In this document: one piece after another, positions 1 through 64,000 of the stretch
Numbering within the stretch: the first letter of the stretch is position 1
Layout of the letters: the number at the start of each line of letters is the position of its first letter
From: Verrucomicrobiia bacterium
Lineage (GTDB): Bacteria > Verrucomicrobiota > Verrucomicrobiia > Limisphaerales > CAIMTB01
Assembly: GCA_019634625.1 (NCBI GenBank)
Contig: JAHCBA010000026.1
Location: 1-64,000, forward strand
Direction: 5' to 3'
Length of the DNA: 64,000 nt
Notes under the pieces: generated by a model
What the model saw: the letters and a program-made list of their open reading frames with translations, nothing else
What the model was told of the DNA's origin: nothing
Database searches by the model: none
Translations under genes and position numbers: made by a program

Positions 1-1
1 A

Positions 2-97
2 GCCCTGACCCTCTACATCCACTTTCCCGGCTGGAGCGAACTCCTGGACTTCATGATGCGAGGTCTCGAATTGGGGCCGTACTCGAAAAAAGCCTGA
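2..97 (+). CDS. C-terminal end of an unidentified protein (partial)
   Basis: The frame beginning at base 2 is open from the window edge and ends at TGA 95-97. Its 31 residues are plausible coding (LYIHFPGWSELLDFMMRG, then a basic end). Aromatic and hydrophobic content is balanced and no other frame crosses the edge as well. The fragment is too short to assign to a family. The gene lies upstream of, and is separated by about 230 bp from, the PSD1-type cytochrome operon on the same strand. Function unknown. Confidence 0.5.
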   Translation, partial: ALTLYIHFPGWSELLDFMMRGLELGPYSKKA

Positions 98-328
98 CCG
101 GGTTCTCCGCCCCACCGCGGCCTTTCGGTCCGCGGGGCTTGCGCCTGCCCGAATCTCCCCTCCGCCCTCGTCTAGGGCCCTCCTCGTCGATCACGCCACC
201 CTTCCACTACCCACGCGTCCACCCTCGCGCTCAGGCCACTCTTCCAAAATGAGAACTGCTGCGGCAATGGATCGCAGATTGCCCCCGGGGCGGGACTGGG
301 CCTAGGGTTCCGGCCGTTCTCCCCGACC

Positions 329-2233
329 ATGCGACGCCTTGCCTCCATTCTGATTGCCTGCTGGGCCGGCTACCTGCCTGCAGGCGAGGGGTCGGAGGCC
401 TCGGCCCTGTGGTCGGGCGGGGTGCAGCGGCTGCTCGACGTCCATTGCGTGAAGTGCCACGGGCCGATCGAGCGGAAGAGCGGGCTCGAACTCGACACCC
501 CGGAGGCGATCTGGAAGGGGGGGTACGACGGGGCGGTGGTGGTGCCGGGGGTGCCGGAGCAGAGCCGTCTCTACACCTACCTGGCGCCGGATTCCGACCC
601 GCACATGCCGCCGCGCAAGCAGTTGACCGAGGCGGAGCAGGAGACGATCCGCGCGTGGATTGTGGCGTTGGGTGGGGAGGAAGGTTCTCCGGAACGGGTG
701 GAGGAGTCGGAGCCGGAGCGGGCCTTCGCGTCGGTGGAGGAGGCCATTGACGGGTTTCTTTCGGAAACGTGGGCGGCGCGGGGGATCGAACCGGCGCCGG
801 ACCTGGATGACCGGACCTGGCTGCGGCGGGTGTACCTCGACCTGGCGGGTCGGATTCCGCGGGGCGACGAGGTGGAGGCGTTCATGGCGGCGCCGGGAAC
901 CGTGGCGGAGAAGCGGGCTGAACGGGTGGACCGGCTGCTCGGTTCGGACGAGCATGCGGTGCGCCTGAGGGAATTGTGGGATGTCTTCCTGATGGGCCGG
1001 GTGCGGCGGGAGAGTCACGAGGTGCGGCGTCGCGACCGCGGCTGGTGGGCGTACCTGGAGCGGGCGTTCCGGGAGGACCGGCCCTGGAACGACGTGGTGC
1101 GGGAGCTTCTGGTCGCGCGATCGTCGGGTGAGGAGGACCGGGGGGCGTCGTGGTTTCTGTTCGAGCGGCGCAACGATCACCAGGCGATCGCGGAAGCGGT
1201 CTCCCCGGTGGTGTACGGCGTGAGGATCGACTGCGCGCAGTGCCACGACCACGCGCTGGCCCGGGAGATCAAGCAGGCGCACTACTGGGGGCTGGTGGCG
1301 GCGTTTGCCCGGAGCCGGAACGTGGAAGGCACCGGAGACGTCGGGGAATCGGCGGTCGGCGGGCACGCGAACTTCACCAATCTCGAGAAGGAATCCCAAC
1401 CGGCCCGGGTCGTTCTTCTCGACGGCCGGGTGCTGGACGATGCGCTGGACGATGCGCCGGTCGAAGGAGACACGACCGGGGAGGACCGGGATGCCCTGTA
1501 TGTGGATCCGGAAGCGAAGGTGCGGGTTCCGAAACATTCCCGGCGGGCGACGTTTGCGGAGGCGGTCACGCGCGACAACCCGCGGCTGGCGCGGGCGATG
1601 GTCAACCGGCTCTGGGCCGTGCTGTTCGGTCGGGGCATCGTGCAGCCGGTGGACGAAATGACGGAGCGGAACGTGCCGGGTCATCCGGAGTTGCTGGAAT
1701 GGTTGGCGGAGGATTTTGCGGGGAACGGGTACCGGGTGCGCCGGGTGATCCGGGGGATGGTTCTGAGCCGCGCCTACGGACTGGCCCGGGCGGACGTGCC
1801 GGAAGGGACGTTCGCGGGAGCGGGGGAGCGGCCGCTGACCGCCGAGCAACTGGCGAGGTCGTGGCGGGTGGCGTTGGGGTTGAGCCCGGAGGACGACGCG
1901 CTGCGCCGGGCGGTGGCGGCGGCGATGCCGGACGTGCTGCCCGAGATGTATGCGGCCAGCTACCAGCAGGCGCAGTTCCTGTCGCATGCGCCGGAACTGG
2001 AGGCGTTGCTGGAACCGGGACCGGGGAGTGCGGCAGAGCGTCTGGCGGCCGTGCCGGAGGTGGCCGTGCGGGTGCGGGAGGCCTTTCTGTGGGTGCATGG
2101 GCGGGAGCCGGATGCCGAGGAGGCGGCGGGCGCGGCAGCCTTCCTGCTGGGGCGGGAGGACCGGCCGGAGACGGCGACGCGCGACCTGTTGTGGGCCCTG
2201 CTGAACAGCGCCGAATTCCTGGTGATGCCGTGA
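329..2233 (+). CDS. PSD1-type cytochrome c protein (planctomycete cytochrome + DUF1549 + DUF1553)
   Basis: 634 residues with a short N-terminal hydrophobic leader, so probably exported. A haem-binding CVKCH motif (C40, C43, H44) lies in a planctomycete-type cytochrome c segment. A DUF1549 region follows (about 140-340, 'WLRRVYLDLAGRIPRGDEV', and a second 'CAQCHDH' cysteine pair), then DUF1553 (about 420-630, 'RDNPRLARAMVNRLWAVLFG' and 'GHPELLEWLAEDF'). This architecture is typical of Planctomycetes and Verrucomicrobia, where such genes pair with a DUF1501 gene. Its biochemical role is not established; a periplasmic redox function linked to polysaccharide breakdown is usually inferred. The stop overlaps the GTG start of the next gene, so the two are probably translationally coupled. 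Confidence 0.9.
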   Translation: MRRLASILIACWAGYLPAGEGSEASALWSGGVQRLLDVHCVKCHGPIERKSGLELDTPEAIWKGGYDGAVVVPGVPEQSRLYTYLAPDSDPHMPPRKQLTEAEQETIRAWIVALGGEEGSPERVEESEPERAFASVEEAIDGFLSETWAARGIEPAPDLDDRTWLRRVYLDLAGRIPRGDEVEAFMAAPGTVAEKRAERVDRLLGSDEHAVRLRELWDVFLMGRVRRESHEVRRRDRGWWAYLERAFREDRPWNDVVRELLVARSSGEEDRGASWFLFERRNDHQAIAEAVSPVVYGVRIDCAQCHDHALAREIKQAHYWGLVAAFARSRNVEGTGDVGESAVGGHANFTNLEKESQPARVVLLDGRVLDDALDDAPVEGDTTGEDRDALYVDPEAKVRVPKHSRRATFAEAVTRDNPRLARAMVNRLWAVLFGRGIVQPVDEMTERNVPGHPELLEWLAEDFAGNGYRVRRVIRGMVLSRAYGLARADVPEGTFAGAGERPLTAEQLARSWRVALGLSPEDDALRRAVAAAMPDVLPEMYAASYQQAQFLSHAPELEALLEPGPGSAAERLAAVPEVAVRVREAFLWVHGREPDAEEAAGAAAFLLGREDRPETATRDLLWALLNSAEFLVMP

Positions 2234-3570
2234 ACGAATCGCATGACTCCACGGGCCTGATGCCCGGCCAATGTCCGGTGGACGAACATCGGCTGCATCG
2301 GCGGTTGTTTCTGAAGGGACTGGCCGGGGGCGGCCTGGCGTCGGTGGCGAGCTTCTCGGGGCTGTTCGAAAACGCCGCCTTTGCCGAGGCGACCCGGAAG
2401 TCCGGGCGGCATTGCATCCTGCTGTGGCTTTGCGGGGCGCCGAGCCAGTTCGAGACGTGGGATCCGAAGCCGGGGCGCCCGACCGGAGGGCCGTTCGGGA
2501 GCATTCCGACCCGGATCCCGGGGGTCCATTTCTCGTCGCTGATGCCGCAGTGCGCCTCGATGGCCGACCGGCTGAACATCGTGCGGAGCATGAAGACCGC
2601 GCAACCGGAGCATCTGCAGGCGATCAACCTGCTGCAGCGCGGGAACCCGGAGCGGGCGGGCTTCACGCGGCCGACACTGGGAAGCGCGCTGTCGGAGGCG
2701 ATCGGGCGGCTCGACGCGCCCATCCCGAACTTCATCTTCATCGATCCGATCCCGGGCGGGAACGAGTTCGAAGCCTTCAAGGCGGGCAACTGGGCGGGAT
2801 GGCTCGGAGCGGAGCACGCGCCGGTGCGGATCGGCGGCGATTATTCCCGCGTCGTGCAAAGCGCGACCGACGCCATCCCCGAGCACGACCGGGAAACGCG
2901 GGAGACGTTGCGCCGGTTCCTGACCGCCAAGTTCGAGCGGGACCGTGGAAGCGGGGTGGCACGCAGCCAGAATGCGGCGTTCGAACGGATGCGCGGGATG
3001 GCGGCGAGCGCGCCGCTGTTCGATCTGGAGCGACTGCCGGCGAAGGACCGGGAGCGGTACGGTCCGGGGAGCTTCGCCCAGCACGCCCTGCTGGCGCGGC
3101 ACCTGGTCGAGCACGGGGCGCCGTTCGTCATGGTCGCCAACGGGATGAACTGGGACAACCACGTCTTCCAGCACGAGATCCACCAGATGCTGGTGCCTGA
3201 ACTGGACCGGGTGCTGTTCCACCTTGTCCACGACCTCGAGGAGCGCGGGCTGCTCGAATCGACGCTGGTGATCGCCATGGGTGAATTCGGCCGGACCCCC
3301 TGGCTCAACGCGGCGCGCGGGCGGGACCATTATCCCGATGCCTGGAGCCTGATGATGACCGGGTGCGGCTTGAAGCGGGGCGTGGTGACGGGCGCGACGG
3401 ATGCCGATGGCGTGGACGTGATCGAGCGGCCGTACGACGAGCAGAACCTGTTTGCCACGATCTTCACGGCGCTGGGGATCGATCCCCATGCCGAGTATGA
3501 CCTGCCCGGAATGCCCACCTTCCGCCGGGTCGAGGACCGGGCGAAACCCATTCGTGAACTGCTGGCCTGA
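2230..3570 (+). CDS. DUF1501 family protein, Tat-type leader
   Basis: 446 residues from a GTG start (2230) that overlaps the upstream TGA as GTGA. A longer in-frame ORF extends back to 1150 but only as a shadow of the cytochrome gene. The N-terminus carries 'HRRLFLKGLAGGGLASVAS', a twin-arginine-like leader, so export folded through Tat is likely. DUF1501 belongs to the alkaline-phosphatase/sulfatase-like fold: 'LLWLCGAPSQFETWDPKPG' near the N-terminus, 'GMNWDNH' in the middle and 'GEFGRTPWLN...GRDHYP' toward the end are the usual family landmarks. Substrate unknown. It always travels with a DUF1549/1553 partner, as here and again at 30529-34617. Confidence 0.9.
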   Translation: MNESHDSTGLMPGQCPVDEHRLHRRLFLKGLAGGGLASVASFSGLFENAAFAEATRKSGRHCILLWLCGAPSQFETWDPKPGRPTGGPFGSIPTRIPGVHFSSLMPQCASMADRLNIVRSMKTAQPEHLQAINLLQRGNPERAGFTRPTLGSALSEAIGRLDAPIPNFIFIDPIPGGNEFEAFKAGNWAGWLGAEHAPVRIGGDYSRVVQSATDAIPEHDRETRETLRRFLTAKFERDRGSGVARSQNAAFERMRGMAASAPLFDLERLPAKDRERYGPGSFAQHALLARHLVEHGAPFVMVANGMNWDNHVFQHEIHQMLVPELDRVLFHLVHDLEERGLLESTLVIAMGEFGRTPWLNAARGRDHYPDAWSLMMTGCGLKRGVVTGATDADGVDVIERPYDEQNLFATIFTALGIDPHAEYDLPGMPTFRRVEDRAKPIRELLA

Positions 3571-3573
3571 CCC

Positions 3574-4647
3574 ATGAAGCTCACCCTCGCGCACGAACGC
3601 ACCCTGCCCACCGGGGTGCTGGGACTGGCCCTGGCACCGGAGGGAACCCGCGCCTATGCGGCCTGCGTGGACGGAACGATCCTGGCCGTGGACCTGGAGA
3701 GCAGCGCCGTCGGGACGTTCGCGACCACGCATGCCTCTTTTGCCAGCGGGTGTGTCCTGCTTCCGGACGGCCGGACCCTGATCTCGGGCGGGTACGATGG
3801 CGTGCTGCTCTGGCACGACGTGGCCACCCGGCGGGCATGGCGGCGGGTCGTGGCGCACCGGTTCTGGAGCTGGCAACTGGCGTTGTCACCGGATGGCCGC
3901 CGGGTGGCCAGCGTCACCGGCCAGTACCTGCCGGGGGGGTGGAAGTACGAACCCGCCGCGGAGACGGAATCGTCGGTGCGGGTGTTCGAGACCGCGAGCG
4001 GGGACCCGGTGGCGGCGTTTTCCCACGGACCGCCGGTGTTGAGTTGTGCCTTCTCGCCGGACGGGGGGCATCTGGCGGCCGCCAACATGATGGGCGAGAT
4101 GCGGGTCTGGGATCTGGGCGCGGGTGGGGCGGGAGCGCCGGCGGGGCACTGGACGGCGCCGGACTTCACCTCGTGGGGCACGATCAAAACGCACCATTAC
4201 TGCGGCGGGATCTACGGGCTGGCGTTCGCACCTGACGGGACGTCGCTGCTGGGATGCGGCATGGGGCCGATGACCGACCCGATGGCAGGCAACGGGAGAA
4301 TGACCTGGGAGCGGTGGGCCTGGCGCACAGGGGAACGGCTGGACCGGATTCGCGACGGGGAGCGGGGGTCGGGTCTGATGGAGACGGTGGCGTGGCATCC
4401 GGACGGGCGGCATTTCGTCATGGCGGGCCGGCAGGCCCAGGGGACCTGGAATGCGGCGGTGTTCAACGCTGCGGAAGGCGGCCTCGTGCATTCGCTCGAC
4501 AACAAGATGCGCGTCACCCAGGCACGATTTGACCGGGACGGCGGGTGGCTGGTCCTGGCGGGGGCCGTCAGCCAACCAGCCCGCAAGGACGGAGCCTGGC
4601 CGGCGTGGGGACGGTTGCAGCGTTACCGGGTGGAAGGGGCGTCCTGA
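3574..4647 (+). CDS. WD40 repeat protein
   Basis: 357 residues, starting 3 bp after the DUF1501 stop, so this is the third gene of the operon. It has no signal peptide. Successive beta-propeller blades are visible as repeated 'LALAPEGTRAYAACVDGTILAVD', 'LALSPDGRRVASV', 'CAFSPDGGHLAAANMMGEMRVWD' and 'LAFAPDGTSLLGC' motifs, all with the S/A-P-D-G turn of WD40 blades, probably a single seven-bladed propeller. WD40 proteins in PSD1/DUF1501 operons are common in this phylum. A scaffold or ligand-binding role is inferred; there is no catalytic motif. Confidence 0.85.
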   Translation: MKLTLAHERTLPTGVLGLALAPEGTRAYAACVDGTILAVDLESSAVGTFATTHASFASGCVLLPDGRTLISGGYDGVLLWHDVATRRAWRRVVAHRFWSWQLALSPDGRRVASVTGQYLPGGWKYEPAAETESSVRVFETASGDPVAAFSHGPPVLSCAFSPDGGHLAAANMMGEMRVWDLGAGGAGAPAGHWTAPDFTSWGTIKTHHYCGGIYGLAFAPDGTSLLGCGMGPMTDPMAGNGRMTWERWAWRTGERLDRIRDGERGSGLMETVAWHPDGRHFVMAGRQAQGTWNAAVFNAAEGGLVHSLDNKMRVTQARFDRDGGWLVLAGAVSQPARKDGAWPAWGRLQRYRVEGAS

Positions 4648-4660
4648 CGGGTGCCGGGCG

Positions 4661-4819
4661 GTGCATCCCCAAGTTGTCGGTAACGAGCCAGCGAATCGGA
4701 GGGACGAGCTCCGCGAGTCCTCAACCCAACGCTCCACACCGTTGCGGCCTCGTGGAACTCGACCCTCCGAAGCGCCGCTTGGCGCCATTCGCGGCTTTAC
4801 CCACAACTCCGGGATGCAC
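4661..4819 (+). repeat. Dispersed repeat R1, full copy (nested inverted repeats)
   Basis: About 159 bp, bounded by imperfect 20-22 bp terminal inverted repeats: 'gtgcatccccaagttgtcgg' on the left and the complement of 'gtgcatcccggagttgtggg' on the right. An inner pair of inverted arms, 'cggagggacgagctccgcg' and the complement of 'cggagggtcgagttccacg', frames a short loop. Related copies occur at 22084, 56238 and 62773, with fragments at 52697 and 60609. It encodes nothing and sits between the WD40 and kinase genes. Confidence 0.8.
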
Positions 4820-4907
4820 GGGGTGCCGGGGAAGGGCCATGAAGAATCTCTCAGCCGCCGCCGTTGTCCGGTAACCTCTCCCGCGCCGTGTCTCAGGAAG
4901 CCCTTGC

Positions 4908-6467
4908 ATGGACACCATCCCTTCGCCCACCTGCCCCGCCTGCGGCACCGAAATCCCGGCCGACGCGCCACAAGCCCTCTGCCCGCGCTGTGCCCTCGGC
5001 GGCGCCGCCGCCCCTACCGACTCCGCCACGGCCCGCGGCGAACCGCCCTCGCTCGACGCCGTGCGCGCCGCGTTCCCCCAGCTCGAAATCCTGGGCCTGC
5101 TCGGTGCGGGCGGCATGGGCTTCGTCTTCCAGGCCCGCCAGCCGCATCTCGAACGGCTGGTGGCTCTGAAGCTCCTTCCCGTTCCCCTCGCCGCGGACCC
5201 GCACTTCTCCGAACGCTTCCTACGCGAGGGCCGTCTGCTCGCACGCCTGGCCCATCCCGGCATCGTCAGCGTGCATGACTTCGGACAGGCCGGCGGCTTC
5301 GCCTACCTCCTGATGGAATACGTGGACGGCGTGAACCTCCGGGTAGCCATGAACGCCGGACGGTTTACGCCCGCCGAGGCTCTCGCGCTGGTGCCCGGAA
5401 TCTGCGAGGCCCTCCAGTACGCGCATGAACGGGGTGTCCTTCACCGCGACATCAAACCGGAAAACCTGCTGCTCGACGCGCAGGGCCGCGTGAAGATCGC
5501 CGACTTCGGCATCGCCAAGCTGGTCGGCGCCCCGGCCCGCGGGGGCACCCTCACCGCCAGCGGAGCACGCCTCGGCACACCCCAGTACATGGCGCCCGAG
5601 CAGATCGAGCAGCCCGCCGCCGTGGACCATCGCGCCGACATTTACAGCCTGGGCGTGGTCTTCTACGAGATGCTCACAGGCGAACTGCCCCTGGGCCGCT
5701 TCGCGCCGCCGTCCCGGAAGACACCGCTCGACGCACGCGTGGACCGGATCGTGCTGCGTGCGCTGGCCAAGGAACGCGAACTGCGCCAGCAGAGTGCCGC
5801 CGAGGTGAAAACCGAGGTGGAAGGACTCGCCGCTCCGGAGGGGCGGACTGCCACGATTTCAGGCAACGAGGGCTCCGACGCGACCGCCCCCGCAGGAGCC
5901 CGCCCCTCCGAGTACAAGTCCGCCCGCACGCTCTTCGGCCTCCCGCTGCTGCACATCGTTCGCGGATCGGATCCCGTCACGGGGCGGGTTCGCGAGGCGC
6001 GCGGCATCGTGGCGATCGGTGGCCATGCGACGGGCGTCCTGGCCATCGGCGGGCTGGCACGGGGTGCCATCGCCTTCGGCGGCGTGGCGTTCGGCCTCTT
6101 CGCGTTCGGCGGTCTGGCATTCGGCGTCGCCACCGTGGGCGGACTGGCCGTGGGCCTGTTCAGCTTCGGCGGGCTGGCCGTGGGACTGATCCTGGCACTG
6201 GGCGGCGTTGCGGCCGGATGGAACGGGTTTGGCGGGTTGGTGGTGGCGCACCAGGGCATCGGCGGATTCATGGCCGTCGGCCACCGGCTGCCGGCCACCG
6301 GTGCGGCAGGAACACTCATCCGCTCGCTGCCGTGGCTGTGGATTCCCATCGTGCCGCTCTCGCTGGTGCCTGGACTGGTGTCGGCGTGGGCATACCGGAA
6401 GCTGGATCGGGCCGGAGCCGGCCCGCGCCCGAACCCCTGGCCGCACGAACCGCATCGGCGCCGCTGA
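4908..6467 (+). CDS. Serine/threonine protein kinase with N-terminal zinc ribbon and C-terminal decapeptide repeats
   Basis: 519 residues. A zinc-ribbon-like C9-x2-C12...C25-x2-C28 precedes a Hanks-type kinase domain: glycine loop '[11 protein letters not shown]' (64-74), 'VALKLL' with K88, catalytic '[10 protein letters not shown]' (D181), 'ADFGIAK' (D199) and '[10 protein letters not shown]'. After the kinase, residues 371-453 form eight near-perfect 10-residue repeats with consensus G-G-[LV]-A-x-G-[LVA]-x-x-[FIV], then a hydrophobic, probably membrane segment near 480-505. No PASTA domain. The next gene is an ECF-like sigma factor 10 bp downstream, a pairing well known in Planctomycetes/Verrucomicrobia, suggesting that the kinase modulates sigma activity. 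Confidence 0.9.
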
Positions 6468-6477
6468 ACCCGCATCC

Positions 6478-7269
6478 GTGGAAACGACATCTTCAACCCC
6501 TCGAAGCCCCGTGGCAGCAACCGCCACCCAAACCGCCTTCGCCCCCACACGATGGTCGCTCGTGCTGGCGGCGCAGGGCGACGCGCCCTCCGCGCGGGTT
6601 GCGCTGGGCGAACTCTGCGAGGCGTACTGGCCGGCCGTCATCCGCTTCCTGCGCCGCGAGGGCCGCGACGCCGATGCCGCGCAGGAACTGGCGCAGGAGT
6701 TCTTTGCCCGCGTGCTTGCGGGCCCGGGCTTCGCCGGGGCGGATCCGGCCCGCGGTCGCTTCCGAAGCTTCCTGCTCGGCGCGCTCAAACACTTCCTTGC
6801 CGACACACGAAAGCACGACCGGCGGCTGAAACGCGCCGCGGAACGGGTGCCGTTCCATGCACCCGACGACGCCACCGCAGCCGCCGCTGAACCCGTCGCG
6901 CCGGCGGACGCGGGCGACGCCTTCTTCGACCGGGCCTGGGCGCTGGCGGTGATGGACCGCGCCCTTGCGGCGCTGGCGGCCGAGGCGGCGGCGGCCGGAC
7001 GGGCGGAACACTTCGCCACGCTCAAACCCTGGCTCGCCGGCGGTGCGGCAGACCTGACGCAGGCGGCGGCCGCGGCGCAGCTCGGGATGGGCGAGGGCGC
7101 GGTGAAGGTGGCCATTCACCGCCTGCGCCGGCGCTTCCGCCAGTGGGTCCGTGCCGAAGTCGCCCAAACCCTCGGCCCCGGCGACCATGTGGACGAAGAA
7201 CTGCGCTACCTGGTGGACGTGCTGGCCAAGGCACAGCAGCGGGCCGGAGAGTCGGGGTCAGATCTCTGA
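6478..7269 (+). CDS. ECF-type RNA polymerase sigma factor
   Basis: 263 residues from GTG 6478, the first start after the kinase stop. Region 2 is recognisable in 'FLRREGRDADAAQELAQEFF' and 'GRFRSFLLGALKHFLADTRK'. Region 4 is in 'LTQAAAAAQLGMGEGAVKVA' followed by 'IHRLRRRFRQWVR', the helix-turn-helix that reads the -35 element. The start 'FAPTRWSLVLAAQ' is typical of the kinase-linked ECF-like group. The last codons (E-S-G-S-D-L-stop) fall inside the left arm of the perfect inverted repeat at 7254-7336, so that insertion probably set the present C-terminus. Target promoters are not visible here. Confidence 0.85.
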   Translation: METTSSTPRSPVAATATQTAFAPTRWSLVLAAQGDAPSARVALGELCEAYWPAVIRFLRREGRDADAAQELAQEFFARVLAGPGFAGADPARGRFRSFLLGALKHFLADTRKHDRRLKRAAERVPFHAPDDATAAAAEPVAPADAGDAFFDRAWALAVMDRALAALAAEAAAAGRAEHFATLKPWLAGGAADLTQAAAAAQLGMGEGAVKVAIHRLRRRFRQWVRAEVAQTLGPGDHVDEELRYLVDVLAKAQQRAGESGSDL

Positions 7270-7336
7270 ATTTGACATTTACCGTCGAGTCGCGCCCTGG
7301 CGGGTCTCGAATTGTCAAATTCAGAGATCTGACCCC
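7254..7336. repeat. Palindromic element R5: perfect 24-bp inverted repeat, 35-nt loop
   Basis: Left arm 7254-7277 begins ggggtcagatctctgaattt. The right arm 7313-7336 is its exact reverse complement. A half copy differing at one base ('ggggtcagatctgtgaattt') lies at 60500-60526 and a diverged relative at 23365-23388. The form resembles REP/MITE-like elements mobilised in trans by REP-associated tyrosine (IS200/IS605-like) transposases; none is in the window. It sits between convergent genes, so the hairpin may also terminate transcription from both sides. Confidence 0.8.
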
Positions 7337-7345
7337 GAAGCCCCC

Positions 7346-8407
7346 TCAGGGCTGGCGCCGTCCCGTGCGCGCCTCCCCCGAAACGCGAAGGACCACCGAC
7401 TCCGCAGTCCCGTCGGGTCCCGTCCGAAAATCGATCTCCCCATCAAAACTCCGGATGTAGAAGCGATCCCTCGACTCCGCATGCAACGGGAAGGTCATGC
7501 CCCGCCCCGGGAACCCGAAGGTCGCCTCCAGCAAATCCCCCGGCCGCGCGATCGACACCGTCAGCCCGTCCTCAAACCGGAAGGTCCCCCGAAGCCGGTC
7601 CAGCGTCGCCCGTGAAAACACCATCTCCGCCCGCCGCGCGTCCGCCCCCAGTTCGCGAACCCAGATGTTCCGGAACCGCACCGGGTTCCCGTGGTCCTGC
7701 AGCGAAAGGGGCAGCTTGTCGGCATGAGGCCGGTAGGGCTGGCGCTGCAGCCATCCGGTCGGCCCGACCAGCGCCACCTCGTGCTGCACCAGTACCCCAT
7801 TGTGGAAGACCGTCATGCGCGCCGGCGACACCACCCGCCCCTCCGCATCGAACCGGGGCCTCGTGAAAATGATGTCGTAACTCTGCCACTCGCCCGCCGG
7901 GCGCGCGGCGTTGACCAGCGGCGGATGCTGCCCGTACACGGCCCCCGCCTGCCCGTCGGCGTAAGTCTCGTTGTCGTGCGAATCGAGGATCTGCACCTCG
8001 TACTGTCCCATCAGGAACACCCCGCTGTTGCCGCGCCCCTGGCTGCTCCCCCGCGGTGGCGTCGGAGCCGCCCATTCCAGATGCACCTGGCAGTCGCCAA
8101 ACGCCCGCAGGCTCCGGACGTATCCCCCGCCCCGCACGCACTCCAACGCCCCGTCGCGAATCACCCATCGCGGCGGGCTCCCATCCGCCGCCACCCATCC
8201 GTCCAGACTCGACCCGTCGAACAGCACCACGGCATCGGACGGCGCACGCCCCGCGCGGTCGGGCGTGCTGGCGCTTCCGGGATCGATGATCGGCGGCAGG
8301 GGCCGCGTCCGGTCGTGCTGCGGCCAGTCAAACACCGGATTCGCCACCACCGTCAGGGTTGCCGGCACAAGGGCCGCCGCCAGGCGCAAAGTCGCAGGAA
8401 GTCTCAT
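7346..8407 (-). CDS. DUF1080 (3-keto-disaccharide hydrolase-like) secreted protein
   Basis: 353 residues with an N-terminal hydrophobic leader ('LRLAAALVPATLTVVA'), so exported. The DUF1080 beta-sandwich (concanavalin-like) is recognised by 'VLFDGSSLDGWVAADGSPPR', 'WVIRDGALE', 'LEWAAPTP', 'RGNSGVFLMGQYEVQILDS' and 'NPVRFRNIWVREL'. Family members hydrolyse 3-keto-glycosides or bind sugars in the periplasm; the exact substrate cannot be read here. It is convergent with the sigma-factor gene and divergent from the tricorn-like protease at 8590, with about 180 bp between the starts. Confidence 0.85.
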   Translation of the reverse strand: MRLPATLRLAAALVPATLTVVANPVFDWPQHDRTRPLPPIIDPGSASTPDRAGRAPSDAVVLFDGSSLDGWVAADGSPPRWVIRDGALECVRGGGYVRSLRAFGDCQVHLEWAAPTPPRGSSQGRGNSGVFLMGQYEVQILDSHDNETYADGQAGAVYGQHPPLVNAARPAGEWQSYDIIFTRPRFDAEGRVVSPARMTVFHNGVLVQHEVALVGPTGWLQRQPYRPHADKLPLSLQDHGNPVRFRNIWVRELGADARRAEMVFSRATLDRLRGTFRFEDGLTVSIARPGDLLEATFGFPGRGMTFPLHAESRDRFYIRSFDGEIDFRTGPDGTAESVVLRVSGEARTGRRQP

Positions 8408-8589
8408 GGGTCGTATCGGAGTCGCGTCCAGCTTGCCGCCAATCGTCCCCCCATGACCAGCGCGGACCTATCCCCCCACGGCCTCCCGGAATGGACCGGG
8501 GCCGCTCTTGGACCGGCGCGCCCATCGCCCATCTGCTGGATCCCTCAGCCGTCCTCGCCTACCCTCCCGGCGTTCCGAAGCCCTTTGCC

Positions 8590-11500
8590 ATGCGCCCCCA
8601 TCGCCTTCCCTGCTGGTGCCCGGCCCGCGCCGCGGCCGTCTTCGTCCTTGCCACCCTTGGCGCCGGGGCGATCGATCCATCCGACACCCGCCTCGCCTCG
8701 GACCCGGCCGTCAGTGCAACCCACCTCGCCTTCGCCTACGCCAACGACCTTTGGATCGCGGCCCCCGATGGCGCCCAACCGCGCCGCCTGACCACCCATC
8801 CCGGCATCGAATCCGGCCCCGTCTTCTCGCCCGACGGTTCCCTGGTGGCCTTCACCGGCCGCTACGAAGGCAACACCGATGTCTATGTCGTCCCCTCCTC
8901 CGGCGGCGTCCCGCGTCGCCTGACCTGGCATCCCGGCGACGACATCGCATTGGGGTTCACTCCCGACGGCCGATCCATCCTCTTCAGCTCCGCCCGCGAA
9001 GTGTACACCGGCCGCTATACCCAGCTCTTCACCGTCCCCGTCGAAGGCGGCTTCCCCGCCCGGCTCCCCATCCCCAACGCCAGCCGCGCCGCCATCGCCC
9101 CGGACGGCCGCACCATCGCCTACGTCCCCCTCGCCGAACCCTTCCGCCAGTGGAAACACTACCGGGGCGGCCGGACCTCCCGCATCCTCCTCTTCGACAC
9201 CACCACCCATGAGGTCGAACAGGTCCCCCAACCCCAGGGCCGCTGCAACGACACCGATCCCATGTGGCTCGGCGATCGCCTCTGCTTCCGGTCCGACCGC
9301 GATGGAGAATTCAACCTCTTCACCTTCGACCCCGCCCACCGCGCCGTCACCCGCCTGACCCACCATGCCGACTTCCCCGTCCTCGGCGCCTCGGCCGGCG
9401 GCGGTCGTATCGCCTACGAACAGGCCGGCAGCCTGCACCTCTTCCAGCCGGACACCTCCGAATCCACCCGCCTGCGCCTCGCCCTCACCACCGATCTTCT
9501 CGAAGTCCGACCCCGCTGGGCCTCCGGCACCTCCTGGCTCCGCGGCTACCACCCCTCCCCCTCCGGCAATCGCCTGGCCATCGAGTTCCGCGGCGAGATC
9601 CTCACCCTGCCCCGCGAAAAGGGCGAGGACCGCAACCTCACCCAATCGCCCGGCACCCACGACCGCTCCCCCGCCTGGTCGCCCGACGGACGCTGGATCG
9701 CCTGGTTCTCCGACACCTCCGGCAACTACGACCTCCACATCGCCCCCCAGGACGGACAGGGGCCCACCCGAATCCTCCCCCTCCGCGGCCCCGGCTTCTA
9801 CGCCAACCCGAAATGGTCCCCCGACTCCCGCCGCATCAGCTTCACCGACAACGCCCATTCGATTCATTTCATCGACCTCGCCACCGCCCAGCAGACCCGC
9901 GTCTCGACCGACGCCATCTTCGGTCCCGCCCCCGCCCTCCATCACGCCTGGTCCCCCGATTCCCGATGGATCGCCCACACCCGCAACACCCCCACCTACC
10001 ACCAGCAGATCTTCCTCTTCTCCGTCGCCGACGGGCGCTCCTTCGCCGTCACCGATGGCCTCGCCGACGCCCATACCCCGGTCTTCGATCCCGACGGCCG
10101 GTTCCTCTACTTCCTCGTCTCCACCGACGCCGGCCCCGTCCGCGACTGGTTCTCCCAGGCCAGCGCCGATATGCGCGCCGTCCAGCGCCCCTACCTGGCC
10201 GTCCTCCCCAGGGACGTTCCCTCTCCCCTCGCCCCCGAATCCGACGAGGAAAAGCCCGATCCCCAGCCCGCACCAGACACTGAACCCGCCTCCGACACCT
10301 CCCCCGAGGCGGGCGGGAAATCCAGGAACTCCAAAGACCCCAAAGACCCCGAAGGCTCCAAGGCTCCGCCCGAAACCCGCTTCGACCCGGAAGGCCTCGC
10401 CTCCCGCATCCTCGCTCTCCCCCTTCCCGCCGGAGCCTATGCCGACCTCGCCGTCGGAACCGCCGGCCAGCTCTTCTACCGCCGCGCCCCGACCGCCGAC
10501 GCCGATTCCCAACACGCCGTCTTCCGCTACGACCTTGCCCCGCGCAAGGAAACCCGGCTGCTCGAACACGCCGACAGCCTCGAGGTCGTCCCCGGAGGCA
10601 AACGCGCCCTCCTCCGCATCAAGGAAGCCCTCCACCTCGTGGACCTCGGCGACAAGCCCGACCTCTCCCGCTTCAAGATCGATCTCGACCGGGTCCGCGT
10701 CCGCGTCGATCCGCCATCCGAATGGGCCCAGATCTTCCACGAAGCCTGGCGCATCAATCGCGATTTCTTCTACGACCCCGGCTTCCATGGCGCCAACTGG
10801 CCCGCCATGCGCGCCAGGTACGAAGCCTTCCTCCCCCACCTCACCTCCCGCGAGGACCTCTTCCGCGTCATCCAGTGGATGCTCTCCGAACTCGCCGTCG
10901 GCCACTCCTACCAGTCCCCGGGCGACCGCGCCTTCCCCGCCGACACCATTCCCGTCGGCCTGCTCGGCGCCGACTACGAGATCACCGACGGACGTTACCG
11001 CTTCCGCAAGGTCTTCGGCGGCCTCAACTGGAACCCCGACCTCCGCTCGCCCCTCACCGAACCCGGCGTCAACGTCCGGGAAGGCGAGTACCTCCTGGCC
11101 GTCGCCGGACGCGACCTCCATCCCCCCGACAACCTCTACCGCGCCTTCGAACGCCTCGCCGGTCGCCCCGTCGAGATCACCGTCGGCCCCAACCCCGACG
11201 GCACCCATGCCCGCACCGTCCGCGTGGTACCCCTCGAAAGCGAACTCGCCCTCCGCAACCGCGACTGGGTCGAAGGCAACCTCCGGCGCGTCACCGAAGC
11301 CACCGCCGGTCGCGTCGCCTACGTGTACGTCCCCAACACCGCCGCCCTCGGCCACACCTACTTCAAACGCTACTTCTTCCCCCAGGCCGATCGCGAAGCC
11401 ATCATCGTGGACGAACGCCACAACGGCGGCGGTCTCGTCGCCGACTACTACATCGACATCCTCCGCCGCCCGGTGACGGCCCGCTGGGCCATGCGCTACG

Positions 11501-11925
11501 GACCCGACCTCAAGACCCCCATCGCCGGCATTCACGGCCCCAAGGTCATGCTCATCGACGAAACCGCTGGTTCCGGCGGCGATCTCCTTCCCTGGATGTT
11601 CCGCCAGCTCGAACTCGGCCCCCTCATCGGCAGACGCACCTGGGGCGGGCTCGTCGGCATTCTCGGCTTCCCCGTCCTCATGGACGGCGGCCGCATCACC
11701 GCCCCCAACCTCGCCTTCTGGAACAAGGACGGCTTCGGCATCGAAAACGAAGGCGTCGCCCCGGACATCGAAGTCGAACAAACCCCGAAGGAAGTCATCG
11801 CCGGCCGCGATCCCCAGCTCGAAACCGCCATCCAGGTGATCCTCCAGCAGCTCGCCGAATCCCCAACCCGCCATCCCGTCCGCCCCCCCTTCCCCGTCCG
11901 CACCCGCCCCGCCCTCAGCCCCTGA
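8590..11925 (+). CDS. Tricorn-like protease (S41 family) with beta-propellers and PDZ domain
   Basis: 1111 residues from ATG 8590; a longer upstream in-frame extension to 8359 overlaps the divergent gene and is rejected. A signal peptide ends near residue 27. Two beta-propeller blocks follow, rich in S-P-D-G-R turns ('VFSPDGSLVAFTG', 'AWSPDGRWIAWFSDTSGNYD'), then an acidic proline-rich linker (about 555-590), a tricorn C1 helical region, a PDZ domain and the C2/S41 core. Catalytic candidates are H772 ('AVGHSYQ'), S995 in 'AGSGGD' and the glutamates of 'GIENEG' (1052, 1054). It probably degrades peptides in the periplasm. Confidence 0.9.
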   Translation: MRPHRLPCWCPARAAAVFVLATLGAGAIDPSDTRLASDPAVSATHLAFAYANDLWIAAPDGAQPRRLTTHPGIESGPVFSPDGSLVAFTGRYEGNTDVYVVPSSGGVPRRLTWHPGDDIALGFTPDGRSILFSSAREVYTGRYTQLFTVPVEGGFPARLPIPNASRAAIAPDGRTIAYVPLAEPFRQWKHYRGGRTSRILLFDTTTHEVEQVPQPQGRCNDTDPMWLGDRLCFRSDRDGEFNLFTFDPAHRAVTRLTHHADFPVLGASAGGGRIAYEQAGSLHLFQPDTSESTRLRLALTTDLLEVRPRWASGTSWLRGYHPSPSGNRLAIEFRGEILTLPREKGEDRNLTQSPGTHDRSPAWSPDGRWIAWFSDTSGNYDLHIAPQDGQGPTRILPLRGPGFYANPKWSPDSRRISFTDNAHSIHFIDLATAQQTRVSTDAIFGPAPALHHAWSPDSRWIAHTRNTPTYHQQIFLFSVADGRSFAVTDGLADAHTPVFDPDGRFLYFLVSTDAGPVRDWFSQASADMRAVQRPYLAVLPRDVPSPLAPESDEEKPDPQPAPDTEPASDTSPEAGGKSRNSKDPKDPEGSKAPPETRFDPEGLASRILALPLPAGAYADLAVGTAGQLFYRRAPTADADSQHAVFRYDLAPRKETRLLEHADSLEVVPGGKRALLRIKEALHLVDLGDKPDLSRFKIDLDRVRVRVDPPSEWAQIFHEAWRINRDFFYDPGFHGANWPAMRARYEAFLPHLTSREDLFRVIQWMLSELAVGHSYQSPGDRAFPADTIPVGLLGADYEITDGRYRFRKVFGGLNWNPDLRSPLTEPGVNVREGEYLLAVAGRDLHPPDNLYRAFERLAGRPVEITVGPNPDGTHARTVRVVPLESELALRNRDWVEGNLRRVTEATAGRVAYVYVPNTAALGHTYFKRYFFPQADREAIIVDERHNGGGLVADYYIDILRRPVTARWAMRYGPDLKTPIAGIHGPKVMLIDETAGSGGDLLPWMFRQLELGPLIGRRTWGGLVGILGFPVLMDGGRITAPNLAFWNKDGFGIENEGVAPDIEVEQTPKEVIAGRDPQLETAIQVILQQLAESPTRHPVRPPFPVRTRPALSP

Positions 11926-12156
11926 CTCCACCTTCGCCCAGGGGGAACTCCGCCAACGTCCGATGGCCCTTCGGCGCCCGCCGTCGCAGGGCGTCGCCCA
12001 ATCCATCCAGAAATTCCGCCGCCTCGCCGGCCGGAGGCCACATCCCGAGAAACAGCCGCATCGACGTCCAGCATCCCACGTCACCCACGGCAATGCGATT
12101 CCCGTCGCCGCCCGCATCTGGTACACGATGCCCAACCAATCCCCACGCCAGTCCAC
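11915..12156 (-). pseudogene. Possible small conserved ORF broken by a frameshift
   Basis: Between the tricorn-like and Gfo/Idh/MocA genes, two overlapping minus-strand frames look coding but in sequence. One reads from GTG 12156 as 'DWRGDWLGIVYQMRAATG'. The other continues as 'NRIAVGDVGCWTSMRLFLGM' then 'AAEFLDGLGDALRRR' to TGA 11915. Both halves have high third-position GC, and a single inserted base near 12095 would join them into about 80 residues. I do not recognise the family. It could equally be a sequencing frameshift in a real gene, or chance in GC-rich DNA. Confidence 0.3.
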
Positions 12157-12168
12157 CCTCCAGCCGCC

Positions 12169-13392
12169 ATGAACCCATCCGTTCCCTCCCCTTCCCTCCC
12201 GACCCGCCGCACCTTCCTCGCCTCGACCGGCGCCGCCGCCGCGCTCCTGGTCTCGCCCCGAACCGCCTTCGGGTCGGACGCCAACAGCCGCGTCTCCTGG
12301 GGCCTGATCGGATGCGGCGGGCGAGGCCGCTGGATCGCCGACCTGTTCAGGAAGCATGGCGGCTACGAGTTGTCGGCCGTCGCGGACTACTTCCCCGAGC
12401 GCACCTCGAGTGTTGGCAGTGAGTTCGGCGTCCCCGGGGAACGCCGGTTCTCCGGACTCTCCGGTTACCAACGTCTGCTCGAACTGTCCCTCGACGCCGT
12501 GGTCATCCAGACACCGCCGTATTTCCATCCCCAACAGGCCGCCGACGCCGTCGATGCCGGCAGGCACGTCTTCCTCGCCAAACCCGTCGCCGTCGATGTC
12601 CCGGGCTGCCTCTCCATCGAACAGTCCGGACGACGGGCCACCGACAAGCGGCTCTGTTTCCTGGTGGATTTCCAGACCCGCGCCCACCCGGCCTATCAGG
12701 AAGTGGCCCGCTGGATTCACCAGGGACGCATCGGCAGGATCGTATCCGTCGAATCCAACTACCAGACCAGCCTCATGTTCGCCCAGATGGGCGAGCAGCT
12801 CGCCCGCGACCCCGACAACCCCGAACTCCGCCTCCGCTGCTGGGCCATCGACAAGGTCCTCTCCGGCGATGTGATCACCGAGCAGAACATCCATTCCCTC
12901 GACGTCGCCACCTGGTTCCTCGACGCCAACCCCGTCCGGGCCGTCGGCACCGGCGGAAGGGTCCGTCCCTTCGGCACCTGCTGGGATCACTTCGCGGTCC
13001 TCTACACCTTCCCCGACCAGGTCATCGCCACCTTCAGCTCCAAACAGGTCGGTCACGGTTACGACGACATCCTCTGTCGTGCCTATGGCACCGAAGGGAC
13101 CGCCGACACCCATTACTTCGGGGAAGTCTGGGTCCGCTCCCGCGAGGACGGCTACCACGGCGGACGCCTCGGCAATCTCTACACCGAGGGAGCCGTCAAC
13201 AACATCGCCACCTTCCATCGCGACATCCTCGCCGGCCGCACCGACAATCCCACGGTCCAACCCAGCGTCCGCAGCAATCTCACCACCATCCTTGGCGGCG
13301 CCGCGGCCTACGCCCAGGGCGAAGTCACCTGGACCGGACTCCTCCGCCGCGCCGAGAAATGGGAGTTCCCCACCCACCGACTCCAATCCTGA
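12169..13392 (+). CDS. Gfo/Idh/MocA family oxidoreductase, Tat-exported
   Basis: 407 residues. The N-terminal 'TRRTFLASTGAAAALLVSP' is a twin-arginine-like leader. The NAD(P)-binding Rossmann fold is marked by 'GLIGCGGRGRW' (46-56). 'HVFLAKPVAVD' carries the family lysine, here A-K-P rather than the common E-K-P. The C-terminal half has the usual 'GDVITEQNIHSLDVATWFL' segment. These enzymes oxidise or reduce sugars or sugar derivatives; Tat-exported versions are common in Planctomycetes and Verrucomicrobia. The substrate cannot be determined from sequence alone. Confidence 0.88.
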   Translation: MNPSVPSPSLPTRRTFLASTGAAAALLVSPRTAFGSDANSRVSWGLIGCGGRGRWIADLFRKHGGYELSAVADYFPERTSSVGSEFGVPGERRFSGLSGYQRLLELSLDAVVIQTPPYFHPQQAADAVDAGRHVFLAKPVAVDVPGCLSIEQSGRRATDKRLCFLVDFQTRAHPAYQEVARWIHQGRIGRIVSVESNYQTSLMFAQMGEQLARDPDNPELRLRCWAIDKVLSGDVITEQNIHSLDVATWFLDANPVRAVGTGGRVRPFGTCWDHFAVLYTFPDQVIATFSSKQVGHGYDDILCRAYGTEGTADTHYFGEVWVRSREDGYHGGRLGNLYTEGAVNNIATFHRDILAGRTDNPTVQPSVRSNLTTILGGAAAYAQGEVTWTGLLRRAEKWEFPTHRLQS

Positions 13393-13421
13393 TATCTCGA
13401 CCGGGTCGGGCATCCAATCCC

Positions 13422-14009
13422 TCATGGATCCCCGCGACGCCGCACTCTCGACTCGACTCTGTCCCAGAAATGGCGGAACGACGCGGAGTGGGGCCGCGCC
13501 CGCCCAGGGTCAAACTTGGTTGCCATGGACTTTGCGAAGTCGATCTCATTAAAGCTGGCCTGCTTGCCAAGGCGGTTCCGCAGGAGCGAGCGCACCTTGC
13601 CCTTGGCAACCCTTCCAGTATCCGAGGGTGCACTCCATGCGCATCCCGGAATCACGGCGTTGATCGCGGCCGCATCAGCCAGGTACCATGATTCCAGTTC
13701 CTTGACCGCAATGCACACCTGAAGGAAGCGGGCGCCCTTGTCTGGAAGAAGCACGACACTCCGGACTGCCGCATCAAACAGTTCAAAGACACTTCCCAGG
13801 CAGGGGTCGTCGTCGAGATCCACAAGGACGAATCCAGCCGTGTAGCGGCAGTCGCGGAAAGTCTCCAGCAGTTTTGGCGTTTCGCGGATGAGTTTGTCGC
13901 GGTTCTTCATGTTTCTCACGTCAAACCTGCAACCGCGAAAATGCTTGTGGAAAACCTTGTTCCAGAACTGATAGTCCGAAGGTCCCTCGACCCCGATGCC
14001 GATGGTCAT
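13422..14009 (-). CDS. TOPRIM-like DUF4276 family protein, ATPase partner
   Basis: 195 residues. The start is ATG 14009, which overlaps the TGA of the ATPase gene as ATGA; an in-frame start at 14039 would overlap further and is disfavoured. The N-terminus 'MTIGIGVEGPSDYQFWNKVF' gives a conserved acidic E8. 'FVLVDLDDDPC' (60-70) gives a D-x-D-D cluster (D64, D66, D67). Together these match the E...DxD metal-binding layout of TOPRIM nucleases, seen in DUF4276/DUF4435/RloB-like proteins paired with SMC/OLD-like ATPases. Nuclease activity in an anti-phage two-gene system is inferred, not proven. Confidence 0.75.
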   Translation of the reverse strand: MTIGIGVEGPSDYQFWNKVFHKHFRGCRFDVRNMKNRDKLIRETPKLLETFRDCRYTAGFVLVDLDDDPCLGSVFELFDAAVRSVVLLPDKGARFLQVCIAVKELESWYLADAAAINAVIPGCAWSAPSDTGRVAKGKVRSLLRNRLGKQASFNEIDFAKSMATKFDPGRARPHSASFRHFWDRVESRVRRRGDP

Positions 14010-15235
14010 GGTATCCCTCCCAGGGTCCCCTGCTCCCATAGTTCACCCAGACGGAAGTGTTTGCGAAAGGACTTGATCTCCGCCACCTCCGAGGCGTGGC
14101 GGACCACCGTGAATCCTTCAGCCTTGTCACATAAAAGCACTTCCTCCGGCTCCAGTTCGTCGAGGAAATCCGGATTGTGAGTTGTGACGAGCACCTGACG
14201 GGTTTCCGAGGCCGTACGAAGCAGTTCCACAATGTGCCCGGACAGGTGCGGGTGCAGGCCATTCTCCGGTTCCTCGATGGCAAGCAGCGTCGATCGGCGG
14301 GCCGACCAGTGCGCGATGACCATCAAGGCCAGCAGGCGGATGGTGCCATCGGAAACGGACCGGGGATTAATGGCACCACGGATGCGGTCCTCAACCACTT
14401 GAAAAGTCCACTTGCCCTCAACTTCGAGCGGCTTTGTCCGTACGCTCTTGAATCCCGGCACGGCACCGCGAAGACCGTTCAGAATCTGATCCAGCGAACC
14501 CTCATCCCCGTGTTGCTTCTCCAATTTGTGCAAAATGGCGGCAAGGAACTCCCCCGATTCGCCAAGCGCCAGCTCGGGCACTTCCTTGCACGGCTGCCGG
14601 GCAATCGAGGGGCTGATGTTGTAAAAGGACCACCCTTCGATGTAGTCGCGGAACAAAACCAGCGGTGGGCTCAAAAACGCCGCGCCAGCCGCCAGCCGCG
14701 AGCTGTCCCGGGCCTCGATGGGAATCGACTCGGTTGGAGTCTTGCGAAAAATGCCGTCGTGGAGGATGACCTCACTCCGGGTGCGCTCCATCCTGTATCG
14801 CAACTCGGTTTCACTCCCTTCCGTGGCTTCAACCATGACCACCCCAAGATTCTCTCGCAGCACGAGTGGCTCTTCATCATTCGACCGGACATCGATCTCC
14901 ACAAGGTAATCGAACGACCTGACATTCAGGGGGGCCGCCTTCACACGCCGGAATGTTCCCAGCTTCGCACCATCGATCCTGAGAAGCAGCCGGACTGGCT
15001 TCGCCTCCTTGCGTTCACGCTGGATCTTGTTGCGAACCTCGCCCGGCCCTTCAAACTCGCCCACCGCAATCTCCACGTTCTGCAGCAATGCGATCTTCAG
15101 GAAACGGAGTGCTGAGAGAAGATTCGTCTTGCCAGAAGCATTGGCACCTACAACGAAATTCAGGGGTCGCAGAGATAGCGGATTCATCTCAGAACCGAAA
15201 CTCTTGAAGTTCTCGACCTGAAGACGGGTGATCAT
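14006..15235 (-). CDS. AAA/ABC-type ATPase (AAA_15/AAA_21, OLD-like)
   Basis: 409 residues. 'ITRLQVENFKSFGS' is the typical N-terminus of RecF/OLD/SMC-like ATPases. Walker A is 'VVGANASGKTNLL' (28-40), an ABC-like signature is 'SVSDGTIRLLALM', Walker B is 'LLAIEEPENGLHP' and the switch histidine is in 'VLVTTHNPDF'. No C-terminal TOPRIM is fused; that function is supplied by the overlapping downstream gene. The arrangement resembles PARIS (AriA/AriB), AbiL-type and other ATPase/nuclease abortive-infection pairs, without matching one of them exactly. It lies directly downstream, on the same strand, of the SUMF1 and TIR/MoxR genes. Confidence 0.85.
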   Translation of the reverse strand: MITRLQVENFKSFGSEMNPLSLRPLNFVVGANASGKTNLLSALRFLKIALLQNVEIAVGEFEGPGEVRNKIQRERKEAKPVRLLLRIDGAKLGTFRRVKAAPLNVRSFDYLVEIDVRSNDEEPLVLRENLGVVMVEATEGSETELRYRMERTRSEVILHDGIFRKTPTESIPIEARDSSRLAAGAAFLSPPLVLFRDYIEGWSFYNISPSIARQPCKEVPELALGESGEFLAAILHKLEKQHGDEGSLDQILNGLRGAVPGFKSVRTKPLEVEGKWTFQVVEDRIRGAINPRSVSDGTIRLLALMVIAHWSARRSTLLAIEEPENGLHPHLSGHIVELLRTASETRQVLVTTHNPDFLDELEPEEVLLCDKAEGFTVVRHASEVAEIKSFRKHFRLGELWEQGTLGGIP

Positions 15236-15281
15236 AACGACCGTGCGATGGTCGCGGAGGAGCCAGTCGTTGTAAACGCCA

Positions 15282-15360
15282 TACCGGAGGGATGACAGTC
15301 ATTGGTCGCGGGTCGAACCCCGGCCAATTTCTGGAACCCCTCCCGATTTCACCGTCGGTC
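15282..15360. repeat. Repeat R2 (partial) and shared 3' flank of the SUMF1 cassettes
   Basis: It begins 'ccggagggatgacag', as do the copies at 16393 and 23487, then diverges. The following 'ggccaatttctggaacccct' and 'ccgtcg' match the 3' flank of the larger SUMF1 gene at about 16617-16656 ('ggctaatctctggaaaccct', 'ccgtcg'). The two SUMF1 genes therefore share homologous DNA well beyond their stop codons. Confidence 0.55.
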
Positions 15361-15404
15361 CTTCCGCGCAATGGATGTCCCGCCCCCTCATCGAACCTCA
15401 AAAT

Positions 15405-15431
15405 CCCGCCCGCCGCTCCGCGGCGGGCGGG
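15405..15431. other. GC-rich hairpin downstream of variable region A (DGR-like target structure)
   Basis: A perfect 12-bp stem (cccgcccgccgc / gcggcgggcggg) with a 3-nt loop lies about 120 bp 3' of the variable codons of the SUMF1 gene, on its coding strand. A shorter version of the same hairpin is conserved 3' of the second variable gene (16705-16721). DGR target genes commonly carry a short hairpin/cruciform downstream of the variable region that promotes retrohoming; equating this hairpin with that element is inference. A terminator role is less likely because no T-run follows. Confidence 0.6.
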
Positions 15432-15514
15432 GCCTCCGGGCTTCGTCCCTCAGCCCCGGCTCCGCCTCTCCGGCCCCCCAATCCGGTCGCTCCGCTCCCT
15501 CCCGGCTCCGCCGC

Positions 15515-16372
15515 CTAAAGCTCCTGACCTGCGGCCAAGCGAAAGCCCCGGAAGTAGTCCCGGAAGCCAGGGTCCCTGAGGGACCGGAAGGCGGCACGGC
15601 AGTCGCGCGCGCGGTCGATCCACGAGCCGCCGCGGACCACCCGGTTGGCGCCATCCTCTGCGGGGTCATGCTCAGGATCCACCACCTCCTCCGCACCGTA
15701 CGAGGACCACCCATCCCGGCACCACTCCCAGACGTTCCCGTGCATGTCGTAAAGCCCCCATGCATTGGGACGCTTCTCCTTCACGTCGTGGGTTTGCCCT
15801 CCGCTGTTTTCGCCATACCACCCCAGCCGCTCCAGGGCCGGGTCCTTCCCTCCCGGCACCGTGCAGGCCGAGCCGTCATGAAACGCTCCCGTCGTCCCGG
15901 CCCGGCACGCATACTCCCACTGCGCCTCCGTCGGCAGGGTGGCAGACAGGCCGGGAACCGCTTCCGACAATTGTGCGGCGAACGCGACCCCCTCGCGCCA
16001 CGTCACCCGCTCCACGGGACGCCGTTCGCCCTGGAACTGGCTGGGATTCTCTCCCATCAGCGCCATCCACTGTGCCTGGGTCACCGGCGTCTCCCCCATC
16101 CAGAATCCCTGGGTCAGGGTGACCTCGTGCTGTGGCCCCTCATCGTCCCAGCGCCCCGTCTCGTCCTCCGGCGATCCCATGCGAAACCGCCCTCTCGGAA
16201 TCCAGCGCCACACGAACTCCACGCCCTTCAAGGTGAACGCCGCAAACACCCCATGCCGATCCTCCCCGAACACCTCCGCCCACACGGGCGGAAAGAAGGG
16301 GATCAACGGTGCCTCGATGACGTCGGGTTTGCTCACGGGAGAACCAGCGCCGCCAACCCTCGCCTCCTCCAC
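15515..16372 (-). CDS. SUMF1/FGE-fold (C-type-lectin-like) protein with DGR-type variable C-terminus
   Basis: 285 residues from GTG 16372 (a GTG at 16336 is an alternative). The SUMF1 domain spans about residues 50-285: 'FVWRWIPRGRFRMGSPEDE', 'GFWMGETPVTQAQW', 'LPTEAQWEYACRAGT', 'NAWGLYDMHGNVWEWCRDGW' and 'RVVRGGSWIDRARDCRAAFR', ending 'RGFRLAAGQEL'. True formylglycine-generating enzymes have a catalytic cysteine pair near the C-terminus; it is absent here, so ligand binding rather than sulfatase maturation is likely. The last codons before the end are hypervariable relative to the paralogue at 16683-19526 in the manner of a diversity-generating retroelement. No signal peptide, so presumably cytoplasmic. 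Confidence 0.88.
   Translation of the reverse strand: MEEARVGGAGSPVSKPDVIEAPLIPFFPPVWAEVFGEDRHGVFAAFTLKGVEFVWRWIPRGRFRMGSPEDETGRWDDEGPQHEVTLTQGFWMGETPVTQAQWMALMGENPSQFQGERRPVERVTWREGVAFAAQLSEAVPGLSATLPTEAQWEYACRAGTTGAFHDGSACTVPGGKDPALERLGWYGENSGGQTHDVKEKRPNAWGLYDMHGNVWEWCRDGWSSYGAEEVVDPEHDPAEDGANRVVRGGSWIDRARDCRAAFRSLRDPGFRDYFRGFRLAAGQEL
15551..15646 (-). other. Variable region A (putative DGR VR)
   Basis: Aligned codon by codon with 16845-16940, this segment differs at 13 of 32 codons: AAC/AGC, ATC/GGC, GAC/CCC, CGC/CAC, GAC/GTC, TTC/TAC, TCC/TAC, CTC/CGC, AGG/TGG, TTC/GAC, GAC/GGC, TAC/AAC and TTC/GGC. Every change is at codon position 1 or 2, all but one of the variable codons end in C, and all other codons are identical to the base. 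This is what adenine mutagenesis of AAC template codons gives. The adjoining 32 bp (15519-15550) is identical in both genes and would be the homing-initiation segment. Confidence 0.85.
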
Positions 16373-16392
16373 CCCATGCGCCCCTCCTCCGC

Positions 16393-16490
16393 CATCCCGG
16401 AGGGATGACAGACATTAGCCGGGGGTCGAACCCGGCCCCGCGGGTTCGACCCCCGGTTCCCATCCCATTTCGTCCTCACCCCGGCCGGGG
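16393..16490. repeat. Repeat R2, copy between the two SUMF1 genes
   Basis: About 98 bp beginning 'catcccggagggatgacag', closely matching 23487-23580. It contains an inner palindrome in which 'ccgggggtcgaaccc' pairs with 'gggttcgacccccgg'. The gene-free stretch 16373-16682 consists mainly of this repeat plus GC-rich 3' flank of the vWA/SUMF1 gene; no ORF or promoter is evident. Confidence 0.6.
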
Positions 16491-16682
16491 TGACACCGAC
16501 ACCGCCCCATGGAACCTCCCATCGCCTCCACACCCCCTGCGACCCCGTCCGGGGTCGGCTCGTCCGTTGCGCTACCCGCTCCGGGGGTATCCCCCGCGGA
16601 CGCGGGCTCAACCCCCGGCTAATCTCTGGAAACCCTCCGGGTTTCGCCGTCGTTCGCTCCAAGGGATGGAAGAACCGCATTC

Positions 16683-19526
16683 TCATGTCGCCTCGAATAT
16701 CTTGCCGCCGCTCCGCGGCGGGCGGGGCCTCCGGGCTTCGTCCCTCAGCCCCGGCTCCGCCTCTCCGGCCCCCGATCCGGGCGCTCCGCTCCCTCGCGGC
16801 TCCGCCGCCCCGAGCTCCTGACCTGCGGCCAAGCGAAAGCCCCGGCCGTTGCCCCGGTCGCCAGGGTCCCAGCGGTACCGGTAGGCGGCACGGCAGACGC
16901 GCGCGTGGGGGCCCCACGAGCCGCCGCGGACCACCCGGCTGGCGCCGGCCTTGGTTTCGAGGACCGGATTCACCCCCGACTCGGTCTCATACCGGTCACG
17001 CCACCCATCCCGACACCATTCCCAGACATTGCCCAGCATGTCGTACAGCCCCCACGGATTCGGGTCCTTCAGCCGGACCCGATGGGTGCCGGCCCCCTCG
17101 TGCGGGTGCCGCTTGTTCGGCCAGTCCCGGCTGTCGTGGGGATTTCTCACCTCGACATCGAGCCCACTGTTCCCTCCATACCACGCAATAGGATCCAGTT
17201 CCGGCGCATTGTTCTCGCCCTCGATGGTGATACCCCCCGTGTACAGGGCTGTGGTCGTCCCCGCCCGGCATGCGTACTCCCATTGCGCCTCAGTGGGCAA
17301 TCCGAACCCCGGCCCCATGGGCAGCACCCCATCCAGCAGCCGGCAAAACGCCTCGCAGTCGGTGTGGCTCACCTGCTCGACCGGAAGGTCGACCGGCCCC
17401 TGGAAGTAGCTGGGCGAAGGATTCACCCCCCCGGCCTCGCGACCCGCCGCCTCGACCACCGCCCGCCACTGCGCCTGCGTCACCGGCGTCTCGCCCAGCC
17501 AGAACCCCCGCGACAGCGTCACCTCATGCTGCGGACCCTCCCAGTCGGCGCGGCCCGGCTCGTCCTCGGGCGATCCCATGAGAAACGTCCCCGGCGGAAT
17601 CCATCGCAGCCCAAACCTCACCCCCCCCACCTCGAACTCCGCGGCGAGGCCAAACCGGTCGTACGTCATCCGCTCCGCCCATGGCGGGCGTTCGAGGGCC
17701 TCGAAGCGGACGCGATGGATATCCGAGACAAGCGTCATGGCGGTCGGTCTCTCGATCTTCGGAAGCTCAATCACCTCGCCCGGCTCCGTGATGCGGTAGC
17801 TGTGGTGTCCTCCCGCGGGCGACGGGAACCCAACATGGATCCGGGGACTCGCGGCCCGAAATCCCCCCAGCGGAACCGCTTGGCCTCCCGCGCTGCCCGA
17901 CACCGCCGGGATGAGCCGCAACGACGCGAAGCGGGCCTGCCCGGCCAATTCGATCCGGTACTCGACAGGCTCGGGATAGCGGCTCGCCGCCTCGTCCGTG
18001 ATCTGCCGAAAGGTCTCCTCATCGACACCTTCCGGGACGCGCACATGCACGCTCTTCAAGGCGGCATGCGCGAGGGCGAGTCCCTGGGCCACCAGTTCCC
18101 TGGCCGCGGGATCTCCCCGCATCGTCGGCGACAACCGTCCGACCATGTCGATGAACCACCTCGGAATCGCGCCCTCCGAAGGCGCCCGATCGGCGGTCGA
18201 TGTCGCCAGCAACCAGAGCCGATCCACCACGGACCGGAGAATCCCCTTCGCCCTTTCCATCGCGGTGTCATCCGGCGACCCGCTCAGGCAGGCGCGCAAT
18301 TCCGCCTCGACTGCAATAGCCAGGCTCACGGACCGGTGATGCTCGCGAATGAGCCTCCCAACGTCCTTGAAGAGCGCCGGGTCCTTCCTGCCCGAGGTTG
18401 AGCGACGTTGAAGCCGGCTGTCATACGACTCACCCGGGGAAAGCCCGAAGCAATCCGGCCCCCGCCAGCAGTCCGCGTGGTGCCAGGCGTCCCACTCGGT
18501 GCCGGCATCCGCACCAGCCCCCAGCCGCAGTCGGGCCGCGCGAAGCAGCGGAGCCTCGATCCGGCTGGACGGTGCCAGCAGATCCAGGAGTCCGTCCGCG
18601 GTGGAACTGTCATCCTCAATCGAAACCGCCGCCGGCTGCCGCAGACCGCCATGCCGGGGAAGGCGATGTCGCCGATCCCAGACCGCACCGGGCCAGGCCC
18701 TCGCGACCTCCTTCTTCCAGCGCCCCCTCGGACATGGCGTCAGCACTTGTATCGGGTGGCCACGAGACGCCAGATAGCCGGCCAACGCCCGCCAGGCGGC
18801 CATCGTTTCCCCGGACCGAATGAACTGTCCCAGCGCGGAGAGAAGCACAATGGGCGTTCCCGGTGGAATCCCCGCCACCTGGGCCGGTGCGGGAACCGAA
18901 CGAAAGACGCGAACGCCCAACCCGCCGGCACCGCGCTCCCGCTTCAATCGCTGGATCGCCCACTCGATGTCGCACCGGAACGGGTCCATCTCCGAAGTGG
19001 CATCCCACCAGATCGCGGCCTGGGGTGCCCATGCCAGCCGCGACCGACGAGGCAGGGCCGTGACCGGCAGCCCCTCGCCGATGTGCCTCGTCAACCGGCG
19101 CAGGTCGATGCGCGTGCTGGCCGTCACCGCACCCAGCCGTCGCTTCAGGAATGGCGCCAGCCGCGCCCAAGGATTCAGAGGCCGAATCGCCGGATCCGGT
19201 ACCGCCCAGTTCACCTCCAGAGCTGCATCCGAAATCGGGTTCCCCCGCGGGCGGGCACGCTTCTGGGAAGGCGTGGTCTCGGCCTTGACGGCGACGAGGA
19301 ATCGCAACCGCCCGCGTTCGGCAGGGATGGAAGGTGGAACCGGCAACGACCCGCCCTGGCTTCCGCTTGCCTCGACTCCGTCGTCGGGCTTTCTCCCGGA
19401 CCCGACATGACTCCCGGCCTCGGCAAGACGCTCGTACCCGAGCAAGCGCGCCATCGCCTCGAAGTCACCCGTCTTGCCTCGCAAACGAAGCAGATCCGCT
19501 CGACCGAGAGCCGGGAAGGTCTTCAT
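16683..19526 (-). CDS. vWA-like / SUMF1 protein of a MoxR-vWA ternary conflict system, DGR-type variable C-terminus
   Basis: 947 residues from ATG 19526, which overlaps the MoxR stop as ATGA; a longer ORF back to 19835 only shadows MoxR. Residues about 160-275 resemble a degenerate von Willebrand A fold: 'AIWWDATSEM' in the MIDAS position, then 'GTPIVLLSALGQF' and 'HPIQVLTPCPRGRW'. The middle is helical and unassigned. Residues 638-905 are a SUMF1 domain ('LRWIPPGTFLMG', 'TEAQWEYACRAGT', 'NPWGLYDMLGNVWEWCRDGW', 'RVVRGGSWGPHARV') lacking the catalytic cysteines of true formylglycine-generating enzymes. Residues 863-894 are hypervariable against the paralogue at 15515. The stop used by the paralogue is replaced here by GGG, adding about 42 residues that translate the downstream GC-rich segment. 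Confidence 0.8.
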   Translation of the reverse strand: MKTFPALGRADLLRLRGKTGDFEAMARLLGYERLAEAGSHVGSGRKPDDGVEASGSQGGSLPVPPSIPAERGRLRFLVAVKAETTPSQKRARPRGNPISDAALEVNWAVPDPAIRPLNPWARLAPFLKRRLGAVTASTRIDLRRLTRHIGEGLPVTALPRRSRLAWAPQAAIWWDATSEMDPFRCDIEWAIQRLKRERGAGGLGVRVFRSVPAPAQVAGIPPGTPIVLLSALGQFIRSGETMAAWRALAGYLASRGHPIQVLTPCPRGRWKKEVARAWPGAVWDRRHRLPRHGGLRQPAAVSIEDDSSTADGLLDLLAPSSRIEAPLLRAARLRLGAGADAGTEWDAWHHADCWRGPDCFGLSPGESYDSRLQRRSTSGRKDPALFKDVGRLIREHHRSVSLAIAVEAELRACLSGSPDDTAMERAKGILRSVVDRLWLLATSTADRAPSEGAIPRWFIDMVGRLSPTMRGDPAARELVAQGLALAHAALKSVHVRVPEGVDEETFRQITDEAASRYPEPVEYRIELAGQARFASLRLIPAVSGSAGGQAVPLGGFRAASPRIHVGFPSPAGGHHSYRITEPGEVIELPKIERPTAMTLVSDIHRVRFEALERPPWAERMTYDRFGLAAEFEVGGVRFGLRWIPPGTFLMGSPEDEPGRADWEGPQHEVTLSRGFWLGETPVTQAQWRAVVEAAGREAGGVNPSPSYFQGPVDLPVEQVSHTDCEAFCRLLDGVLPMGPGFGLPTEAQWEYACRAGTTTALYTGGITIEGENNAPELDPIAWYGGNSGLDVEVRNPHDSRDWPNKRHPHEGAGTHRVRLKDPNPWGLYDMLGNVWEWCRDGWRDRYETESGVNPVLETKAGASRVVRGGSWGPHARVCRAAYRYRWDPGDRGNGRGFRLAAGQELGAAEPRGSGAPGSGAGEAEPGLRDEARRPRPPRSGGKIFEAT
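16704..16722. other. GC-rich hairpin downstream of variable region B
   Basis: A 7-bp stem (ccgccgc / gcggcgg) with a 3-nt loop 'tcc', homologous in position and core sequence to the 12-bp hairpin at 15405-15431. Here it lies inside the read-through C-terminus of the vWA/SUMF1 gene rather than after the stop codon. Its conservation beside a second variable region supports a role in targeting rather than termination. Confidence 0.55.
16845..16940 (-). other. Variable region B (putative DGR VR)
   Basis: Counterpart of 15551-15646. The identical 32-bp block 3' of it (16813-16844) encodes 'RGFRLAAGQE' and would be the initiation-of-homing sequence. Variable residues relative to copy A are S, G, P, H, V, Y, Y, R, W, D, G, N and G, positioned in the loop-rich end of the C-type-lectin-like fold that DGRs usually diversify. 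No template repeat (the same segment with AAC codons) was found in the window. Confidence 0.85.
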
Positions 19527-20533
19527 ACCCCGTCGGACAAGTCCTTCTTCAAGGCAAATGGGGCGATCTCCTTCAGCGCCCCGCGCTGCCGCTCCGCATC
19601 GCCAGGGTACATCTCCACCAGGGCCCGGATCAGATCGAGGAACTCCGCCGCGCCCGGGACGATCAGCGAATCCCTCGCGGCACTCGTCCGCTCGGCCAAC
19701 AACTGATCCACCACGATGCGACAGACGGCGTCGTTGATCTGTTCGGGTCCCCAGAAGACCCGCGCCCGCTCCTCGATCAGGAAGTGCTCCGCCTCCTCGC
19801 GTCCCGCCGGAAATGGCATCTTCAGGACGAGGCATCGCCTCATGAACGCAGGTGGCAGTTCACGCTCGCGATTGGTCGTGATGATGACCAACGGAGCCGG
19901 CGCACCCGGCTTCAAGGCAACGGGCTTATCAAGCTGGGCCGTTCGAAATCCTCGCCCCCCCAGGGCCTCAAGAAGTCCGTTCGGAACCGAGGGATCGGCC
20001 TTGTCGATCTCGTCCACCAGCACCACCGGCCCGCACGGTCGGGCCGCATCGGGGGACCAATCGTCGGGCTTCGCAGGCACCTCGCAGGTTCGGCAATGTC
20101 TCGAAAAGGTCTCTGCCTGCCTTTGCGCATCCGCCCATGCGAATGCCCACCACAGGATGCCCGGCCGGATGAAGTTCGGCTCGGCCAGTCTTGCCCGCCA
20201 GCCATCGGCGTCCCTGCCGGCCGTCACCGCACTCACCTGGGCCTCCGCCAGCCTCGCAACCGCATCGTACGAGTACATCAGGTCGTCGCGTTCGGTGCGT
20301 TCGTCCACGACGTGATACAGGAAGGGCACTCGAACGGCCTGGGCCACGGCCCGCGCCACCTGGCTCTTCCCAATCCCCGATTCGCCTCCAAGCAGCAACG
20401 GGCGTTGCGCCGCGATCGCCGCCTGCACCGCCCAAACGGTCTGAGGATCGAACCGATGCCGGGTTGGCGGCCAGGAATCCTGCTGGGGAATCTCGATCGG
20501 CGTTGACAGGTCTGGGGAGAAGTCGAGGGGCAT
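19523..20533 (-). CDS. MoxR-type AAA+ ATPase of the TIR/vWA conflict operon
   Basis: 336 residues. Walker A 'LLLGGESGIGKSQVARAVA' (47-65), Walker B 'PVVLVDEIDKADPSVPNGLL' (169-188), sensor-1 'LVIITTNRERELPPAF' (215-230) with arginines R232/R233 just after it: a complete MoxR/McrB-like AAA+ core. It ends in an ATGA overlap with the vWA-like gene and starts 36 bp after the TIR gene. MoxR ATPases act with vWA proteins as remodelling modules; in the ternary conflict systems described computationally they are thought to hold or release an effector on sensing. Here the effector would be the TIR protein. Confidence 0.88.
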   Translation of the reverse strand: MPLDFSPDLSTPIEIPQQDSWPPTRHRFDPQTVWAVQAAIAAQRPLLLGGESGIGKSQVARAVAQAVRVPFLYHVVDERTERDDLMYSYDAVARLAEAQVSAVTAGRDADGWRARLAEPNFIRPGILWWAFAWADAQRQAETFSRHCRTCEVPAKPDDWSPDAARPCGPVVLVDEIDKADPSVPNGLLEALGGRGFRTAQLDKPVALKPGAPAPLVIITTNRERELPPAFMRRCLVLKMPFPAGREEAEHFLIEERARVFWGPEQINDAVCRIVVDQLLAERTSAARDSLIVPGAAEFLDLIRALVEMYPGDAERQRGALKEIAPFALKKDLSDGV

Positions 20534-20569
20534 GGGGACTGGATTCGGACTCGGTTGGGTGAGCGTTTG

Positions 20570-22003
20570 CTAGGTCGCCCGGGAACTCTTCCGGGCCTCG
20601 ACCTCCTCATAGATCTTCCACAGGAATCGCAGCGCCCGTACGTAATCCGTCAGCAGGCCCTGCGGGTCATCCCCGCTGGGATGAATGAGCAGGAGGTCCT
20701 CGACCTTCAGTTCGCGACGTATCAGTTCGGTCAGTTCGCGGTAGCCGTCTCCGCTGGCCACGTAAGGGGTCCGATCATCCCGGTAGGCTGCGGAAATCAC
20801 CGCCTTGGCCCGATTAAACTGAATCTCGATCCGCCGGGCGTCCCCGGCATCGACAGGCTCGTCCTTCAGGATGTACCGGATGAAGTGCAGCTTGATCTCC
20901 CGGGCCAGATCGCCGGGCAGTATCCCCTTCATCACCTTGGAAACGCCAGGCATGCGAAACTCGTCGAGTGGCGGCCTTCCAAACACCTTCTCGAGCCGGG
21001 CCATGCCGCCCGCCAACGCGCAGCCGGCGACGTGAAGGAGATTGGCCGTGCGTCCTCCGCCCACTCCGATCGATTCGTCATCCGCCGGATACTCCGCACT
21101 CTGGCACCGGGCCGCTTGGCGGCTGCGGAGAACCCACTCCCGATCGACGGCCAGAACCACCAGTCCACCCGCCCATTCACCCAGCGCGCCCCAATCCAGC
21201 CGGTCTCCGTGGAAGTCCGGCAATCCGCCGACGATGGCACCGAGATGAGGACATACATCGAAGCGTCGTGAGGCGACGTCTTGCGAGAGACGCCACCTTG
21301 CCCCCTCCCACCGGACGAGTCCGGTCGTCGTTCGCTCCAGGAACTCCCGCAGGACCTGACGCCTCGCCAGAAGCGCCTCCATCTCGCTGACCGTCTGGGC
21401 GTAGATCTCGGCCAGTTGCGTTGCGTCCGGGAAACTCTCATCGACCCACTGACGGTACGCCTCCGCCGAACCCGGCGAGAGCTGGTCGGCAATGAACTGC
21501 AGTATCGCGTCCACGTTGTCGGCGATCTCCTTGATCCTGAAGAACTCCGCCAGCGTTCCGGGAGCCAGCCCGTCGGTGGCATTCCTCTCGATGACCGGCT
21601 TCACCCGTTCCCTCTCGGCTCGCCAATGGTCGAGATACATTGCACGCGAGACGATGTCCCGTATTCCCGTCGCGTCCGGCATCACCCAAGCCTTGACCTG
21701 TCGGCGGAAGCTCTCGGTGTCCTCTCCACTTCGCTTCCAGGCGATCAGGAGTTCATACATGCAGTTGGGCGACCGCAGGTAGGCCTCGCTGAGGAAGACG
21801 CACAGGAAGTCCGATGCGCCGATCGTTCGCATGAACCCGGTCAACGAGTCCCCGTGCCGAACCCGATCCGTGTCGCGAATCACCTCGACACCTCGCGACC
21901 CGAGGTGCGTGCAAAACGCATCCACGGCTCCGCGACAAGTCCCATCCCTCTCCTCCTTCCAGGAGTACGAGACCGCGACTTTGGGTTGGCCGTCGGGCGA
22001 CAT
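20570..22003 (-). CDS. TIR-domain effector protein
   Basis: 477 residues from ATG 22003; the upstream in-frame extension to 22120 runs into repeat R1 and is rejected. The TIR domain (about 7-150) shows 'PKVAVSYSWKEE', 'FCTHLGSRGVEVIRDTDRVR', 'GDSLTGFMRTIGASDFLCVF', 'LSEAYLRSPNCMYELLIAW' and 'RAMYLDHWRAE'. E84, within 'CMYELL', occupies the catalytic glutamate position of NAD+-cleaving TIR domains. Residues about 150-477 are mainly helical and not recognised, possibly an adaptor to the MoxR/vWA partners. First gene of a three-gene minus-strand operon. NAD+ depletion on activation is inferred. Confidence 0.85.
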   Translation of the reverse strand: MSPDGQPKVAVSYSWKEERDGTCRGAVDAFCTHLGSRGVEVIRDTDRVRHGDSLTGFMRTIGASDFLCVFLSEAYLRSPNCMYELLIAWKRSGEDTESFRRQVKAWVMPDATGIRDIVSRAMYLDHWRAERERVKPVIERNATDGLAPGTLAEFFRIKEIADNVDAILQFIADQLSPGSAEAYRQWVDESFPDATQLAEIYAQTVSEMEALLARRQVLREFLERTTTGLVRWEGARWRLSQDVASRRFDVCPHLGAIVGGLPDFHGDRLDWGALGEWAGGLVVLAVDREWVLRSRQAARCQSAEYPADDESIGVGGGRTANLLHVAGCALAGGMARLEKVFGRPPLDEFRMPGVSKVMKGILPGDLAREIKLHFIRYILKDEPVDAGDARRIEIQFNRAKAVISAAYRDDRTPYVASGDGYRELTELIRRELKVEDLLLIHPSGDDPQGLLTDYVRALRFLWKIYEEVEARKSSRAT

Positions 22004-22083
22004 GGCGTTCTGGGCGATGCCCGCGTTGCCTACCCGTTTTGCCCCGCCGCCGCAAGGGCGGCAATGGGGCCAACTCCTTGCAC

Positions 22084-22196
22084 GATGCATCCCGGAGTTG
22101 TGGGGGAGCAGGCAGCGCATCGGAGGGACGAGCTCCGCGAGTCCTCAACCCAATGCACCACACCCTTGCGGCCTCGTGGAACTCGGCCCTCCGATC
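22084..22196 (+). repeat. Repeat R1, copy lacking its right terminus
   Basis: It starts 'gatgcatcccggagttgtgg' and has both inner arms ('cggagggacgagctccgcg' and the complement of 'cggagggccgagttccacg'). It then runs directly into the composite repeat array at 22208 without the right terminal inverted repeat. It lies about 80 bp 5' of the TIR gene start. Confidence 0.75.
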
Positions 22197-22301
22197 TCAC
22201 CACCCTGCTTCACCCTTCGGAGGGACGAGCTCCGCGAGTCCTCATTCCAATGCACCACTCCATTTCCCCCTCTCCCGTCCTCGTACTCAGCCCGAAGGGC
22301 G

Positions 22302-22508
<207 letters not shown>

Positions 22509-22581
22509 GTTCTGCTGCAAAAAGGCTGAGGTGCGCTGGCAGGGCAGGGACGTGGAGGGGGCAAAGGCTGGGACGGACTCT

Positions 22582-22650
22582 GTTGGGTGTGCACGCTGTA
22601 GCGTGTCGGGGCGGATGTGGGAGGCTCACGCTGAAGCGTGGACACCCAAC
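22582..22650. repeat. Repeat R4, copy 1 (inverted repeat with inner palindromes)
   Basis: Ends 'gttgggtgtgcacgct' and the near-complement 'agcgtggacacccaac', with inner short palindromes 'cacgctgtagcgtg' and 'cacgctgaagcgtg'. A second copy lies at 23021-23089. REP-like in form; no coding capacity. Confidence 0.65.
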
Positions 22651-22769
22651 GGCCCCTCCGATCCCACCTCTTCCGCTTCACCCTTCGGAGGGACGAGCTC
22701 CGCGAGTCCTCATTCCATTGCTCCACTCTCTTTCCCCCTCCCACGTCCTCGTACTCAGCCCGAAGGGCG

Positions 22770-22946
22770 GTACTCGTAATCGTCCTCGTCCTCGACTCGC
22801 AGGCACACCGTTTCAGCGTCGCCTCATGGCTGGCCCGATGGGTTCGATCCTGTTCGAACCTCCCATTCCGCATGCGAACAGGGCAGGGCAATTACGATTA
22901 CGATTACGATTACGAGGACGAGGACGATTACGAGGACGAGTACGAG
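22770..22946. repeat. R3 hairpin minisatellite, copy 2 (9 hexamers)
   Basis: Same left arm and loop as copy 1. The right arm (from about 22890) is one degenerate AATTAC, three GATTAC, two GAGGAC, then GATTAC, GAGGAC and GAGTAC. Different hexamer types and number from copy 1 at the same place show independent turnover of the array. Confidence 0.8.
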
Positions 22947-23020
22947 GCCCGCTGCAAGAGTCTGAGATGCGCTGGGAGGGCGGGGACGTGGTGGGGGGGG
23001 TAGAGGCTGGGTCGAACTCT

Positions 23021-23089
23021 GTTGGGTGTGCACGCTTTAGCGTGTCGGGGCGGATTTGGGAGGCTCACGCTGAAGCGTGGACACCCAAC
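23021..23089. repeat. Repeat R4, copy 2
   Basis: Near-identical to 22582-22650, including the terminal 'gttgggtgt' / 'acacccaac' arms and the 'cacgctgaagcgtg' palindrome. It sits at the same relative position in unit 2 of the composite array. Confidence 0.65.
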
Positions 23090-23208
23090 GGTCCCTCCGA
23101 TCCCACCTCTTCCGCTTCACCCTTCGGAGGGACGAGCTCCGCGAGTCCTCATCCCAATGCTCCAATCCCTTTCCCCTTCCCCGGGACTCGTACTCAGCCC
23201 GAAGGGCG

Positions 23209-23352
23209 GTACTCGTACTCGTTCTCGTCCTCGACTCGCAGGCACACCGTCTCAGCGTCGCCTCCTGGCGGGTCCGATGGGTTCGATCCTGCTCGCACCT
23301 CCGATTCCGCACGCGAACAGGGCAGGGCGAGTACGATTACGATTACGAGTAC
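23209..23352. repeat. R3 hairpin minisatellite, copy 3 (4 hexamers)
   Basis: Left arm and loop match copies 1 and 2. The right arm has only GAGTAC, two GATTAC and GAGTAC (23329-23352), then breaks off into 'cagcggcgcacc' and the R5-like fragment. This is the shortest of the four arrays in the window. Confidence 0.8.
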
Positions 23353-23364
23353 CAGCGGCGCACC

Positions 23365-23388
23365 GGGGTCAAATCCGTACATTGACAA
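23365..23388. repeat. R5-related half element
   Basis: 'ggggtcaaatccgtacattg' followed by 'acaa' has the same frame as the R5 arm (ggggtca...attgaca/tttgaca) with a different core. No matching inverted arm was seen nearby, so it looks like a decayed or single-ended copy of a sister subfamily. Confidence 0.45.
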
Positions 23389-23486
23389 TTCGACTCCCGA
23401 GCGTCGTTGGGGCTGCGCCCTTCCTGCTCCCCATCGAGTACGAGCACAAGTCCGAATCCCACCCTCAGGAATCCGCCTTTTGCCGC

Positions 23487-23580
23487 CATCCCGGAGGGAT
23501 GACAGACATTCGCCCGGGGTCGAACCCCGCTCCGCGGGTTCGACCCCAGGTTCCCATCCCATTTCATCCTCACCCCGGCA
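23487..23580. repeat. Repeat R2, copy 3
   Basis: Begins 'catcccggagggatgacaga' and ends in 'catcctcaccccggc'. It matches 16393-16490 over most of its length, including the inner palindrome 'ggggtcgaacccc...ggttcgacccc'. Confidence 0.6.
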
Positions 23581-23640
23581 GGCGCCCTTCGTTCCCCCCG
23601 GCCGATGTCGATGGTCCCCTCGGCCAACATTGCATATTTT

Positions 23641-24065
23641 TTCTATAGACAATGTAGCCTGATTTCTCCAACCTCTCTTCCGCGACATCGGCTCCGATGA
23701 GCGTTGCGACCCCGGACGGTGCACCGACTGGTCCTCCAGAAGTTCCCTCCATGAAATCGATCATGAGCTTGAACCTATGGAACCTACGTACTACCCGGGG
23801 CCTCTCCCGTTCGGCCCCTCGCCTCTCGGACCGGATTCGGACTCCTTGACGCCGCGGCACCCTTCCGATTCCGCCGCGACGCATCCCCCCACTGCTTCGG
23901 CGTTTTGGCGGACTTCTCAGTCCTTTTCGGAACGTCCGACTTCCCCTGCCTCCACCGGACGAACCGGGTCCGGCCCTTCGCTCCACCTTCGGGACCCCGA
24001 TTCTCTGCGGGCGCCCGTTGGCTATCCGTCCAGGCCCGCCTACACCGACTGATCCCATGCAGGCC
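23641..24065 (+). other. Gene-free stretch upstream of the prepilin-like gene
   Basis: It opens with an AT-rich patch ('tttttctatagacaatgtag'), the only such patch for several kilobases. The decamer 'tatagacaat' within it recurs, on the minus strand, upstream of the sulfate-binding proteins at 52813-52822. The remaining DNA is GC-rich, without a convincing ORF on either strand, and may be untranslated leader or decayed sequence. Confidence 0.4.
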
Positions 24066-24893
24066 ATGAAGACTCGTTATTGCAACGTCGCGGGCCCTGC
24101 CCCACGCAAGGGATTCACGCTGATCGAACTCCTGGTGGTGATCGCGATCATCGCGATTCTCGCCAGCATGCTGCTGCCTGCCCTGGCCAAGGCCAAGGGG
24201 AAGGCTCACGCCGCCTCATGCCTCTCCAACCTGCGTCAGTGGGGAGTGACGTGGCATCTGTACGGCCAGGATCACGAGGACAAGCTGCCGACGGGCTCCA
24301 CCGTATCCTGGGCCCGCGGAGAATGGTTCAACGCCCTGCAGCGACGGATCGGCGAACGCAAGGATCTCCTGCTGTGCCCGGTAGCCACCCGCCGTCGCCC
24401 GATCCCGAACGCGAAGGGCTTCGAGGCCTTCGGCGGTGTGCAGTACGCCTACGAAATGGGCCTGGGCGAACACGCTGAGGGCGAAGCGGCCAGCTACGGT
24501 GCCAATCTGTGGATGTACAAGGCCGACGACGACATCCAGGGCCGCATGCGGGAATGGCATTGGGGCACCCTTACTCCCGTGGCCAACGTCACTGAGATCC
24601 CACTCATGGGCGACTCGATGTGGCGCGGCGGGGGCCCGCACTACGCCAGCCGCATCGCCTACAGTCCGCCCGAGCAACCGGGGACCTACTCCAGCATCGA
24701 GGGCTTCGCCTCATACGAGATGCAGCACTTCGCCCTGCCCCGCCACGATCGCCGGGTCCAATTCGTGTACTTCGACGGCTCCGCACGGGCGATCCGCCCG
24801 CGCCAACTGTGGGCACAGCAATGGCACCGCGAGTGGGATCCAGAGGCTTACAAGACCATTGTCTCCTTCCCCGCCTGGTTGCGCGGCAACTGA
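24066..24893 (+). CDS. Prepilin-type N-terminal cleavage/methylation domain protein (pseudopilin-like)
   Basis: 275 residues from ATG 24066 (ATG 24057 is an equal alternative). The type IV prepilin/pseudopilin leader is explicit: '[19 protein letters not shown]', with cleavage after K-G, the +5 glutamate and a 20-residue hydrophobic helix. '[20 protein letters not shown]' then 'NLRQWGV' is the standard continuation in planctomycete and verrucomicrobial members. The C-terminal '[17 protein letters not shown]' matches the H-x9-D-G motif of that group. Assembly by a type II secretion or pilus-like machine at the inner membrane is presumed. These genomes hold many paralogues of unknown job. Confidence 0.9.
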
Positions 24894-24997
24894 CGGATTC
24901 CACCGACTCGAATCGCACCGCTGCGCCAACCCGGCGTCGCTGGCGCAAGGTGACATCCGCCGCCCGATACCTACCCCATGATACATCCCAATGACCT

Positions 24998-27900
24998 ATG
25001 ACTTTTTCGAAAGAATCCACAAACCATGCAGGTTCTGACTTGGGCCGCCGGCTGCTTCTGCTGGCCCTGGTTGTCCTTGCTCCCGTCCGGCCTGCATCGG
25101 CGGGCTCGGTGGTCCGTCTCTACTACGACAATCTCTCCGTCAGTTCCTCGCCGACAATCTTCCGCATCGGACTGGCCTCGCTCACAAACTCAACCCGGTT
25201 CCCGGACCAACCCTCGTTCCGGGAGCAGCTCGACGACTTCACGGCCCTTCCGGGGTCGCCCCTGAGGGCCGGGCTCCAGGGGAAGGACAATTCCGGCAAC
25301 GACTTCGGCTCCTATATCAGGGGCTATATCGAGGCCCCAGTCACCGGAGAATATCTGTTCAACGTCGCCAGCGACGATAACTCGGCCCTCCTGTTGAGCA
25401 CGGACCACACCGAGGCGAACAAGCGAACCATCGCCTTCGAGACGGAGAGCGGGGCGCCCCTGTTCGGCGGTCCGCGACAGGACCAGCGCCTTTCGGCGCC
25501 CATCTCGCTGGTGCGCGGCCGGAAGTACTACTTCGAGGTGCTTCACAAGCAGGCCGGAGGATCAAGTTACATCCAGGTCGGCTGGCAACGTCCCGACGGA
25601 GTTCAGGAGATCGTCCCCGCATTGCACCTTGCCCAGTACCCGATCGATCCCTTCCTGGGCACCGGCCAAACCGACCTCGCTCCTGTCTTTAATGTCAGGG
25701 GGCGCGAGGGCGGGAACCTGCCCGCCTCGGTAAGTCTGGAGGAGGGAAGCGCACTGCTCCTCGAGTTGGATGTGGTGGCCGCCCAACCGACCGTCTTTCG
25801 ATGGACCATCGACGGCGAGGTCATCCCTGACGAGAACCTGTCCTTCCTTTCCATTCCACGGGTCCCGGCCACCCTTCACGGCAAGCGCATCGCCGCACGG
25901 GTCGAGAATGCCTTCGGCTCCCTTGATTCCGCCGTCGCGACGCTGTCCGTGAAGCCCGATACCACCCGCCCCTCCGTCATCGGAGTCGAGACAGGGGGGA
26001 ATCCGAATCTCCTGCGGATCACCTACAGCGAACCCGTGGAGCCCGCATCGGCGCTCGATGTCGCCAACTACGAGGTCCGGAGCGTCGGGGGGGACACCTT
26101 GACCGTCGGGTCCGCCGTGTCCGTTTCGGGCGACCGGGTCGTGGAGCTATCGGGCGCGTTCGGTTTCCGGGCCGGGGTGGATTACCATGTCACGGTTCGA
26201 AACGTACGCGACCGGGCCACTGCCCCCAATCCGATTGCGCCGGATCCCACCACGGTGGCGTTCGTCTTCTCCGCGCCGATCGGGACCACTTACACCTTCG
26301 ATGGGGGACGTCCGTCCGGATTCCGATTCTTCGGGTCCGCCGATGTCATCTCGACCGGAAGTCACGACGGCAGCGGCTTCCTGCAACTCACCGACGCCTT
26401 CCGGAATCGAAACGGCGCCGTTCTCCTGGAGGAGCGCCGCGATGTGGACCAGGTCCGAATCCGGTTCAAGGCCCGGTTCGGGGACGGGGATTCGACCAGC
26501 GGTCTCGATCTTCCGGGCGACGGAATGAGCGTCAACGTGGCCGGAGATCTCCCCCTGGGAACGCTCACCGCACCGGAGGAGGGATTTGCACCCGACGTGC
26601 CCGGGGACCGGATCGCCTTCACCTTCGACACTCATCCCGACAGCTCCATCGATCCCGTGGCCTTTGGCGTTGTCTTCAACAACCAGGTTCTCACAAACGT
26701 TCTCGCGGGCACGAACGGTTTAACCCTGAACGGCATTCCGCCCATCACCCGACTCGATGGGCGCTGGGTGGACGTGGACATCGACCTTCGCCGCAACGGA
26801 CTCCTCACCCTGCGCTTCGACGGTGTCACGATTCTGGACGAGTTCCCCACCCCGTTTGAGATCGTACGCAACGCCCAGATCGGATTGGCAGCACGCACGC
26901 GGTCGTGGTTCCAGACCCACTGGATCGACGACCTCAACATCAATTACGGCGAGGGAGACATCGGCGATGTCGGCCTCTCCTCCGACAGTATTCTCGGCGG
27001 CGAATTCCCGGAGGGTTCCGAGGTGCGACTCGAGGCCCTGCCCGTCGGGGCGGGACCGTTCGTATACGAATGGGTCAGGAACGGAGTGGCGATCCCGAAC
27101 GAATCCTCTCGCATCCTCCGATTCCCCGCCACCGCCGGGGCCGGCGGCCAGTTCTCGGTTCGCGTTCGCAATGCGTTCAGCGAGTTCACCAGCGAGCCCC
27201 GAAGCGTCTCCGTCCTGGCGGATCTGCAACCGCCCGAATTGATCGCGATCCGCGGACTGGCCGGCGGCGTGAACCGTATCGAACTGACCTTCGACGAACC
27301 GCTCGATCCCGTCACCGCAACGGATCCGGCGACGTACTCCTCGCCTCTGCTTCGGGTCGGCTCCGCCACGCTGGGCGCGGATGGGCGAACCGTCGTCCTC
27401 GAGACAACGCCGCAACGCGTGGGCATCACCTATCCCGTGGTCATCCGGGGTCTTCGAGACCGGGCTGTCGCCGGCAATTCGTTGAACACTGATGTGTCGT
27501 TCGTCTCGGCCATCACCTATCGGGACGAGGTACTCGCCGACCAGCCGACGCGCTTCTTTCGGTTCGAGGAGACTTCCGGCACGGTGGCGTTCACCGAGGC
27601 GGTCGCCGGAGACCGAGCCAACACCAACGGCACCTACATCAATCTGCCCATACTCGGGGTTCCCAGCCTGGTGCCGTCGGCGACCGGTGAGTTCGCCGTG
27701 CATCTCGTCGGCGCCCAAACGAATTACATCGCGGTTCCGAACGGGGGGGACATCAACGACTTCCGGGGACCCTGGGCCAAGAAGACGGTCGAGTTCTGGT
27801 TCCGGGCCCACAGCGTCCCGCCTCCCGGCGCCACATCGTTGCCGCACAATACCGCAGGTCTGTACGAGGAGGGTGGCGGACAACGCAGCATTCACCTGCA

Positions 27901-30256
27901 CCTCTGGCGCGATCCCGCCAAGAGCAATCCCGCCGAGTCGGAGTTGGTGTTTCATGCCTTCAACGACGGCCCCGACGGTCCCGGCGCCCCCTTCGGCATT
28001 CGTCAGTTCGATCCGGTGTATGTCACCCACACCATCCGCACCAACGTGACTTACCACGTCGTGGGAGTCTTCGACGGCCGGACCGACAGCCTCGACGGCG
28101 AGCTGAGACTCTATATCGACAGCGAGTTGGTGGCACGATCCACCAACGGCGTCGGGCAAATCTACAATCACAACGGCGACGTCCGGATCGGAAGCGGCAG
28201 CGCGCGGACCTTCTTCAACGTCAGCGCAGCGTTCGGCCCGCTCGACGGCATCATCGACGACTTATCCCTGTACAACACCGTGCTCTCCGAGGAGCGCATC
28301 CGAGCGCGCTACCTGGCCGGCATCGGGGCCAGTTTGGCGGCGACGAACCCGCCGACGATCATCGAGTCCGTCGATCCGCGCGGACACCCGCGCCGCGTCA
28401 ACGTCGTCTTCAACCAGCCCGTCGGTCCGCAATCGGCGAATCGCGTTGAGAACTACTCTCTGCGCACGGACCAGGGAACCGTCCTGGCCATCGGATCCGC
28501 CCAATTGCAGGACGACCTCGTCACGGTCCGGCTCGACGGTCCCTTCGACTTCGCCGCCGGAGGTCGGTACGAACTCACAGTGCAGGACGTCGCCGACATC
28601 CTCGCACCCGAAAACGTTGTGGTCCCAACCACTGTGGCGTTCTCGTTTGCGTCGGAGGGACCCGTGGCGATCGGGACCGGTAGCGACCTGGGCGCCAGGC
28701 AGATCGTCGAGAACCAGACCGCGCGCTTCTCAGTCGTTCCCGCCGGGCAGCCGCCCTTCACCTTCCAGTGGACACGAAACGGTGTCCCTCTCGAAGGAGA
28801 GAACGGGTCGGCCCTGGAGTTCGAGGCGACGATCGCCTCGGCGGGCGAATACTCGGTCGTGGTCAGCAACGAGTTCAGCTTCGTCGTCGGCCCCCCCGCC
28901 TCGTTGACCGTTGTGCCGGACATCGTGGCTCCAGCGTTGGTGGGCGTTCGTGGCCTGTCCGGTTCGCTCAACCAGGTCCGGCTGCGCTTCAGTGAACCGC
29001 TGGACCCCCTTACCGCCGCAAACCCTGCCACGTACCGGATTGCCGGGCTGAACCTCGTTGAGGCCGTCTTGTCGGCCGACGGGCGCGAAGTCGTCCTCGA
29101 AACCTCGCCGCAGACTCACGGCACGCGGTATTCGGTCTCGGTCGAAGGATTACGCGACCGGGCCTTCATCCCGAATGCCCTCACCACCACTGCCAGTTTC
29201 GTCTCGGCGGTGAGTTATCGGGACGAGATTCTGGCCGAGAATCCAGTGCGCTACTGGCCGTTGAACGAGACCTCGGGCGGAAACTTCTTCACTCTGGTCT
29301 CCCGATTCGACCAGGTGCCGGAGAACTTGGTGGGAATCATTACCAACGGCCCCACCCTCGGTGTTCCAAGCCTGGTCTCCAACCTGCCGACCGATACCGC
29401 GATCGGATTTCGCGGCGATAGCCTGAACTACCTGCATCTGCCCAACGGCAGAGATATCAACGCGCTTCTGGGCCCATGGGCCAAGCGAACCCATCTCTTC
29501 CACTTCCGTGCCGATTCGCTCCCGCGGATCACCGACGGAACCAACGTCGCCGCGCCGGCGATCTTCGGGCACGACCGCATCGGCATCTACCTTTACGGAA
29601 CCCAGGACACCAACGCGCCCACCGAGGCCCTGCTGGTCTTCACCGCGCACAATAGCGTCAGCGAGGGACCGGCAAGTCCCTGGGGCGCCCTCAGTGGAAA
29701 TCCCGACACCGCCAAGTTCGTCTCGGTACCCGTCCAGGCCGGGCGGGTGTACCACGTCGCCGCGGTGCTCGACGGTTCCGCCACCACGTTCACCGGTCAA
29801 TTGCGCCTCTATCTGGACGGTGAACTCGTCGGAGTCGTCGGGGGCATCGGCCAGATCTACAAGCATCCCAACACCCGAATCGGGTTGGGCAGCGCTCCGT
29901 TCCGCCGTCACGACGGCATCAACACCTCGATCGATCCCTCATCGGCCAATCGCAACGAGAGTCTCGATGGGGTCATCGACGAGTTCGTCATCATCGACCG
30001 CGCACTGTCCGCGGCGCGCATAGCGGAACTCCATCGACTCGCACAGATCCCGCCCCCGGAAGACAACGGGAGCGGTCCGCCCCGGATTACCTCGGTGGGG
30101 ATCCAGGCGGGAAACGTGGTTGTGGCTTGGGAAGGTCCTGGGCAGTTGCAGCGCAGCGATGCTCCCGACGGTCCGTTCGTCACCGTACCCGGGGCCACCA
30201 ATCCACACACCGAACCGGTGGACGCGGCACGGCGCTTCTATCGAATCGCGCGGTAG
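24998..30256 (+). CDS. Giant secreted PA14 / Ig-like / LamG repeat protein
   Basis: 1752 residues. The signal peptide ends near 'VRPASAG' (about 36). A PA14 domain follows (about 45-205, 'YIRGYIEAPVTGEYLFNVAS' and 'VGWQRPDG'), then alternating modules: Ig-like domains ('PFVYEWVRNGVAIPNESS', 'PFTFQWTRNGVPLEGENGS'), SbsA/big-like domains with 'NRIELTFDEPLDPVTA' and 'NQVRLRFSEPLDPLTA', and concanavalin/LamG domains ('VEFWFRAHSVPPPG', 'GQLRLYLDGELVGVVGGIGQ'). At least three module sets are near-duplicates, implying internal duplication. The end 'GPGQLQRSDAPDGPFVTVPG' is a common verrucomicrobial terminal motif. Probable surface glycan-binding or adhesive protein; no catalytic motif. Confidence 0.85.
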   Translation: MTFSKESTNHAGSDLGRRLLLLALVVLAPVRPASAGSVVRLYYDNLSVSSSPTIFRIGLASLTNSTRFPDQPSFREQLDDFTALPGSPLRAGLQGKDNSGNDFGSYIRGYIEAPVTGEYLFNVASDDNSALLLSTDHTEANKRTIAFETESGAPLFGGPRQDQRLSAPISLVRGRKYYFEVLHKQAGGSSYIQVGWQRPDGVQEIVPALHLAQYPIDPFLGTGQTDLAPVFNVRGREGGNLPASVSLEEGSALLLELDVVAAQPTVFRWTIDGEVIPDENLSFLSIPRVPATLHGKRIAARVENAFGSLDSAVATLSVKPDTTRPSVIGVETGGNPNLLRITYSEPVEPASALDVANYEVRSVGGDTLTVGSAVSVSGDRVVELSGAFGFRAGVDYHVTVRNVRDRATAPNPIAPDPTTVAFVFSAPIGTTYTFDGGRPSGFRFFGSADVISTGSHDGSGFLQLTDAFRNRNGAVLLEERRDVDQVRIRFKARFGDGDSTSGLDLPGDGMSVNVAGDLPLGTLTAPEEGFAPDVPGDRIAFTFDTHPDSSIDPVAFGVVFNNQVLTNVLAGTNGLTLNGIPPITRLDGRWVDVDIDLRRNGLLTLRFDGVTILDEFPTPFEIVRNAQIGLAARTRSWFQTHWIDDLNINYGEGDIGDVGLSSDSILGGEFPEGSEVRLEALPVGAGPFVYEWVRNGVAIPNESSRILRFPATAGAGGQFSVRVRNAFSEFTSEPRSVSVLADLQPPELIAIRGLAGGVNRIELTFDEPLDPVTATDPATYSSPLLRVGSATLGADGRTVVLETTPQRVGITYPVVIRGLRDRAVAGNSLNTDVSFVSAITYRDEVLADQPTRFFRFEETSGTVAFTEAVAGDRANTNGTYINLPILGVPSLVPSATGEFAVHLVGAQTNYIAVPNGGDINDFRGPWAKKTVEFWFRAHSVPPPGATSLPHNTAGLYEEGGGQRSIHLHLWRDPAKSNPAESELVFHAFNDGPDGPGAPFGIRQFDPVYVTHTIRTNVTYHVVGVFDGRTDSLDGELRLYIDSELVARSTNGVGQIYNHNGDVRIGSGSARTFFNVSAAFGPLDGIIDDLSLYNTVLSEERIRARYLAGIGASLAATNPPTIIESVDPRGHPRRVNVVFNQPVGPQSANRVENYSLRTDQGTVLAIGSAQLQDDLVTVRLDGPFDFAAGGRYELTVQDVADILAPENVVVPTTVAFSFASEGPVAIGTGSDLGARQIVENQTARFSVVPAGQPPFTFQWTRNGVPLEGENGSALEFEATIASAGEYSVVVSNEFSFVVGPPASLTVVPDIVAPALVGVRGLSGSLNQVRLRFSEPLDPLTAANPATYRIAGLNLVEAVLSADGREVVLETSPQTHGTRYSVSVEGLRDRAFIPNALTTTASFVSAVSYRDEILAENPVRYWPLNETSGGNFFTLVSRFDQVPENLVGIITNGPTLGVPSLVSNLPTDTAIGFRGDSLNYLHLPNGRDINALLGPWAKRTHLFHFRADSLPRITDGTNVAAPAIFGHDRIGIYLYGTQDTNAPTEALLVFTAHNSVSEGPASPWGALSGNPDTAKFVSVPVQAGRVYHVAAVLDGSATTFTGQLRLYLDGELVGVVGGIGQIYKHPNTRIGLGSAPFRRHDGINTSIDPSSANRNESLDGVIDEFVIIDRALSAARIAELHRLAQIPPPEDNGSGPPRITSVGIQAGNVVVAWEGPGQLQRSDAPDGPFVTVPGATNPHTEPVDAARRFYRIAR

Positions 30257-30528
30257 TCCGATTCGTTCATCGAACACCCGCAAACCGTCGCCAACCTATC
30301 GTGAACACTCACCTTCCTATTCGGCGTCCTTCGTGCCGCCGTTCCTCGGCGAGGGCCCGTTATTCGTATCGCGCCTCCGCCTGGGCGGTTCGACCGACTT
30401 GGCGTTTCCCCATCCATCCACCGACAAACCCCAACCTTCCCCCGGTCCCCGAGGCACCCCCTGCCAAAGGGATCGGGGTCACTCAACCTCCGAATTCCTG
30501 CAACCTTAGCAACATTAGCATCCCTACC

Positions 30529-33138
30529 ATGATATCCTTCCGATCATCCAGCAGGCTGCGGCTCGCCGCGATCCTGCTCTGCATTGTCTTCCCGATCGCC
30601 ACTGCCGTCATGGGGGCGCCCAGAAGGGCCTCCATCGCGCCCGAGGAACTCGAGTTCTTCGAGAAGAAGATCCGACCCGTTCTCGCGAACAGTTGCTATG
30701 AGTGCCACTCGGAGGAAAAGGACGCCATGAAAGGCGACCTTGTCCTCGACACCCGCGACGGAATTCGGGCCGGAGGCGAGCGGGGGCCCGCCGTCGTTCC
30801 CCGGAACCTCGATGACAGCATCCTCCTCCGGGCCATCCGCCAGGAGGGGCGGCTTCGAATGCCACCGGACAATCGCGGCGGTCCACTGCCCGACGATGTC
30901 ATCGCCGACTTCGAGAAGTGGATCTCGATGGGGGCGCCGGACCCTCGAAACTCAGCCAGCGTTGGGGGAGCCGCTTCGTCGCGTCCCGAACGGGAAGTCG
31001 ATTGGGACAAGGAACGCGAGTTCTGGGCCTATAAGAGACCGGAGCCCACCCCCGCGCCGACCGTGACGGATGCCGAGTGGCCCTACAGCGACATCGATCG
31101 CTTCGTGCTCGCAAAGCAAGAGGAGCGTGGTATCCGACCCGTGGCCGACGCCGACACCCGATCTTTGGTAAGGCGGGTGTACTACGATCTTACCGGGCTG
31201 CCTCCGACCCCCGAGGAACTGGAGACCTTCGCCAGCGACGATTCGCCCGATGCCTTCGAAAGGCTGGTGGATCGGTTGATCGCCTCCGAACGGTTCGGTG
31301 AAAAGTGGGGCCGCCATTGGCTCGACGTGGCCCGTTACGGCGAGTCCACCGGGCTCGACCGCAACCTCAACTATCCGTACGCGTTCAGATACCGGAACTA
31401 CGTGATCGACGCGCTCAACAAGGACACACCCTACGATCGATTCATTCTCGAGCAGCTCGCGGGAGACCTTCTACCCGCCAGAAACCAGGAGCATCGGGAT
31501 GAGCTCACGATTGCCACCGGCTTTCTCGCCGTCGGGCCCAAGGGCATGAACGAGACACGACCGAAGTACTTCAAGTGGAACGTCGTGGACGACCAGATCG
31601 ACGTCACGACCCGCGGGTTTCTCGGGCTCACCGTGAGCTGCTCCCGTTGCCACGATCACAAGTTCGATCCCATCCCCACCCGCGACTACCACGCCCTGGC
31701 CGGGATCTTCTCCAGCAGCGAGACCCTGCATGGCACCGTGAGAGGACGGGGAAATCGACGCCCTTCGCTCCTGGTCGGACTCGCCGGAAATCCCGACCGG
31801 CCGGTGCTCTTCGGCAATGGACCCACCCCGAACAACACAAGGAACACGAACGCCTTCTTCAACCTCGGTTCCAGAACCAACGGGCCCGCCGCCGGAACGA
31901 ATGCCGCCCGGGCGCGCGCCCCTCGCACGCGCTCCACCAACAGCGAGCCGGTGGAACGTGTGCCCGCACGAGGACCCTATGCCATGGCCGTTCGGGACCT
32001 CGACGAACCTGTGGACGCGCCGCTGTACTTCCGGGGCGATCTCTCCAAGCCACGCGGCATCGTCCCCCGTGGGTACCTTCGAATCCTATCGCTCCCCGGG
32101 GCCCCTGCCATTCCAGAGGACAGCAGCGGGCGACTCCAACTGGCCCAGTGGATCATCCATCCGGACAATCCGTTGACCGCCCGGGTGATGGTCAATCGCG
32201 CGTGGCAGCACCTTTTCGGCGAGGGCATCGTCGGCACACCGGACAACTTCGGAGAACTGGGCAGCCGTCCCACGCATCCCGAGCTACTCGACCATCTGGC
32301 CCTCAAGTTCGTCATCGAGCAGCGGTGGTCGGTCAAGCAACTGGTTCGTTCCCTGGTCCTGACCCGCACCTACCGCCTGGGCACCCAGGTCGATGCCAGG
32401 GCCAACGAAATCGACCCGGAGAACACCCTTCTCTGGCGGGCCACTCCTCGGCGACTGACCGCCGAAGCCCTTCGCGACACAATCCTCGCCTCCAGCGGAC
32501 GACTCGATCTCGAACGCCCCGAGACCTCCGTCACCGCGGAGTTCGGCGACGGATACTACGGCGACAACATCTGGCCCGACGACTTCCCGGCCGAGTATCT
32601 CAAGCGCAGCGTTTATCTGCCCGTACCCCGGGATCTGGTGCCCGAGTCGCTGGCGCTCTTCGACTTCCCGAATCCAAGCCTGATCACCGCCCGTCGGGAG
32701 AACACCATCTCGCCAAGCCAGGCCCTCTTTCTGATGAACAATCCGTTCGTCCAGACCGAGGCGCTTCATCTGGCGCGGCGCGTTCTGCTCGAACGCGGCG
32801 GCTCGGACACGGATCGCCTCCGGGAGATCTACCGCATCGCGCTCCTGCGCGAGCCAAAGACGGAGGAGATCGCTCGGGCCCGGGAGTTTATCGTCAACCA
32901 GGTCCGGACCTTCGCCGAAAGCGATCCGGGATGGCATGACGCCGAGGGATCCGACGTGGAGCCCACGGTCCTGCTCGTCCCATCGCAATCCGTCCGGGCC
33001 GACGGAAGGCCCGCCGAGATCGTCCGTCGGACAAGACAGCACATCGCGGCCCCCGAGCCGGCCAGTCCTCGCGAGTCGGCATGGACACTTCTCACTCAAG
33101 CGGTCTTCGCGAGCGCGGAGTTTCGCTACCTCGACTGA
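30529..33138 (+). CDS. PSD1-type cytochrome c protein (second copy)
   Basis: 869 residues from ATG 30529; the frame is open upstream to 30127 but that part overlaps the PA14 gene. A signal peptide is followed by the haem motif CYECH (C56, C59, H60) and 'LRMPPDNRGGPL'. DUF1549 ('LVRRVYYDLTGLPPTPEELE', 'WGRHWLDVARYGES', 'CSRCHDHKFDPI') and DUF1553 ('ARVMVNRAWQHLFGEGIV', 'SQALFLMNNPFV') complete it. It is longer and more typical than the copy at 329. About 270 bp of featureless DNA separates it from the PA14 gene, and 39 bp from its DUF1501 partner. Confidence 0.92.
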   Translation: MISFRSSSRLRLAAILLCIVFPIATAVMGAPRRASIAPEELEFFEKKIRPVLANSCYECHSEEKDAMKGDLVLDTRDGIRAGGERGPAVVPRNLDDSILLRAIRQEGRLRMPPDNRGGPLPDDVIADFEKWISMGAPDPRNSASVGGAASSRPEREVDWDKEREFWAYKRPEPTPAPTVTDAEWPYSDIDRFVLAKQEERGIRPVADADTRSLVRRVYYDLTGLPPTPEELETFASDDSPDAFERLVDRLIASERFGEKWGRHWLDVARYGESTGLDRNLNYPYAFRYRNYVIDALNKDTPYDRFILEQLAGDLLPARNQEHRDELTIATGFLAVGPKGMNETRPKYFKWNVVDDQIDVTTRGFLGLTVSCSRCHDHKFDPIPTRDYHALAGIFSSSETLHGTVRGRGNRRPSLLVGLAGNPDRPVLFGNGPTPNNTRNTNAFFNLGSRTNGPAAGTNAARARAPRTRSTNSEPVERVPARGPYAMAVRDLDEPVDAPLYFRGDLSKPRGIVPRGYLRILSLPGAPAIPEDSSGRLQLAQWIIHPDNPLTARVMVNRAWQHLFGEGIVGTPDNFGELGSRPTHPELLDHLALKFVIEQRWSVKQLVRSLVLTRTYRLGTQVDARANEIDPENTLLWRATPRRLTAEALRDTILASSGRLDLERPETSVTAEFGDGYYGDNIWPDDFPAEYLKRSVYLPVPRDLVPESLALFDFPNPSLITARRENTISPSQALFLMNNPFVQTEALHLARRVLLERGGSDTDRLREIYRIALLREPKTEEIARAREFIVNQVRTFAESDPGWHDAEGSDVEPTVLLVPSQSVRADGRPAEIVRRTRQHIAAPEPASPRESAWTLLTQAVFASAEFRYLD

Positions 33139-33177
33139 GTCAACCCGAACCTCAACCAACCAAAGCAATCCCTCATC

Positions 33178-34617
33178 ATGAATCCCATCAAGACCAACAC
33201 TCCCTTCCGCTGCGACGATCGCCTCCCCGGAGTCGTCTCCCGCCGCAACCTTCTGAAAACGCTTACCACCGGTTTCGGGTACATGGCCTTCGCCGGACTG
33301 GCGACGCGGTCCGCCCTGGCTGACGCCGCGGCAGATACCACTCCCGGCAAGAGTCTCCTACTGCCCCGCGAGCCGCACTTCACCCCGCGCGCCAAGCGGG
33401 TGATCTTCCTCGGTATGCAGGGAGCGCCGTCCCCGATGGACACGTTCGAATACAAACCCAAGCTCAAGGAAGACGACGGCAAGCCCGGGAGGGTCGATTC
33501 CGACCGGGTGGTCATTGGCTCGCCCTTCGAGTTCAAGCAGCATGGCCAGAGCGGCGCCTGGGTCTCCGAGCTGTTTCCCCATGTGTCCACCAAGGTGGAC
33601 GAACTCACATTCCTGCGAGGCATGTGGACCGACGCCCCCGCATTGCATCCCCAGGCCTGGCCCGCCATGCATACCGGCAGCCCGTTGTTCGTTCGTCCGT
33701 CCATGGGATCCTGGATTCTGTACGGCCTGGGAACGGAAAACCAAAACCTGCCCGGCTTCGTGTCGATCAAGCCGACTCTGTCCATCGGCGGCGGGCAATC
33801 CTACGAGTCGGCCTTTCTCCCTTCGGTGTTCTCGGCCACTCGAATCGGGGATTCCAAGACGCCCATCGAGAAGTGCCGGGTCAGCAACATCGCGAACGAG
33901 CATCCCACGGCCCGCAGTCAGCGAAGCCAGCTCGATCTGCTCCAGGCGATGAATCGCGATTACCTCGATAGAGGGCACCTGGACCAACAGGTCGAAGGCG
34001 TCATCGAATCCTACGAACTCGCTTTCAAAATGCAGGTCGAGGTTCCCGACATCACCGACCTTTCCCAGGAATCCCAATCAACCTTCGACCTCTACGGAAT
34101 CGGCACGGACGAGACGGACGACTTCGGCCGGCAGTGCCTGCTCGCCCGGCGCCTCGCCGAGGCCGGCGTCCGATTCGTCGAAGTCTGCTATGACGACTGG
34201 GATCATCACGGGCTGCTCTACAGCGGTCTCAAGAAGAGCTGCAAGGCCACCGATCAACCCATCGCCGCGCTGCTGACCGATCTCGATCAACGCGGGCTCC
34301 TCGACGATACCCTGGTTCTCTGGGGCGGAGAATTCGGTCGCACCCCTGACTGCCCGAGGCCGGACGGGCGCGATCACAACGGCAAGGGATGGACCATGTG
34401 GATGGCAGGCGGTGGAGTGAAGAAGGGATTCTCCTACGGCGAGACCGACGACTACGGAGTCGAGGCCCTCTCCGGACGGATGAACTATCACGACCTCCAC
34501 GCCACCATGTTGCACCTGCTCGGCCTCGACCATGAACGCCTGACCTACCGGTACGGCGGACGAGACTTCCGACTGACCGACGTCGCCGGCGACGTTCACA
34601 AGGAAATCTTCGCCTGA
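33178..34617 (+). CDS. DUF1501 family protein (second copy), Tat-exported
   Basis: 479 residues with 'VVSRRNLLKTLTTGFGYMAF', a clear twin-arginine leader. Landmarks are 'VIFLGMQGAPSPMDTFEYKP', 'RFVEVCYDDWDHHGLL', 'VLWGGEFGRTPDCPRPDGRD' and 'HATMLHLLGLDHERLTYRY'. Partner of the preceding PSD1 cytochrome. The operon ends at the stem-loop 34668-34709. Confidence 0.92.
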   Translation: MNPIKTNTPFRCDDRLPGVVSRRNLLKTLTTGFGYMAFAGLATRSALADAAADTTPGKSLLLPREPHFTPRAKRVIFLGMQGAPSPMDTFEYKPKLKEDDGKPGRVDSDRVVIGSPFEFKQHGQSGAWVSELFPHVSTKVDELTFLRGMWTDAPALHPQAWPAMHTGSPLFVRPSMGSWILYGLGTENQNLPGFVSIKPTLSIGGGQSYESAFLPSVFSATRIGDSKTPIEKCRVSNIANEHPTARSQRSQLDLLQAMNRDYLDRGHLDQQVEGVIESYELAFKMQVEVPDITDLSQESQSTFDLYGIGTDETDDFGRQCLLARRLAEAGVRFVEVCYDDWDHHGLLYSGLKKSCKATDQPIAALLTDLDQRGLLDDTLVLWGGEFGRTPDCPRPDGRDHNGKGWTMWMAGGGVKKGFSYGETDDYGVEALSGRMNYHDLHATMLHLLGLDHERLTYRYGGRDFRLTDVAGDVHKEIFA

Positions 34618-34667
34618 AGGATCGGGATCGACGCCGACTATCGGCGTGAGCTCGGAATCCCGCGCCT

Positions 34668-34709
34668 CCCGCACCGTGGCCTCGATCGGAGGGACGGTGC
34701 GGGATTTTA
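34668..34709 (+). terminator. Rho-independent-like terminator after the DUF1501 gene
   Basis: A 10-bp perfect stem (cccgcaccgt 34668-34677 / acggtgcggg 34694-34703) with a 16-nt loop is followed by 'attttactttt'. It lies 50 bp after the DUF1501 stop and abuts the convergent cysK stop, so it may serve both directions, although the T-rich tail is on the plus strand. Confidence 0.7.
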
Positions 34710-35684
34710 CTTTTCCGGACTCCACCCGGCAATGCGTCGGCGCGCTTCGTCCGCCAGGGTCGTGCTGAGGTATCGCTCCCCTGTGCTGCATCCAATCGTG
34801 ACGATCAGCTTTCCCGCGTTCTCCGGTCGTGCCGCAACCTGCAGGGCCGCGATGACGTTGGCCCCGGTGGAAATGCCGGCGAGGATTCCCTCCTCTGCTG
34901 CCAGCCGCCGGGCTGTCAGAACGGCCTCCTCGCTGGACACGGCGATCACCTCGTCCAGTAGGGCGAGGTTCAGATTCTTCGGCACGAATCCGGCACCGGT
35001 CCCCTGAATTCTGTGAGGTCCCGGCTTGATCGGCTCACCCCTCAAGGTCTGCCCGATCACGGGCGACTCACTAGGTTCCACGGCGATGACCCGAAAACCC
35101 GGTTTTCGCTCCTTGAGGACTTCCCCCACCCCCGTAATCGTCCCCCCCGTCCCCACTGCGGATACCAGGATGTCCACTCGTCCGTCGGTATCGGACCAGA
35201 TTTCCTCCGCCGTCGTCCGCCGATGGATCTCGGGATTTGCCGGATTCTCGAACTGTTGGGGCATCCAGGCCCCGGGCGTGGTTCGCACCAGTTCCTCGGC
35301 CCGGCGGACCGCTCCCTTCATGCCGTCGCCGGACGGAGTGAGAACCAGTTCCGCTCCAAGCAACGCGAGGAGGGTCCTGCGCTCGACACTCATGCTTTCC
35401 GGCATCGTCAGCACGAGTCGGTAGCCGCGCGCGGCCGCCACGAAAGCCAACGCGATCCCCGTATTGCCTGATGTGGCTTCGATCACCGTGGTATCGGGGG
35501 TCAGGTGTCCGGAGCGTTCCGCCGCGTCGATCATCGCCAGGCCGATGCGATCCTTGACACTTCCGAGGGGGTTCGAGAACTCCCCCTTGATCGCAACGGT
35601 AGCCTTGAGTGCGGAGGTCACTCGGTTGAGCCTAACCAAGGGCGTGCGGCCGATGGTGGAGAGGATGTCGGATTGGATGGGCAT
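34707..35684 (-). CDS. cysK: Cysteine synthase A (O-acetylserine sulfhydrylase)
   Basis: 325 residues, full family length. It converts O-acetyl-L-serine and sulfide to cysteine, PLP-dependent, in the cytoplasm. The PLP lysine is K44 in '[11 protein letters not shown]'. '[20 protein letters not shown]' is the substrate loop, '[18 protein letters not shown]' the phosphate-binding glycine loop, and '[12 protein letters not shown]' the C-terminal signature. The region upstream holds a YezD-like small gene on the same strand, a pairing seen in sulfur-assimilation operons. Confidence 0.95.
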
Positions 35685-35818
35685 GAGAGGATTCGTGCTT
35701 GAGGTTGGGTCGAAGGCACCGGTCCGGTCGGTGCAGACATGGAAAGGATGCTGCGTTCAGGGGAATGCCCGGGCGTACCCGCTCGGGCCAAGGTTCCTGG
35801 CGGGCGCCTCCTCGCGCA

Positions 35819-36064
35819 TCAGGGCGCGGAGCCCCTGGCCTCGTCGCGGCCCGGTGAGTGCGAAAACCGAATTCGTTCGTGTCGCTCGATCTGCACGATG
35901 CGGGAGTGATGCACCGTGATCTCCACCGATCCGAACTCCAACCCTTTCAGGGCAGTCAGAACCGAGTCGGCAAGTTCCTGTGGCATCCCATGGCTCAGGC
36001 GGGTGGAAACGGGGTTGGGCATCGCCCCCGCCTTTGGGCGTTCGTTGTTCTCGGGTGCACTCAT
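35819..36064 (-). CDS. YezD-like small protein (DUF2292)
   Basis: 81 residues from ATG 36064; an in-frame start at 36142 would add about 26 unconserved residues. The core 'VLTALKGLEFGSVEITVHHS' followed by 'RIVQIERHERIRF' matches the YezD/DUF2292 pattern (a short beta-rich domain of 40-50 residues). Members commonly sit beside sulfate-assimilation or cysteine genes; here cysK starts 134 bp downstream on the same strand. Molecular function unknown. Confidence 0.75.
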   Translation of the reverse strand: MSAPENNERPKAGAMPNPVSTRLSHGMPQELADSVLTALKGLEFGSVEITVHHSRIVQIERHERIRFSHSPGRDEARGSAP

Positions 36065-36142
36065 GGCATGGTCGGATAGTTCCAGGGGTTGGTTCTCGGA
36101 TGGAATCGTTCGGGGTCCGCGGGACACAATCGTACCGGTCAC

Positions 36143-36574
36143 TCATCCGCTACCGCCGTCGGTATCTACGGTGGCCAGCCCCACTCTCCTGATCTCCAGT
36201 TGCTGGAGCACATCAAGCACGTCGATCATGTGCTGGTAGTCCACTTCGTCCGCGCCTTGGACCACGACGGCGGTGTCCGGATCGGTGGCTTTCAACCGTT
36301 CCAACCGCACCTTCAACAACGGCACGGTCAACAGTTCCTCGTTCAGGTAAGTCCGCCCGTCCGCCTCCACCACGATTCGATTGATCTGCGGCGGGGGAGC
36401 GGTCGGATCCGCCGGCGGGATCGGCTGGCCGGAGGGCAGGGCCATCTCCAGATTGTTCATCATCTGCGGGGTGGTGATGATGAAAATGATGAGCAGCGAG
36501 AACACCAGGTCGAGCAGCGGCGTCACGTTCAGCTCGTTGAGCGAGTGGTGGGACTTGCGCGAAAACTTCTTCAT
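36143..36574 (-). CDS. exbD: ExbD/TolR biopolymer transport protein
   Basis: 143 residues from ATG 36574, overlapping the TonB stop as ATGA. One N-terminal transmembrane helix ('LLDLVFSLLIIFIITTP') carries the conserved proton-pathway aspartate (D22), preceded by 'NELNVTP'. The periplasmic domain ends in 'MIDVLDVLQQLEIRRVGLAT'. Last gene of the porin-to-ExbD cluster, and the second ExbD in it. Confidence 0.9.
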   Translation of the reverse strand: MKKFSRKSHHSLNELNVTPLLDLVFSLLIIFIITTPQMMNNLEMALPSGQPIPPADPTAPPPQINRIVVEADGRTYLNEELLTVPLLKVRLERLKATDPDTAVVVQGADEVDYQHMIDVLDVLQQLEIRRVGLATVDTDGGSG

Positions 36575-37263
36575 GGCCGCGGCTCCTCGGTGACTTCCTG
36601 GACATCGAACCGCACGAGGACCCGCGCCGGGAAGTCTTCCGGGGGGGGCCGGTTGACCGATGGCGTGGCCGCGATCGCGGCCCTCACACTCTCGTCCCAG
36701 CGGGCATGGCCGGACGACCTTTTCCACGACGGATCGGAGATCCGGCCCGTACGATCGATGCCCACCTCGACCTCGGCGACAAAGGTGTTGTCCGCCACGT
36801 CCACCGGACGGTTCCACCGGGAGCGCAGGGCGTATTCGACGACGCCTTTGTACAGTTGCAGCGGGTCCGTGGAAACCTGCACCGCGCGGCCGCCCTCGAA
36901 GGCGAACGACGGAAGCTGCGCGGCCGGCGGTGCAACGGCCGGTGGTGCAGTGAGTGCGGCGGGCGGCGGTGTTTGGGCCGGCGGCGCCACGGCGGTCCGG
37001 ACGTTGACTTCCGGCTCGGGTTCCGGCGGCAACTCGTCCAGGGGCACTTCGGGGGCGGGTTCCGGCCCGGGTTCGTCCGGTGGCTCCGGCTCCGACTCCT
37101 TGATCATCTGCACGGCGATCGTCTTGAGTTGGGTGCCGAGCAACCCCTCGCGCGCCGCGAAGTAAAACAAGCCCAGCAGGATCGCGCCGTGAAACACGAA
37201 GGAGATGAGCAGGTTGACCTTCGACGAGTTGCGGCGTTTCCGGGGTTTGGTTTGCGGCACCAT
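36571..37263 (-). CDS. tonB: TonB-like energy transducer
   Basis: 230 residues: an N-terminal basic anchor and one transmembrane helix ('LLISFVFHGAILLGLFYF'), a Pro/Glu/Ala-rich spacer (about 55-125) that would span the periplasm, and a C-terminal TonB-fold domain ('VVEYALRSRWNRP', 'EVEVGIDRTGRISD', 'VRAAIAATPSV'). It would transmit proton-motive force from ExbBD to an outer-membrane protein. No TonB-dependent receptor is in the window, so its client is unclear. Confidence 0.88.
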   Translation of the reverse strand: MVPQTKPRKRRNSSKVNLLISFVFHGAILLGLFYFAAREGLLGTQLKTIAVQMIKESEPEPPDEPGPEPAPEVPLDELPPEPEPEVNVRTAVAPPAQTPPPAALTAPPAVAPPAAQLPSFAFEGGRAVQVSTDPLQLYKGVVEYALRSRWNRPVDVADNTFVAEVEVGIDRTGRISDPSWKRSSGHARWDESVRAAIAATPSVNRPPPEDFPARVLVRFDVQEVTEEPRP

Positions 37264-37278
37264 GCGACGGATCCCCGT

Positions 37279-37686
37279 TCAGTTCAGCGGTTCGGTGGCC
37301 AGTTCCACCTTCACCACGTTGGCCTGCTGGCAGGCGTCCAGGACAGCGCGGATCTCCCGATACTTGGTCCGGCCGTCGCCGCGCACGATCACGTTCAAAT
37401 CCGGATCGTCGATCCGCAACGCCACCAGTTGCTGAGGTAGCGAAGCCAGCTCCACCTCCTGCCGGTTCAGGAAGATCCGCCCGCCCGCCTCGACGGTGAT
37501 GAAGTTGGCCTTGGGCGGCGGATCCTTCGGTCGCTGGGAGGCGGCGGGCAGTGCGACATCCAGGTCGTTCACCAGCGGTGTGGTGGTGACAATGAAAATC
37601 ACCAGCAACACGAACGCCAGGTTCAACAGCGGCACGATGTTCAGTTCCGTCACCGCCACATGCGCTGTCCTCGAGCACTTCTTCAT
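37279..37686 (-). CDS. exbD: ExbD/TolR biopolymer transport protein (first of two)
   Basis: 135 residues. The N-terminal helix 'LLNLAFVLLVIFIVTTTP' follows 'TELNIVP'. The usual aspartate is replaced by asparagine (L-L-N-L), unlike its sibling at 36143, so this copy may be structural or regulatory rather than proton-conducting. It ends in 'VLDACQQANVVKVELATEP'. It starts 17 bp after ExbB. Confidence 0.88.
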   Translation of the reverse strand: MKKCSRTAHVAVTELNIVPLLNLAFVLLVIFIVTTTPLVNDLDVALPAASQRPKDPPPKANFITVEAGGRIFLNRQEVELASLPQQLVALRIDDPDLNVIVRGDGRTKYREIRAVLDACQQANVVKVELATEPLN

Positions 37687-37703
37687 GGGTTTGGTGAGTG
37701 CGG

Positions 37704-38507
37704 TCAGCCCGCGTGAGCCGCCAGCGCGTCGGACGGGGCATTCGCCGGTCCGGCCCGGCGGATGGCATCGACAATCTTCTCCTCGAGGTTGCGATTCTCC
37801 ACGTAGGCGTGCTCGATCTGCACGGCGAACCGGCTGGCGAAGCTGTCCAGCTCCTGGGTGATCGCCCGCAATGAAGTGACCATGTAGTTGTAGGCAAACA
37901 TCGCGGGAATGGCCACCAGCAGACCGACCACGGTGGTGAGGAGCGCACCCGCCACGCCGGGAGCCATCGCGGTCAGGCTGGCGGCGTTGGCGATGGCGAC
38001 CCCCGCGAAGGTGTCCATCACACCCCAGACCGTACCCAACAGACCGATGAACGGCCCGCCCGCCACCGCCGTGGACAGCACAATCATCCCCTTCTCGAGC
38101 GCCAACCCCTCCGAGCCGGCGGCTTCTTCCAGAGTTACCTTGACGGCCTCGAAGGAGCCGGTGCTGATCCGGGTTTGTCCCTTGATGTCCCGACCGTTGT
38201 TGGTGAGTTGATAGTCCAGTTCGTCCGCCCCGCGGATATAGAGCTGGTAGATCGGCGCCCCTTCGAATTCCTCACCTCTGCGGCGGATGTCGAGCGGATC
38301 GCGGGTCGTTTCGTAGGCAGCCAGGAATCGCTTGGCCCACTTCCGGGCGATCACTAACTGCCGCAACTTGGTGATGATCACGGTCCAACTGAAAAGCGAC
38401 AACAAGATGAGTGCAAGAATGGTCAGCTTGCCTTCAAGGGTCGCTTTCTCGAAGGCGAACTGCAACGCACCGGACGCGAGCAAGGGGGCGAAGGATAGTG
38501 AAGTCAT
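37704..38507 (-). CDS. exbB: ExbB/TolQ/MotA-family proton channel
   Basis: 267 residues with three transmembrane helices: 'LTILALILLSLFSWTVIITK', then the pair in 'GGPFIGLLGTVWGVMDTFAG' and 'PGVAGALLTTVVGLLVAIPA'. The conserved GLLGTVWG and 'GVAGALLTT' motifs define the MotA/TolQ/ExbB family. It forms the inner-membrane motor with the two ExbD proteins and TonB encoded just downstream. Confidence 0.93.
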   Translation of the reverse strand: MTSLSFAPLLASGALQFAFEKATLEGKLTILALILLSLFSWTVIITKLRQLVIARKWAKRFLAAYETTRDPLDIRRRGEEFEGAPIYQLYIRGADELDYQLTNNGRDIKGQTRISTGSFEAVKVTLEEAAGSEGLALEKGMIVLSTAVAGGPFIGLLGTVWGVMDTFAGVAIANAASLTAMAPGVAGALLTTVVGLLVAIPAMFAYNYMVTSLRAITQELDSFASRFAVQIEHAYVENRNLEEKIVDAIRRAGPANAPSDALAAHAG

Positions 38508-38519
38508 GAGATGGGAATT

Positions 38520-41500
38520 TTAGGGGAGAATGACGGTCACCCGGCCTACCGTGCGGGTCAGGGTTGGTCTTGTTCCGGCGAACGACGGACGCTTCTCTTC
38601 CTCCTCGTCGTCGGCCCGGGCGGCGGCGTTGCGTGCCGAGTCGTCGCCCGCAAGGCTCTGGCTCGCGGCGGCCGCGGCTGTGCCCTGCCCGAATCCCACC
38701 TGCGAGGAGGAAACGTCGCCGCTGGCCGCGACATTCTGGGAGAGCAGCGCGGCATCCACCGAGGTGCCGCTGGCACTGACACTCCCCACGCCGATGATGG
38801 TGCCCGAGACGCTGCCGCCCGCGCCGACGTTCACATCGCCCTGCGCGAGCGCGGTCACATTCACGTTTTGCTGGGCGCTCAAGTCGATGTTCTCCCGCGC
38901 GAACACCAGTCCCTGGATGTCGCCCGTGGCCTCCAGCTTCACGGTGCCGCCGATCACCCCGGACCCGCTGGCGTTGATGCTGCCCTCGTGGATCACGTTT
39001 CCATCCGCATCCCGTGTTCCCGCCACCAGAGTCACCGTACCGGCAGAAGCGCCCAACCCGTTGAGAGGGATCTGCACCACGCCGCCCGCGCTGGCAATGA
39101 TGTCGCCGCGCGGCGTCTCCACCAGGATGTTGCCGACGTCGTTCACTGAGGCTGGGAAGCCCGGATCCTGGGACACGGGAAAACTGGTGGCTAAAATGCC
39201 GCTGCCGGGAATCGTCGGGGCGTAGGAACGGATGGCCCGCGTCTCGGGATCGACGAAGATCTTCTCGACGGTGGCCGCCCCGGTGCCACCGGTGCCGGCG
39301 TCGATGTTTCCTTCCAGCGAGCGCACCAGGACATTGCCGCCGTCATAGGCCGCGATGCGGGAGCCGTTCACGTTGATGTTTCCCCGCGCGATCACCGTCA
39401 CGTCGCTCGGGTCCACCGTGAAGATGCCTCGTGCCGCCGCGTCACTGACCGTGAAATCACGGGAGCCGACATTGACCTCGCCTTCCGCCAGCACGGTGAT
39501 GTCGCCCCCGTTCACCGACGAGATCTTGCTGGAGAACATGTCGAGGTCGCCCGCCAGCGTCACGTTGATGTCCGCACCGCGCGTGAACAGTTGGGCGAGG
39601 GCGGAATTCGCGCGCGGCCCCTGCGACACGATGCCGACCGTGGCGCCGAGATCGAGATTCTGCGCCCGGATGTCGAACGCGCCGCCTCCGCCCAGACGGT
39701 AGCCGGTGTCGGGATTGAGCGGCACATCCTGACTGGCAGCAAACAACTGATGAAGGACCGTCGCCGGAAGAAACGCCGCGCTCTGCGTGGCCGGCTCGCC
39801 GTCCGGCAGGATGACCGGGATGCCGTCGGCATCGAACACGCGCACGGTCAGGTTCAACAAGGCCTGCAACTGCGCGCCGGTCATGCGGCCCTGAAAAGTC
39901 AGCGCTTGAGTCGCGGTGTCGTAGAAGAAGCGGTTCTCCACCCCCGCTGCGCCACCGGTCAGCGGCGGATAGACGAGGTCCAGCACCGGGTCGAACAAGG
40001 TAAAGTTCGGAGCCGCCTCGGAGAGGATGGTGGTGAACTCGTTTCGGTTGAGAATGTCCCCTCCGACATGGATGAACGTCACGTCATCGGCGCGCAGGTT
40101 CTGCCCTTCGAACCGGCTGTTGACCATGTTGCCGCCGACCGTGATCTCCGCGCGCTTCGCCGATCCCAGCAGAATGCCCCGTACGTCTCCGGCGATCGCG
40201 AGCCGCACCGGTTCGCCGTTATTGAGATGGACGGGCGTTGCGGCATGGTCCGCGATGCCGAAATCGCCGAAAGCACGATACTGAATGCGTTCGCTGTCCG
40301 ACAAAACGAGTTGGGTAAGCCCGCTGGACTTGGTGCCGACGAGCGAGCCGCCGTCCGTGGTGACGATGTCGAGCCCGCCCAATGGCGAAGGGAACAACAG
40401 GACATCGTTGCCGAGCACCACGCCGCCCGCGCCGGCCAGGATCGTCAGGGTGCCCGGATAGATGGGAGGCATGCCCTGTGAGAAAGCGTCGTTGAACCTG
40501 GGCAGACCGGTACCGCGCAACTGGACCGAATTGCCGGCGCTCAGGTGAGCGTAGGCCCCTGGGGCGTAATCGAAACGATGCCGGTTGGGCGACGTGCTGG
40601 CACCGAGGTTGTTGTACAACCCGTTTGGATTGCGCACCTCCTGGAGAAGAAGGTCGCGTCCGGCGGTAACCGTCCATCCGCCATCGATCAGACTCAACGC
40701 CAGCAGGCGCGAGGCGATTCCGGCATCGCGCACGGCCGTGATTTCACCCGAGCCATTCCGCACGACATAATGGCCGCTCACATCCCGGCCCGCCGAGATC
40801 GTTACATTACCCGGCTGGGCGCCGAAAGCACCGCTGCCGGCATTGGGCTGAGTACCCCCCGCGGCCGGCAGGAAACTCATGACGTCCAGCCCGGCGACGA
40901 GCGAGAGATCGCCGCCGGCGGCCGTGCCGATGCCGCCCAGATTGGGGTGAACAGTGTAGCCGGTGGGCTGGAATTGAAAGCCGTTGGCCTTGGTGCCGGT
41001 GTTGATGCTGCCCGCCAGCGCCTCGACCGCGATCGATCCCCCTGCAGTGGTGCGGACATGACCCGCCGCCACGGTGACGTTGTTGCCCGCGCGCAATTGA
41101 ATGTCGCCGTCCCGGGTGTCGAGGAAGCCCGTGCCGGCAAAGACAATGTTCCCCGATCCGGACGTCACCGCGCCTTGGCCCGCGGCAAAATTGCGGCCCG
41201 CCTCCAGGGTCACCGACCAGTTGTCGCCGGCCAGGATGCCCGCGCCATCGGCAATGGAGATGTCGTTGCCCGCCTCCAGCTTGAGCCGGCTGCCGGACTC
41301 GCTCGAACCGGTGGAGACCGCCAGATCCCAGAACGTCCCGGCCGCGAGCGTGATGTTCCGCAACGCCTGCAAGGTGATCTGCGAAAACCCGAGGAACGAC
41401 GAGTTCACGTCCAGGTTCAACGTGCCGTCGGCGGGAGGATCGCCCGCACCCACCGAGCCCGAACCGGCGCTGCCGCTGCCAGAGCTGCCGATCACGATAT

Positions 41501-42608
41501 CCAACGGGTCGATCAGGAGTTGCCCACCCCGATGACCGGCGGCGGCGCGGGCATCGATTTCCGAACGGATCGCGTGCATGTGGGGCGCGGAAACCTCAAT
41601 GAACCCACCGTCACCGCCCTGCCTTCCCCCTGTGACTCGAATCGTCGAACCGGCCGCATCGGCATACGAACCCTCCGACTTGATGACGATCCCGCCGCCG
41701 GAACCGTCACCCTCACCTCCGTGGGCGGAGAGCTTCGAAGTCTGGCCGAGCGCGATGGCATCGCTGGCGAACAATTCGATGATGCCGTTGCGCTCGCGCA
41801 CCGAATTCGCCTGAACCAACCCTTCCTGATTCACCACCCGTGCGTGCAACGCGATGGTGCCCGCATCGGCGATCAGGCGTCCGGAGTTGTCCACCGAACC
41901 GGATGGCAGCGCCACCGCCGCGCTCAGGCCACGTCCGTCCGGACGCTCGCTCAACAGCACTTCCTGACCGGCCAGCAAGCCGATGTTCCCGCCCGGAGCG
42001 GAGATCGTTCCGTGATTCTGAATCTGTTCTGCGATCAAGAAGGCCGGACCGCCGTTGCCGACATTCAACTGGCCATAATTGATGATGCTCGCGGATGGCG
42101 GGGCACCGTTGAACTGCCAGAAGAGGCCCGCGCCGGATTCGACCGGCGTGACCGGCGCCGTCGAAACCACCAGCCCCGCCGCGCTCACGAACGAGTCTGG
42201 TCCGAAGTGGAAGCCCGCCTGGTTCATCAGCACCACGGTGCCGTTGGCCTCGAGGCTGCCGTGAATCTGCGACGGGTTCCGATCGTGAATCCGGTTCCAG
42301 ACCACCGATGATGCGGAGGGCTGGATGAATCGCGTCGTCTCGCCGGCGCCGATGTTGAACGACTGCCAGTTAATGACGGCGTTGTGAGACGCCGTGACGT
42401 TAAGCTGGGCTCCGTTGACCGAAACGTTCGCGGTGCCGCTCTGGACGCTCGGCCCGTTCGGATTGCCCAGCGCCGACCAGGGAGAGAACATCACTCCCGC
42501 CGCACCGAGACACAGCCAGCGCGCAGCCGGCGTGAGTCGCCCCGCACCAGCCAACATCCGGGCGCGGAACCGTTCGGGGAAAAGTCGCTTGAAGATTTTC
42601 CGCTTCAT
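38520..42608 (-). CDS. TpsA-type exoprotein with filamentous haemagglutinin N-terminal domain
   Basis: 1362 residues from ATG 42608, overlapping the transporter stop (TGATG); an upstream in-frame extension is rejected. An extended signal peptide ('RWLCLGAAGVMFSPWSALG') is followed by the TPS secretion domain: 'NWQSFNIGAGETTRFIQPSA', 'NRIHDRNPSQIHGSLEANG' and 'VVLMNQAGFHFGPDSFVSAA'. The remainder is a right-handed beta-helix of imperfect repeats ('GGDITVLAEGEVNVGS', 'NINVNGSRIAAYDGGN'). Its partner transporter is the next gene upstream. Likely surface-exposed or released adhesin; the C-terminus shows no toxin domain. Confidence 0.88.
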   Translation of the reverse strand: MKRKIFKRLFPERFRARMLAGAGRLTPAARWLCLGAAGVMFSPWSALGNPNGPSVQSGTANVSVNGAQLNVTASHNAVINWQSFNIGAGETTRFIQPSASSVVWNRIHDRNPSQIHGSLEANGTVVLMNQAGFHFGPDSFVSAAGLVVSTAPVTPVESGAGLFWQFNGAPPSASIINYGQLNVGNGGPAFLIAEQIQNHGTISAPGGNIGLLAGQEVLLSERPDGRGLSAAVALPSGSVDNSGRLIADAGTIALHARVVNQEGLVQANSVRERNGIIELFASDAIALGQTSKLSAHGGEGDGSGGGIVIKSEGSYADAAGSTIRVTGGRQGGDGGFIEVSAPHMHAIRSEIDARAAAGHRGGQLLIDPLDIVIGSSGSGSAGSGSVGAGDPPADGTLNLDVNSSFLGFSQITLQALRNITLAAGTFWDLAVSTGSSESGSRLKLEAGNDISIADGAGILAGDNWSVTLEAGRNFAAGQGAVTSGSGNIVFAGTGFLDTRDGDIQLRAGNNVTVAAGHVRTTAGGSIAVEALAGSINTGTKANGFQFQPTGYTVHPNLGGIGTAAGGDLSLVAGLDVMSFLPAAGGTQPNAGSGAFGAQPGNVTISAGRDVSGHYVVRNGSGEITAVRDAGIASRLLALSLIDGGWTVTAGRDLLLQEVRNPNGLYNNLGASTSPNRHRFDYAPGAYAHLSAGNSVQLRGTGLPRFNDAFSQGMPPIYPGTLTILAGAGGVVLGNDVLLFPSPLGGLDIVTTDGGSLVGTKSSGLTQLVLSDSERIQYRAFGDFGIADHAATPVHLNNGEPVRLAIAGDVRGILLGSAKRAEITVGGNMVNSRFEGQNLRADDVTFIHVGGDILNRNEFTTILSEAAPNFTLFDPVLDLVYPPLTGGAAGVENRFFYDTATQALTFQGRMTGAQLQALLNLTVRVFDADGIPVILPDGEPATQSAAFLPATVLHQLFAASQDVPLNPDTGYRLGGGGAFDIRAQNLDLGATVGIVSQGPRANSALAQLFTRGADINVTLAGDLDMFSSKISSVNGGDITVLAEGEVNVGSRDFTVSDAAARGIFTVDPSDVTVIARGNINVNGSRIAAYDGGNVLVRSLEGNIDAGTGGTGAATVEKIFVDPETRAIRSYAPTIPGSGILATSFPVSQDPGFPASVNDVGNILVETPRGDIIASAGGVVQIPLNGLGASAGTVTLVAGTRDADGNVIHEGSINASGSGVIGGTVKLEATGDIQGLVFARENIDLSAQQNVNVTALAQGDVNVGAGGSVSGTIIGVGSVSASGTSVDAALLSQNVAASGDVSSSQVGFGQGTAAAAASQSLAGDDSARNAAARADDEEEEKRPSFAGTRPTLTRTVGRVTVILP

Positions 42609-45085
42609 CAGAATTGGCCTCCGAGGGAGAAGTAGGCGCGCGGCCCATTGACCGATGTGTTGATCGATTCCAGCAGTGGCCAACCCACGACGATGCGCAG
42701 GTCCACCGTGTTGTTCACGTTGGCGGAGACTCCGAAGCCCGTGCCCCAGAGCTGGAGGCGCGAGTCCGACACCGCACCGGGGTGGAGCAGATAGCCCTCC
42801 CCGTAGTCCATGAAAACGGAACCCCGCACCCACACCGGCCAGTCCCCGGACCAGCCGGGCGCGTGCGTGTTGAGGAAGGGTGTGCGCAACTCCACGCTTC
42901 CCAGCCAGCCGGAGTCACCATACTGGTCCCCCTCGTAGTAACCGCGCACACTGTTGACACCCCCCAACGCAAACTGCTCGTTGCCGATCAATGGCCCCGT
43001 CGCGGCCTGGCCGCTGGCACGCAGCAGCAGCGACCAGTCTTTGAACACCCGTTGGTCCCGCGCGAGCGCCAGCACGGCCCTGCCATACAGGGCACGGGCC
43101 CGGGGAGAATAGGAGAGCGCGGAGAAACTGCCGTCCCCACCCATGAAGTTGCCGCTGAAGCCGACGCTGGCCGAGAAGGTTCCCCCCGCGTCGCTTCGAG
43201 AGAAGTCGCCGCCAACGAACAGCGGCAGGTACTCCACGTCGTTGCGCCGGACCGGCTGCGGAGAGGCGACCCGGCTTTCGATCGTCTGCGATCCCTGCGC
43301 GTTGGTCACCACGGTGGTGATGATGAAATTGTTCGTGTTGAAACTCTCCAGCGAATAGCGCTTCCAGTCGGGTCCGAAGGAGTAACTGAACCGTCGCCGC
43401 TCATCCAATGTTTGCGGGACGCTCAGACGCGCTCCGACCCCCTCGTTCAACGAGATGTTCTGCCCGCTGTCCTGCGAGACGATCGTCAGCAACGGCGTCT
43501 GCGAGACGATGGTGGCGGGGCCAAGCTGAACTCCGGTGTCGCTCGACGAGGCGCTGCCAAACACCGTCAGGTCGGACCGCGATCCCGGCGGCGGCAGGCG
43601 GAACTGGCGCGTGGCCTCGTCGTAACCGAAGGCCCCCGAACGACCGATCCGGTCCTCGATGGACTCGGCCGCCCCAAAAGGCAGCCGGTAGTAGGCGCCG
43701 TAGTTGGCGATGAGCGGGCGGTTGAACAGGTAATCCGAAACGGCGCCCCTTTCCTTGTAGGCTTCGGGTGTGAACCCATAGGACAGCCCGACCTGATGCT
43801 CCCTCTGCCAGAGGTTGTTATACTGCGCGGAGGCGTTGATGCGCCAATCGGGGGTGCCGGGCGTGGAGTGATTGTTGAGATCCACGCGGCCGTGCAGCGG
43901 CAGACGGTCTTTCACCCGCAACGTCAGCGCGCTGGTGCCCGGCTCGGGGCCGGGGCCTATGGTCGGATAAATCTGGCGGTCTCGGTTCTGGTTCGCGAGA
44001 TCGAGTTCGCGCTGAAAGATCAAACTGTTGAGATGGGTGTTGGTGCGGAGACTCGGCAGCGCCCGCATCACATTGTCTTTGCTGAAATGCCTGTTGCCCA
44101 GCACCTGGATGTCCGCCAGCACCCCTTCGGTGACCTGGACTTTCACGGTGGCGTCCGTCAGTTGCTGCTGGGGCAGGCTGACGGAGACGGTGGCATAGCC
44201 GCGCTCGCGGTAGGCCAGTTGCAGTTCGCCCAAGGCGGCCTGAATTTGACTCAGGCTGACTTCGGAGCCGACGGCGGCGGCCAGGATTCCCTCGATGGTT
44301 TCCGGGCGGAGCAGCGTGTTGCCCGCCACCTCGTAGCGGCGCACTTCAAAGACCGGACCATCGGCCGGAGTTTCCTCCACCGTGGCGGCCAGTTGTGTCC
44401 GGTCACGATCCGGCTCGGGCGTCAGCCCCTCGTCGATCCAAATGGCCACGGTGCCGTCGGTGAGGAGTTGCTGCCGCAATTGCACCGCCACCCGCGTGTA
44501 ACCACGCTGCCGGTAGGCCTCGCGCAGGCGGTGCAGGGCGTCCTGCAAAGTCTCCACACTGGTGTTCGGTCCGGCCGCCGGGCCGAGAATGCGGTCAATC
44601 TCCTCCACCGGCAGCAGGGTGTTGCCGCGGACCTCGAAATGCCGCACGTCATAGGCCGGGGCCGTCCAGGCCGGCACAGTCGAGGGATCGATTGCCTCGG
44701 CTGGCTCCGGGCCCCGTTGGGACGGTCCTTCCACCCCTTCCACCACCCGCAACCGCACCACCCCGTCCGTCATTGCCTGCCGCGGAAGCTGCACCGCCGC
44801 GCCGGCATAACCTCGATCGCGATAGGCCTGTTGAAGCTTCGCCAGCGTCCGGCGGATCAACGGCACACTCACCGCCGGCCCGACGGCCTCGGCCATGATC
44901 TGGTCGATTCTCCTCTGATCCAGCACCGTGCTGCCGCTGACCTCGTAGCGTCGCACTTCAAAGGTGGGCACGGCGGCACGCGCACCGGCTGGGTCGGCCG
45001 CCCCCTCCGGCGCGGGCTGCGCCCAGACCAGGCCACCACCCAGCAACAGGGCCAGGAAAGTGTGGAGTGAGGGTCGCAAACGCAT
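42608..45085 (-). CDS. TpsB-type outer-membrane transporter with tandem POTRA-like domains
   Basis: 825 residues. The signal peptide 'FLALLLGGGLVWA' is followed by three consecutive POTRA_2-like repeats of about 100 residues ('FEVRRYEVSGSTVLDQRRID', 'YDVRHFEVRGNTLLPVEEID', 'FEVRRYEVAGNTLLRPETIE'), each with 'AYRxRGY' and a 'LTDGTV'-type end, then a fourth degenerate one ('ADIQVLGNRHFSKDNV'). The ShlB/FhaC 16-strand barrel follows (about 400-825), with 'NHSTPGTPDWRINASAQYNN' near its start. FhaC-type transporters have two POTRA domains, so the expanded array is unusual. Confidence 0.9.
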   Translation of the reverse strand: MRLRPSLHTFLALLLGGGLVWAQPAPEGAADPAGARAAVPTFEVRRYEVSGSTVLDQRRIDQIMAEAVGPAVSVPLIRRTLAKLQQAYRDRGYAGAAVQLPRQAMTDGVVRLRVVEGVEGPSQRGPEPAEAIDPSTVPAWTAPAYDVRHFEVRGNTLLPVEEIDRILGPAAGPNTSVETLQDALHRLREAYRQRGYTRVAVQLRQQLLTDGTVAIWIDEGLTPEPDRDRTQLAATVEETPADGPVFEVRRYEVAGNTLLRPETIEGILAAAVGSEVSLSQIQAALGELQLAYRERGYATVSVSLPQQQLTDATVKVQVTEGVLADIQVLGNRHFSKDNVMRALPSLRTNTHLNSLIFQRELDLANQNRDRQIYPTIGPGPEPGTSALTLRVKDRLPLHGRVDLNNHSTPGTPDWRINASAQYNNLWQREHQVGLSYGFTPEAYKERGAVSDYLFNRPLIANYGAYYRLPFGAAESIEDRIGRSGAFGYDEATRQFRLPPPGSRSDLTVFGSASSSDTGVQLGPATIVSQTPLLTIVSQDSGQNISLNEGVGARLSVPQTLDERRRFSYSFGPDWKRYSLESFNTNNFIITTVVTNAQGSQTIESRVASPQPVRRNDVEYLPLFVGGDFSRSDAGGTFSASVGFSGNFMGGDGSFSALSYSPRARALYGRAVLALARDQRVFKDWSLLLRASGQAATGPLIGNEQFALGGVNSVRGYYEGDQYGDSGWLGSVELRTPFLNTHAPGWSGDWPVWVRGSVFMDYGEGYLLHPGAVSDSRLQLWGTGFGVSANVNNTVDLRIVVGWPLLESINTSVNGPRAYFSLGGQF

Positions 45086-45119
45086 GATGCTCAGAGAATC
45101 GCCGGGGTTTTTCCCAATG

Positions 45120-45148
45120 CCCGGCGCGAGGGGCCGCCCCGCGCCGGG
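45120..45148. other. GC-rich stem-loop in the leader of the TpsB gene
   Basis: A 9-bp stem (cccggcgcg 45120-45128 / cgcgccggg 45140-45148) with an 11-nt loop lies between the putative binding protein and the transporter. On the transcribed strand it is followed by A-rich rather than T-rich DNA, so it is more likely an RNA-stability or attenuation element than an intrinsic terminator. Confidence 0.45.
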
Positions 45149-45166
45149 TCTTCGGGTGGATGGTGG

Positions 45167-46300
45167 TTATTCGAGCGGAGCCACCGGGGCACCATCCGCC
45201 TGGCGCTCCACGCGGAGGCGGCTGGACGGAATGGTGGAGAAAGAGGTCTCCAGCTCGTTTTCGATCGCGGCAACCAGCGCGCCGAGGAAGCTGCGGACAT
45301 TCTGTGAAGCCGTGGTCCGGTTCAGCAGATGCTCGTACACCCAGAGGCTGTACTGGCCGTTGATGATCGGGGAGTAGTCATTGCTGGTGTTGTTGAACGT
45401 GCCGGCGAAAGACTTGAAGCCGTCGTAGGCGATCACATTCTGACCGGCGTTCAGCAGGTTGTAGGAATCGGCCGAGATCAGATAGCTGATGGCCGGCTGG
45501 GCACTTGTGGCCAGAGCTTGGGCGATTTGATTGGGGTTGCGGCCGGGAATAAAGGTCGGTGCCTGACCCACATCGACGACGTAATTGCCGCTGCCCTCGG
45601 GGTCCAGGCGGTATGAGATCGGTTCTCCGTTGAAACCGGCATTGAGGAACAATGTCACGCGCTGGCCGGCCGTCGGATCTCGGTTCACGAAATAGACGGT
45701 CTGTGTGTCTGCCGGATTGCCGGTCAGAAACGAGGCGGGCACGGACCCGTTGGCCGCCAGCGTCCGAATCTGGTGCGCCGTGATGTTGGTGATGCCGGCC
45801 GGGGCGGAAGTGCTCTTGACCAGATGGATGGGGGTGGCGCCAAACAACCGGTCCTCCAACACGGGCTCGGTGAACTCCGTGGCCTGCTGGAAGATCGAGG
45901 AAAAAGCGATGTCCGATTGGAGGAGCACCTGGGTCACATCTCCCTGCGTGGAGGAGGCCAGGAAGGAGACGTTGCGGTTCTGCGTCAAGTCCTGCACGCC
46001 CGCGACCGCGCCGTTGTAAAAGGCTCGCACGGTGACCGCTTGCTGACCGAACAACTGCGGGATGGTTCCGGTCCACGTCGCCTTGAGTGCGGCGGATTTG
46101 TTCACGGTCACGGGCACATTGAACTGGTCGCTTGTGTTCTCGGACGCGAGATTGGCACCGTAGAGCGCACGAATGGCGTGGTAGGCGGTGTCACGGAAGG
46201 CGACGGCGCCGGAGATGTTGATTTCCACCTGCGCCTGCGCGCCGGGGGCGGCGAGCAACAGGCCCGCCGCAAGGAATCCAGAGTTTTTCGAGATTTTCAT
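45167..46300 (-). CDS. Secreted protein, possibly a PstS-like periplasmic binding protein
   Basis: 377 residues. The signal peptide 'FLAAGLLLAAPGAQAQV' ends near residue 23. 'INISGAVAFRDTAYHAIRAL' and later 'PVTVNKSAALKATWTGTIPQ', 'ITNITAHQIRTLAANGSVPA' recall phosphate-binding PstS-like proteins of two-lobed fold, but no diagnostic anion-binding motif can be read with confidence. Position between the porin and the TPS genes suggests a role in the same export or uptake module. Could instead be a matrix protein. Confidence 0.55.
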   Translation of the reverse strand: MKISKNSGFLAAGLLLAAPGAQAQVEINISGAVAFRDTAYHAIRALYGANLASENTSDQFNVPVTVNKSAALKATWTGTIPQLFGQQAVTVRAFYNGAVAGVQDLTQNRNVSFLASSTQGDVTQVLLQSDIAFSSIFQQATEFTEPVLEDRLFGATPIHLVKSTSAPAGITNITAHQIRTLAANGSVPASFLTGNPADTQTVYFVNRDPTAGQRVTLFLNAGFNGEPISYRLDPEGSGNYVVDVGQAPTFIPGRNPNQIAQALATSAQPAISYLISADSYNLLNAGQNVIAYDGFKSFAGTFNNTSNDYSPIINGQYSLWVYEHLLNRTTASQNVRSFLGALVAAIENELETSFSTIPSSRLRVERQADGAPVAPLE

Positions 46301-46378
46301 TTTTGTAAGTCAGGAAAGGTTTTCTGTCTTGGTCGGTACTGAGCGATCAATGGTCTTCAAGTGGCTGACAGGCCGTCT

Positions 46379-47389
46379 TTACGGTTGTGCTTCGATGATG
46401 AAGAAGCGGATGGCATCCGTACTGGTGTCCTGGAGGGTCTTCTCCGTGCCGTCACCGCGGACGCTGGCGCCGGCCGTCCATGTCGAGACGGGCGAGGTCA
46501 GCCCGTCCGCACCGGTGGTGCGCAACACGTAGGTGACCCCATTGACCGTGAGAAATGTCAGTGTGGTCACTCCCTCCGCGTGGCTGATGCCGGTGATTCT
46601 CGGGGTGGGAACCGCGACCGTCGTGTTGAACGTCAAGGTGCCGTCGGCCTTCAACTCAAAGAAGCCCAGATAACGGGCGGGGGCGTTGAGGGTGCCGCCG
46701 CTCGTGGTTCCGGGCTCCACTTCGTACAAGTCCGAGCGTGACACGTTGGACGGGTTGCCTGCGAAGTCATCCGGCGTCCGATTCTCCACATTGCCCTGGA
46801 ATTGGTTGGCGTAATTGCCGCCGGGTCCGATGGGATCGCTGAGGTTGAAGTTCTGGAACGCGCCTGTCAGCGGAACGATCACCCCGGTCGCGGTGTTGTC
46901 CGGACCCGCCGCCAGCAGGTCGTTGCCGGCATAGTCCGCGCGGACACCGATGGCATCCACCTGGGCGCCCGTGTTGCCCTGCAGGGAGGTGCCGCGCCGC
47001 AGCCAGGGCGCGCTTTGCTGCGACAGGTCGGCGCGGGGCCGCGCGATCCAGAGCGTCTGAGGCGGGTGCTCTGGGAAGGTCACCGGCAACCGATTCACAC
47101 CGGCCACGGACCAGCGCACGCCGTTGAGATCCGGAAACGCCAGGACGAGCTGCGCCGCCGAGAGGCTGTCGATGTTCACGACCGTGCCGGGTGGCAGGTT
47201 GTTGTAGTTTGTGGCCTGGCCGAGGTTCACCGCGAAGTCCGCGGGGCTGCCGGTCTTGCGGAAGAGCAGCACCAGATCGCCTTTGGCGTACTGGAAGGTC
47301 TGCGCCTGCAGCGCGGCATTGAACAGGACAAGCCCGCCCGCCACCGCCATCAGGGCGCGGTGGATCGTGTAGGGTCGGGAGGTTTTCAT
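46379..47389 (-). CDS. Secreted protein of unknown function
   Basis: 336 residues from ATG 47389; the reading frame continues upstream but only across the intergenic gap and the end of the porin gene. A signal peptide ('ALMAVAGGLVLFNAALQAQ') precedes 'FQYAKGDLVLLFRKTGSPAD', 'FAVNLGQATNYNNLPPGTVV' and a C-terminal 'TTLTFLTVNGVTYVLRTTGA' typical of PVC-group secreted proteins. I do not recognise a domain. Context (porin upstream, binding-protein-like gene downstream, same strand) suggests an envelope role. Confidence 0.75.
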   Translation of the reverse strand: MKTSRPYTIHRALMAVAGGLVLFNAALQAQTFQYAKGDLVLLFRKTGSPADFAVNLGQATNYNNLPPGTVVNIDSLSAAQLVLAFPDLNGVRWSVAGVNRLPVTFPEHPPQTLWIARPRADLSQQSAPWLRRGTSLQGNTGAQVDAIGVRADYAGNDLLAAGPDNTATGVIVPLTGAFQNFNLSDPIGPGGNYANQFQGNVENRTPDDFAGNPSNVSRSDLYEVEPGTTSGGTLNAPARYLGFFELKADGTLTFNTTVAVPTPRITGISHAEGVTTLTFLTVNGVTYVLRTTGADGLTSPVSTWTAGASVRGDGTEKTLQDTSTDAIRFFIIEAQP

Positions 47390-47574
47390 TATGTGTTGTC
47401 GATGGGTCGTGTTGGGCCGAAGCGGAACGACGAGTCCTTCCGCTCCGACCGTCTCCTGCGGGTGCATCCGGTGGTCCGGTCGGCTCCCGATGTGGACGAT
47501 CAGTTTTCGGTTGGGCCTCCCGTTGCCGGGTAGGCGAGAATGTTGGAACCGCTCACGCACAGGGTCGGACAGGA

Positions 47575-49338
47575 TCAAAAGGCCAGTTGGATGCGGGTCA
47601 TCAGCGCGTTCTCATCCTGTCGCGTCACGGTGGCGGGCGGGAGATAGGTGCTCGGGTCCACCACGCTGGCGGGCGCGCCGCCTCCCTCGAACGACGTGTG
47701 CGTGAAGCTGGTCAGCACCCGCAGATTTCGATTCAGCCACCAGTTGACGCCCACGGACCATGAAGTGGCCGCGCTCGCGGAGTTGGCCGGATTGGAGAAG
47801 CCCTGAAAGGCCCCGTCGTCGATGTCGAGCTGCCCGAAGCGACCGACCAACTGCCACGCGCCCCAGCCGCCCCCCTGCGGGGAGAACGGACGGTTCGGCA
47901 CGATGCCGCCGAAGGAGGCCGGTTCACCGGTCAACATCCATTGCGCGGCGACCTGCCAGGCGTGGTGCTCCAAATCCGCCGAGCGGAAGGTCGTGCTGTT
48001 GTAAACAGCATGCTTGGAGATGGCGTACTCACCGATCAGTCCGAAGGGCCCGACGCGATACTCCAGTTGCGGCGAAACCCGCCAGAAGGCGCCGTCCCCG
48101 ACCACCGGCCCCGCCAGCGGGTTGTAGGCGAAGAACTGCTGCCCCGCCGGGGTCGTGTAACCGGACACCCGGCCTCCGCGCGAGGACGGCAGGCCGAGTG
48201 CATTCGAACTGACCTGGCTGTAGCTGCCGCCGACTCCGAAGCCGAGATCCTTCAACCACTTGTTCCCGGAGGAAAGGAACGGACGAAGAAACAGGCGCCC
48301 GGCGTATTCCCGATCGTCGCCGAAGTCCGCGTTCTCGGGATTGCGGCCGTCCCCGGCGACGTTGAAGACGCCCGCCGCGTACTCCACCCGCCCGTCGGCC
48401 AGCTTGCCGGACAACTGCACGCCCACGTTGCGCAGCGGCACGAGCGCGGAGGGCAGCCCGCGCTCGTTGAATCCCAGCGCTGAGAGGATGTGCAACTGCT
48501 CCAGCCCCACCGGCCCCTTGAATTTGCCCGCGGTGAGCGCCAGTTCCGGACGGAGCTCATAGGCCACGTAGGCATCGAAGATCTGCGCACCGCCGCCGCC
48601 GAAGTCCGGCTGGATGCGGTAGGCGATGTTGCGGAACATCGTGCCTTCAAGGATCGGCCGCGCCCGGCGCAGGAGAAACGTGTCGTTGCCCTCGTTCCAC
48701 TCGTCGTCGTTGAAGAAGGTGCGCGAGTCCAGTTGCACCAGCCCGGCCATTCGGACGGTGAAGTTCGTGTCGGCCGAGCGGAAGGAAATCCCCTGTTCAC
48801 CAATGGACAACTCCGGCAGCGCGCGGGCCCGCGCTTCCGCCGCCTCGGCGTCCAGCTCGCGCCGGCGCTCGGCGACCAGGATCCTTTGCTCCAGCTCCCC
48901 TACGGTGGGCCCATCGTCCGGCGGGAGGATGATTTCCGGCAGCAACCGGCCGGCCTGTAACGCGCCCACCTCGCCCTCCAGTTGAGCAATCCGTTGGGTG
49001 AACCGGCGCGCCTGCTCCTCCTGCGCGGCCCGGGCTCTCCCCTCTTCCTCCCGGGCCGATTCCGCAGCACGAGTCTGGCCCGCCTCCCGCTGTTCCAGTT
49101 GTTCCAGCCGGCTCAACAGTCGCCTCACCGTCTCGGATTGTTCCGCCCGAACGGCGGCCAGTTGGTTGGTGAGCGCGACGAGTTGCTCCGCCGCCCGCGC
49201 CTGCTCGTCCCGCAAACGCACCGCCTCGGCCTGGAGTTCCTGATTGGGCTGCGGTCCGCACCCGGCCGTCAGCAAGAAGACCGTTACTCCGGTCAGAGCA
49301 AGCCAGCGGGAGACGTTTATTCCTTGGGTGGTGGTCAT
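47575..49338 (-). CDS. Phosphate-selective porin (OprO/OprP)-like protein with N-terminal coiled coil
   Basis: 587 residues from ATG 49338 (ATG 49344 is an equal alternative). A lipobox-like 'LLTAGC' (C27) ends the signal, so it may be lipid-anchored. Residues about 30-180 are a charged heptad-rich coiled coil (Q, E, A, R-rich, 'LERLEQREAGQTRAAESARE'-like). The OprO/P barrel follows: 'GISFRSADTNFTVRMAGLVQ', 'RRARPILEGTMFRNIAYRIQ', 'ELALTAGKFKGPVGLEQLHI', ending in aromatic 'MTRIQLAF'. First gene of the cluster running to ExbD at 36143. Confidence 0.82.
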   Translation of the reverse strand: MTTTQGINVSRWLALTGVTVFLLTAGCGPQPNQELQAEAVRLRDEQARAAEQLVALTNQLAAVRAEQSETVRRLLSRLEQLEQREAGQTRAAESAREEEGRARAAQEEQARRFTQRIAQLEGEVGALQAGRLLPEIILPPDDGPTVGELEQRILVAERRRELDAEAAEARARALPELSIGEQGISFRSADTNFTVRMAGLVQLDSRTFFNDDEWNEGNDTFLLRRARPILEGTMFRNIAYRIQPDFGGGGAQIFDAYVAYELRPELALTAGKFKGPVGLEQLHILSALGFNERGLPSALVPLRNVGVQLSGKLADGRVEYAAGVFNVAGDGRNPENADFGDDREYAGRLFLRPFLSSGNKWLKDLGFGVGGSYSQVSSNALGLPSSRGGRVSGYTTPAGQQFFAYNPLAGPVVGDGAFWRVSPQLEYRVGPFGLIGEYAISKHAVYNSTTFRSADLEHHAWQVAAQWMLTGEPASFGGIVPNRPFSPQGGGWGAWQLVGRFGQLDIDDGAFQGFSNPANSASAATSWSVGVNWWLNRNLRVLTSFTHTSFEGGGAPASVVDPSTYLPPATVTRQDENALMTRIQLAF

Positions 49339-49718
49339 AAACATTCGGCGACTGCAAATCCTCGAGTCGTCGCCGTTCAGGCCATCGGGCTCACCGCGCT
49401 GCTGCCCACCCATGGGAACCGACCCTCAACGGGTACCAAGCCAATGCGAAAATCTACACTTTGGCTATGGAGTTGTGGTACAAATCGATTTGGATCGACC
49501 CACGAATTGCCCATGGTTACGGCATCCTCGGATGGGAATGATTGGCTGGTTTTCAAATTTTTTTGGGATTATCCGATTCTCCGCGTCCCGACAGGTCCTG
49601 CCGACGCTCTATACTCTATTCACCTATCGAGATGATAGACTTCTTGAAGACGACGTTACCCAATGCGAAGGCGGTGGCAGCCCTTCTTTCCGCGGAAGTC
49701 CGCGCACCTGCGGATTTG
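49339..49718 (-). promoter_or_regulatory. AT-richer leader of the porin-TPS-Exb cluster
   Basis: About 380 bp without a gene, between the M14 peptidase stop and the porin start, unusually AT-rich for this window. It includes a run of seven T ('caaatttttttgggattatc', plus strand) near 49556 and 'ctctatactctattcacc' near 49606. A promoter for the nine-gene minus-strand cluster must lie here or nearby. I cannot name one -10/-35 pair with confidence. Confidence 0.4.
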
Positions 49719-50549
49719 TCAGATCCCCTGTCCGATGGCCATCAGATACCGGAACTCCAGAAGGATGGTCCGCAGCGCAGCCGCGGCGGCTTCGACTTGA
49801 AGATGAACCGGAGCCCGGCCCGGGGTCTCGAAGGTGATCTCGAACGGCCGTGGCCGAAGTCCCGGCACCGCCCGAAGAATCCCGTGGTAGCCCTCCGTGA
49901 TGATCCCCCGCCGGGCGGGAAAACCGTCGATCGCTCCACGGACATTCCGGGGAAGATGCACCTCCGCGGCCCGCAGCGCCGGTTCCAGCAGGTGCTCGGA
50001 CAGCACCTCGCCATTCACGAAGCCATAGAGTCCGTCGCTGGTGTCGTCCGAGTGGAGGGTCACCAACCCGTGAAAGGCATGGGTCCAGATCTCCGTCTCG
50101 ATCGCCCGGACCTCCATCTCCAGGGAGCCTCTCCAGAACTCACGGTTGAGATCCTTCCCGCTCCGGGAATGGCGCGTGCCCTGGACGAAGCCGGACGGGT
50201 TGCACACAGGGTAGAAGTATAAGGCATAGCCCCGGGCCAGATCCGGGTCCGCCTCCAGCAGCGAGGCCAAACGGCACACGGCCAGCGCACCCTCCGGTTC
50301 GTCGCCATGAATCGTCGCGAAAATCCCCAATCGCAGATAGTCCCCCCCGCCCCGCGGCCCGAGCATGAAATAGCGCGGCATCACCTCGCTCCCATCCGAG
50401 CTCGCCCCCAGGGGCTTTCTGAAAAGATGGTCGGAATTTCGGGCGATCTCGTCGAGGGGCGCCAGAAGCCGGCTCACGGACCGCCGCGCCGGGGTGTCCG
50501 GCAGCGCCGGCGTATCGAATTGTGGATGGACTGCAGGACTGGTTTTCAT
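49719..50549 (-). CDS. M14-family zinc carboxypeptidase / succinylglutamate desuccinylase-like protein
   Basis: 276 residues from ATG 50549, which overlaps the upstream binding-protein stop as ATGA. Zinc ligands are H81 and E84 in 'IFATIHGDEPEG'. Substrate residues are suggested by 'YFYPVCNPSGFVQGTRHSRS' (N-P-x-G-F) and 'DLNREFW', the second histidine by 'LVTLHSDDTSDG', and the catalytic glutamate by 'FEITFETPG'. No signal peptide. Coupled to two sulfate-binding proteins, an odd neighbourhood that may be incidental. Confidence 0.82.
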   Translation of the reverse strand: MKTSPAVHPQFDTPALPDTPARRSVSRLLAPLDEIARNSDHLFRKPLGASSDGSEVMPRYFMLGPRGGGDYLRLGIFATIHGDEPEGALAVCRLASLLEADPDLARGYALYFYPVCNPSGFVQGTRHSRSGKDLNREFWRGSLEMEVRAIETEIWTHAFHGLVTLHSDDTSDGLYGFVNGEVLSEHLLEPALRAAEVHLPRNVRGAIDGFPARRGIITEGYHGILRAVPGLRPRPFEITFETPGRAPVHLQVEAAAAALRTILLEFRYLMAIGQGI

Positions 50550-51571
50550 GGACGACGATGACGTTCGTAAATGCTGTCGAAAATCCCTCCGCTCCCGAAA
50601 TGGGTGGCGTTCACCTTGGACCACGGGCCAAGAGCATCCTCCACGCGGAACAACTCCATCTCGCCGAAGGACGCCGCGTGCCGCTGCCGCACACCGGCAT
50701 CCGACGGCCGGTAGAAATGTCGGGCCATGATCTCCTGGGCCGGTTCGGAGAACAGGTATTCCAGGTATGCGCGTGCCAGCCGCTCCGTTCCCTTTCGCGC
50801 AACGACTCCTTCAACAAGGGCCACCGGCATCTCGGCAAGGACGCTGGTGCACGGCCGCACCATGTCCACCCGGGCACCTCCCAACTCCCGCAGAGTCAGG
50901 TGGACTTCCGCCTCGAAGGTGAGCAGCACATCGCCGATCTCCCTTTGAACGAATGTCGCCGTGGCACCCCGTCCGCCTGTGTCCAGGATCGGAACATTGG
51001 CAAAGATCCGGGCCACGAAGTCCCGCGCTCCCGCTTCGTCCAGACCGAGGCGCCGAAGCGCATGCGCGTAGGCCGCCAGGTAGCTGTACCTCCCGTTGCC
51101 TGAAGTCTTCGGATTGGGAACGATCACCTGGAGCCCCGCCCGCGCCAGGTCGTCCCAATCCCGGATGCCCCTGGGATTCCCCTTTCGGACCAGAAACACG
51201 ATGGTCGAGGCGTACGGCACGCTGCCGTGAGGCCATCGGTTCCGCCAATCCGCCGAGATCAGTCCACCCCGGTCCACCAGGGCCTCTACATCCGTGATTT
51301 GATTCAGGGTGACGACGTCCGCGCGCAAGCCGTCGAGGACCGCCCTCGCCTGACGGGTCGATCCCCCGTGGGACTGTCTCACCGCCACACGGCGACCCGT
51401 CGTCTGCGCATGATGAGCGACAAACGACCGGTTGATCTCCTCGTAGAGCTCCCTGGAAATGTCGAACGATACATTCAGGATCTCCCGCGGTTCGGCGGCG
51501 GAGGCCCAGAACCCCCAGGACGCCGCCACCAGCCCCGCGCACCATCGCCGCGCTTTTCTGTGGATGTTCAT
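50546..51571 (-). CDS. Sulfate/thiosulfate ABC transporter substrate-binding protein (second of tandem pair)
   Basis: 341 residues from ATG 51571. The signal peptide ends after 'GFWASAA'. Sbp/CysP landmarks are 'LNVSFDISRELYEEINRSF', 'RQSHGGSTRQARAVLDGLRA', 'DVVTLNQITDVEAL', 'IVPNPKTSGNGRYSYLAAY' and '[15 protein letters not shown]'. It binds sulfate or thiosulfate in the periplasm for CysTWA-type uptake. It sits 40 bp downstream of a close paralogue; no permease or ATPase gene is in the window. Confidence 0.92.
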   Translation of the reverse strand: MNIHRKARRWCAGLVAASWGFWASAAEPREILNVSFDISRELYEEINRSFVAHHAQTTGRRVAVRQSHGGSTRQARAVLDGLRADVVTLNQITDVEALVDRGGLISADWRNRWPHGSVPYASTIVFLVRKGNPRGIRDWDDLARAGLQVIVPNPKTSGNGRYSYLAAYAHALRRLGLDEAGARDFVARIFANVPILDTGGRGATATFVQREIGDVLLTFEAEVHLTLRELGGARVDMVRPCTSVLAEMPVALVEGVVARKGTERLARAYLEYLFSEPAQEIMARHFYRPSDAGVRQRHAASFGEMELFRVEDALGPWSKVNATHFGSGGIFDSIYERHRRP

Positions 51572-51611
51572 GCGTGCGGATGGATGACCGATGGCCCGCC
51601 TGATCCCTGCC

Positions 51612-52631
51612 TCACCGCCGAAAGATGCGGTCGAAGGTGCCCCCATCGGCGAAGTGAACCGCATGGGCCTTCTCCCAACCCCCAAACGCGCCATCGACCG
51701 TGACCATCTCCACTTCCGCGAACTTTTCCGGGAGTGCGTCCAGCACCTCCTGCCGCCGCGGCCGGTAGAAGTGCCGGGCCGCCAGCGTCTGCCCTTCGAC
51801 CGAATACAGGTACTCGAGGTAGGCCCGCGCCACGGCCTCGCTCCCTTTCCGCTGAACATTCCGGTCCACCCACGCCACCGAAGGTTCGGCAAGAATGCTC
51901 AGGGACGGCACGACGATCTCGAACTTGTCCGCCCCGTACTCCTTCCGCGCCAGGAACGCCTCGTTCTCCCAACTGATGAACACATCACCAATCTCCCGCT
52001 GGACGAAGGTCGTCGTCGCGCTGCGCGCCCCGGTGTCCAGCACCGGCGCGTTCCGGTACAGTTGCGCCACATAGTCCCGCACCCGCGCGTCGTCCCCCTT
52101 GAATTCCCGCTCGGCCCACGCCCACGCGGCCAGGTAGTTCCACCGCGCCCCCCCCGAGGTCTTCGGATTCGGCGTGACCACCGTCACTCCCTGCCGCACC
52201 AGATCGCCCCAGTCCCGGATGCCTTTCGGATTCCCGGTCCGCACCAGAAAGACAATTGTCGAGGTGTAGGGCGCGCTGTTGTCCGGCAGCCGCTTCTGCC
52301 AGTCCCGCGGCAGAAGCCGCGCCCGCTGCGCGATGCTGTCGATGTCGTGCGCCAGCGCCAGGGTCACCACGTCCGCCCGCAACCCATCCATCACCGACCG
52401 CGCCTGCCGGCCGGAACCGCCGTGGGATTGCTGTACGGTCACCCGGTCCCCGGTCCGCCCCGCCCAATGCTTCGCGAACGCCTCGTTGAATTCCTGGTAG
52501 AACTCCCGAGTGGGATCGTACGAGACGTTCAGCAACGTGATGTCCCGGGCGACAACCCCGGCGGTCGTGTGGAGGATCGCCAGCAGGAACAGGACCTGCC
52601 AGCGTCGTGGATTGCGATTCGTCGGATTCAT
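51612..52631 (-). CDS. sbp: Sulfate ABC transporter substrate-binding protein (first of tandem pair)
   Basis: 339 residues from ATG 52631; an in-frame extension to 52784 runs into repeat R1 and is rejected. Leader '[16 protein letters not shown]', then '[20 protein letters not shown]', '[20 protein letters not shown]', '[14 protein letters not shown]', '[20 protein letters not shown]' and '[17 protein letters not shown]': the full sulfate-binding protein pattern. An AT-rich candidate promoter lies about 180 bp upstream at 52813-52829. Confidence 0.93.
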
Positions 52632-52696
52632 GAATTCAGCATCGTCAAGGTTCCGTAGGACAGGGTCAACCGGCCTCATCCACCGCCCATGGAACC

Positions 52697-52740
52697 GGGT
52701 GCATCCCGGAGTCGTGGGGAGAGGTGCGAACTTCGCGAGG
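52697..52740 (-). repeat. Repeat R1, terminal fragment
   Basis: 'gggtgcatcccggagtcgtg' followed by 'gggagaggtgcgaacttcgc' matches the reverse complement of the right end of the R1 copy at 62773-62931, including its extra 'gagaggtgcgaa' segment. Only this end is present, in the leader of the sulfate-binding protein genes. Confidence 0.6.
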
Positions 52741-52812
52741 CGTTGCCTCCTCATCGAAATCTCGTGGATGCACTGCGCGGACACTCATTCCGTGCCACCA
52801 GCTTTCCCTTGG

Positions 52813-52829
52813 ATTGTCTATAAAGTCAA
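52813..52829 (-). promoter_or_regulatory. AT-rich candidate promoter/regulator site for the sulfate-binding protein operon
   Basis: On the minus strand it reads 'ttgactttatagacaat', flanked by 'aaaaaaactatatccctg'. The TTGACT could be a -35 element, though no good -10 follows at 17 bp. The decamer 'tatagacaat' also occurs at 23646. A site for a sulfur-status regulator is possible but unproven. Confidence 0.3.
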
Positions 52830-52922
52830 CAGGGATATAGTTTTTTTGAAAAGACGTTGATCATCAACTGGATAAACGCTGCATCCAATCCAACAGCAGT
52901 GCCCGAAACCGGTTCTCCTTCG

Positions 52923-53537
52923 ATGGCTGCCCCCATTCAGGATCCCCGCCCTTCCCCACCGCCACGTCCCACACGATCCCTCCGCCGCTGGGCCTGGGTG
53001 GCCGTGCTCCTGCTCGTTCTCATCCCGATCGATGTCTCCCTCATCCATACCTGGCGCCAGCAACGCCGGGCCGACCACGTGGAGGGCTTCATCCAGGAGG
53101 CCGCCCTCCGTCACGGCGTCGATTCCGCCCTCGTCAAGGCGGTCGTCTGGCGGGAAAGCCGCTTCCACGAATCCGCCCGGGGCGGCGTCGGCGAACTGGG
53201 CCTGATGCAGGTCGGCGCCCTCGCCGCGCAGGAGTGGGCGGAGGCCCATCGCCTCACGTCCTTTCAACATGAGGACCTGCTCGATCCCGAACGGAACACC
53301 CAGGCGGGCACATGGTACCTGGCCAAACTCCTCCGCCGCTACGCCCACACCGATCACCCGGAAACCTTCGCCCTCGCGGATTACAATGCCGGCCGGGTGA
53401 ACGTGCGCCGCTGGCTGACCGGCCCCGCCGTGACCAATGCGGCGGCCTTCCTTGAAGTCATGGATTTCCCCGGCACCCGTGCCTACGTGCGGGCCGTCCT
53501 GGAACGTCGCGAACTCTACCGACAGGGACGCGACTGA
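52923..53537 (+). CDS. Lytic transglycosylase (SLT/GH23), membrane-anchored
   Basis: 204 residues from ATG 52923, preferred to the TTG at 52857. Proline-rich cytoplasmic start, one transmembrane helix ('WAWVAVLLLVLIPIDVSLI', about 24-42), then the SLT domain: 'HGVDSALVKAVVWRESRFHE' with catalytic E78, 'GVGELGLMQV', 'NTQAGTWYLAKLLRRY' and 'ALADYNAGRVNVRRWL'. It cleaves peptidoglycan glycan strands to 1,6-anhydro products in the periplasm. Confidence 0.9.
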   Translation: MAAPIQDPRPSPPPRPTRSLRRWAWVAVLLLVLIPIDVSLIHTWRQQRRADHVEGFIQEAALRHGVDSALVKAVVWRESRFHESARGGVGELGLMQVGALAAQEWAEAHRLTSFQHEDLLDPERNTQAGTWYLAKLLRRYAHTDHPETFALADYNAGRVNVRRWLTGPAVTNAAAFLEVMDFPGTRAYVRAVLERRELYRQGRD

Positions 53538-53590
53538 CCCGAGACTCCGCGGACCCCCCCCCGGCGCCACCGCGATCCCACGCCGTCGCG

Positions 53591-54694
53591 CTACCCGATC
53601 TCCAGCACCGGGCTCCCCAGCACGTCCATCCTCGGTCGCACGCCCAACCCCGGCTCACGCGATGCCGCCAGCCGGCCGTTGACCCGTTGCGGCGCCCCTT
53701 CGGCGGTGGAGACGGTGACGTAGCTGTTGAAGTCGGTGCTGGTGTAGAGGAACTCCGGCGGAGTGCTGTGCGCCAGGTGCGCGATGGCAGCCGTCGCCAG
53801 ATCCCCGCCCCAGGTGTCCTCGAGGGTCATCGCCAGTCCCAGGCTCACACACAGATCCCGCACCTGCCTCGTCCGCGTCAGGCCGCCCAGCTTGCTGATC
53901 TTCAGATTGACCGCGTCCATCGCCAGATCCCCCCGCGCCCGCAACAGCACGTCGATCCCATCCATCGTCTCGTCGAGGACGAACGGATGCGGGCACAGGC
54001 GCCGGACCGCGAGGCATTCCTCGTAGGTCCGGCAGGGCTGTTCGATGGCGACATCCACCTCGCGCACCGCCTGGACCACCCGCACCGCCTCGTGCTGGAG
54101 CCATCCCGTATTGGCGTCGGCGATCAACCGGTCCCCCCGTTCCAGCCGCGCCGCCACCGCCCGGATCCGGTCGATGTCCTCGTCCGGGTCCCCGCCCACC
54201 TTGAGCTGGAACCGCCGGTACCCTTCCGCACGGTACTCCGCGACCCGGGCCGCCATGGCGTCCGGTGCCTCCTGGGAAATGGCCCGGTAGAGCGGGAAAT
54301 CCTCCCCGTACCGCCCGCCCAGCAATTCGCAGACCGGCAGTCCCGTCGCCTGACCCAGCAGATCCCAGCAGGCCACATCGATTCCCGTCTTCACATACGG
54401 GTGGCCCTTGAGCAGGGCATCCATCCGGCGGTTCAACCGGCCCAGGGCGAGCGGGTCTTCACCGATCAGTTGCGGCCCGATCTCCCGCAACCCCGCACGA
54501 ACACCTCCGGCGTAGGCCGGCAGGTAGGCCGGCCCCAGAGGACACACCTCGCCGTGTCCGGCCAGGCCCGTGTCGGTCTCGACCCGGACAATCGTGCTGT
54601 CGAAGACGGTCACCGCGTTGCCGCCGCTCCACCGGTACGTGGTTTCGCGCAGCGGCAGCTCGACGCGGTACGCCAGGATGCGTTGGATCTTCAT
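53591..54694 (-). CDS. Enolase-superfamily (mandelate racemase/muconate lactonizing) enzyme, probably cis-3-hydroxy-L-proline dehydratase-like
   Basis: 367 residues. Metal ligands are D193 ('IADANTGW'), E218 ('IEQPC') and D241 ('VLDETMDG'); acid/base lysines are K165 ('FQLKVGG') and K265 or K268 ('NLKISKLGG'). The N-terminal '[15 protein letters not shown]' and '[20 protein letters not shown]' resemble the hydroxyproline-dehydratase/proline-betaine-type subgroup, but dipeptide epimerase relatives cannot be excluded. Cytoplasmic. It ends convergent with the lytic transglycosylase and lies 16 bp downstream of the sulfatase on the same strand. Confidence 0.82.
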
Positions 54695-54710
54695 GAATCT
54701 TGGCCGTGGT

Positions 54711-56117
54711 TCACCTCAACTGCGGCACGCCCGGCACCACCAACGCCCGGTGCGCCTCGACGTGCGCCCGGATGCCCGCCACCACTTCCGGGTAGGCCGC
54801 CGCGACATCGAATCGTTCCGAGGGATCGCGCCCCAGATGAAACAGCAGCGGCGTCTCATGCACCGTCCGTGCCGCCGGACCCGATCCGCCCGAACCCCCA
54901 TGCGTGATGAAGTGCGCCTTCCAATCCCCGAGCCGGCAGGCGTACACCGCATCGGTCCGGTAGAAGAAATAGGGCCGCGCCGGCAGCGGACGTCCCTCGA
55001 ACAGCAGGGACGACAGGTCGTTCCCGTCCAGCGTCACTCCGGCAGGCAGGGGCACACCGGCCATCGCCAGGGCGGTCGGAAACACATCCAGCGTGCTGGC
55101 GGGCTCGTGCGTCACCCCCGGCCGGATCCGGCCCGGCATCCAGGCGATGCCCGGAACGCGCATGCCCCCTTCCCAGGTGCTGCCCTTGCCGTCCCGCAAC
55201 AACCCGGCGCTGCCCCCCTGCTCCCGTTCCGTCAGCCAGGGCCCGTTGTCGCTGGTGAACACCACCAGCGTATTCCCGGCAAGCCCTTCCCGACGCAGCG
55301 CCTCCAGCACCTGACCGACACTCCAGTCCAGTTCCTCGACCACATCCCCATACAACCCGCGCCGGCTCGTCCCCCGGAACGCCTCCGACGCGAACAGCGG
55401 CGTGTGCGGCATCGTGTGCGCCAGGTAGAGAAAAAACGGCCGGTCCTTCTGAGCCTCGATGAACCGCACCGCCTCCTCCGTGTAGCGCCGCGTCAACGTC
55501 GCCTGCCACGCCGGCCGTTCCACAATCGCCCCGTCCCGGATCAACGGCACGTTCCAGCCATCCGCCGGCGGGTCCGGCAGGAACCGCGCCGTCCCGGGCA
55601 GGCCCGGTCTCAAATCCATGTCGTTCGAGTAGGGCAGTCCAAAGCTGACATCGAACCCCTGGTCTCCCGGACGCGACCCGGCATGGATCCCCAGATGCCA
55701 CTTCCCAAGGTGCGCCGTGGCGTATCCCGACGGCTTCAACGCCTCCGCCAGCGTGATCTCGTCCGGAGGCAACCCGCCTGCCGAATCCGGAAACAGCACC
55801 CCGCGCGTCCCCGCCATCTGGATCATCCCGCTCCGCACCGCATGGCGCCCCGTCAGCAACGCCGCCCGGCTCGGCGTGCAGACCGGCGCCGCCGAATAGA
55901 AGTCCGTGAACCGCAGCCCCTCCGCCGCCATCCGGTCCAGATGCGGCGTCCGGATCCCCGGATGCCCGTAACACCCCAGATCCCCATACCCCAGGTCGTC
56001 CGCAAAGATCACCACCACGTTCGGACTCCGCGCCCCCGCCGTCACCGCCATCAGCATCACGCCCGCGACGACAACACCCATCGCCCGCACGAACCGGAGT
56101 GGAACAAGGAATCTCAT
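54711..56117 (-). CDS. Sulfatase (arylsulfatase family, Cys-type)
   Basis: 468 residues with a signal peptide ('[15 protein letters not shown]'). Metal-binding D40/D41 are in '[18 protein letters not shown]'. The formylglycine motif is C80-T-P-S-R in '[17 protein letters not shown]', requiring conversion of C80 by a genuine formylglycine-generating enzyme or anaerobic maturase. '[20 protein letters not shown]' holds the conserved K and H, and '[11 protein letters not shown]' a further D-N pair. It desulfates a sulfated glycan or ester. The SUMF1-fold proteins at 15.5-19.5 kb are not credible maturases for it. Confidence 0.93.
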
Positions 56118-56237
56118 GATCTGACACCGAATCCCCCCCCCGGGAATGCTCCGGCTCCGGGAACACGGCGAAGGCGCGACCCTCCCCCTCCCACCCGCCT
56201 GCCATCAAGGACAACCGCTCCGCTTCGGTGTCCACCC

Positions 56238-56360
56238 GTGCATCCCGGAGTTGTGGGCGAGAAGGCAGCGGATCGGAGGGACGATCTCTGCGAGTCCTCA
56301 ACCCAGCGCTCCACACCCTTGCGGCCTCGTGGAACTCGGCCCTCCGAAGCGCCTCCGCCC
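56238..56360 (+). repeat. Repeat R1, copy without a clear right terminus
   Basis: 'gtgcatcccggagttgtggg' then 'cggagggacgatctctgcga' and the matching right inner arm 'ctcgtggaactcggccctcc'. It ends near 'gaagcgcc', and no right terminal inverted repeat is seen before the arsenate reductase stop. Confidence 0.7.
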
Positions 56361-56389
56361 GGGAGATCCGGACCCTGTCCCTTGCCGCG

Positions 56390-56839
56390 TCATGGTGTTG
56401 TGGGGGAATGAGCCTCCAGCGCTCCGGGCAGGGATTCGACAAACCGCCGGATCTCGTCCCGAACGCGCCGGTAAACGGCCAGCTTCTCCTCTCCGTCCGG
56501 GAGATGCCCTGTCAGCTTCGGAGGGTCTTCAAAGCCGGCATGCACGATGCGCGCTCCACCCGGAAACGCAGGGCAATGTTCATCCGCATGACCGCAGACC
56601 GTCACCACGTAATCGAACCCGACGGGTCCGATGTCGGCCGGCGTCTTGGAGAACTGCCGGGAGATGTCCACGCCGGCCTCCGCCATCACCTGAACCGCAT
56701 GCGGATTCATCCCGTGCTGCTCGATTCCGGCGGAGAACGGCTCCAGGAGGTCGTTCTTGAGGTGGCGGGCCCAGCCTTCAGCCATCTGGCTGCGGCAGGA
56801 GTTTCCCGTGCAGAGGAACAATACCTTCAGCTTTTCCAT
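56390..56839 (-). CDS. arsC: Arsenate reductase, thioredoxin-coupled (low-MW PTP fold)
   Basis: 149 residues. The P-loop 'LFLCTGNSCRSQMAEGWARH' gives C10 and C15. The redox pair is C82 and C89 in 'VTVCGHADEHC'. These are the cysteine positions of the plasmid pI258-type ArsC, which reduces arsenate to arsenite using thioredoxin. No ArsB/Acr3 or ArsR gene is nearby. A perfect 8-bp inverted repeat upstream (56883-56906) is a candidate operator. Confidence 0.92.
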   Translation of the reverse strand: MEKLKVLFLCTGNSCRSQMAEGWARHLKNDLLEPFSAGIEQHGMNPHAVQVMAEAGVDISRQFSKTPADIGPVGFDYVVTVCGHADEHCPAFPGGARIVHAGFEDPPKLTGHLPDGEEKLAVYRRVRDEIRRFVESLPGALEAHSPTTP

Positions 56840-56882
56840 AAGGGATCCGCCGCCCGCTCACCCACGCGCGCAGGACGGCTTC

Positions 56883-56906
56883 ATGTTTCGTTGTGTCGCG
56901 AAACAT
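56883..56906. promoter_or_regulatory. Inverted repeat upstream of arsC, candidate operator
   Basis: 'atgtttcg' and 'cgaaacat' are perfectly symmetrical around an 8-nt spacer, 44 bp upstream of the arsC start, in otherwise AT-richer DNA. Size and spacing suit an ArsR/SmtB-type or other winged-helix repressor. No regulator gene is adjacent. Confidence 0.5.
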
Positions 56907-56954
56907 AAAACAACGCCGCGCTTCGGCTGTCAACGTGTCGATGCCGGAAGGGCG

Positions 56955-57136
56955 GTACTCGTCCTCGTCCTCGAACCCGCAGGTGCACCCTTTCGAGCGT
57001 TGCCTTGTGGCGGGTGCAATCGGTTCGGTCTTGTTCGAACCTCCCATTCCGCGTGGAAACCTGGGAGGGCGAGGGGCAGGGCGATTACGATTACGATTAC
57101 GATTACGATTACGAGTACGATTACGATTACGAGTAC
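56955..57136. repeat. R3 hairpin minisatellite, copy 4 (9 hexamers)
   Basis: The left arm begins 'gtactcgtcctcgtcctcg'. The loop is a diverged version of the 22-23 kb copies ('ggttcg', 'cctcccattccgc', 'gggcagggc' retained). The right arm 57083-57136 is five GATTAC, GAGTAC, two GATTAC and GAGTAC. It occupies most of the 351-bp gene-free gap between arsC and the methyltransferase, 34 kb away from the other copies. Confidence 0.8.
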
Positions 57137-57191
57137 GACGGGAACCCGGGCGGGACTGGCACACTCGCCCGTCGCGTGATGGGATCGACCC

Positions 57192-58031
57192 GTGCTTCGC
57201 GTCCGCCCCATCGATTCCCTCGATCTCCCCGAACTGGCGCCCTACCGCACTCTCCGGCAACCCCATGACCATTACCGCGAGCGTTACTTTGTGGCAGAGG
57301 GAGCCACTGTGGTGCGGCGCCTCATCGAGAGCGATTTGACCCTCTTTTCGGTCCTCCTTCCCGAGGATCGCTTTGAGCCCCTGCGGCCCGCCCTCGAAGC
57401 ACGGCCCGAAACCATTGATGCCTTCATCGGGCCCATGCCGCTTCTCGAGACCATGACCGGCTTCAACCTCTACCAAGGGGTCCTGGCCTGTGCCCGGATC
57501 CCGCCTCCCGCGGAACTCGATGTTGCCTTCGCCATGGCCGATCGACCGCGCTTCTTTGTGGCCACCGACGAACTGGCCAACGCGGAGAACCTCGGCGGAC
57601 TCCTCCGCACGGCCGCCGGTCTGGGCGCCCACGCCCTCCTGGTCGGGGAAACCTGCGCCCATCCCTACCTCCGTCGCTCGGTCCGTGCCTCCATGGGTGC
57701 CCTCTTTTCCCTGCCTGTCGTCGAACCCGTATCCCTGGTCGAAGCCCTCCGCGAGCTGTCCCGTCGCGGTGTCCGCTGCGTCGGCGCCCATCCGCATGCC
57801 ACCGGCATCACCCTGCCCGAGGCGGATCTGCGGGGCGATTGCTGCATCGTCCTCGGCAGCGAAGGACACGGCCTCCGACCCGCCGTCCGTGACGTCTGCG
57901 ATGTCTGCGTCGCCCTCCCCATGCACCACGGCGTGGATTCCCTCAACGTCGCCGCCGCCGGTGCCGTGTTCCTTTACGAGGTCTGGCGACAGCGCCAATC
58001 CCCTCCCGCCAGCGCATCCCAACGCCATTGA
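57192..58031 (+). CDS. SpoU/TrmH-family RNA 2'-O-ribose methyltransferase
   Basis: 279 residues from GTG 57192. An N-terminal RNA-binding-like region ('HDHYRERYFVAEGATVVRRL') is followed by the SPOUT knot: motif 1 'LANAENLGGLLRTAAGLGA' (N and R of motif 1), motif 2 'CIVLGSEGHGLRP' and motif 3 'LPMHHGVDSLNVAAAGAVFL'. It methylates a ribose in tRNA or rRNA with SAM; the target cannot be assigned. First gene of a run with MOSC, mobA and pepP. Confidence 0.9.
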   Translation: MLRVRPIDSLDLPELAPYRTLRQPHDHYRERYFVAEGATVVRRLIESDLTLFSVLLPEDRFEPLRPALEARPETIDAFIGPMPLLETMTGFNLYQGVLACARIPPPAELDVAFAMADRPRFFVATDELANAENLGGLLRTAAGLGAHALLVGETCAHPYLRRSVRASMGALFSLPVVEPVSLVEALRELSRRGVRCVGAHPHATGITLPEADLRGDCCIVLGSEGHGLRPAVRDVCDVCVALPMHHGVDSLNVAAAGAVFLYEVWRQRQSPPASASQRH

Positions 58032-58081
58032 CCGGTCCCGCAAGCCCGCCAACCCTCCCCCGACGCGACGTCACCCCCGTC

Positions 58082-58561
58082 ATGCAGCTCTGCCATCTCT
58101 TCCTCTCGCCCGGTCACAACTACTTCGGGCACCACGAGCAACCCCCTGGCGATCACCCCATCGTCGAGGTCGGACAACTGGAGTGCGTTGCCGGGCAGGG
58201 CATCCGTGGCGACCGCTTCTGCGGGTTCCGCCCGGAATACAAGGGCCAGATCACCTTCTTCGAAATGGAGACCTACGACGACCTCTGCCGGGCCTTCGGC
58301 GTCTCGAACCGTCATCCGGGCGTGTTCCGCCGCAACGTCCTCTGCCGCGGCGTCGCCCTGAAGGACCTCATCGACACCGAATTCACGGTGCAAGGCGTGC
58401 GGTTCCTTGGCGTCGAGGAATGCCGGCCCTGCCACTGGATGAACCTCGCCTTCGGCCCCGGCGCCGAGAACGCCCTCCGTGGTCGCGGCGGCCTGCGCGC
58501 CCGCATCCTCTCCCACGGCATCCTTCACCGCGACCCATGCCCGTCCGCTTCAGCGCCGTGA
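58082..58561 (+). CDS. MOSC-domain protein (molybdenum cofactor related)
   Basis: 159 residues from ATG 58082; a TTG at 58028 overlapping the methyltransferase stop is an alternative. 'LFLSPGHNYFGHHEQPPGDH', 'CVAGQGIRGDRFCGF', 'NVLCRGVALKDLI', 'VQGVRFLGVEECRPCHWMN' fit a compact MOSC domain, with the conserved cysteine C-R-P-C. MOSC proteins bind sulfur carriers or molybdopterin-like ligands. Its 3' end overlaps mobA by 25 bp, supporting a molybdenum-cofactor role. Confidence 0.85.
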   Translation: MQLCHLFLSPGHNYFGHHEQPPGDHPIVEVGQLECVAGQGIRGDRFCGFRPEYKGQITFFEMETYDDLCRAFGVSNRHPGVFRRNVLCRGVALKDLIDTEFTVQGVRFLGVEECRPCHWMNLAFGPGAENALRGRGGLRARILSHGILHRDPCPSASAP

Positions 58562-59118
58562 TCCTCGCCGGCGGCGCCTCGTCCCGCATGGGGCGCGACA
58601 AGGCCTGGATCGAACTCGACGGCCACCCCCTCCTCCGCCGTCAACTCGACCTCGCCCGGGCCGCCGGTGCCGACGACCTCTGGATCTCCGGACGCCCGGA
58701 CACCGACTACTCCGGCCTCGACGCGCCGGTCCTGCTCGACCGCACCCCGGGGCTCGGCCCGCTGGCCGGACTTCACCGCGGCCTCGAAGCCGCCCGCCAC
58801 GACCTCGTCCTCGCCCTCGCCGTGGATCTCGCCCGGCTCACCCCGGACTGGTTGCGCCTCGTCGCCGGCCATGGCGCCCCCGGCTGCGGCGCGGTTCCCG
58901 TCGCCGACGGTCGCCCCCAACCCCTTGCCGCCTTCTACCCCCGCGCCATCGCACCCCGCGTCGCCCGACACCTCGCCGGCCGGCGCCTCGCCCTCCAGGC
59001 CCTGGTTGCCGACGGCGTGGCGCAGGGCGAACTCGTCCTGGTTTCCCTAGGGCCCGAGGCCGCTCCCGCCTTCGCCAATTGGAACGTCCCCGCCGACCTT
59101 CCGAAGCCGCCGCCCTGA
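58537..59118 (+). CDS. mobA: Molybdenum cofactor guanylyltransferase
   Basis: 193 residues from ATG 58537. The nucleotidyltransferase P-loop 'VILAGGASSRMGRDKAWIEL' and 'PGLGPLAGLHRGLEAARHDL' are diagnostic. The metal site is in 'LALAVDLARL' (an A-V-D-L variant of the common C-D-M-P). 'AFYPRA' is also conserved. It attaches GMP to molybdopterin in the cytoplasm. Confidence 0.9.
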   Translation: MPVRFSAVILAGGASSRMGRDKAWIELDGHPLLRRQLDLARAAGADDLWISGRPDTDYSGLDAPVLLDRTPGLGPLAGLHRGLEAARHDLVLALAVDLARLTPDWLRLVAGHGAPGCGAVPVADGRPQPLAAFYPRAIAPRVARHLAGRRLALQALVADGVAQGELVLVSLGPEAAPAFANWNVPADLPKPPP

Positions 59119-59177
59119 TCCCGGGCCGCCCCCCCCCGGACTTCCGGTCCGGCGCCTTCTCCATCATTCTCCCCGCC

Positions 59178-60470
59178 ATGCGCCACGCGCCGATCGATCC
59201 CCAGCTCTTCGTCGAGAACCGCCGTCGGTTGATGCGTCTCCTGCCCCCGGGCTCCCTCGCCGTCGTCAACGCCAACGACATCCTCCCCACCAATGCCGAC
59301 GGCACCCTCCGCCCCGTCCCCAACGCGGACCTCTTCCACCTCACCGGCGTCGAACAGGAGGAAACCCTCCTCGTCCTCTTCCCCGACGCCGACGACGAGC
59401 GCCTGCGGGAAGTCCTCTTCCTCCGCGAAACCAGCGACCTCATCGCCACCTGGGAGGGACGCAAGCTCTCCCGCGAAGCGGCCCGCGAAGCCACCGGCAT
59501 CCGCAATGTCCAGTGGCTCGCCGAGTTTCCCCGCCTCTTTCACCGCCTCATGTGCGAGGCCGATCACGTCTGGCTCAATTCCAACGAACACAAGCGCGCC
59601 GACATCGTGGTCGAAACCCGCGAGGCCCGCTTCGTCCGCTGGGTCCGCGAACGCTATCCCCTCCATCAGTACCACCGCCTCGCCCGCCTCATGCACCGGC
59701 TCCGCGCCGTCAAGCATCCCCACGAGGTGGACCTCGTCCGCCAGGCCTGCGCCATCACCCGCGCCGGGTTCGAACGCGTCGCCCGCTTCGTCCAGCCCGG
59801 CGTTTCCGAACATGAGGTCGAGGCCGAGTTCGCCCACGAGTTCCTCCGCCGTCGTGCCAGCTTCGCCTATTCGCCCATCATCGCCTCCGGCCCCAATGCC
59901 TGCATCCTCCACTACGGCGAAAACGACCAGACCTGCCGCGACGGCGACCTCCTCCTCCTCGATGTCGCCGCCGCGTACGCCAACTACGCCTCCGATCTCA
60001 CCCGCACCCTCCCCGTCAACGGCCGCTTCACCGCCCGCCAACGCCGGGTGTACGAGGCCGTCCTGCGCGTCCTCCGCGGCGCCATCGCCCAGCTCCGGCC
60101 CGGCGTGAAATGGAAACACTGGCAGGAGGCCGCCGAGGAGGCCATGGCCCGCGAATGCGTGGACCTCGGCCTCCTCACACTCCGCGACCTCCGCGAAAAC
60201 CCCGAGGACCCCATGCGTCGCCCGGTCAAACGCTTCTTCATGCACGGACTCGGCCACCCCATCGGCCTCGATGTCCACGACGTCGGCTTCACCACCGAAC
60301 CCTTCGCCCCCGGCTGGATCATGACCGTCGAACCCGGCCTCTACCTCAAGGACGAGGGCATCGGCGTCCGCCTCGAAAACGTCGTCCTCATCACCGGGGA
60401 CGGCCCGGTGGATCTCATGGCCGACATCCCCATCGATCCCGACGCCATCGAGGCGCTCATGAAGGGCTGA
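59178..60470 (+). CDS. pepP: Xaa-Pro aminopeptidase (M24 family)
   Basis: 430 residues from ATG 59178; the long upstream extension in frame is only a shadow of mobA. N-terminal domain 'NADGTLRPVPNADLFHLTGV'. Catalytic pita-bread fold: metal ligands D and D in 'LLLLDVAAAYANYASDLTRT', H in 'FMHGLGHPIGLDVHDVG', and E, E in 'MTVEPGLYL' and 'GVRLENVVLI'. It removes N-terminal residues before proline. The stop lies in the first unit of a 21-bp tandem duplication. Confidence 0.93.
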   Translation: MRHAPIDPQLFVENRRRLMRLLPPGSLAVVNANDILPTNADGTLRPVPNADLFHLTGVEQEETLLVLFPDADDERLREVLFLRETSDLIATWEGRKLSREAAREATGIRNVQWLAEFPRLFHRLMCEADHVWLNSNEHKRADIVVETREARFVRWVRERYPLHQYHRLARLMHRLRAVKHPHEVDLVRQACAITRAGFERVARFVQPGVSEHEVEAEFAHEFLRRRASFAYSPIIASGPNACILHYGENDQTCRDGDLLLLDVAAAYANYASDLTRTLPVNGRFTARQRRVYEAVLRVLRGAIAQLRPGVKWKHWQEAAEEAMARECVDLGLLTLRDLRENPEDPMRRPVKRFFMHGLGHPIGLDVHDVGFTTEPFAPGWIMTVEPGLYLKDEGIGVRLENVVLITGDGPVDLMADIPIDPDAIEALMKG

Positions 60471-60504
60471 ACCGCCCCGGGGTAGGGCTGAACCGCCCCG
60501 GGGT
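60463..60504. repeat. 21-bp perfect tandem duplication at the pepP stop
   Basis: 'agggctgaaccgccccgggg' plus t occurs twice without a gap (60463-60483, 60484-60504). The first copy contains the pepP TGA. The second runs directly into the R5 half element, suggesting a duplication produced during insertion or excision of that element. Confidence 0.7.
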
Positions 60505-60526
60505 CAGATCTGTGAATTTGACATTT
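60500..60526. repeat. R5 half element
   Basis: 'ggggtcagatctgtgaattt' then 'gacattt' matches the left arm of the palindrome at 7254-7277 with one substitution, including the adjacent 'ttt'. No right arm follows before the helicase gene. Confidence 0.65.
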
Positions 60527-60608
60527 GCCCCCCTTCCGAGGTTCCGACGGCAGCCCGTCCAAGCCACCGATCCGACCCCGGCTCCCACCCCATCATTCCA
60601 CTCCCCTG

Positions 60609-60640
60609 CGCCTCGTGGAACCCGGCCCTCCGGTTTCACG
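60609..60640. repeat. Repeat R1, inner-arm fragment
   Basis: 'gcctcgtggaacccggccct' followed by 'ccgg' equals the right inner arm of the R1 copy at 62773. The terminal repeats are missing. It overlaps the 3' end of the helicase gene by a few bases. Confidence 0.5.
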
Positions 60641-62681
60641 GCCCCATTTGCGCCACCCGGTCCCGCATCCCCGCGAACAGGCTCTTTCCCGTGTCCGACG
60701 CCACCGGCTTGCGCGCCGCGGCGTCCTCGTGCTCGACCAGTTCCGGCGGCAGCTCGCGCAGGAACGACGAGGGTTGCGCCGGCAACGCCTGCCCGTACCG
60801 CTTGCGCCCCTCGCAATGCGACAACGTCAGTGTCTGCATCGCCCGGGTCAGGGCCACATAAAACAGCCGGCGTTCCTCATCGAGCGTCCCCTCCTCCTTC
60901 GCCCGCGTGTGCGGCAGCAGCCCCTCTTCGAGCCCGACGATGTACACGTGCGGAAACTCAAGCCCCTTGCAACTGTGCATCGTGATCAGCGTGACCTCGT
61001 CGCCATGCTTCTCTGAACTCGATGACCGATCGGTGTCCAAAGCCATGTCCGCCAATCCCTCCGCCAACCGGTCCGGCCCGGTCCCGCCCGTCGCCGCTTC
61101 AGGACCGTCCAGCGCGGCAATGAGTTCCTTCAGATTGCGAATCCGGTTCTCCGCCGCCTCGAGGTTTCGTTCCGACTTCCGCAGGTGATCCCAGTACCCC
61201 ACCTCCGTCAGGACCCCCTCGGCCCACGGACCCAGCGGCTGCCCCGCCTGGATCGATTCCAGACGTTGCCGGGTCTCCTCCACCCACAGGATGAACTTCT
61301 GCAGCGCCTCCCGCGTCCGCACCGCCAGCCCCTCCTGAACGTCCGTGTGCCGCATCGCTGCGAACACGGAACACTGCCGCTCCTGGCTCGCCCCCAGCAA
61401 CCGCTCAAGCGTCACATCGCTCAAGCCCCGCGCCGGCACATTCGCAATCCGCAGCAGGCTCGCATCGTCGTCGGGCTGATGCAGCATCTTGAGGTAGGCC
61501 AGGAAATCCCGGATCTCGAGCCGGTCGAAGAACGATTGTCCCCCCACGATCCGGTACCGCACCCTGGCCCGCCGCAGCGCCGCCTCCATCGGGCGCGACT
61601 GCTGGTTGGTCCGGAACAGCACCGCCTGCTGCCCCCACGGGATCGCCCGCGACATCCGCCCCAGCTCGATCTCGTCCACCACCCACTGCGCCTCCGCCTC
61701 GTCGTGCGCGCAACTCACCAGCCGGATCTTCCGTCCCTCGCCGTGCCGCGACCACAGGTTCTTCCCGCGCCGCCTCGGGTTGTTCCGGATCACGTGGTTG
61801 GCGGCGGTCAGGATCGTGTTCGTGGACCGGTAGTTCTGCTCCAGCAGGACCACCTTCACCTCCGGGAAGTGCCGCTCGAAATCCAGGAGGTTCGCGATCT
61901 CCGCCCCGCGCCACCCGTAGATGCTCTGGTCGTCGTCCCCCACCACGCACAGATTCCGATGCTCCACCGCCAGCGCCCGCACCAGCTCGAACTGCGCCCC
62001 GTTGGTGTCCTGGTACTCGTCCACCATCACATACCGGTACCGCGCCCGGCATTCCTCAAGGGCGTCCGCATGCGCCCGGAACAACCGGATGGGCAGCAGG
62101 ATGAGATCGTCGAAATCCACCGCGTTCGCCGCCCGCAAGGCGGTCTCGTACCGCCGCCGCAGATGCCGCGCCAGCGCCATCCCGTCCTGGGTCACCGGCA
62201 GTTCCGCGTCCGGCGGGGCGTTCCGCAGCCGGCTCAGCGCCGCCAGCACGTCCTGCGGCTTCGCCTTGATGTCCCTCTCGCTGAGCGTCGCCAGCAACCG
62301 CTTCACCACCCCCAGCTGCTCGGTGTCGTCGTAGATCGTGAAGTTCGCCTTGTACCCCAGCTTCTCGATGTGACGCCGCAGGATCCGCACCCCCAGCGAA
62401 TGGAAGGTGCACATCGTCGGACGTTCCGTCTCCCGCCCCTCCCGCGACCGCCGCGCCGGCACCAACTGCCGCACCCGCCCCAGCATCTCCCGCGCCGCCT
62501 TGTTCGTGAACGTCACCGCCAGGATGTTCCCCGGCGCCACCCCCCGGTGCAGCATCCACGCAATCCGGTGCGTGATGACCCGCGTCTTCCCGGTGCCCGC
62601 CCCCGCCAGGATCAGCACCGGCCCGTCCACCGTGGTCACTGCCTCGCGCTGCTGCGGGTTGAGGTCCGAAAGGTCGAACAT
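60636..62681 (-). CDS. UvrD/PcrA/Rep-type superfamily 1 DNA helicase
   Basis: 681 residues from ATG 62681; an in-frame extension to 62918 crosses repeat R1 and is rejected. 'LNPQQREAV' is the Q motif. Walker A is 'LAGAGTGKTRVITHRIAWML' (25-44), motif II 'VMVDEYQDTNGAQFELVRAL', motif III 'VGDDDQSIYGWRGAE', motif IV 'LEQNYRST', motif V 'LITMHSCKGLEFPHVYIVGL', motif VI 'RRLFYVALTRA'. It unwinds DNA 3'-5' in repair or replication restart. Confidence 0.95.
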   Translation of the reverse strand: MFDLSDLNPQQREAVTTVDGPVLILAGAGTGKTRVITHRIAWMLHRGVAPGNILAVTFTNKAAREMLGRVRQLVPARRSREGRETERPTMCTFHSLGVRILRRHIEKLGYKANFTIYDDTEQLGVVKRLLATLSERDIKAKPQDVLAALSRLRNAPPDAELPVTQDGMALARHLRRRYETALRAANAVDFDDLILLPIRLFRAHADALEECRARYRYVMVDEYQDTNGAQFELVRALAVEHRNLCVVGDDDQSIYGWRGAEIANLLDFERHFPEVKVVLLEQNYRSTNTILTAANHVIRNNPRRRGKNLWSRHGEGRKIRLVSCAHDEAEAQWVVDEIELGRMSRAIPWGQQAVLFRTNQQSRPMEAALRRARVRYRIVGGQSFFDRLEIRDFLAYLKMLHQPDDDASLLRIANVPARGLSDVTLERLLGASQERQCSVFAAMRHTDVQEGLAVRTREALQKFILWVEETRQRLESIQAGQPLGPWAEGVLTEVGYWDHLRKSERNLEAAENRIRNLKELIAALDGPEAATGGTGPDRLAEGLADMALDTDRSSSSEKHGDEVTLITMHSCKGLEFPHVYIVGLEEGLLPHTRAKEEGTLDEERRLFYVALTRAMQTLTLSHCEGRKRYGQALPAQPSSFLRELPPELVEHEDAAARKPVASDTGKSLFAGMRDRVAQMGP

Positions 62682-62772
62682 GGGGCGCGGAGTGTAAGTA
62701 CCCGCCGCCCGAGGGCAATCGGCTTCCCACAGCGCCGCAAACACCCCGTGTTCCGCGAACGGGTGCCTCCGG

Positions 62773-62931
62773 GTGCATCCCGGAGTTGTGGGTGAGGAGG
62801 CGGCGAATCGGAGGGACGAACTCCGCGAGTCCTCGATCCAACGCTCCACACCGTTGCGGCCTCGTGGAACCCGGCCCTCCGGGATGACGCGTCGCGAAAT
62901 TCGCACCTCTCCCCACAACTTCGGGATGCAC
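62773..62931 (+). repeat. Repeat R1, full copy
   Basis: Left end 'gtgcatcccggagttgtggg', right end the complement of 'gtgcatcccgaagttgtggg', 159 bp apart (same length as the copy at 4661). Inner arms are 'cggagggacgaactccgcg' and the complement of 'cggagggccgggttccacg'. An extra 'gtcgcgaaattcgcacctct' lies between the inner and right arms, the end type also seen at 52697. It occupies half of the 320-bp gap between the divergent helicase and fabG genes. Confidence 0.8.
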
Positions 62932-63001
62932 GGCTGGCGATTTTATGCCGCGGACGCCGCATTGACATCCGCCCGAGGGTCTCTGCCACTCTCCCCGGAC
63001 C

Positions 63002-63745
63002 ATGAGTCTGCTGGCGGGCAAATCGGCGGTGGTCACCGGAGCGGGTCGCGGCATCGGCCGCGCCATCGCCCTGCGCTTCGCCGCGGAAGGCGCCAATGTG
63101 GCCTGCGTCTCCCGTACCCGGGAGAACGCCGAGCGGGTCGCGGAGGAGGTCCGAAGCGCCGGTCGCCAGGCCTGGGCCTTTGCCGTCGATGTCGCCGATG
63201 CAGAGGCCGTCCGCCAGGCCGGCGAAGCCATCCTCGCCGAAATCAAGGCCGTCGATGTCCTCGTCAACAATGCCGGGATCACCCGCGACGGCCTGGTCAT
63301 GCGCCTGGCCGAATCGGACTGGGACGAGGTCCTCGACACCAACCTCAAGGGCGCCTTCCACGTCACCCGCGCCTTCTCCCGCGCCTTCCTCAAGCAACGC
63401 TCCGGGCGCATCATCAACGTGGCCTCCATCATCGGTCTCATCGGCAATGCCGGTCAGGCCAACTACGCCGCCAGCAAGGCCGGCCTCATCGGTTTCACCA
63501 AGTCGGTCGCCCGGGAATTCGCCTCCCGCGGCGTCACCTGCAACGCCATCGCTCCGGGCTTCATCACCACCGACATGACCGCCGCCCTGGGCGACGACCT
63601 GAGGGCCCAACTCCTCGCCCGCATCCCCATGAACTGCCTGGGTGAACCCGAGGACATCGCCCAGGCCGCCCTCTACCTCGCCGGCCCGGGAGGACGCTAC
63701 GTCACCGGTCAGGTCCTTGTCGTGGACGGCGGCATGGTCATGTAA
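63002..63745 (+). CDS. fabG: 3-oxoacyl-[acyl-carrier-protein] reductase
   Basis: 247 residues, SDR family. NADPH-binding 'VVTGAGRGIGRAIALRF' (10-26), 'LVNNAG' (87-92), and the catalytic triad S142, Y155, K159 in 'NVASIIGLIG' and 'GQANYAASKAGLIGFTKSVA'. It reduces 3-oxoacyl-ACP in fatty-acid synthesis. acpP follows 94 bp downstream, the classical order. A 'ttgaca' 35 bp upstream of the ATG (62962) may be part of its promoter. Confidence 0.94.
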   Translation: MSLLAGKSAVVTGAGRGIGRAIALRFAAEGANVACVSRTRENAERVAEEVRSAGRQAWAFAVDVADAEAVRQAGEAILAEIKAVDVLVNNAGITRDGLVMRLAESDWDEVLDTNLKGAFHVTRAFSRAFLKQRSGRIINVASIIGLIGNAGQANYAASKAGLIGFTKSVAREFASRGVTCNAIAPGFITTDMTAALGDDLRAQLLARIPMNCLGEPEDIAQAALYLAGPGGRYVTGQVLVVDGGMVM

Positions 63746-63783
63746 CAACCCCTCTCGGCGGGCGGGCGGTCACGTTTCGGGAC

Positions 63784-63812
63784 TTGACGCCCCTGCACCC
63801 GCCACCTAACAG
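63784..63812 (+). promoter_or_regulatory. Possible promoter for acpP
   Basis: 'ttgacg' (63784-63789) and 'taacag' (63807-63812) are 17 bp apart, 27 bp before the acpP start. The -35 matches the sigma-70 consensus at five of six bases, the -10 only at three. Confidence 0.3.
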
Positions 63813-63839
63813 ACACGCGCAAACAACACATCGGCTCCC

Positions 63840-64000
63840 ATGGCGGACCAAGAAACAACCATCGAACAGCGGGTCAGAAAGATCATCGTTGACCAGCTCG
63901 GCGTAAAAGAAGACCAGGTGACTCCAGAGGCCAAGTTCATCGAGGACCTCGGAGCAGACTCCCTCGACACCGTCGAGCTTGTCATGGCCCTCGAGGAGGA
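63840..64000 (+). CDS. acpP: Acyl carrier protein (5' part, runs off the window)
   Basis: ATG 63840. The visible 53 residues read '[20 protein letters not shown]', '[20 protein letters not shown]' and 'LVMALEEE': the standard ACP sequence, with the phosphopantetheine serine in D-S-L. It carries acyl chains during fatty-acid synthesis in the cytoplasm. The 3' third lies beyond the window. Confidence 0.94.

Follow-up and report, generated by a model that had tools for sequence, protein, structure and literature searches.

The two overlapping genes at positions 13422–15235 of the window, the whole stretch of 64,000 bp that was analysed, match the HEC-01 module, an already catalogued defence candidate, in the profiles of both their proteins. 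They probably constitute a mobile anti-phage module of two genes in which an ATPase would serve as sensor and regulator and a DUF4276 protein as Toprim nuclease effector, in other words a split OLD nuclease acting by abortive infection. This defence reading rests on the pairing of the two genes, their intact motifs, purifying selection and the defence context of homologues, together with a predicted fold of the DUF4276 protein that is Toprim-like. The OLD-type Toprim assignment of DUF4276, the placing of E106 within its site and of D67 outside it, and the statistics on pairing are added by this analysis.

The window covers the initial 64 kb of contig G000:C26, which is 99 kb long and belongs to a draft genome of 6.7 Mb and 88 contigs. 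The gene of the OLD-type ABC ATPase (positions 14006–15235, minus strand, 409 aa) is the upstream one and ends in the sequence ATGA (positions 14006–14009, minus strand), the ATG of which is the start codon of the DUF4276 gene (positions 13422–14009, minus strand, 195 aa), so that stop and start overlap by 4 bp. The coordinates, strand, lengths and overlap given for the pair in the initial annotation were all correct when the sequence was read again, which confirms the pair as real and intact. Its downstream neighbour is a convergent oxidoreductase gene of the GFO/IDH/MocA type and its upstream neighbour encodes an FGE protein, while promoter and terminator scans gave no signal above chance. 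A second HEC-01 pair is found on contig 45 of the same genome, at ~39.2–41.0 kb (L001, L002, L033), where the DUF4276 frame is split over two frames, representing either a pseudogene or an assembly error.

Profile searches with AAA_21 and AAA_15, proposed in the initial annotation, matched the ATPase at 9e-30 and 2.5e-18 respectively, and among the PADLOC models its best match was HEC-01A (2.2e-57, residues 1–404 of 408), with secondary matches to AriA (7.4e-31) and AbiLi (1.3e-31). An OLD/RecF-like ATPase with intact Walker A, signature, Walker B and switch His had been read from the sequence, and an alignment of 65 homologues bears this out, all of the following residues being invariant: G30, N32, G35 and K36 of Walker A, S295-D296-G297 of the signature, E321-E322 of Walker B with its glutamate, Q347 and the switch residue H353. 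The invariant positions extend into the C-terminal tail with G397 and W400, and L399, located between them, is counted in the conserved C-terminus. The AlphaFold2 (AF2) model (pLDDT 89) matches PtuA and the heads of SMC/Rad50 with Z about 20–22, and the top match in a sequence search of the PDB was the OLD protein of T. scotoductus (4.8e-18). Distant matches to the ATPase were also found in six phage records.

The partner protein belongs to PF14103, DUF4276 (5.2e-12; 46.8 bits, the cut-off being 30.2), which is the family that the initial annotation had proposed to search for, and its best PADLOC match is HEC-01B (1.1e-14, residues 1–187 of 195). When 72 DUF4276 proteins were aligned, E8, D64 and E106 were found to be invariant and position 66 to be D in 65 and E in five of the proteins, giving a full set of E8/D64/[DE]66/E106 in 70/72, while D112 and D130 are conserved in more than 90%. 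Of the residues first put forward, E8 and D64-x-D66-D67, the former three are thereby upheld but D67 is not; this position is D in just 14/72 proteins and is therefore placed outside the site. The invariant E106 and the near-invariant D112 and D130 were absent from that first list. The window protein shares 13–29% identity with almost all of its 71 aligned homologues and 75% and 48% with the nearest two, and by this measure the window pair is a divergent branch of HEC-01. A further position of variation is residue 155, a near-invariant lysine in the family (65/72) but E in the window protein; the 75%-identical relative carries E155 as well and both proteins have K at position 160, while the DUF4276 protein of L039 has K155 and E160, as though a charge pair had been swapped.

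The fold of the DUF4276 protein was predicted with AF2 (pLDDT 86, pTM 0.84), the region of residues 67–103 around and after the DxD motif being of low confidence. The four best PDB matches of this model are all C-terminal (Toprim) regions of OLD nucleases, with Z 9.7–10.6 and 160–167 residues aligned at an rmsd of about 4.3 (Z 10.6 over 167 residues), followed by a protein of unknown function at Z 8.6 and by clearly unrelated folds at 8.2 or less. A Foldseek search of the model against the PDB gave no match at E < 0.001, the lumazine synthases that ranked at its top being judged generic alpha/beta matches, and a sequence search of the PDB gave no credible match. Comparison of the DUF4276 alignment with a profile of OLD Toprim regions taken from this phylum, using hhalign, resulted in a P value of 1.2e-4, a score of 34.8 and a probability of 55%, while 30 column shuffles run as a control scored at most 14.6, and the alignment places E8 and the DxD of DUF4276 on the corresponding OLD motifs. 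In the OLD protein of B. pseudomallei the ligands of metal A are E400, D455 and D457, those of metal B being E404, T506 and E508 (PMC7049728). Since the alignment begins with residue 1 of DUF4276 against residue 393 of OLD, E8 is aligned with E400 and D12 with E404, and E106 would be the counterpart of the metal B ligand E508. The motif EGPS[D/E] of the window protein is likewise common to OLD proteins, including one in the same genome. Set against the OLD-type metal ligands, an E, a DxD and a second acidic site, DUF4276 presents the invariant E8, D64 and E106 on a predicted fold that matches at Z 10.6, and the protein looks like a Toprim-type metal nuclease (E8, D64, D66 and E106), similar to the cutting domain of the OLD nucleases, as far as the model goes.

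To find relatives of the pair 84,980 species genomes were scanned with the ATPase profile and the best 80 relatives were examined, which come from many bacterial phyla and also from archaea (Methanogenium and Methanothrix). In 74/80 an intact DUF4276 ORF adjoins the ATPase gene, at a distance of no more than 25 bp from the stop of the ATPase in 72 cases and at 99 and 188 bp in the other two. Three more (L040, L073 and L110) show a short or broken DUF4276 trace beside the ATPase, one is truncated where its contig ends, and in two no DUF4276 was detected. The exact 4-bp overlap seen in the window recurs in 49 of 75 pairs, a set made up of the 74 genomic ones and L119, which comes from a viral contig. 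The ATPase is upstream in all 47 of the distinct DUF4276 loci examined. Between the distance matrices of the ATPase and the DUF4276 protein the correlation is r 0.92, as compared to a maximum of 0.22 in 2,000 permutations. The module is consequently near-obligate across many phyla and its pairing is not due to chance. No fusion of the ATPase and DUF4276 was seen among the hits in 387 genomes, the largest open frame being 327 aa. The initial annotation had regarded its interpretation as refutable by homologues that occur mostly alone or next to housekeeping genes; the former is refuted by the constancy of the pairing and order together with the correlated distances, while the latter holds in part, since the two nearest relatives are located beside housekeeping genes.

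Among known systems the agreement is closest with HEC-01, to which both window genes have their best PADLOC matches over full-length profiles, in the same order and with the same 4-bp overlap. HECs are "Hma-embedded candidates", several of them with antiviral activity, HEC-06 being one that is named (PMC12988326), and in the 5.39 million open-access papers searched no mention was found of DUF4276 and nothing relevant on HEC-01. Members of the HEC-01 family are found embedded in Hma loci, as in L056 where a homologous pair follows directly after HmaB and is bordered on its other side by Ppl, whereas the window copy is situated outside any Hma operon. With the OLD nucleases (classes 1–3; B. pseudomallei 6NK8 and T. 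scotoductus 6P74) the pair has in common the ABC ATPase family, the Toprim fold match, the EGPS[D/E] motif and the order of the DxD, but these are single chains, whereas the window encodes two proteins without a helicase or retron partner. The partners that define PARIS, Gabija, AbiL and WonAB were each looked for and not found, and the pair was therefore assigned to none of these systems. PARIS resembles the window pair in having its ATPase (AriA) and its Toprim tRNase (AriB) on separate genes; AriB is, however, a DUF4435 protein, and the window partner scored 15.4 bits against PF14491, where the cut-off is 27, and had no AriB match in PADLOC, while the AriA match of the window ATPase is far below that to HEC-01A. 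An AriB-type DUF4435 profile run for comparison gave one match in 194 genomes, too few to be of use. The AbiLi profile matches the ATPase, as mentioned above, but AbiLii showed no match to its partner at E up to 1, and the UvrD-like helicase GajB of Gabija is absent beside the pair, the place of neighbours being taken by the oxidoreductase and the FGE protein. WonAB is, like the window pair, made up of two genes for an OLD-ABC ATPase and a nuclease, in that case causing abortive infection (PMC12137116), but WonB is a PD-(D/E)xK nuclease while the window partner is a DUF4276 protein with a predicted fold best matching the OLD Toprim.

When comparing the window with the nearest homologue, in a genome of another family of the same order (G017), DNA similarity was found at positions 13462–15216 only, which indicates that the two genes have moved as a cassette. 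The pair differs in composition from its surroundings, with 58% GC and a GC3 of 0.69–0.70 against 66% GC and a GC3 of 0.77–0.86. For both genes pN is 0.12–0.13 and pS 0.73–0.74, and with synonymous sites near saturation this is a lower bound on the constraint; the low pN relative to pS indicates that both genes are kept as working proteins, under purifying selection as judged from the substitutions. The ATPase lineage of the window is missing from four congeners, where the best matches are 4e-24 or weaker, and the orthologue of the neighbouring oxidoreductase is kept in all four. An empty site in these congeners was considered and rejected, as the apparent rejoining at position 24114 of the window (G004) turned out to be a common pseudopilin N-terminal motif; this motif occupies positions 24113–24240, and synteny is mimicked by similar DNA that three of the four congeners carry close to their oxidoreductase orthologue. 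Within the phylum DUF4276 was found in 57/387 genomes, while it was found in 0/14 control genomes. No tRNA or Rfam integration site was found in the window, and no close DUF4276 relatives were found in viral contigs (P0002 query) or plasmids.

Upstream of the pair and on the same strand are genes for a TIR protein, a MoxR-type AAA protein and two FGE-domain proteins. They form an operon at positions 15515–22120 (minus strand), consisting of TIR, MoxR-type AAA, a long ORF with a terminal FGE domain and a single-FGE protein, and this operon may be a conflict system in its own right. The initial annotation had joined it with the pair into one defence island of 13.4–22.0 kb. Several observations speak against this: between the pair and the FGE gene there is a gap of 279 bp containing a copy of a dispersed 49-nt repeat, GC3 is 0.69–0.70 in the pair as compared to 0.77–0.82 in the TIR, MoxR and FGE genes, the nearest homologous pair is without the operon, and in 57 related genomes there is no relative of the TIR protein. 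The repeat, CGCCATcCCGGAGGGATGACAG...GGGTCGAACCC, is present at positions 15277–15325, where it marks a boundary outside the module, and at positions 16390–16438, the two copies being 86% identical and flanking the FGE gene at positions 15515–16372. The two sets of genes are treated here as separate, a functional or historical link between them not being supported, and what stands of the earlier interpretation is the kind of module, ATPase plus Toprim, which agrees with the HEC-01 matches, the Hma and BREX homologues and the OLD-like predicted fold and acidic residues.

Further repeats were also noted. A copy related to the 49-nt repeat is located near 23.55 kb, and a family of dispersed repeats of ~110 bp and tandem arrays, 82–92% identical, occurs across the genome (also at L037, L038 and L033), in the window at positions 22085–23356, 4658–4830, 56225–57138 and 62769–62933. 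The region of 22.2–23.4 kb is a dense repeat array that includes simple hexamer-like runs.

The genomic context of the homologous pairs was analysed for about half of the loci. Apart from the pair between HmaB and Ppl, one (L057) has a DrmD/BrxHI-like helicase on one side and a type III methylase on the other, and the one on the viral contig IMGVR_UViG_3300045256_000750 (L119) is flanked by BrxC and PglX in a BREX operon, HEC-02A being the gene after PglX. The 123 immediate neighbour genes include several type I and IIG restriction-modification (R-M) genes, while no R-M genes are among those listed for a control of 122 genes taken from randomly chosen stretches in genomes of the phylum; the PADLOC families matched number 376 for the neighbours and 32 for the control, a count inflated by overlapping models. 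As about half of the loci were sampled and the control was drawn from a single phylum, this is to be regarded as an enrichment and not as a rule. The neighbourhood statistics asked for in the initial annotation thus favour defence inasmuch as R-M and defence genes are enriched relative to the control, but most neighbours are ordinary, non-R-M genes, and a minority of the family is found beside defence genes. Of the two closest relatives, L039 adjoins a UbiD gene (Pfam) and the closest homologue (L009/L020) is situated among genes that, read from their sequences, resemble metF and the gyrB/parE type.

By analogy with PARIS, WonAB and BREX-linked OLD-ABC modules, the ATPase may sense infection and control a Toprim nuclease. 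Most likely it would dimerise or oligomerise with ATP and bind the DUF4276 protein. It could then keep this protein inactive until an infection cue appears, as in PARIS, where AriA restrains the Toprim tRNase AriB in this way and frees it on sensing phage proteins (PMC12409363). Alternatively the ATPase could be needed to switch its partner on, as in WonAB, where the ATPase is required for the toxicity of the nuclease and translation stops (PMC12137116). Once freed or activated, the Toprim site (E8, D64, D66 and E106 with Mg2+) would in either case cut cellular nucleic acid and the infection would be aborted. Complex formation, nuclease activity, the substrate, be it RNA or DNA, the trigger and the abortive outcome are all suggested here from these parallels.

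A more specific role, as guard of restriction-type immunity, is possible but rather unlikely. The ATPase would in that case sense anti-restriction proteins (Ocr-like) and the pair would back up BREX, Hma or R-M systems as a suicide effector, which fits the presence of homologous pairs within operons of BREX (L119) and Hma (L056) and next to R-M genes of types I and III, the response of PARIS to Ocr known from the literature, and the proposal that TOPRIM-linked OLD-ABC pairs are backup effectors in BREX loci (PMC12839542). The window copy and its nearest relatives, however, have no R-M or BREX partner adjoining them and the majority of the family's neighbours are not R-M genes. A compact operon of two genes with patchy spread and foreign composition could also be selfish, with DUF4276 as a toxin, the ATPase as a mere neutraliser and addiction as the reason for its maintenance, and the name of the ATPase family even bears the words "AbiEii toxin", a label that is no evidence for the window protein. 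This toxin-antitoxin reading is unlikely, as the ATPase retains all ABC motifs including the switch His, beyond what neutralisation needs, is located upstream and is conserved as strongly as its partner, homologues are embedded in immune operons, and the related ATPase of WonAB was needed for toxicity (PMC12137116).

The housekeeping genes beside the two nearest homologous pairs raise the question of a cellular pair for nucleic-acid maintenance, in repair, RNA processing or the cell cycle. Such roles occur in related proteins, the archaeal OLD-family ATPase Cran1 having one in the cell cycle (PMC12796447) and the Toprim RNase M5 processing rRNA (PMC12409363), but they fit poorly with the patchy distribution in the phylum and the controls, the mobility of the two genes as a cassette, their foreign GC3 and the embedding of homologues in defence operons, and a maintenance function is quite improbable. 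Strand and adjacency are what speaks for the pair being a functional part of a larger system of 13.4–22 kb with the FGE, MoxR and TIR genes; the repeat-bearing gap, the difference in GC3, the nearest pair being without those genes and the lack of TIR relatives in the 57 related genomes make this very improbable indeed. The reading as a two-gene anti-phage module with a sensing ATPase and a Toprim effector is the one preferred here.

For the family as a whole we tentatively propose, with somewhat more doubt than confidence, that DUF4276 is a separate family of Toprim effectors with an OLD-like two-metal site, and that HEC-01 is a widespread two-chain class of OLD systems, distinct from PARIS and with its own substrate (e.g. 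a specific tRNA), which has been taken up by BREX, Hma and R-M operons as a suicide effector in reserve. The module is near-obligate in many phyla and found inside several immune systems, yet sequence searching gave no solved relative for DUF4276. The predicted OLD/Toprim assignment with its four named residues would make a catalogue entry testable with a few point mutants, and it would tie HEC-01 both to PARIS, in which the ATPase holds the nuclease inactive, and to WonAB, in which the ATPase is required for activity.
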